Virus record (IMG/VR): IMGVR_UViG_3300028392_000279
Coordinates: 1 to 24,374 of that record
Reading direction: 5' to 3' (one strand)
Source of the DNA: a virus
Length of the DNA stretch: 24,374 nucleotides
Below, one piece after another: positions 1 through 24,374 of the stretch (the stretch's first letter is position 1; every line of letters starts with the position of its first letter). Both the position numbers and the translations under genes were made by a program. The notes below the pieces were generated by a model. It saw only the letters and a program-made list of their open reading frames with translations, was not told the DNA's origin and did not search any database.

Positions 1-1342
1 ATGAACTATCTGTCAACTGACCATTGGTTGTTGCAAAGGTCATGCGTGTTGATGTTAAGTTGTTAGCAGTCAATGATGAAACAGTTGTACCGCCAGCATG
101 GATTGTACCAGTTGTACTTAAACCACCAACTGTTAATGTTGTACCATCAGTTGTGATTGCATTACTATCTTGTAACAAACCACCTGTACCAGCATATGTC
201 AAACGACCTGATGTTAAACCAGAATCAGTGATAGATGGTGCTGAAAGACCAGTACTCATTGTCAATGAATCAGCATACAAACCACCAGCAACTGTCATAC
301 CTGATGATACGTTAGCAGTTGTAATTGTTGCTTTGGTAATTGTTGCTAATGGTGAAACTGTATTTGCATGTAATGTTGTTAAGTTACTTGCTAAAACGCC
401 TGAAGTAATTACGTTAGCAGATAACTCGGTAATATCAACATTGTCAAACAAGTAATAGTCTTGAGTACTTGCATCACGGATAAGACCAGTGATATGTGAT
501 GGGCCAGAAACTGAACCATGATTTCCGAAGAAACCGATATCAATAACGTCACCAGTTGTATTGTTTGCTGCTAACTGTAACAATGAGTCTGTAGTAACAG
601 ATGTTGTTGAGTTAACAGTTGTTGTTGTACCACTGATTGTTACGTTACCAGTAATGTTCAAATCTGTACCAATGGTCTGTGGACCAACAGATGATGTATT
701 TGAACGTAAAACTGTATTGTCTGTACCAAATGTGATTGTCTCACCACTTACATTTGTTGTAACACCACCAACACCTGTAAATGTTAATGTTGTGCCACCA
801 TAAACTGTATTTGATGATGTACCATCAGTTACATTGAATGATGAACCAGCATTTTGTGTAGTAACTGCAAGAATACGACCGTTGGCGCCAACAGTGATAA
901 CTGGAACTGTTGAACCGCCAGTTGTTGCACCACCGTATACGCCTGCTGTTAAACCTGGAACTACATCCAATGATGCATTTAATGTAACATTACCTGTACC
1001 ATCAAATGAAACTGATGATGCTGTGATGTCACTACCAGAGATACTAAAGTTACGTGCTGTCTCTAATGCTGTTGCTGTGTTAGCATTGCCATATAAACGA
1101 CCAAAGAATGCTTGGTTAGCATCACGGCGAACGATTGTAGAAGCAGTGTTAGCAGCAGTAGCAGCATCAACTTGACTTGTATAGAACAAACCACCAACAT
1201 TAGCAACTGAAGTACCAGTACTATCGCCAATGAACATTGTGTTTGACAAGTAAGAATATGCTAATTCACCAGCTTTAAGGCCAGTTGGTGTTGCTACACC
1301 AGTGGAACGCTTAATTAAGACTGTTGTTGAAGGTGTACTCAT
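1..1342 (-). CDS. Large tail fiber / virion structural protein, C-terminus beyond left edge
   Basis: My translation from the ATG at 1340-1342 stays open for 447 codons to the window edge, so the C-terminus is missing. A strong Shine-Dalgarno (AAGGAA, complement of 1348-1353) lies 5 nt upstream. Residues 1-95 form an N-terminal domain with GELAYSYLSNTMFIG and a VGG-YYT-like segment, closely resembling the small gene at 1454-1732. The rest is Thr/Gly/Ser-rich beta-type sequence. Around residues 225-295 (about 455-660) is a module NITGNVTISGTTTT...DIGFFG...GLIRD, seen also in the fiber at 12725-14713. These features are typical of trimeric beta-structured phage fibers, so I infer a tail fiber or adhesin. 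A perfect late promoter at 1434-1441 should drive it. All ten arginines I read are CGT/CGC, unlike the AGA-using neighbours. Receptor and exact role are unknown. Confidence 0.82.
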   Translation of the reverse strand, partial: MSTPSTTVLIKRSTGVATPTGLKAGELAYSYLSNTMFIGDSTGTSVANVGGLFYTSQVDAATAANTASTIVRRDANQAFFGRLYGNANTATALETARNFSISGSDITASSVSFDGTGNVTLNASLDVVPGLTAGVYGGATTGGSTVPVITVGANGRILAVTTQNAGSSFNVTDGTSSNTVYGGTTLTFTGVGGVTTNVSGETITFGTDNTVLRSNTSSVGPQTIGTDLNITGNVTISGTTTTVNSTTSVTTDSLLQLAANNTTGDVIDIGFFGNHGSVSGPSHITGLIRDASTQDYYLFDNVDITELSANVITSGVLASNLTTLHANTVSPLATITKATITTANVSSGMTVAGGLYADSLTMSTGLSAPSITDSGLTSGRLTYAGTGGLLQDSNAITTDGTTLTVGGLSTTGTIHAGGTTVSSLTANNLTSTRMTFATTNGQLTDSS

Positions 1343-1369
1343 TTTAATTCCTTTTTTGTTATTATTATT

Positions 1370-1381
1370 GTTTAATTAAAC
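1370..1381. repeat. 12-bp perfect palindrome in leader of left fiber gene
   Basis: GTTTAATTAAAC is its own reverse complement. It sits in the roughly 85-nt leader between the late promoter at 1434-1441 and the fiber start at 1342. A second 10-bp palindrome, TACCTAGGTA, lies at 1403-1412 in the same leader. Either could be chance in AT-rich DNA, and as RNA hairpins they would have almost no loop. No function is assigned. Confidence 0.4.
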
Positions 1382-1433
1382 TAATTTGATACTATGTGTT
1401 ACTACCTAGGTAAAACCAAAATCTCATGAATAT

Positions 1434-1441
1434 TATTTATA
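1434..1441 (-). promoter_or_regulatory. T4-type late promoter (TATAAATA) for left fiber gene
   Basis: The minus strand reads TATAAATA, the exact consensus bound by the T4 late sigma factor gp55, just after the stop codon of the 1454-1732 gene. Transcription would start near 1427 and give a leader of about 85 nt before the fiber ATG at 1342, unusually long for this window. A T8 run lies immediately upstream. The sequence is a perfect match; activity is inferred. Confidence 0.75.
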
Positions 1442-1453
1442 AAAAAAATGATA

Positions 1454-1732
1454 TTAGAAATGCCCACCATCAACCAAAGTCAAAATAACATTAGATACTC
1501 CATTTGAATCACGAATAACTAAAGTACTTGGAGTATCATTTGCAGATGCATTATCAATAATATTGGTATAATATTGTCCACCAACTTTAAGAATATTATT
1601 TGCGCCAGTGTATGTGGCAGCGCCAATGAATAGTGTATTTGAAACAAAAGAATATGCTAACTCACCATCAACTAGATTTAATGGTGCTGGAATATTTCTT
1701 GATCTTAATATTTGAATATGTGTATTTGACAT
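1454..1732 (-). CDS. Small fiber-associated protein, stand-alone copy of the left fiber N-terminal domain
   Basis: This 92-residue protein starts MSNTHIQILRSRN. I chose the ATG at 1730-1732 because it lies one base after the TAA of the upstream gene; an in-frame ATG at 1750 would overlap that gene by 17 nt. The protein aligns almost end to end with the first 95 residues of the large fiber at 1-1342: both have a GELAYS..SNT.FIG core, a VGG.(Y/F)YT segment, and a later (S/A)ST(L/I)V.R(R)D segment. It ends in DGGHF, the (G/A)GxF tail shared with other fiber genes here. No signal peptide or membrane segment is visible. Plausible roles are a short fiber component or an adaptor using the same attachment surface as the large fiber. 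It could also be the remnant of an exchanged fiber. Confidence 0.8.
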   Translation of the reverse strand: MSNTHIQILRSRNIPAPLNLVDGELAYSFVSNTLFIGAATYTGANNILKVGGQYYTNIIDNASANDTPSTLVIRDSNGVSNVILTLVDGGHF

Positions 1733-1733
1733 T

Positions 1734-2090
1734 TTAGAAGTATCCTGCATCTAAGTTTGTTTGGATTGTTTGTGCAAAAACACTTGGAGATTCACCAAAG
1801 AAAGTGCTTGTATTTGCATTATAAACCATAACATAACCATTCGCAAATGTTGGAAAGTTCAAATCATTTGCACCTGAAATAGTTAAATTGGCAGAAAGAA
1901 TGTCAGGACTTCTACCCTCAAATGTGTGATTTGTTGCATCATATACAATAACATCATTGTTGACTAACCCGGTAGGATTAAAGTCTGGTGCTTCTTTAAT
2001 GGCCGATCTTCCATAACTAATAGCACTCACTCTAGGAGTAGTCATGCTACCTATAGATACGGATATTCTCTGATACAGAGGATTTGCCAT
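1734..2090 (-). CDS. Putative small virion/fiber protein with internal duplication
   Basis: I do not recognise this 118-residue protein by family. It holds two copies of one motif about 40 residues apart: NNDVIVYDATNHTFEGRSP at about residues 44-62 and ANGYVMVYNANTSTFFGESP at about 83-102, each ending in a G-x-SP turn. Similar 'DVxVYD' units are common in phage fiber stalks, which with its position suggests a fiber or fiber-tip accessory. It ends DAGYF, a divergent form of the (G/A)GxF tail of its neighbours. The ATG at 2088-2090 follows a weak purine-rich stretch (AAAGAGA). Its stop lies one base before the next gene, so the two are probably co-translated, presumably from the promoter at 2480-2487. 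Confidence 0.7.
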   Translation of the reverse strand: MANPLYQRISVSIGSMTTPRVSAISYGRSAIKEAPDFNPTGLVNNDVIVYDATNHTFEGRSPDILSANLTISGANDLNFPTFANGYVMVYNANTSTFFGESPSVFAQTIQTNLDAGYF

Positions 2091-2116
2091 TTAACGATCT
2101 CTTTTTTTATTGTATA

Positions 2117-2455
2117 TTATCTTGAAACACAAGGTGAAACATCTATAATACCTTCAAGGATTCTTATTCTTTCACTAGTGTTAGTATTAATAAGAATCGT
2201 ATCATATACATAACGACCTGGAGCAAGGTTTGCTGTCGTATTTGCATCCAATTCTAATGTCAAAGTACTATGAGGAACATTAATATGTGTGGAAAAAATG
2301 GCAGCAGCGTTTGAAGAATAATATGAAGACCGCACTTGACTATTTGCGGTAAAGAAATTCAAATCATAAAGATTTTGATATACGTCATCGATTGTAATAG
2401 ATGCTGCAAAATCAGAGTTTTGTTCTATATACAGATTTGCATATGCGGCTGGCAT
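2117..2455 (-). CDS. Small Ig-like virion protein of the fiber region
   Basis: The 112-residue product begins MPAAYANLYIEQNSDFAASI. It has a region with alternating beta-strand character, then LAPGRYVYDTILI (about residues 77-89) and a C-terminal RILEGIIDVSPCVSR. This start/'GRYVYD'/'EGI..V.P..(S/T)R' layout matches small proteins near tail-fiber genes of marine T4-like phages, which resemble the N-terminal beta-sandwich of upper baseplate proteins; this is recalled family knowledge, not a search. The gene follows a perfect late promoter (2480-2487) with an AGGA ribosome site about 8 nt before the ATG, so it leads a short operon with the two downstream small genes. A fiber-attachment or adaptor role is inferred. 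Confidence 0.75.
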   Translation of the reverse strand: MPAAYANLYIEQNSDFAASITIDDVYQNLYDLNFFTANSQVRSSYYSSNAAAIFSTHINVPHSTLTLELDANTTANLAPGRYVYDTILINTNTSERIRILEGIIDVSPCVSR

Positions 2456-2479
2456 GGTTATATCCTATCTATCATTGAT

Positions 2480-2487
2480 TATTTATA
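2480..2487 (-). promoter_or_regulatory. T4-type late promoter (TATAAATA) for the small fiber-protein operon
   Basis: A perfect TATAAATA on the minus strand lies in the 44-bp gap before the 112-residue gene. Predicted initiation near 2473 leaves a leader of about 18 nt containing an AGGA ribosome site. It would transcribe the genes at 2117-2455, 1734-2090 and 1454-1732, and possibly read into the large fiber. Confidence 0.78.
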
Positions 2488-2499
2488 ATAGTAGACATT

Positions 2500-3060
2500 T
2501 TAAAATGATCCACCAAATACACTATTTGCATAATGTGATGCACTGTTTGCTGCATTGAATGCTGCTTGCGCTAAAATAATAACATTTGTATAACTATTAC
2601 TTGTAGGAATAGTGTTTGCTCTATCAAATGCTGCCTGTGCTAAATTTGTTGCAACAACAATATTAGTATTTTGAGTTACATCTACGCCTTTGATGTATAT
2701 AATATTTGATAAAGCAGTATTTGCATTTAATAATGCAATATTACTTTGACTTAGTGCTGTAGTTGATAGTGTTAATGAAGAATTGGCTGTATTATAAGCA
2801 TAACTTCCGATAGTGGTTGCAGTATTTGCTTGTAAATATGCAGCATTGGCAACTAAACTGACATTAGCAGTATTTGATGCTACACGATTTAATCCAGTTG
2901 TAAGATCAATTTGTTTTGCAAGATATGTTCCACCTTGAGTACTTCCATCTTGAACTGAAATAGTATTAAGCGTAGTATCAACAACAATCTCACCAGATAC
3001 TCCAGTGAACAATGCTGTTTGTGCAGTAGTGCCTCTTCTAAATTGTACTTGTGTGGCCAT
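2500..3060 (-). CDS. Tail fiber protein with tropism-determinant-like N-terminus and Ala/Asn repeats
   Basis: The 186-residue protein begins MATQVQFRRGTTAQ and continues through GEIVVDTTLNTISVQDGST. This RRGT...GE...DTT...V.DG arrangement is typical of the N-terminal beta domain of many phage fibers, including the Mtd type. From about residue 60 it is Ala/Asn/Thr-rich with short repeats (LAQAAFDRANT, LAQAAFNAANSASHYANS) like those of the fiber at 12725-14713, consistent with a trimeric helical stalk. It ends FGGSF, nearly identical to the end of that fiber, and the DNA over the two stops is also alike. There is little ribosome-binding signal upstream (AAAAAAATATATG). A short tail fiber is the best reading; the ligand is unknown. 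Confidence 0.8.
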   Translation of the reverse strand: MATQVQFRRGTTAQTALFTGVSGEIVVDTTLNTISVQDGSTQGGTYLAKQIDLTTGLNRVASNTANVSLVANAAYLQANTATTIGSYAYNTANSSLTLSTTALSQSNIALLNANTALSNIIYIKGVDVTQNTNIVVATNLAQAAFDRANTIPTSNSYTNVIILAQAAFNAANSASHYANSVFGGSF

Positions 3061-3068
3061 ATATTTTT

Positions 3069-3719
3069 TTACTTTTTTAACCGATCAATTTCAGATTTAA
3101 GTTCTTTAATGGATTCAACTAAAAGTGGAATGATCCTCTCGTAATGAATCGTTAGATATTTATCGTCTATTGGCGCAGGAACAACAACTTCAGGTAATAT
3201 CTTTTGAACATCTTGTGCTGACAATCCAACATCTTTCTTAACTGGATATCCTAAATCTTGCGCTGTCTTATTTGCTTCATAGTAAAATCCTGTTAGACTA
3301 CACACTTTCTCTAAAGCATTTTCAATAATACCTAATCTTCTTTTCAATCTATCATCAGAATAGAATGCTGTAATATTACCTGTTGCAACAATGCTACCGG
3401 TTGATCCTGTTGCTCCTGTACCAACGCCTAATGAGTTAAGTGATTGATCTGCTGAAAATGTTCCTGCTGGTCCTGCTGGTCCTCCTGGTCCTTGATCGCC
3501 TCTATCACCTTTTGGACCTGCGGGCCCACCTGGTCCTCCTGGTCCTTGATCGCCTCTATCACCTTTTGGACCTGCGGGCCCACCTGGTCCTTGTGGTCCT
3601 TGTGGTCCAACAAGACCTGAGTTTGGACCTACCCAAATTCCATTTGAATTAATTACCTGATTTGTTCCAACTGTTAAACCATTTTTTATTACAAATGGAT
3701 TTGTATTTGCTGAAGGCAT
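3069..3719 (-). CDS. Collagen-like fiber with C-terminal S74 intramolecular chaperone
   Basis: Of the 216 residues, 1-34 form a short N-terminal segment. Residues 35-86 are 17 uninterrupted Gly-X-Y triplets (GPQ, GPK, GDR, GDQ types), expected to form a collagen-like triple helix. Residues 121-216 look like an endosialidase-type Peptidase_S74 chaperone, beginning SDDRLK. In that family the domain trimerises and folds the fiber, then cleaves itself off before the serine using a Ser/Lys dyad five residues apart; Ser121 and Lys126 fit. The C-terminus (IIPLLVESIKELKSEIDRLKK) is a short helix, as is usual for the family. The mature fiber would thus be only about 120 residues. An AGGA ribosome site lies about 10 nt before the ATG. 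Hydroxylation is not implied; no prolyl hydroxylase gene is in view. Confidence 0.88.
   Translation of the reverse strand: MPSANTNPFVIKNGLTVGTNQVINSNGIWVGPNSGLVGPQGPQGPGGPAGPKGDRGDQGPGGPGGPAGPKGDRGDQGPGGPAGPAGTFSADQSLNSLGVGTGATGSTGSIVATGNITAFYSDDRLKRRLGIIENALEKVCSLTGFYYEANKTAQDLGYPVKKDVGLSAQDVQKILPEVVVPAPIDDKYLTIHYERIIPLLVESIKELKSEIDRLKK
3481..3588 (-). repeat. Perfect 54-bp tandem duplication in the collagen-like segment
   Basis: Bases 3481-3534 and 3535-3588 are identical as I read them. Each unit encodes 18 residues, six Gly-X-Y triplets including KGDRGDQ. Partly similar GGTCCT-rich triplets flank it. Exact identity at synonymous positions points to a recent duplication by slippage or recombination, so the length probably varies between relatives. 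Confidence 0.92.
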
Positions 3720-3755
3720 TCTTAACTTTCCTCAATTATTTTCATCTATTGGTAA

Positions 3756-3763
3756 TATTTATT
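3756..3763 (-). promoter_or_regulatory. Weak late-promoter-like site (AATAAATA)
   Basis: AATAAATA on the minus strand differs from the late consensus at one base. It lies in the 46-bp gap before the collagen-like gene, with room for a leader of about 30 nt and an AGGA ribosome site. Such 8-mers arise often by chance in AT-rich DNA, so this is only a candidate. Confidence 0.3.
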
Positions 3764-3765
3764 TG

Positions 3766-4698
3766 TTAAATATAAATTTCTGATCTAATTAACTTTATAG
3801 TTGTTACAGGATTTGATGCAATAAACAATAAATTAACATTTCCGTTTGCAATATTTGCATCAAATATACCTAAAGATGTTGCGGTAAATATTTCACCATA
3901 TTGTGACATAAAAACAGTCGTACCATTATGAACTAGATGTAATTCAATTATATGGTACTTTGTACCTGATGTCATTTGAACTTGATACTTTGCTGATCTA
4001 TAAGTTGATATTGGAAATGAATCAACTATTGTTTGTGTTATGGAATTTGTAGTAAAAGTACTTGAAGTAATATCACCATTTACCACACCAAGAGTAGAAG
4101 AACTTATATTAGTTGCTTTATTGTACGCAGTTAATGCTATATTATATACACTGTTTAAGATATTTGATGATGGAATTGTAGTGGTACTTGTAGAATTTAC
4201 ATCATTTGAAATAAACTCAGTTGTCACTACTTGATAATAATTACCATTTGTTATATCTAAAATATCCCAATACTTTGCAGGTTCATTCCATCTTAAACTA
4301 GCACTTGTATTATTACCTCTCCGAACAGAAACACTACTATTTGTACCTATAGTATTATTTGCATTCAAAGTAAAATTGTTTGAATTATATGAAGTTGCAC
4401 CATTGATAATAAAATTATTACTAACAGTTACATTATTTGCATAAATTGTTCCATCAACTTGAAGTGTGTTTTGAACGTATGATGCCGATCCTATACCTTG
4501 AACCTGTAGTCTTCCTGAAACAATAGCATTACTTGCAACTTCAAGTCCTAAAACTGGATCATCTAGAAATAAAGTTCCTGTTGGCTTATGATAAGTGTTT
4601 GCAACAAATTGATTATTTTCTTGTACAAGATTATTAGTTGTAATAATCCAATCGCCAAAAGTATTTGCGTAACTTAAAAGTGATATTGTGTTTGCCAT
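3766..4698 (-). CDS. Virion structural / fiber protein with beta-rich modules
   Basis: The 310-residue protein begins MANTISLLSYANTFGDWIIT. Its conserved-looking N-terminus (to about residue 55, PTGTLFLDDPVLGLEV) is of a kind I recall from structural proteins of marine T4-like phages. Residues 65-120 are fiber-like beta repeats (LQVDGTIYANNVTVSNN). Residues 124-145 read VRRGNNTSASLRWNEPAKYW, a module resembling HRGAYQERGLFWSELGQNW in the 662-residue fiber. The C-terminal 85 residues (STYRSAKYQVQMTSGTKYH...QYGEIFTATS...FDANIANGNVNLL) match a beta domain common in cyanophage structural proteins. The start codon overlaps the upstream stop (TAATG), so the gene is translationally coupled. A fiber or baseplate-associated role is inferred. 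Confidence 0.78.
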   Translation of the reverse strand: MANTISLLSYANTFGDWIITTNNLVQENNQFVANTYHKPTGTLFLDDPVLGLEVASNAIVSGRLQVQGIGSASYVQNTLQVDGTIYANNVTVSNNFIINGATSYNSNNFTLNANNTIGTNSSVSVRRGNNTSASLRWNEPAKYWDILDITNGNYYQVVTTEFISNDVNSTSTTTIPSSNILNSVYNIALTAYNKATNISSSTLGVVNGDITSSTFTTNSITQTIVDSFPISTYRSAKYQVQMTSGTKYHIIELHLVHNGTTVFMSQYGEIFTATSLGIFDANIANGNVNLLFIASNPVTTIKLIRSEIYI

Positions 4699-4922
4699 TA
4701 TACTTTTTCCAATATTTGATTCAGTAACTGTTTGATATCATTCACATCTTTTTTCAAATCGATTACTTCTGATTTAAGATTATTTATTTGATCTTTCTCA
4801 GCAGCAAGTCTATTTCTTTTCTCGTAATACTGTTGTAATCCAGTGTTATCTGTATTAATCAATGCCATAGATTCGGTATCACGCATCAGTTTTGTTCCAG
4901 GAATAGGTATCATCATAATCAC
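4698..4922 (-). CDS. Small coiled-coil protein behind the DUF4815-type gene
   Basis: The 74-residue frame opens with a GTG at 4920-4922 that overlaps the TGA of the large gene upstream. An ATG two codons in (4914-4916), giving MMIPIPGTKLMRD, may be the true start; homologous proteins I recall begin MMIP. There is no clear Shine-Dalgarno, so it probably relies on coupling. Residues 1-25 are Pro/Gly-containing; residues 30-74 (NRLAAEKDQINNLKSEVIDL and onward) carry hydrophobics at heptad spacing and look like a coiled coil. Small proteins of this form sit beside tail genes in T4-like marine phages. It might be an oligomerisation partner or chaperone for the adjacent large or fiber proteins; function is not established. 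Confidence 0.75.
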   Translation of the reverse strand: MIMMIPIPGTKLMRDTESMALINTDNTGLQQYYEKRNRLAAEKDQINNLKSEVIDLKKDVNDIKQLLNQILEKV

Positions 4923-7900
4923 ACCGATGTATTAGTATTAGATGGTAACGCAATCACACGTAGATCATTCAAGAATGGTGTAAACGTATGATCAGCCGAT
5001 GTTAAAACAATCTTAATAGCAAACTGACTGAATGAAGTATAAGTTTGACCATTAGTGCTTGTATACGTTACATAACCTTGATCCGCATTGGCATTTCCTG
5101 GTGCAAAACTATACTCATGTAAGTCTGTTCTACCTGTTGAGAATAGTGTTTGAGAGTTATTGATCATCGTCATTAACTGCCATGATCCGTCATCAAACTT
5201 TTGCGTATCATTTCTATTCAAAATCTTATAGTAAACAAGAATATCAGTATTGACTGGACGATATGCAGTGATATAAACATTCAAATCACCGGAATCATTT
5301 CCTGCTGCTAATACTACTTTCTTACTTAAGTATTTTGATGCGGCATTTCCACCATGTGAACTTGTTTCACCGGTGATACTCACAACTGCATTTGAATTTC
5401 CACCACGAGTTGTTGGATCATTAATTGTGATTGTTGGTGTGGTCACATAACCAGTACCATAGTTTGTGAAATTAATACTTTGAATGACGCCGTTTGCAAT
5501 ATTAGCAGTAGCTTGTGCTTGTACTCCACCAGTAGGTGCTGTTGGTGATGAAATACTCACAGTAGTTGTACTAACATTATATCCAGTACCACCACTTGAA
5601 AGTACAATTGTATTACTAGATAATTCGCAATTGTTGATACCCCACTTAATTGCGTATGTAGATAATCCAGAGTCTGAAATGATTGGACTAACCGCATCAT
5701 CGTTAGATGATAATGTTGCATAAAGTGTGAAAGATGAATTTGAGTTTGCAACTAACAATCTTTCACCTTGACCATCAGTCAAATAGATATCATCATTTGT
5801 TGCGGTACCAAATTTGCCTGGATTAATATAAGTCGTACCAGCCGCAGTTCCATTTAATAAAGTTGCATTATAAGAATATTTAATAGAAGTTGTTGACGGA
5901 GTAAAGTCAGTAGTAGTTACATTAAATGCATCAACTGGAATATCGGTATTTGAAATGAAAGATACTGTATTTGAAACATTATTTGCATTTAAGAAATAAT
6001 CAATTCTTTCGTCTACAATAGTACGTTGTGGTAATTTTGTTGGAACAACAAAAGGAATTGTAGGACTTGCATTTATGTTAAACTTACATCTATCAGCCAC
6101 AAACATCAAACTTTGATTTTGATCTGCTGTCCATGTCTGTGAATTCTGAGATAAGAATAATCCGCCAACATAAGGTGCTCCACTAATCTTACTTACGGTT
6201 GTTGGTGCTGGATCTGTAGGTAAGTTCTTAACTGAAGAAGGTTTAGCTGGATCACCACCAGAACATGACCATAATACGTATTCATTAGATGATGAGTGTA
6301 CGATAAATGCATACAACACTTCAGGTTGAATATACACAGGAGCACTAAACACAAATTCAGTATACGCTGTTGGATCCAAGTATTGTGGAGCAACACTTGT
6401 ATTTACTTGACTTGCTTTTAATGTGACAACAGAATAATCTAATGTATCACCACTTGGATAACCATTTATTGTGTTTACTATAGACAGTTTAACTGGTATA
6501 GAGGTATCAGTTGGTTTCTGTAAGAAGAATACTTTTATTGATCTCAAGAATAAACCATTTGGATATTTGTCTTTGTATACGATAAATGATTGAGCCACAG
6601 GATCATAAGGTGTATAATTTGTTATCGTGTTACTAACAGTTTGATTATTTGTCTGTGTAAATGTATCTTTTGCGCCTGCAGGAGATGCAGAAAAATCAAT
6701 ACTCTGTGAAGTCGTTTGTAGACCTTCTGCATAGAAAGTACCTTCGGCAAAAGTAGTTGCAGTATTTGGATTACCTGATACACTATTATCTACTCTAAGT
6801 GTTCTTTGACCAGTATGGAATTTTCCACCTGGCATCCAGAAAAGAGCGTAGAATGAACCATCTTCGTCTGTTGTGAAAGGTCCTTGTCCTGGTCCAATAG
6901 ATAACAAATCACCTACAGAAATTCCAGCAGTGCTTGAAACTGTTGCAGTTCTTGTTGAACCAACATATCCAGTAATATTTGTTTGAAATCCATTATCAGA
7001 TGGTAATGATGATTGTACAATGTACATAGTATTACTCGTACCATTAACAACATTACTATAATAGTTATCAACACTTGGTGCTAAACCAAATAAAGTTACT
7101 GTGTTATTTACATGATCTACTGCTTTGACTCTTCCACTATAATAACTATTTGATGCAATTGTACCTGATGCAGTTGACGATACGTATGCACCATATGTAT
7201 CAAATCTTCCAGTTTGAATATTTCCAGTTATACCAGTCGATGTATATTGATCGGTACCACCATCGGCACCCAAATATAATCTAACATTTGTGCTGTTTGG
7301 ATAATGATATATCCCAACAATCCAAGCCTGTTGTACAAAAGTACTTCCATTCATATATCCTATTGTATCATTAACTTTGAATGTTCCAGATACGTTAGTC
7401 ACTTCAACTGTATTCAATCTACGGATATAATTATTAACTCTGATGCCATCAAAATAACAGTTTACGTATTTTGAATTTGCTAACATTCCAGATGAACTAA
7501 TAACAACTCTTTGTGCTTGAATATATGGAAGAATAGATATGTTTGTTATGTAACCATTATTAAGTGAATACGTGTTGCCAATATTTGTATACGCACCTAC
7601 AATATTATTTTGTTGTAGGTTTGTAGTTGTTGCAGTAGTTGTTGCAGTGTAACCAATTGATGATCCAAATGGACTTTGACCAGGAGGAAGAGTACCATGA
7701 TTCTCAACTGATTTTGATGTTGATGATGATGTTCCTGAAACTGCTTGCCAATTACCCACTTGAAGAACATTCAAAGCTCCAGGTGTTGATTGGAATACTT
7801 GCAGATTTGGATCAGTAATTAACAATGCTGGAGATGTCTTATTATCTACCCAATTATCTACATTTGGAGTTAATGATACAGTACCTTGAGTTAAACTTAT

Positions 7901-10900
7901 TGAAAATGGATTAACATTAACATCTCTTGAGGCATATCTCTGAACGATTGCGTTAGCTGAAGTGTAAGGTAAACTAAAATAGTTTATTAAACCATCAGTA
8001 TTGATTGCATATCCTAAATTAGATAATGAAGATGCAGATAGCAGTCCCATATTATATGCAAGTGAAAGTGATTTCAATGGAAAGTTTTGAACATTCTGTG
8101 AAGCAGTCATCTGTCTGCGTAAAGTATCAATACATGCAGAATAGTCTGAACTATAAGTATCTGCGGTAGAATAATCTGAGAAGTTATCCGTCATGATACC
8201 GTTCTTAAATCTATTCAATCCATACGCATCGGAGATTTGAAGTGAACTTGCACTTTGTTCTAATTGATTCAATGATGTATAATATTCAACATTAGTAATT
8301 CTATTATCTAAACCTGCAATGTCTTGCATGGTATATCGTTTGTGTTTACTTGGAATGATAGAAAGATTAGATAAAGTTCCTGCAGGTGCTTCAGCAGGTA
8401 AGAATCCAGTATAAGGATCGTGAGTTAATGTTGCAAGAACTAAAGAACCATCAGGCTCTGAAGGTGCAATAGGATATAATGATGGAGAACCTTGAATAAG
8501 ACTTAAAGAATTATCTTTACTGAATATTAATTTATCAATACGACCCAAATAATATGAGTAGTTTCCAGTAAACAATGTTAAATCTTCTGGTATCAATAAT
8601 CCTTGATTTGGATTACCTGCACTTCCAGAATATCTAAAAGTAAAATTAGATTGTGCATTTTGTCTTACAGGTCTAAAATCAATACAATCACGAAGCTGAT
8701 AGGATACACCATGCTTACTTGTGTAAGAATTAATTTGACTATAGTTATCTGGTAAAGATGAACCTGATCCAACATAAGATGCTAATGTGAAATATCCATC
8801 ACCACCAGTGTGCTGATAATAATTTAGAAATACTAATAGATTTCCTTTAACTGCAGGTGCTCCTGGTTTTAATGTTATAGATGCGTGATCATAATAAGAA
8901 TCTTTTTGACCGTTATCAAAAGTAAAATTATTCGTTACATCATATATTGGAGTAGTCAACATACTCAATGTAGGAACTGTGGATGGACTTCCAGTATCAA
9001 TAATCTTTACAATACCTTTTACATCTGCTAAGTATAAACTTTGTTTATTTCCAGAAGGAACTATACCACCATTCTGAATATAAACTTGACCAGTTGACGT
9101 TAATTGAGAATTGTCAACAAACGTATATGTGTTGACTTGAGTACCTGAGGTATTGATTATATTCGTACTTGCTTGAATTAAGTTTTTACTTTTTAAGATA
9201 AGGCTGGTATTATCTGCATTTGTTACATCAACTTTTTCAAATACTGTTGCGGTAAAGTTTGACAAGATGCCATCAGTTGCAGAGAGTGTTACTGAAGATC
9301 CATCAGAGTTTAATGAAATTGTTCTTGATGGATTTGCAGATGTGCCCCATGGAATAATATCACCAACATTAATTGATGAATTTGTTCCTTTATTGGTAAC
9401 AACAATAATAAAGTTTTGTTTAACTAAACTTGAACTTAAACTGGAGTTTGGCTGACCAATATGTCGAATAGTTGTATCGTTATAGTTTAGTGTTGCTGAT
9501 ATAGAATTGTTAGCAGACTGGTTAAACGAAACACTTCTCCATAACTGTTGAGTCAAATATGTTGTTCCACTTAATGATGCAACATATGGATTTCCAATAG
9601 GGAAAATTAATTCAGGAGTACTTGGATTTTCTATGATAGTCTGACCGCTTGATAATCCATTTGATTTACTTTCAGGATTAATATTTGAGGTAGATTGTAT
9701 AGTGTAGACTGAGCCACCTGATGATGTAGTTTTATCTACAGATACGATAGATTCAATATCTTTAGTATCAAAATTCAAAGCAAATATTGATGATGTATCT
9801 GGAATTGCTGACCAATTTTGATTAAGTGTAGCAACTTTAGTTGAGCCATTGTATGATACAATTGTTCTAAAGTCTCCAGCATCTGTACCTTTAGTGATAC
9901 TGATGTTCACACCAACATATGCATTATTTACAGGAGAGTAAGATGATGGTAAAGTAACAGTATTTGCTGTTGCTGCAACTACGTTTGCAGAAGGAACTTG
10001 ATTTTGTAAGTCGTTTACATATGCTTTATACACATAAGTTGCGGTATTTGATTCATCGACAAAATGATCATATGCTAAATTTCTAATATATCCAGATGCA
10101 ACTAAAGTTGAGTTATATGTGTTGGCTGAACTTAAAATTATGTTTTGAGTTGGAACACAATGTAAATCAATTGGTTGTGTTGTAGTCACATCAAAGAAAC
10201 GACCATTTGCACCACGAAGAGTATCAACATAAAAATATGCACCATAATTTATGTAAACTGGATTATTATTTTGAGATGCAGTAGTTCTTGCTCTTGGTGC
10301 AATCAAATCAACTGGTGATTTATTTTCTAATCTATATCCATGTACGTATGCTAAACCTTTACTGACACTTAATGTATAGGTGTTTGCTTGAGGATCAACA
10401 GTAACGGATGTTGTTTTTGGAGTTAATTTGAAATCATTTACAACATAGTCACCATTTGTTTCGTAATCTCTTTTGGCAAAATAATCATCAATGACATTAT
10501 AGACCGTACCATCAACAAGTTTACTAACTACTCCGTTATCATATCTAATTAATTCAATAAAATCACTATCGTCACCTAATGTAACAAGGCGAGTATCTAA
10601 TTGTAAATTAATTTGATATCTGTTAGCGCCAGGTGCTTGATAGTTTGATGCACCAATAGCAGGATCAAGAAGAGATGAATCATTAATATAGTCAATGATA
10701 GTTTCAGTGATCGTTAAGCCTAATCTTAATGTTGGCTTATTGTCGTACTTGTCTAAGATAATCGTTGTTGGATTAACTTGAACAAAATTACCAAGCACAT
10801 AAAATACACCAGAAGCAATCGATGCAACTGAAGAAGGACCAGTTGAATTTGTAAGTATAGTATTTGCTGTTAAAGTAGGCTTACCTATAACATAAATGGT

Positions 10901-11317
10901 TGAATTACTGGTAAATTGACTACCTGTTTGATATGAAACGACTAAAGTTGGAGGATCACTTGTTGCGTTTGTTCCAGTCGCTTGTGCAACTTGAATGACT
11001 TTAGCTAAAACTGTACCTGTAGCGTCAGTAATATTTTGATTTAGAAACTTGCTAACATCAATAGATGTGTTACCAAATGTTGACTGAAGTTTAATGTAAT
11101 TACAGTTTAGATTCGTTGTGACTTGACCACCAGAAATAGGAGTATTTTGCTTGAAGATATTGTCAGCAAAATTAGTAATTTGATTTTGAAGAATTGTCTG
11201 AGACTGAGTTAACTCACGAGCCTGAACCGCATATCCTGGTTGAAACAGAATTCTATGAAAGTTCTTAGTTGCATCAAAATCATCGTAGTATGGTGATACA
11301 TTGAAATTAATAGTCAT
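4919..11317 (-). CDS. Giant baseplate/tail-fiber structural protein, DUF4815 type
   Basis: At 2132 residues this is the largest protein here. The N-terminus, NVSPYYDDFDATKNFHRILF...PGYAVQARELTQ (residues 6-42), is the hallmark of DUF4815 phage structural proteins. Later segments follow the same family: YFDGIRVNNYIRRLN (about residues 1280-1295), a PGGKFHTGQRTLRV block (about 1495-1510), and DPVAQSFIV...YPNGLFLRSIKVFF (about 1570-1600). About 1905-1985 carries two GGxGY-type beta units (SSGGTGYNV, NYGTGYVTT). The C-terminus from about 1995 (SKYLSKKVVLAAGNDSGDLN) is a recurrent tail-end domain. AAGGAA lies 4 nt before the ATG. Its position after gp8, where T4 has genes 9-12, suggests it replaces those outer baseplate and fiber-anchor proteins, probably connecting the wedge to the fibers encoded to its left. 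That replacement is inference. Confidence 0.85.
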   Translation of the reverse strand: MTINFNVSPYYDDFDATKNFHRILFQPGYAVQARELTQSQTILQNQITNFADNIFKQNTPISGGQVTTNLNCNYIKLQSTFGNTSIDVSKFLNQNITDATGTVLAKVIQVAQATGTNATSDPPTLVVSYQTGSQFTSNSTIYVIGKPTLTANTILTNSTGPSSVASIASGVFYVLGNFVQVNPTTIILDKYDNKPTLRLGLTITETIIDYINDSSLLDPAIGASNYQAPGANRYQINLQLDTRLVTLGDDSDFIELIRYDNGVVSKLVDGTVYNVIDDYFAKRDYETNGDYVVNDFKLTPKTTSVTVDPQANTYTLSVSKGLAYVHGYRLENKSPVDLIAPRARTTASQNNNPVYINYGAYFYVDTLRGANGRFFDVTTTQPIDLHCVPTQNIILSSANTYNSTLVASGYIRNLAYDHFVDESNTATYVYKAYVNDLQNQVPSANVVAATANTVTLPSSYSPVNNAYVGVNISITKGTDAGDFRTIVSYNGSTKVATLNQNWSAIPDTSSIFALNFDTKDIESIVSVDKTTSSGGSVYTIQSTSNINPESKSNGLSSGQTIIENPSTPELIFPIGNPYVASLSGTTYLTQQLWRSVSFNQSANNSISATLNYNDTTIRHIGQPNSSLSSSLVKQNFIIVVTNKGTNSSINVGDIIPWGTSANPSRTISLNSDGSSVTLSATDGILSNFTATVFEKVDVTNADNTSLILKSKNLIQASTNIINTSGTQVNTYTFVDNSQLTSTGQVYIQNGGIVPSGNKQSLYLADVKGIVKIIDTGSPSTVPTLSMLTTPIYDVTNNFTFDNGQKDSYYDHASITLKPGAPAVKGNLLVFLNYYQHTGGDGYFTLASYVGSGSSLPDNYSQINSYTSKHGVSYQLRDCIDFRPVRQNAQSNFTFRYSGSAGNPNQGLLIPEDLTLFTGNYSYYLGRIDKLIFSKDNSLSLIQGSPSLYPIAPSEPDGSLVLATLTHDPYTGFLPAEAPAGTLSNLSIIPSKHKRYTMQDIAGLDNRITNVEYYTSLNQLEQSASSLQISDAYGLNRFKNGIMTDNFSDYSTADTYSSDYSACIDTLRRQMTASQNVQNFPLKSLSLAYNMGLLSASSLSNLGYAINTDGLINYFSLPYTSANAIVQRYASRDVNVNPFSISLTQGTVSLTPNVDNWVDNKTSPALLITDPNLQVFQSTPGALNVLQVGNWQAVSGTSSSTSKSVENHGTLPPGQSPFGSSIGYTATTTATTTNLQQNNIVGAYTNIGNTYSLNNGYITNISILPYIQAQRVVISSSGMLANSKYVNCYFDGIRVNNYIRRLNTVEVTNVSGTFKVNDTIGYMNGSTFVQQAWIVGIYHYPNSTNVRLYLGADGGTDQYTSTGITGNIQTGRFDTYGAYVSSTASGTIASNSYYSGRVKAVDHVNNTVTLFGLAPSVDNYYSNVVNGTSNTMYIVQSSLPSDNGFQTNITGYVGSTRTATVSSTAGISVGDLLSIGPGQGPFTTDEDGSFYALFWMPGGKFHTGQRTLRVDNSVSGNPNTATTFAEGTFYAEGLQTTSQSIDFSASPAGAKDTFTQTNNQTVSNTITNYTPYDPVAQSFIVYKDKYPNGLFLRSIKVFFLQKPTDTSIPVKLSIVNTINGYPSGDTLDYSVVTLKASQVNTSVAPQYLDPTAYTEFVFSAPVYIQPEVLYAFIVHSSSNEYVLWSCSGGDPAKPSSVKNLPTDPAPTTVSKISGAPYVGGLFLSQNSQTWTADQNQSLMFVADRCKFNINASPTIPFVVPTKLPQRTIVDERIDYFLNANNVSNTVSFISNTDIPVDAFNVTTTDFTPSTTSIKYSYNATLLNGTAAGTTYINPGKFGTATNDDIYLTDGQGERLLVANSNSSFTLYATLSSNDDAVSPIISDSGLSTYAIKWGINNCELSSNTIVLSSGGTGYNVSTTTVSISSPTAPTGGVQAQATANIANGVIQSINFTNYGTGYVTTPTITINDPTTRGGNSNAVVSITGETSSHGGNAASKYLSKKVVLAAGNDSGDLNVYITAYRPVNTDILVYYKILNRNDTQKFDDGSWQLMTMINNSQTLFSTGRTDLHEYSFAPGNANADQGYVTYTSTNGQTYTSFSQFAIKIVLTSADHTFTPFLNDLRVIALPSNTNTSV

Positions 11318-11329
11318 TTTGTTCCTTAA

Positions 11330-12712
11330 TCAATATTGTAAAACAATTCTAAATTGTTCTATACCGTCAACACTTCTTTGAATACCTGATCTGTTTTCTA
11401 TATATGCAATATGTCCAGAGTATGGAATCAAATCAGGATTGTTATACGAAAGTAGTGTTCTTGTAGTTTTGGACGTATTACCATAAACTGAAGCACTAGT
11501 GGTAGGAATACCTACTGTATTTATTAGTTTAATTATACCCGATCCATCGTCATAACTTAAAACTTTTGCAGTAAATGAGGCAGTTGCAAGTGATGTTCCT
11601 TGATATACAATTTCATCGTTAGTATATAATCCAAATCCTTGAGCAACAGTAAATTGTGTTGAAGTATTATATATTTGACCGTTTGCTGAAGTATTTGATG
11701 AATATGAAATTGGACTAACCAATATTCCAATTTGATGATAGTCAATATCAGTTGGAATAACACCACTTTCTGAACCATTAAATTCTACAGAATACATCAC
11801 ATGACTTGTTCCCAACTCAGATATAGGATTGTAACCATGTCCTCCAACAGGGGATACTGGTGCTATTGCTGTTGCTCCTGTTCCAGTTGGTACAAGATTT
11901 GCTGTAGTTGATACATTAATAGTAACATTTGCTGACGTATAATTTTTACCTGGATTAGAAACTACAATATCAGTTATAGCACCATTTGTTACATATGCAT
12001 TTGCCGAAGCAGGGAAAGAATTTGCACCAGTTACAAAAACTTGAATAATTGTATTTGATGCATCATATCCTGATCCACCATTTGTGACATTGATTACTTC
12101 AACATCTCCCCATCCTGCACTTGATGTATTCGGATTTGGTGAAGTGATTGTACCGATAGGCACTGGCATCCAATTTATATCTAAGAAGTTTCTCTTACTT
12201 AACAAATCTATAGTATACATGTACTTCCACTTGTAACCATCTCCACCTGTATAGATATTATTTGTTTCATAACTACCTGGTTGAAACATAGGCATAACAG
12301 TAGAAACACTTCCATTATTGTTCCAAAGACACTTGAATACTTGATCGTAAGTATTTCTTACATAAAATTTCCGAATTAGAAATCCATTACTATCTTTGAT
12401 AAACATATCAATATTGTCTTGATAGTAATCATAAACAATACCTGTTGTCCAGTCCACTCTTTGAATTACTGGAGAAATATGATTTGAAGTAATTTGTTTT
12501 GCAACAAACATATTTGCAAATACACTTTTGATGTACTGCTGGTCTTGTGTAGGTTGATCAGGATATGAATCATTCACCCATGGATCAACTCTAGAAAGAA
12601 ATGCATAGTGTGATGTCAACTGTTTACCACTCACAGTCGAAACAGGTGAATAGTAATCTTGTATTACCTGAGATACGAGTGAGCCATATGTGATTATATT
12701 TTTGTATGCCAT
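11330..12712 (-). CDS. 8: Baseplate wedge subunit gp8
   Basis: This 460-residue protein matches T4 gp8 at diagnostic spots: SRVDPWVND near residue 42 (T4 has GRSEPW), a GDGYKWKYMYTI block around residue 158 (T4 GDGYVWEYLFEI), and a C-terminal SGHIAYIENRSGIQ...EQFRIVL (T4 SGEMIYMENRPPI). gp8 is a dimeric wedge component binding gp7 and gp10 in T4. T4 gp8 has 334 residues. The excess of about 126 is largely explained by an insertion at about 205-285 carrying NGGSGYD and NPGKNYT units, the same beta domain seen in gp6, the gp7-position protein and the DUF4815 protein. No Shine-Dalgarno is visible upstream (ATAGAATAAAATT). Confidence 0.9.
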   Translation of the reverse strand: MAYKNIITYGSLVSQVIQDYYSPVSTVSGKQLTSHYAFLSRVDPWVNDSYPDQPTQDQQYIKSVFANMFVAKQITSNHISPVIQRVDWTTGIVYDYYQDNIDMFIKDSNGFLIRKFYVRNTYDQVFKCLWNNNGSVSTVMPMFQPGSYETNNIYTGGDGYKWKYMYTIDLLSKRNFLDINWMPVPIGTITSPNPNTSSAGWGDVEVINVTNGGSGYDASNTIIQVFVTGANSFPASANAYVTNGAITDIVVSNPGKNYTSANVTINVSTTANLVPTGTGATAIAPVSPVGGHGYNPISELGTSHVMYSVEFNGSESGVIPTDIDYHQIGILVSPISYSSNTSANGQIYNTSTQFTVAQGFGLYTNDEIVYQGTSLATASFTAKVLSYDDGSGIIKLINTVGIPTTSASVYGNTSKTTRTLLSYNNPDLIPYSGHIAYIENRSGIQRSVDGIEQFRIVLQY

Positions 12713-12724
12713 AATTTTATTCTA

Positions 12725-14713
12725 TTAAAATGATCCGCCTTGGATTACATTCGCTCTATTGAATGCTGCCTGTGCTAGAGATATTCCAGTATTGGCATAA
12801 TTACTAGCACCATTTGCATTTGCCACCGCAGTATTTGCAATGATTGCAACACCATTACTTTGATCATAAGCAGTTTGAGCAAGTGTGATACCAGAGTTGG
12901 CATATATTCCAGCACTAACTGCCGTATTGTTTGCTGTGTTTGCAACTATAGCAACTGAGTTTGATTGATTGTATACTGACTGAACATATGTACCTAGATT
13001 GACACCGTTTGCAATCACATTACCTTTGAAATAACTTGCGTATACGTTTGCATAAGCAAATGATGGATCAGCAATATTGATAATATTATTAGATTCAACT
13101 TCTGGAATATAACCTTGGAAGAAAATATATTCTTTGAGATTTGGATCACGAATCAGACCAGAATGTGCATTACCAGAATTATTATAATGTCCAATGAAAC
13201 CAATATCTAAAGTATCACTTACATAGTTGCCGATACCGAGATAAATCAAAGGATCATTAACGACTAATTGAGATGAACTGATGGTAGTCGTATTACCATT
13301 AATTAATAGATTTCCAGATACTGTCAAGTCACTAGTAATAGATACTGATCCAGAAACTGTACCACCAGAACTTGAGAACTTAGTATTTGCAACGGCCGCT
13401 GTACTATTTTGTGCATTATAAGATGCTTGTGCTAAAGTTATTCCAGTATTAGCATATTGAGATGCCGATGCTGCATTATTCAAAGCTGTGTTTGCAATAG
13501 GTGCAACACTATTACTTTGATTATAAACTGCTTGTGCTAGTGTGATACCAGAGTTGGCATAAAGTGATGCCGAATCTGCATTATTTGTTGCAGTATTTGC
13601 TTGATTGTATGCTGCGTTTGCTACTGATCTAGCAGTTATATCGACAACCGTAGTACTTGCTATTGTATTTGCTGCATCGTATGCTGACTGTGCAACAGTT
13701 AATGCCGAACTCACTGAGCTGGTATTCGCAATAATACCATAATTAACACCATCAGTTGTAAATATCCAATTTTGACCTAATTCGCTCCAAAATAGACCTC
13801 TTTCTTGGTATGCTCCACGATGAACAAGTAATCCAACATTCTGTGCAGGAGTTATTCCATTAACACTATTGTTCAAAACAATTTGATTTGTTCCAACATA
13901 GAAACCTGAAGTGTTTGCATAGAAATATGTACCGTTAACAGTTACATTTCCTGTAACATTCATATCACCAGTTATTACTCCACCATTTGCACTGTATAAT
14001 GTGTTTGCAAAGTTTGAAGTAACATTTAATTGATTGAACGATGCTTGAGCTAATGTGATACCAGAGTTAGCATATAATCCGGCACTATTTGCAGTATTAT
14101 ATGCACTTTGAAGAATTGTATTTGTATTCGTAAGATTTGACTGGATCGCATTTCCACTGTCATACGAAGCCTGTGCTAGTGTGATTCCTGAGTTTGCATA
14201 ATTACTTGCAGAATTTGCAGAGTTAAATACTACTTGACCTAAAGAGATACCAGAGTTAGCATAGAGTGATGCTGAAGCAGCATTATTAGTTGCCGTATTG
14301 GCTTGATCATACGCCGAGTTAGCATATACTCTTGCAACATTATCAACCGCACTTCCACCACTGATTGTGTTTGCAAAATTGTAAGATGCTTGAGCTAGTG
14401 ATATCGCAGAGTTTGCATATCTTGAAGCCGAGTTTGCACTGGATAATGCTAAATTTGCAGTAGAGAATGCTGCATTTGAATATGAATTTGATGATGCTGC
14501 TGTATTTTGAATTGTACCATCACGGAAAATAATATTACCACCAAGCGGTAGTGGATTATTTACATACAAAGAACTTGCAAGTTCACTCGCTGATATTTTA
14601 CCGGTAACATTAGCAACAACTTCCGCAGCAACAAAATAAGTATTTGAAGTATTTGAAGATAGATTTGCTATCTGTGAAATTTGTGGTAGTTGTGAAATTT
14701 TAATCGTTGACAT
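12725..14713 (-). CDS. Repeat-rich tail fiber / virion protein between gp7 and gp8
   Basis: The 662-residue protein has an N-terminus (MSTIKISQLPQISQIANLSS) typical of phage structural proteins. It then has eight copies of YAN(S/T)(G/A)I(S/T)LxQ in three groups (four, two, two), separated by beta modules. One module reads HRGAYQERGLFWSELGQNW (about residues 295-325); another reads LLINGNTTT...DTLDIGFIG...GLIRD (about 470-535) and matches the left fiber at 1-1342. The C-terminus is QGGSF. The pattern suggests a trimeric fiber alternating Ala/Asn-rich helical stalks with beta knobs. Its ribosome site (TGGAA) lies within the upstream gene's last codons. It is inserted between gp7 and gp8, which are adjacent in T4, so it may attach directly to the wedge. 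Exact role unknown. Confidence 0.8.
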   Translation of the reverse strand: MSTIKISQLPQISQIANLSSNTSNTYFVAAEVVANVTGKISASELASSLYVNNPLPLGGNIIFRDGTIQNTAASSNSYSNAAFSTANLALSSANSASRYANSAISLAQASYNFANTISGGSAVDNVARVYANSAYDQANTATNNAASASLYANSGISLGQVVFNSANSASNYANSGITLAQASYDSGNAIQSNLTNTNTILQSAYNTANSAGLYANSGITLAQASFNQLNVTSNFANTLYSANGGVITGDMNVTGNVTVNGTYFYANTSGFYVGTNQIVLNNSVNGITPAQNVGLLVHRGAYQERGLFWSELGQNWIFTTDGVNYGIIANTSSVSSALTVAQSAYDAANTIASTTVVDITARSVANAAYNQANTATNNADSASLYANSGITLAQAVYNQSNSVAPIANTALNNAASASQYANTGITLAQASYNAQNSTAAVANTKFSSSGGTVSGSVSITSDLTVSGNLLINGNTTTISSSQLVVNDPLIYLGIGNYVSDTLDIGFIGHYNNSGNAHSGLIRDPNLKEYIFFQGYIPEVESNNIINIADPSFAYANVYASYFKGNVIANGVNLGTYVQSVYNQSNSVAIVANTANNTAVSAGIYANSGITLAQTAYDQSNGVAIIANTAVANANGASNYANTGISLAQAAFNRANVIQGGSF
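12750..14440 (-). repeat. Eight degenerate YANSGITLAQ-type coding repeats
   Basis: Within the 662-residue fiber the decapeptide recurs eight times, from YANSAISLAQ near residue 103 to YANTGISLAQ near residue 646, usually followed by AxYN or AxFN. Copies differ at synonymous sites and spacing is uneven (blocks of four, two and two), so this is an old protein repeat and not a fresh DNA duplication. Boundaries are approximate. Confidence 0.85.
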
Positions 14714-14716
14714 ATA

Positions 14717-17700
14717 TTATTCCAATATTATTTTTCCGTCTTCCGTTGTTAATGTTATTCCACTATCGGTTATAATCTCTGGTATATATTGAGGTATAAC
14801 AGGATTAAATATTTGAACATTTGATGTACTGTAAGTTCTACCTATAGTCATTGAAGCATTATTCACAGTATTTGCTAACTTAGAATCCAAGTATATTTTA
14901 TTTAAGTTATAATCAACATTATTAACAACGATAGCTATATTATTTGGTAATAAAACACTATCACCCACACGAACTACATCCACTAGTTTATGTGCAGGAT
15001 TTGTATAGTTTCCACCATTATAATAATCATAATTTCCAGTTAGTGATACTATATTTATGATGTTACTATTAGCATTTCCAGAAACTATAGCAACATTTGA
15101 ATAAGTTAACCAAGTATAATCTTTCAATGTGATATAATTATCAACATAATTTACAAAATTAACATCGGAATAGACTATATCACCATAACCTGTTGTAAAT
15201 TGAATAGTACTATCTGTTGATATAAAGTTTGCTAAGTTTGCACCATTTAAACTTTCAAAGTATACTGTATTTGCTGCTGCAAATGATCCATCGTTTGGTA
15301 TAGAGAACCATTCGTCATTTGTTTGATAATCAATCATTTCTAAAACTGGATCATTCTCATAACCAAAATCAAACTGTTGAAATACAGAATCAGTAACAAA
15401 ACCAGAATCGATTAATATTTCAGTTCCAGGAGGAACCATTGTAATATATGATAGAGTATTTGATGTATAGTATGGAAGAGAATGTCCAGATTCTTCAGAG
15501 TCGATCATTCCATAATTATAATTGCTATCTGATCCTATAGCAAATCGACCAGTCAGTTGCATACCTGTCGGATGTAACAGATTCAACAACATAGTCTTAT
15601 ACTTTGAAATTTCTATACCAGCAGTAAGTTCGTATGTGTAATTGTTATATTGAGTACTTTGTAATACGTCAAATGAACTTGGATGTCCTGAAGTGTCTAG
15701 ATATTGTCCTGCACCCAACACTAAACCATTCAAGTATGTTGAACTTGCTTTTGCTGTTCCATCGCCATATGTTACAATACCATTTGCTGAATCGTACTTT
15801 GATGATGATAATGATATTTGAGAGTATTGTTGTGTTTTTTGTAAAGTTGCCAATGAAATCTGATTTGTCAGATTCATCGATATATTTTTTGAAGATACTC
15901 TAATTGATTGATTATAAACAGGTTTAGAAGTGTACTCGAATACTCTTAACGAGTACACCGCATTTTCTTCCACTGCATTTGGATTAACAATAAAAATCGT
16001 ATCAACTGTGGCTACATATACAGAATTAGCAACATCTGTTCCTTGATAAACGATGTCTCCACTTACTGGTAAATTTGTTAAAGTTAGACCAGTTACCATA
16101 AGGTCTTGAATTTTTAGAGATATATTAGCAGTAGATATATAATCTTCACCATAATCACTAATCTTTATTGAAGTGATTGAACCAATTCTATTAACAGTTG
16201 GATTGAATTTTGCGCCATCACCAAGAACACCTGTAACTTGTAGTACAGAGTTTGCACCGTTAGCAGAATTTACAATTGGAGTTGGTAAACTATCTGGTTT
16301 ATATCCCATGCCACCAATAGGATATATTGTTGAGTCACTATTGACAGAAATGTAATGTACATTTATAATATTACCATTTGTACCAACTGAAGTTACAACA
16401 CCTTTAGCACCGTAACCAGAACCACCTAATAAAGTTATAGTATCATTTACTTGATAACCTGTACCACCTGATATAACTTGAATTGGTGCAAGAATACCGT
16501 AATTTTTTAGATTTGATTGACTTAAATCACCTTCGGTATTGTATAGGGTCTCAGGTGTAATAACTGGAGTTAATGATATTCCACCACCACCATTGTTAAC
16601 CAACACCGATGATATAGGATATGTTTGAAATGATGTAAAGGTAAAAGCGTCAGCCAGTCTTGTGTTTATATTTGCAGAAGGATTGGCTCTAAAATTATAC
16701 GCAACAGGATTACTTGTATTACCTAAAATTATATTTGAATTTGCTTTTAATGCAATATAATCAATAGGTAAGTATGTGACATTACCAGTAAGATTTGGAT
16801 TAGGATTAAGACTTCCTACAGATGCAATTGGTGTTGCTGCATCAGGACCTAAGTTAGTGAACTGAATAAAAGTATTTGCACCACCAGGATCATTATTTGC
16901 TGTTGAATATACGTATCCAAATCCACCATTTTCAACTAAAATATTTTGGATGGAACCTGTCGTTGTTGAACCCACTGTTGCAACTGCGCCATGACCATTT
17001 ATGGCGGATAAACCACCGTATATCGAAACCGGATCATTGACCTGATAGAGTAATCCTCTATAATTTGGATTGACATTTATCTGAGAAATCTGACCAACAA
17101 TTTTGGCACGAAGAACTTCTCCGTTAATCAAGTGTGTTTGATTATTACTGTCTACTATATGAACATATTCACCTGACTCAAATAATCTCTCTATATCTGA
17201 AATGAATACTTCAGTTTTGTTACCTGCAGGTATAACATTTTCAATCGTGGCTATAGATTTTGAAGTCTCACCAAATATTCTTAAACTTCCATATTTTGGA
17301 TCAGATAGTTGAAGAAAATTAACATCTTGTGTCAATAATCTTAAACTTCTAGGTACATACCAAGTACCAGCAGATGCTTTTAACAAAACATCTTTTGTAT
17401 AGAATATATCTACGGAAGAGTTATATAATACTCTAAACAGATATTCGTAAGATGCTATTGTACCTTTTGCTTGATATAGTTGCTTTGCAATCTTTACTAC
17501 TTCAGTTTTGTTTGCTAGAGTTTGTGATGGAAAATATTTAAGAAATTCGCTATAGAAATATTTTAGAAATTCATCAGATGTATCATCAATATCAATATAG
17601 TTAAGAATATTCTTAACACGATCTGTTACATTATTATTCTCTTCAATCCATTTGTAATATGCTTGTAAGAATAATACAAATTGTGAATAGTCAGGATCAT

Positions 17701-17764
17701 CCCGAATAAATTCAGGAAGTTGTGACGGTATCAGCAGGGATGTTTTGTGACTATCTGGAATCAT
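14717..17764 (-). CDS. 7: Baseplate wedge protein in gp7 position
   Basis: The 1015-residue product is close to T4 gp7 (1032) and lies right after gp6, its place in T4. Its N-terminus, LIPSQLPEFIRDDPDYSQFV (residues 11-30), then FLQAYYKWIEE and a long helical block to about residue 140 (AKQLYQAKGTIASYEYLFRV), is a signature I recall from wedge or tail proteins of marine T4-like phages. The middle (about 275-540) holds several GGxGY-type beta units (NGGFGYV, SGGTGYQVND, DYGEDYI). LLHPTGMQLTGRF near residue 730 is another family block. gp7 links wedge to hub and starts wedge assembly in T4. Direct similarity to T4 gp7 is not visible by eye, so the symbol rests on size, order and recalled relatives. 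The ATG overlaps the gp6 stop (ATGA). Confidence 0.72.
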   Translation of the reverse strand: MIPDSHKTSLLIPSQLPEFIRDDPDYSQFVLFLQAYYKWIEENNNVTDRVKNILNYIDIDDTSDEFLKYFYSEFLKYFPSQTLANKTEVVKIAKQLYQAKGTIASYEYLFRVLYNSSVDIFYTKDVLLKASAGTWYVPRSLRLLTQDVNFLQLSDPKYGSLRIFGETSKSIATIENVIPAGNKTEVFISDIERLFESGEYVHIVDSNNQTHLINGEVLRAKIVGQISQINVNPNYRGLLYQVNDPVSIYGGLSAINGHGAVATVGSTTTGSIQNILVENGGFGYVYSTANNDPGGANTFIQFTNLGPDAATPIASVGSLNPNPNLTGNVTYLPIDYIALKANSNIILGNTSNPVAYNFRANPSANINTRLADAFTFTSFQTYPISSVLVNNGGGGISLTPVITPETLYNTEGDLSQSNLKNYGILAPIQVISGGTGYQVNDTITLLGGSGYGAKGVVTSVGTNGNIINVHYISVNSDSTIYPIGGMGYKPDSLPTPIVNSANGANSVLQVTGVLGDGAKFNPTVNRIGSITSIKISDYGEDYISTANISLKIQDLMVTGLTLTNLPVSGDIVYQGTDVANSVYVATVDTIFIVNPNAVEENAVYSLRVFEYTSKPVYNQSIRVSSKNISMNLTNQISLATLQKTQQYSQISLSSSKYDSANGIVTYGDGTAKASSTYLNGLVLGAGQYLDTSGHPSSFDVLQSTQYNNYTYELTAGIEISKYKTMLLNLLHPTGMQLTGRFAIGSDSNYNYGMIDSEESGHSLPYYTSNTLSYITMVPPGTEILIDSGFVTDSVFQQFDFGYENDPVLEMIDYQTNDEWFSIPNDGSFAAANTVYFESLNGANLANFISTDSTIQFTTGYGDIVYSDVNFVNYVDNYITLKDYTWLTYSNVAIVSGNANSNIINIVSLTGNYDYYNGGNYTNPAHKLVDVVRVGDSVLLPNNIAIVVNNVDYNLNKIYLDSKLANTVNNASMTIGRTYSTSNVQIFNPVIPQYIPEIITDSGITLTTEDGKIILE

Positions 17765-19839
17765 CTACTTGTCTTTGCCGTAACATTAACAACAATTGCA
17801 TTAGGATCAAATGAATCAACTGTGATGATTCCATTATATGTCGATGATATAATTGAAGTTGTTGGTTTCACCGAAACGGTAAGTTGACCTAATGGATTAT
17901 CTATGTTGTAAGGTGAAAAATTATTTAAAGTGATTATTCCATTCGTGTAGTCAATTGTACCTGCTTTTGAATCCAATATAGTTTTTACGCCAGTTGTATT
18001 GTAATAATAGGTCTCAATTGTTCCAAATTGACCGGTGAGTGTCGCTGTTGCCGAACCAAGCGATCCTGTTGTGTCATTGGTAGCATTAGTGATAGTTACG
18101 ATTGCCGCAGTGTAACCTGATCCTGGTGTATCTACGACTATGTTTCTAATACTTCCATTTACAATAACTGCATGAGCAGTGGCACCTGTACCATCTCCTA
18201 GTATCGTCACTTTTGGAGTAGCAGTATAACTATGTCCTGGATTAGTCACTGAGATTGAAGCAATACCATTTGTTGTCTCTGGAATTTCTTGAATGTATAC
18301 ACCTTCAATAATGTTTGCTAAATTTGAGAGACTTCTAAATTGCATTGCTGGAAAACTGTTCACACCGCTTAACAATATTCCTCTTTCGAGTGGAGTGTTA
18401 TAGTATAGATTATAAGTTTCTGTATTTGTTAATATAGGAAAGAACTTCTTTTGAAGTTGCATTGTATATTCACTAGTAATAATAGATGGATCGTATTTCT
18501 GAACTGTAGATAATAGATCATAAGCATTAAAAGTAGAATTAAATGTATTCAATGTTGATGCTGCAAAATTACTTATTGCAGATTTAACTCCACTCTGAAT
18601 TTGTGCGGAAGATAAAGTGGTTAATGCAGGATCATAAAAAACATTCACGGTCAATTGAATATACGTGTAATCTGGATCAATAATCGTAGGAGTAACTGTC
18701 AAAACAGAAACTGGTTTGATGACTTGATTGATGATCAACTGTTTTTGAGTTTGTGTAAGTGTATATGAACCTGCAGGCTTCAAGCAAACATATACTTGAC
18801 CGTATACAGGTGGATTATTCTCTTCACCTCCCCATACATTCACAGCATCAAACTGAATACCTAAATTGTTCTGATTAATCAAAGTGATATAATCATTTTT
18901 AGTTACGGCACGATTTTGTGCAGAGAATGATTTAGGTGCATGATATTTGATTTGATCTATAGATTCTTTATCACCGCCTTGAGATGCTTTAGTTATTGAA
19001 GTTGTAATAGTATTTGAATATCTTGAAACAGAATCCATAAGTACAAAACTGTTTGCACCTGCAGCTGCATTACCATTAGTGATGATATAAGATACTTTAA
19101 CAACATTACCATTTATAAGTTTGTTTCCTAAAACTCCATCACCAAAATAGATTTCATAGTATCCATTCAAACCTTCTTGAAGGAAATACACATTATCATA
19201 TGGACCAAGTGTTAAATAATTTGTTGCAGCAGTATAAACAGCATAAGATGAATTTGATATTGACTGTTGAACTCTTACTTGAAGTGTTGTTGTATCAACA
19301 TTTGCATTAGGTATTTGGAATAAGTATTTTGGATTAGTAGCGGAATCAACTGTAAATGTTGATGTTGCATAAGTTCCTTCTTTGATAGTCACATTATTAA
19401 ATGTAGCGGTGTTTGCAACAACATTTACTGTTGTATCTGTTACTGTGAGGAAATTATAGTTAGTACCATCAATTGATTCTGATAGAAAATTAGTGTAGGC
19501 AGGTAAAGTCAACGATGAATCAGATACTTGATTGACTGTGACATTAACTGTAGCAGCAGGTGCAATAGCAGATTTTGGCGTATAATTCAATAACTTAGCA
19601 TGTGATATTACCGATGATCTTTGAAGTGCCGAATCCAAAAACATCTCATTTGCAACTTGATTTAAATAGAATGCTTGATACTGTGTATTGTAAGCAAGAA
19701 CATCGAGTAAAACAGATAAAGCAGAACCATCATAGTTATAATCTTTAAGAGTATTCTGTGATTGGAGAAATGTCTTAAGATTAGTTTTGATATTATCAAA
19801 ATCTAATTCGGTAAACTGAACGGATGAATTGGCTGCCAT
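17761..19839 (-). CDS. 6: Baseplate wedge subunit gp6 (baseplate J family)
   Basis: The 692-residue protein (T4 gp6 has 660) begins with FTELDFDNIKTNLKTFLQSQ and continues LSVLLDVLAYNTQYQAFYLN and NEMFLDSALQRSSVISHAKL (residues 45-85), the classic gp6/J-type N-terminus. A later YFGDGVLGNKLINGNVV block and NRAVTKNDYITLI (about 310-325) also fit the family. gp6 dimers form the inner iris ring of the baseplate that opens on sheath contraction. At about 528-600 an extra beta unit (NPGHSYTATPKVTI...GSGYTAAIVTI) appears that I do not expect in T4 gp6. The gene starts one base after the gp25 stop and overlaps the next start by 4 nt. Confidence 0.93.
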   Translation of the reverse strand: MAANSSVQFTELDFDNIKTNLKTFLQSQNTLKDYNYDGSALSVLLDVLAYNTQYQAFYLNQVANEMFLDSALQRSSVISHAKLLNYTPKSAIAPAATVNVTVNQVSDSSLTLPAYTNFLSESIDGTNYNFLTVTDTTVNVVANTATFNNVTIKEGTYATSTFTVDSATNPKYLFQIPNANVDTTTLQVRVQQSISNSSYAVYTAATNYLTLGPYDNVYFLQEGLNGYYEIYFGDGVLGNKLINGNVVKVSYIITNGNAAAGANSFVLMDSVSRYSNTITTSITKASQGGDKESIDQIKYHAPKSFSAQNRAVTKNDYITLINQNNLGIQFDAVNVWGGEENNPPVYGQVYVCLKPAGSYTLTQTQKQLIINQVIKPVSVLTVTPTIIDPDYTYIQLTVNVFYDPALTTLSSAQIQSGVKSAISNFAASTLNTFNSTFNAYDLLSTVQKYDPSIITSEYTMQLQKKFFPILTNTETYNLYYNTPLERGILLSGVNSFPAMQFRSLSNLANIIEGVYIQEIPETTNGIASISVTNPGHSYTATPKVTILGDGTGATAHAVIVNGSIRNIVVDTPGSGYTAAIVTITNATNDTTGSLGSATATLTGQFGTIETYYYNTTGVKTILDSKAGTIDYTNGIITLNNFSPYNIDNPLGQLTVSVKPTTSIISSTYNGIITVDSFDPNAIVVNVTAKTSR

Positions 19840-19840
19840 A

Positions 19841-20233
19841 TTATCTGTTTCTCTGTAAAATTACTGTAATTGTTGTTGGCGATGTTAAGTTCTGTATAAA
19901 AAATGTGATCGTTACATTATATCCATTGTGATCATAATCTGGTGTTGCAACAATACTAGAAACTTTTGCTCTAGGTTCATAATTATCAATCACATTTTTT
20001 ATTTCTCTTTCTAATATTGCACCTGTCAGTGGTGAAATATTTTCAAACAACAAAGAACTAATTGATGAACCTAAATCAGGATTAAATAATCTTTCATAGT
20101 GATTTGTCTGAATCAAATTCCGAACAGACCGAATTACTGCTTGACTATCATAACTCAAAGCAATATCACCTCCAGCAGGTTTCTTGGTGAAGGTTAAGTC
20201 TATGTCTGAGAATACTTTAGTTATATTTGCCAT
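19841..20233 (-). CDS. 25: Baseplate wedge subunit gp25 (gpW/gp25 family)
   Basis: At 130 residues it matches the size of T4 gp25 (132). It has the family core: YDSQAVIRSVRNLIQTNHYE (about 28-47), then RLFNPDLGSSISSLLFENIS, with the conserved E-R-x-F/P-x-L-G-S arrangement, and a C-terminal beta strand pair (YNVTITFFIQN). gp25 is a small wedge protein that contacts gp6 and gp53 and helps start sheath polymerisation. The 16-nt gap upstream contains no obvious Shine-Dalgarno, only TAATAAATAAGAT. Confidence 0.93.
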   Translation of the reverse strand: MANITKVFSDIDLTFTKKPAGGDIALSYDSQAVIRSVRNLIQTNHYERLFNPDLGSSISSLLFENISPLTGAILEREIKNVIDNYEPRAKVSSIVATPDYDHNGYNVTITFFIQNLTSPTTITVILQRNR

Positions 20234-20249
20234 ATCTTATTTATTACAC

Positions 20250-21161
20250 TTATTGAGGTGGACCAGAATTGTCACCACCTATTGTTACTCCATCATGTGT
20301 GTGATGGTCTAAACTAATACCGCCACCAATAACATCTCCTGTTGCCGTAATTCCACCATTGACGTTGATGTTTCCATTCCATTGAAGTGGTCCATTAAAT
20401 GTCCATGAGTTTGCTATTCCTGTAACATTACCACCTACTTTCAGATTTGCATTACCATCAACAGTTATATTGCAAGTACCTTTAATGTGAACATTATTAT
20501 CGGACAAAAGTATCTCATAATTTTTACCATATACTTTAGTGACTTTAGAACCATCAGGTGCAATCTCAAAGAAAGTATTTGCACGGTGACTTAAATGTAT
20601 GCGTTCAGCACCTGGAGTATCATCCATCTCAAATACATGACCAGATAATGTTTCAGTTACTCTATTATATGGAGGAACTGTGGCATATTTAGATGCAGGT
20701 TCACTCCAGGTTGTACCATCTGCTACCGAAACATTAGTATCTAAATTGCTGTTATTTCTACCAATTACTGTTGTTTCTATCTTCTCATTGCGATATAATC
20801 TACTAGTAGTAGGTTCTCCAACTGGATAATGTGCACCCTCTGAGAATCCTTTAGATGTATTTGGTCCATTTACTGGTATACCAGGAAACACACCAATTAT
20901 AACAGGTGATTGACCTGACAGGCTATCAGTAAAGAATCCAAATGCGTAGTCACCCACAACAGGTACTGAACTTGTCATAGATGTGTTAGTCGAGAAAGAT
21001 GGTAACGCCCACGGTAAATCAGATTTAGATAACTGTTGAAGATTATCTGTGTGCCATCCAAAAATTCTAACTTTAACACGAGCGAGATTTAATGGATCAT
21101 CTACTGATTCAACTACACCCATCCACCAAATAAATCCATCTTTACCAATAAAGTTTTCCAT
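20250..21161 (-). CDS. 5: gp5-like central spike, no lysozyme domain, HxH tip
   Basis: This 303-residue protein starts with WWMGVVESVDDPLNLARVKV (residues 14-33) and RIFGWHT, the OB-fold of gp5/VgrG-type spikes. FEMDDTPGAERIHLSHRANT (about 177-196) is the conserved start of the needle, followed by beta-helix repeats (NVHIKGTCNITVDGNANLKV). T4 gp5 (575 residues) carries an internal lysozyme domain; nothing of that size or sequence is present. The C-terminus reads LDHHTHDG with His287-x-His289. In the P2 gpV and phi92 spikes an HxH triplet binds iron at the needle tip, so this spike may cap itself without a PAAR protein. The ATG overlaps the upstream hub stop by one base (TAATG), fitting equal translation of hub and spike. 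Confidence 0.9.
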   Translation of the reverse strand: MENFIGKDGFIWWMGVVESVDDPLNLARVKVRIFGWHTDNLQQLSKSDLPWALPSFSTNTSMTSSVPVVGDYAFGFFTDSLSGQSPVIIGVFPGIPVNGPNTSKGFSEGAHYPVGEPTTSRLYRNEKIETTVIGRNNSNLDTNVSVADGTTWSEPASKYATVPPYNRVTETLSGHVFEMDDTPGAERIHLSHRANTFFEIAPDGSKVTKVYGKNYEILLSDNNVHIKGTCNITVDGNANLKVGGNVTGIANSWTFNGPLQWNGNINVNGGITATGDVIGGGISLDHHTHDGVTIGGDNSGPPQ

Positions 21162-22525
21162 TATGATTGAGTTACCTGTTTAATCGCTGGGTTGTTATTA
21201 TCAATTGCTGCGTATTCATTTTGAACACTTTCTTTAGATATTTCTAAAATTGTTTGAAATATTCCAGTTGCTTGAATTATATGTCTGACTGCTGTTACTA
21301 AGTATTTTCCAGAATAGAAACTATCTGAATCTTTTGTTGGTTTACCAGAATCTAAAGTGTTCAAACTAAACTGAATAGTTGTACCAACATATATTCCAGG
21401 ATCACCTGGAATAGTTAATTTTACAGTGGTGTAATTTGCTAAAGATATTTGAGCAGTTCTATATGGAATATAAGTTTCAATAAAGATATCTTTAGCAATA
21501 CCCCCTTGTTTATTTTTTATGTAGGGTATATTTATTTCATTTTTATTGGATGTTGCAACCTTAACAACACCTTCATAATTCTCATTTTGAAGTTTGTTTA
21601 ATCTATTTTTCAAGTAATTTGTTGGAGGATATTTGTTTAATTTATCGGAAGAATTTACATAATTTGTATAATCAAAATCGGTTATATAAAATGATCGAAC
21701 TAATGGATCTATAGAAATCAATCGGTTAGCAAATGTACCGGAAGATACTTCATTAAGTGCATCATATGTTTTTATAACTTCATATTCTAAAATTGTAGTA
21801 ACTTTATCATCAGTTTGAGTGTAGTCATTACTTAAATTTTTAAGTTGAAATTTATATGTTCCATAGATATCATCAGTGTACATAGATTGAAGTGATCGGA
21901 ATGTGAATCCATATCTAGATTCAAAAAATAACATATCTGATCCTTGTAATCCTTGAGGTCTAGCGTAGGTTGATAACCAACTAATGGCTTCCAATGGTTT
22001 CATTCTTGGAATGATGAAATCATATAATCCTGTAGTATCCTCAATAATATCGATCTTGTCTTTAACTTTTAGTTTGTCTGTTAATATATTGTTAACAATA
22101 TCAGATATTTTCTGGCCTTTATATGACTGAGTGACTTTGATTTGTTCAGATAAAATGAATTCTTCAGAACAAAAATAAAGTTTATATGATTCACTCGTCA
22201 TATTTCTAGAAGGATTTCTATCTCCTATTTTATATACTCTGAATATTTGATCATCGGTATTTGTTGAATCTTTAATTTTACCAAAGTTTACTTCTATAAA
22301 TTCATTACCAGTGAGTTGAAGATTTTCAATAAATCCCTGAGCATCATTTACTCCAACATAACCATTGATACAAAAACTATAGATGTCCTCATGATATGAG
22401 AATTCAATCATCAATTTTCTTAAATTTATCCTGTTACCATCGGATGTGATTAAGTCTAGTTTTTGTATTGTTGAATCTGAGGGAAAAGATATGCCCTTAG
22501 GTCCATTGATTGAATCATCTGCCAT
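21161..22525 (-). CDS. 27: Baseplate hub protein in gp27 position
   Basis: The 454-residue protein lies immediately upstream of the spike gene and overlaps it by one base, where a gp27-type hub is expected. Visible features are an N-terminal beta-rich domain (KLMIEFSYHEDIYSFCINGY, residues 37-56, and DAQGFIENLQLTGNEF), IKVTQSYKGQKISDIVNNIL (about 133-152), which resembles a hub-protein segment, and a C-terminal beta region (SFYSGKYLVTAVRHI). The overall layout fits the gpD/gp27 hub family, which forms the trimeric pedestal joining tail tube and spike; T4 gp27 has 391 residues. I assign the symbol from context and layout, not from clear residue identity. It starts one base after the gp53 stop. 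Confidence 0.65.
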   Translation of the reverse strand: MADDSINGPKGISFPSDSTIQKLDLITSDGNRINLRKLMIEFSYHEDIYSFCINGYVGVNDAQGFIENLQLTGNEFIEVNFGKIKDSTNTDDQIFRVYKIGDRNPSRNMTSESYKLYFCSEEFILSEQIKVTQSYKGQKISDIVNNILTDKLKVKDKIDIIEDTTGLYDFIIPRMKPLEAISWLSTYARPQGLQGSDMLFFESRYGFTFRSLQSMYTDDIYGTYKFQLKNLSNDYTQTDDKVTTILEYEVIKTYDALNEVSSGTFANRLISIDPLVRSFYITDFDYTNYVNSSDKLNKYPPTNYLKNRLNKLQNENYEGVVKVATSNKNEINIPYIKNKQGGIAKDIFIETYIPYRTAQISLANYTTVKLTIPGDPGIYVGTTIQFSLNTLDSGKPTKDSDSFYSGKYLVTAVRHIIQATGIFQTILEISKESVQNEYAAIDNNNPAIKQVTQS

Positions 22526-22526
22526 A

Positions 22527-23126
22527 TTATTGTGCCATCAAAGTTTTAAATTCCGTCTCAACTTGGTTTGCGTAAATTCTGTTGATTATTTTAATATTTC
22601 TTTTCTTTTCATTAACTTGTAATTCATAGTCATAAATGCTTTGTACATTTTTAGTTACTTGAATTTCTACTCTACCTGTTATAGTATTTACTGTTACTGA
22701 GTAAGGAATCAGTGTATTATAGTCTGATTCATCAATTACAATAATATCTGTTGTGGTAGTTTGAGAATTTATATCATACTTAGTGATAATTTTCTGATAA
22801 ACATAGACGGTATTATACACATCAGTTGTTGGATACTTACTATTCATATATGCATCAAACTGTGCATAACTTAATGGCCAAGACCATTGAGGATCAAACA
22901 TTTGATTCGCATAGAGTACCAACCAATATCTGTAACTATCACCATAATACTTATCAGCAACAATCTCAGGTGTATCACCTTCCTGAACATCATATGTGTA
23001 ATATAATAGCGGATCAGTTAATATTGATTGGATAACACTGGATCTAGGTAATAAATTTGTAATTACAGATTTAATTCCATTTGGATCTGTGTATATAATT
23101 TTAGGTAATTGTTGAAAATATTTCAT
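22527..23126 (-). CDS. 53: Baseplate wedge subunit gp53
   Basis: The 199-residue product (T4 gp53 has 196) opens MKYFQQLPKIIYTD. It contains the LysM-like segment YDVQEGDTPEIVADKYYGDS (about 44-63) followed by YRYWLVLYANQMFDPQWSWP, a strongly diagnostic gp53 block. In T4, gp53 joins neighbouring wedges around the hub. The C-terminal third (YELQVNEKKRNIKIINRIYA) also has the expected shape. The ATG overlaps the upstream stop (TAATG), indicating translational coupling. Confidence 0.94.
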   Translation of the reverse strand: MKYFQQLPKIIYTDPNGIKSVITNLLPRSSVIQSILTDPLLYYTYDVQEGDTPEIVADKYYGDSYRYWLVLYANQMFDPQWSWPLSYAQFDAYMNSKYPTTDVYNTVYVYQKIITKYDINSQTTTTDIIVIDESDYNTLIPYSVTVNTITGRVEIQVTKNVQSIYDYELQVNEKKRNIKIINRIYANQVETEFKTLMAQ

Positions 23127-24160
23127 TAGAATCCTTCATCAATCTTATTACGATCAATAAGTTCAATCTCTTTGAATGATAATGATAATGTGATTTGTGT
23201 TGGAGCACCAGTGCCGTCAAAAGCAGACCAAATTCCATTTTGTGAGTAGTTTACACTTACATTTTCTAAAACACACTCAGCAATTCTATTTAAGTATTGA
23301 TTTGTACTGCCTCCATCATCTGCACCACCATTATAAATGTATTCTATGATAAATGAAGATGGTGGCATAAAGAAAAATGATCCAACCACCCCACTTCCAA
23401 TTTTTGGAGCAGCATGATATTTAAATGTTTTAATAATATCACGAACAGTATCCGATTCTGGACGAGATGATGGACTAAATGTGAAAGAGAAATCAAAAGT
23501 TCTAAAATCAATACCATCAAATAATACTTGCTTTTGAGGGTTGATTGCAACACCAAATGCTGAACCTGCTAATTTTGCGGTACTCGTTTCTAAAGCACTT
23601 ATTGTTTGAGATATTGCATTACCTATACCACCTATACCAGGTATAGAACCTAGAGCAGTTGCAACTTCTTGAGCAGCATCAACAACTGATGTATCATTAT
23701 ATGTTGAGTGATAATTTTCACTTATATTGTCTGGAATATATAATGATATAGTTGTATCGATCAATTCTCTTCTTGGTTGAAAATTTAAACGACCTTTTGA
23801 GGTTACTATTTTAGAACCAGTTGTATTTTTCACTTCTGTTATTTGTGAGTCATTTCTATCTTTTGTGTACGTGCTCTCAACTGTATTGCGAATTGAAAAT
23901 TGTATAATATGTCCACGAGTATCACTATCTAAATTTGATGGATATTTTAAACTAGTAGGAACGTATTTGTTTCTATATAAGTCTGCAATAGGTCCATTTG
24001 CTTCACTGGCGGGAGGACTATTTGATTTATTTTGTGAGGATGGTGAAGATACTGAAGTGCTTCTACCACCTTGTGTGGAAGATTGGTTACCTGTTTGTCC
24101 GGTTGTTGTTCCACTAATTTGAATAGATGGTGGACGATTTAATGCTGTACCTTGAGCCAT
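23126..24160 (-). CDS. 48: Baseplate tail-tube cap/initiator protein (gp48/gp54 family)
   Basis: The 344-residue protein has a low-complexity Ser/Gln/Gly/Pro N-terminal stretch (about 9-52). Residues 75-130 hold beta strands (GHIIQFSIRN, ISLYIPDN), followed by a Gly/Ala-rich helix region (about 150-190). The strongest block is NPQKQVLFDGIDFRTFDFSF (about 203-222) plus SESDTV-like RDIIKTFKYHAAPK. That 'NP..(Q/E)VLF.G...RTF.F.F' pattern is shared by T4 gp48 and gp54 and other tube-like proteins, which sit on the hub and start tail-tube assembly. I prefer gp48 because the pattern and order fit, but gp54 is possible. Ribosome site GGAAAG (complement of 24164-24169) lies 3 nt before the ATG. Confidence 0.75.
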   Translation of the reverse strand: MAQGTALNRPPSIQISGTTTGQTGNQSSTQGGRSTSVSSPSSQNKSNSPPASEANGPIADLYRNKYVPTSLKYPSNLDSDTRGHIIQFSIRNTVESTYTKDRNDSQITEVKNTTGSKIVTSKGRLNFQPRRELIDTTISLYIPDNISENYHSTYNDTSVVDAAQEVATALGSIPGIGGIGNAISQTISALETSTAKLAGSAFGVAINPQKQVLFDGIDFRTFDFSFTFSPSSRPESDTVRDIIKTFKYHAAPKIGSGVVGSFFFMPPSSFIIEYIYNGGADDGGSTNQYLNRIAECVLENVSVNYSQNGIWSAFDGTGAPTQITLSLSFKEIELIDRNKIDEGF

Positions 24161-24187
24161 TTTCTTTCCAATATGTTGAATATATAC

Positions 24188-24195
24188 TATTTATG
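24188..24195 (-). promoter_or_regulatory. Late-promoter-like site (CATAAATA) for the baseplate operon
   Basis: The minus strand reads CATAAATA, one base off the TATAAATA consensus. Initiation near 24181 would give a leader of about 20 nt containing the GGAAAG ribosome site of the tube-cap gene. The element overlaps the ATG of the divergent gp4-like gene (24193-24195). It is the only promoter candidate upstream of the whole baseplate block inside the window. Confidence 0.6.
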
Positions 24196-24374
24196 AGTTA
24201 TTCTGGCAAATTTAAACCAAAAAACCCAAACAAATATGTGGGTGATTCAAATAATATCGTCTACCGGTCATCATGGGAATGTAAGTGTATGTCCTATTTT
24301 GATCGTACTGATGAGATTATCTCTTGGGCATCCGAAGAACTTGTGATACCATATAGATCACCTGTGGATGGAAA
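24193..24374 (+). CDS. 4: Head completion protein, T4 gp4-like, 5' part only
   Basis: My translation from the ATG at 24193 gives 60 codons to the right edge: MSYSGKFKPKNPNKYVGD, then IVYRSSWECKCMSYFD, then ASEELVIPYRSPVDGK. The KFKPKNP-KY-GD, YRS-WE and SEE-x-x-IPY blocks are diagnostic of the T4 gp4 (also called gp50) head completion family, about 150 residues long, with a predicted nuclease-like fold. It finishes DNA-filled heads before tail joining. This is the only gene in the window on the plus strand, divergent from the baseplate block across a 32-bp gap. I see no good Shine-Dalgarno or plus-strand promoter in that gap, so its promoter may lie within the tube-cap gene. Confidence 0.88.
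   Translation, partial: MSYSGKFKPKNPNKYVGDSNNIVYRSSWECKCMSYFDRTDEIISWASEELVIPYRSPVDG

Follow-up and report, generated by a model that had tools for sequence, protein, structure and literature searches.

A shaftless paralogue of tail fibre 1 in uncultivated T4-like phages, proposed as an added link of a serial tail fibre

The window, which is the whole 24,374-base stretch of an uncultivated virus record analysed here, carries T4-like baseplate and fibre genes on its minus strand. The contig end cuts the gene of tail fibre 1 (P0001, 2–1342, minus strand), so that the first 447 residues are present and the fibre C-terminus lies beyond the contig end. Upstream lies a small gene (P0002, 1454–1732, minus strand) encoding a 92-residue mini-fibre with an Mtd_N-like N-terminal domain and a C-terminal DGGHF. 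A preliminary description had placed both genes correctly and had proposed that the small one duplicates the N-terminal domain of the fibre, and our alignments bear this out. By blastp, residues 3–77 of the small protein (1502–1726, minus strand) align with residues 5–76 of the fibre (1115–1330, minus strand) at 35 of 75 identical positions (47%, E 6e-15), and the two regions match at 99.7% in a profile–profile comparison with hhalign (E 4e-26). The local alignment score is 163, whereas 2000 shuffles of the small protein gave a mean of 40 and a maximum of 73, so that the best shuffle reached less than half of the real score. The string of shared motifs pointed out earlier is homologous, with a third motif that reads (P/A)ST(L/I)V.RD and not (T/S)ST, and the similarity extends to roughly fibre residue 76 instead of reaching residue 95. 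AlphaFold2 models of the two monomers, in which confidence is moderate (mean pLDDT 69 and 73; core ~80–92, tails poor), predict four strands followed by a helix in the same order in the small protein (strands 9–12, 25–28, 33–39 and 45–52, helix 53–62) and in the fibre N-end (strands 10–13, 27–30, 35–39 and 46–50, helix 52–59). Since the alignment exceeds every shuffle and the element order is the same in the two models, the proteins neither differ in predicted fold nor resemble each other merely at the level of shuffled sequence.

Scanning viral contigs returned 79 relatives. With alternative start codons taken in, 75 loci of uncultivated T4-like phages have a small gene, of 61–92 residues, immediately upstream of a fibre gene. 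The small gene is kept beside the fibre gene in related genomes. The downstream fibre has ~480–1050 residues when complete, and each of 12 long contigs holds exactly two close matches, namely the small protein and the fibre. Fusion of the two products by readthrough or frameshifting was rejected, as the genes are usually 33–51 nt apart and each has its own start. In two loci an extra 74-residue gene (MTYTHNPADPM...) is inserted, so that ~300 nt separate the small gene from the fibre, which in one of them (L013) has 1054 residues. Searches with the small protein led to four cultured relatives, Mosig, Melnitz, S-8S56 and Limnohabitans phage DC31, which have the fibre and lack the small gene, and in which the gene upstream of the fibre encodes a protein like P0003 of the window. 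No relative of the small protein was found in bacterial and archaeal genomes. The psbA/psbD family is absent from the 12 contigs searched, so a cyanobacterial host is not indicated.

To place the two copies relative to each other we built a FastTree phylogeny of the N-terminal domains of 59 small proteins and 59 fibres, in which the small proteins stand fully apart from the fibres with a support of 0.78 on ~60 columns, which is moderate. This clean split is explained by one old duplication, in agreement with the earlier view that the duplication is not recent, and it gives no support to the accompanying suggestion that one copy came from elsewhere; no later gene conversion is seen in the 59 pairs. 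The difference in codon use, also raised earlier, is present in the window (GC3 0.13 versus 0.19) and averages 0.04, with the higher value in the small gene, across 56 related loci; foreign origin on the ground of codon use was rejected, as a gap of this size is small. Both copies are under purifying selection, with a median dN/dS of 0.24 for the small genes and 0.23 for the fibre N-ends, and they keep distinct signatures, QILRSY in the small protein and I.IKRS in the fibre. By sequence the small protein is a shaftless fibre, as a decaying remnant of fibre exchange would be, and such an origin had been considered in the preliminary description. Against it stand a gene that is intact in 75 loci, the C-terminal DGGxF of all copies, the low dN/dS and 22 invariant columns among 51 small sequences, which together refute a leftover or pseudogene and make decay hardly credible.

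The small protein carries both ends of a fibre, the domain at the front as well as the five residues at the back, and the second of these matches had been missed. The sequence DGGxF, followed by at most one further residue, closes all 76 small proteins; in the window its codons occupy 1457–1471 (minus strand), and the modelled tag has a pLDDT below 50 and is probably flexible. Complete fibres of the fibre 1 family end in ...PVW....DGG[QTS]F, with the lone exception of a chimera with another end (L083). Taking homologous N-terminal domains and shared C-termini together, we assign the small protein and fibre 1, on their sequences, to one paralogue family. Many synonymous codon combinations encode DGGxF, which indicates that selection acts on the peptide and rules out a conserved DNA element at the gene ends. 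In the three long contigs G001, G003 and G007 (240, 213 and 118 ORFs), the tag occurs, besides chance matches of a looser pattern, only on four consecutive genes, which encode the P0003-like protein, the small protein, fibre 1 and a coiled-coil protein. Cultured relatives have it on the P0003-like protein and on the fibre, and S-T4, S-CAM7 and ACG-2014f have a tagged P0003-like protein with no adjacent fibre. A search of the available literature found no described C-terminal tag of the DGGxF kind.

Two genes upstream of the small gene also belong to the cassette. P0003 (1734–2090, minus strand), a protein of 118 residues ending in DAGYF with homologues in cultured Kyanoviridae, is the upstream neighbour of all 75 readable small genes and always ends in (D/N)(A/S)GxF. 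Where the small gene is absent, the P0003-like protein ends in DGG or NGG type in S-8S56, S-CAM9, P-HM2, MED4-213, Melnitz, S-T4, S-CAM7 and ACG-2014f; the exceptions are NAGAF in Mosig and ESGQY in Limnohabitans phage DC31. In one further locus without the small gene (L018), the fibre is immediately preceded by an unrelated protein that ends in DGGAF. Considered jointly, these ends imply that GG is present in almost every protein encoded immediately ahead of fibre 1. The difference in P0003 ends may trace to one ancestral change, and we regard it as supporting and not as decisive. DSL-LC03 has its P0003-like part in direct fusion with the homologous N-terminal domain of the fibre. The first gene of the cassette, P0004 (2117–2455, minus strand; 112 residues), encodes an LtfC-like protein that matches the profiles phrog_3304 (L-shaped tail fibre assembly, E 1.8e-15) and phrog_1084 (E 3e-18); it scores 18.6 bits against Pfam LtfC, under the cut-off of 27, and has relatives in 90 phage records, mostly of cyanophages. 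P-SSM2 (L204) and P-SSM5 have two LtfC-like places each.

We propose a serial tail fibre in which each part would dock by a C-terminal plug into the N-terminal socket of the next and in which the small protein would be one link, devoid of a shaft. Of the mechanisms considered we find this one the best supported, giving it about an even chance of being right. An LtfC-like collar of P0004 at the base of the chain would anchor P0003, which has a plug only. The Mtd_N-like domain of the small protein, which within its aligned region would be followed by a further segment, would act as a trimeric socket that receives the C-terminal DAGxF peptide of P0003, and the DGGxF plug of the small protein would enter a socket of this kind at the fibre 1 N-end. 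That fibre would in turn place its own DGGxF plug in a socket of a second fibre, fibre 2, a variable and presumably receptor-binding end piece with a socket and no plug. We infer the binding of tag to domain, the direction of the chain, its trimeric state, the collar role and the place in the virion. A role of the small protein at the fibre attachment interface, as the preliminary description had envisaged, is probable. The fusion in DSL-LC03 is as expected of chain neighbours. The NAGAF end of Mosig contradicts the rule that P0003 changes its plug type with the small gene, and the ESGQY of Limnohabitans phage DC31 likewise counts against the chain.

Were each tag to dock in the domain of the protein that follows, the numbers of plugs and sockets should match. 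Beyond the small protein and fibre 1, the N-domain profile finds one more domain protein downstream, fibre 2; of 65 loci examined downstream of fibre 1, 64 encode a single protein with a socket. Fibre 2 ranges from 143 to more than 1200 residues with diverse C-ends, and none of its 53 complete proteins bears the tag. We counted two plugs and two sockets in Mosig, one of each in S-T4 (socket E 1.8e-8; next match 0.6) and two of each in S-8S56, where the further socket protein has 820 residues and no plug (E 2.5e-5; next match 0.74); the counts in S-T4 and S-8S56 had been expected from the chain hypothesis before looking. Gene order alone could equalise the numbers in these three genomes. Conservation along fibre 1 is ~0.8 at one end and 0.8–0.9 at the other, compared with 0.4–0.5 in the middle, so its C-end is unlike a variable receptor tip and fits a connecting piece.

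Small-bearing phages have four plugs compared with three sockets, and the surplus plug, which the chain leaves unaccounted for, sits on the coiled-coil protein. This protein, encoded between fibre 1 and fibre 2 (L087:13007–13663 and relatives), has a DGG[ST]F end in almost every locus with a small gene, and it has no relative among phage records. A tag on a protein that lacks a socket counts against the chain and is what would be seen if a single partner, which could be the LtfC-like collar or a chaperone of assembly, bound DGGxF on P0003, the small protein, fibre 1 and the coiled-coil protein alike, with the small protein as a stub for filling or priming positions on the collar. An LtfC-like gene at the head of the cassette suits such a partner, as does the T5-like phage DT57C, in which LtfC forms a dodecameric collar whose rings accept donated fibre strands (PMC10713586). 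A common partner leaves unexplained why all 53 complete fibre 2 proteins are tagless, why plug and socket numbers agree in S-T4, S-8S56 and Mosig and why P0003 has a different tag upstream of the small gene, and we consider it rather unlikely. For the proposed chain, DT57C is informative as a setting in which docking of a short peptide is known (PMC10713586). The LtfC/LtfA joint of T5-like phages resembles our cassette in that the LtfC relative P0004 stands at its head; it differs in that DT57C docks N-terminal fibre strands, whereas the tag shared here is C-terminal and the P0004 ring is putative.

The spacer between the small gene and the fibre contains the T4-late-promoter-like octamer TATAAATA (1434–1441, minus strand). 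By itself this octamer shows no enrichment across the window (2 occurrences, 5.4 expected), whereas the late-promoter-like NATAAATA occurs in 42 of 53 distinct small–fibre spacers compared with 5.4 expected; it is a putative late promoter of the kind used by T4-like phages. Such an octamer could give the two genes different output, which would suit a stub that occupies the fibre 1 attachment site, sets the number of fibres per virion or forms mixed trimers with fibre 1, and in which N-terminal domain and C-terminal tag would both be as in the fibre. Distinct socket signatures and the absence of gene conversion in 59 pairs argue against such a competitor, as does a P0003 plug type that tracks the presence of the small gene, and we judge it improbable. 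Competition or control of fibre number is less likely than an extra joint in a serial fibre, which is a better fit to the C-terminal tag, to the numbers of plugs and sockets and to the type of plug found ahead of the small gene.

Comparison with known folds points to a possible relation of the domain to Mtd_N. Neither the small protein nor the window fibre matches Pfam Mtd_N (PF18454), let alone above its gathering score, and only one of 64 fibre N-ends gives a hit (E 1.6e-4); in a viral fold library the best matches are proteins annotated Mtd_N (E 6e-5). The match to the solved Mtd fold is weak (Z 3.4 over 43 residues with an rmsd of 2.8 for the fibre, Z 2.3 for the small protein) and carries little weight, as unrelated trimerisation domains are among the hits at Z 3–4 and SH2 domains appear at Z 2–3. 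Sequence searches of solved structures with both profiles gave no match, nor did a PDB fold search at E <0.001. The likeness to Mtd_N lies in the strand pattern and in a place at the N-terminus of fibre proteins of phages, and the difference in a free-standing domain with a C-terminal tag. A free-standing adaptor related to a fibre N-terminal anchor is also found in SP6, where gp37 links fibres to the tail; in our cassette, by contrast, the domain is retained in the fibre as well, and the small protein has fewer than 100 residues. The cassette shares its genome position with the host recognition cluster of pelagimyophages and cyanomyophages, which lies between VrlC and the neck genes and for which Mtd and YadA domains have been noted; the passages of that account on the cluster name neither the small gene nor the shared C-terminus (PMC7029224).

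Generalised, our proposal is that marine and freshwater T4-like phages build their host-recognition fibres as serial chains, in which a C-terminal DGGxF enters the trimer formed by the N-terminal Mtd_N-like domain of the protein that follows, and that the small gene is a natural case of one added link, with the P0003 plug and the new socket changing together; we think this broader statement slightly more apt to fail than to hold. If tag and domain bind, sequence alone could reveal how the parts of a fibre are ordered in environmental phages of a large, abundant group, and the swapping of end pieces of 143 to more than 1200 residues and very different sequence behind one conserved interface would be explained. 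A chain of this kind would also give many unannotated short ORFs in such genomes a testable role.

Other parts of these genomes carry related modules. P0005 (2500–3060, minus strand; 186 residues) has a Pfam Mtd_N match at its N-end (E 6.8e-10; 39.1 bits, gathering score 26.3) and is possibly a further link of the chain; hhalign gave no match between it and the small-protein profile. Both P0005 and P0008 (12725–14713, minus strand) end in GGSF, preceded by F or Q and not by D, which is perhaps a second type of plug. The adjoining region of the window at 3069–3719 (minus strand) encodes collagen-like repeats followed by an S74 peptidase/chaperone domain. The chimera noted above (L083:977–4864) is a protein of 1295 residues that starts with a small-like N-terminal domain and finishes in an unrelated sequence, TTVKLVRTSIVV, which resembles the end of P0007 in the window; judged by these similarities, it is a sign of module shuffling.
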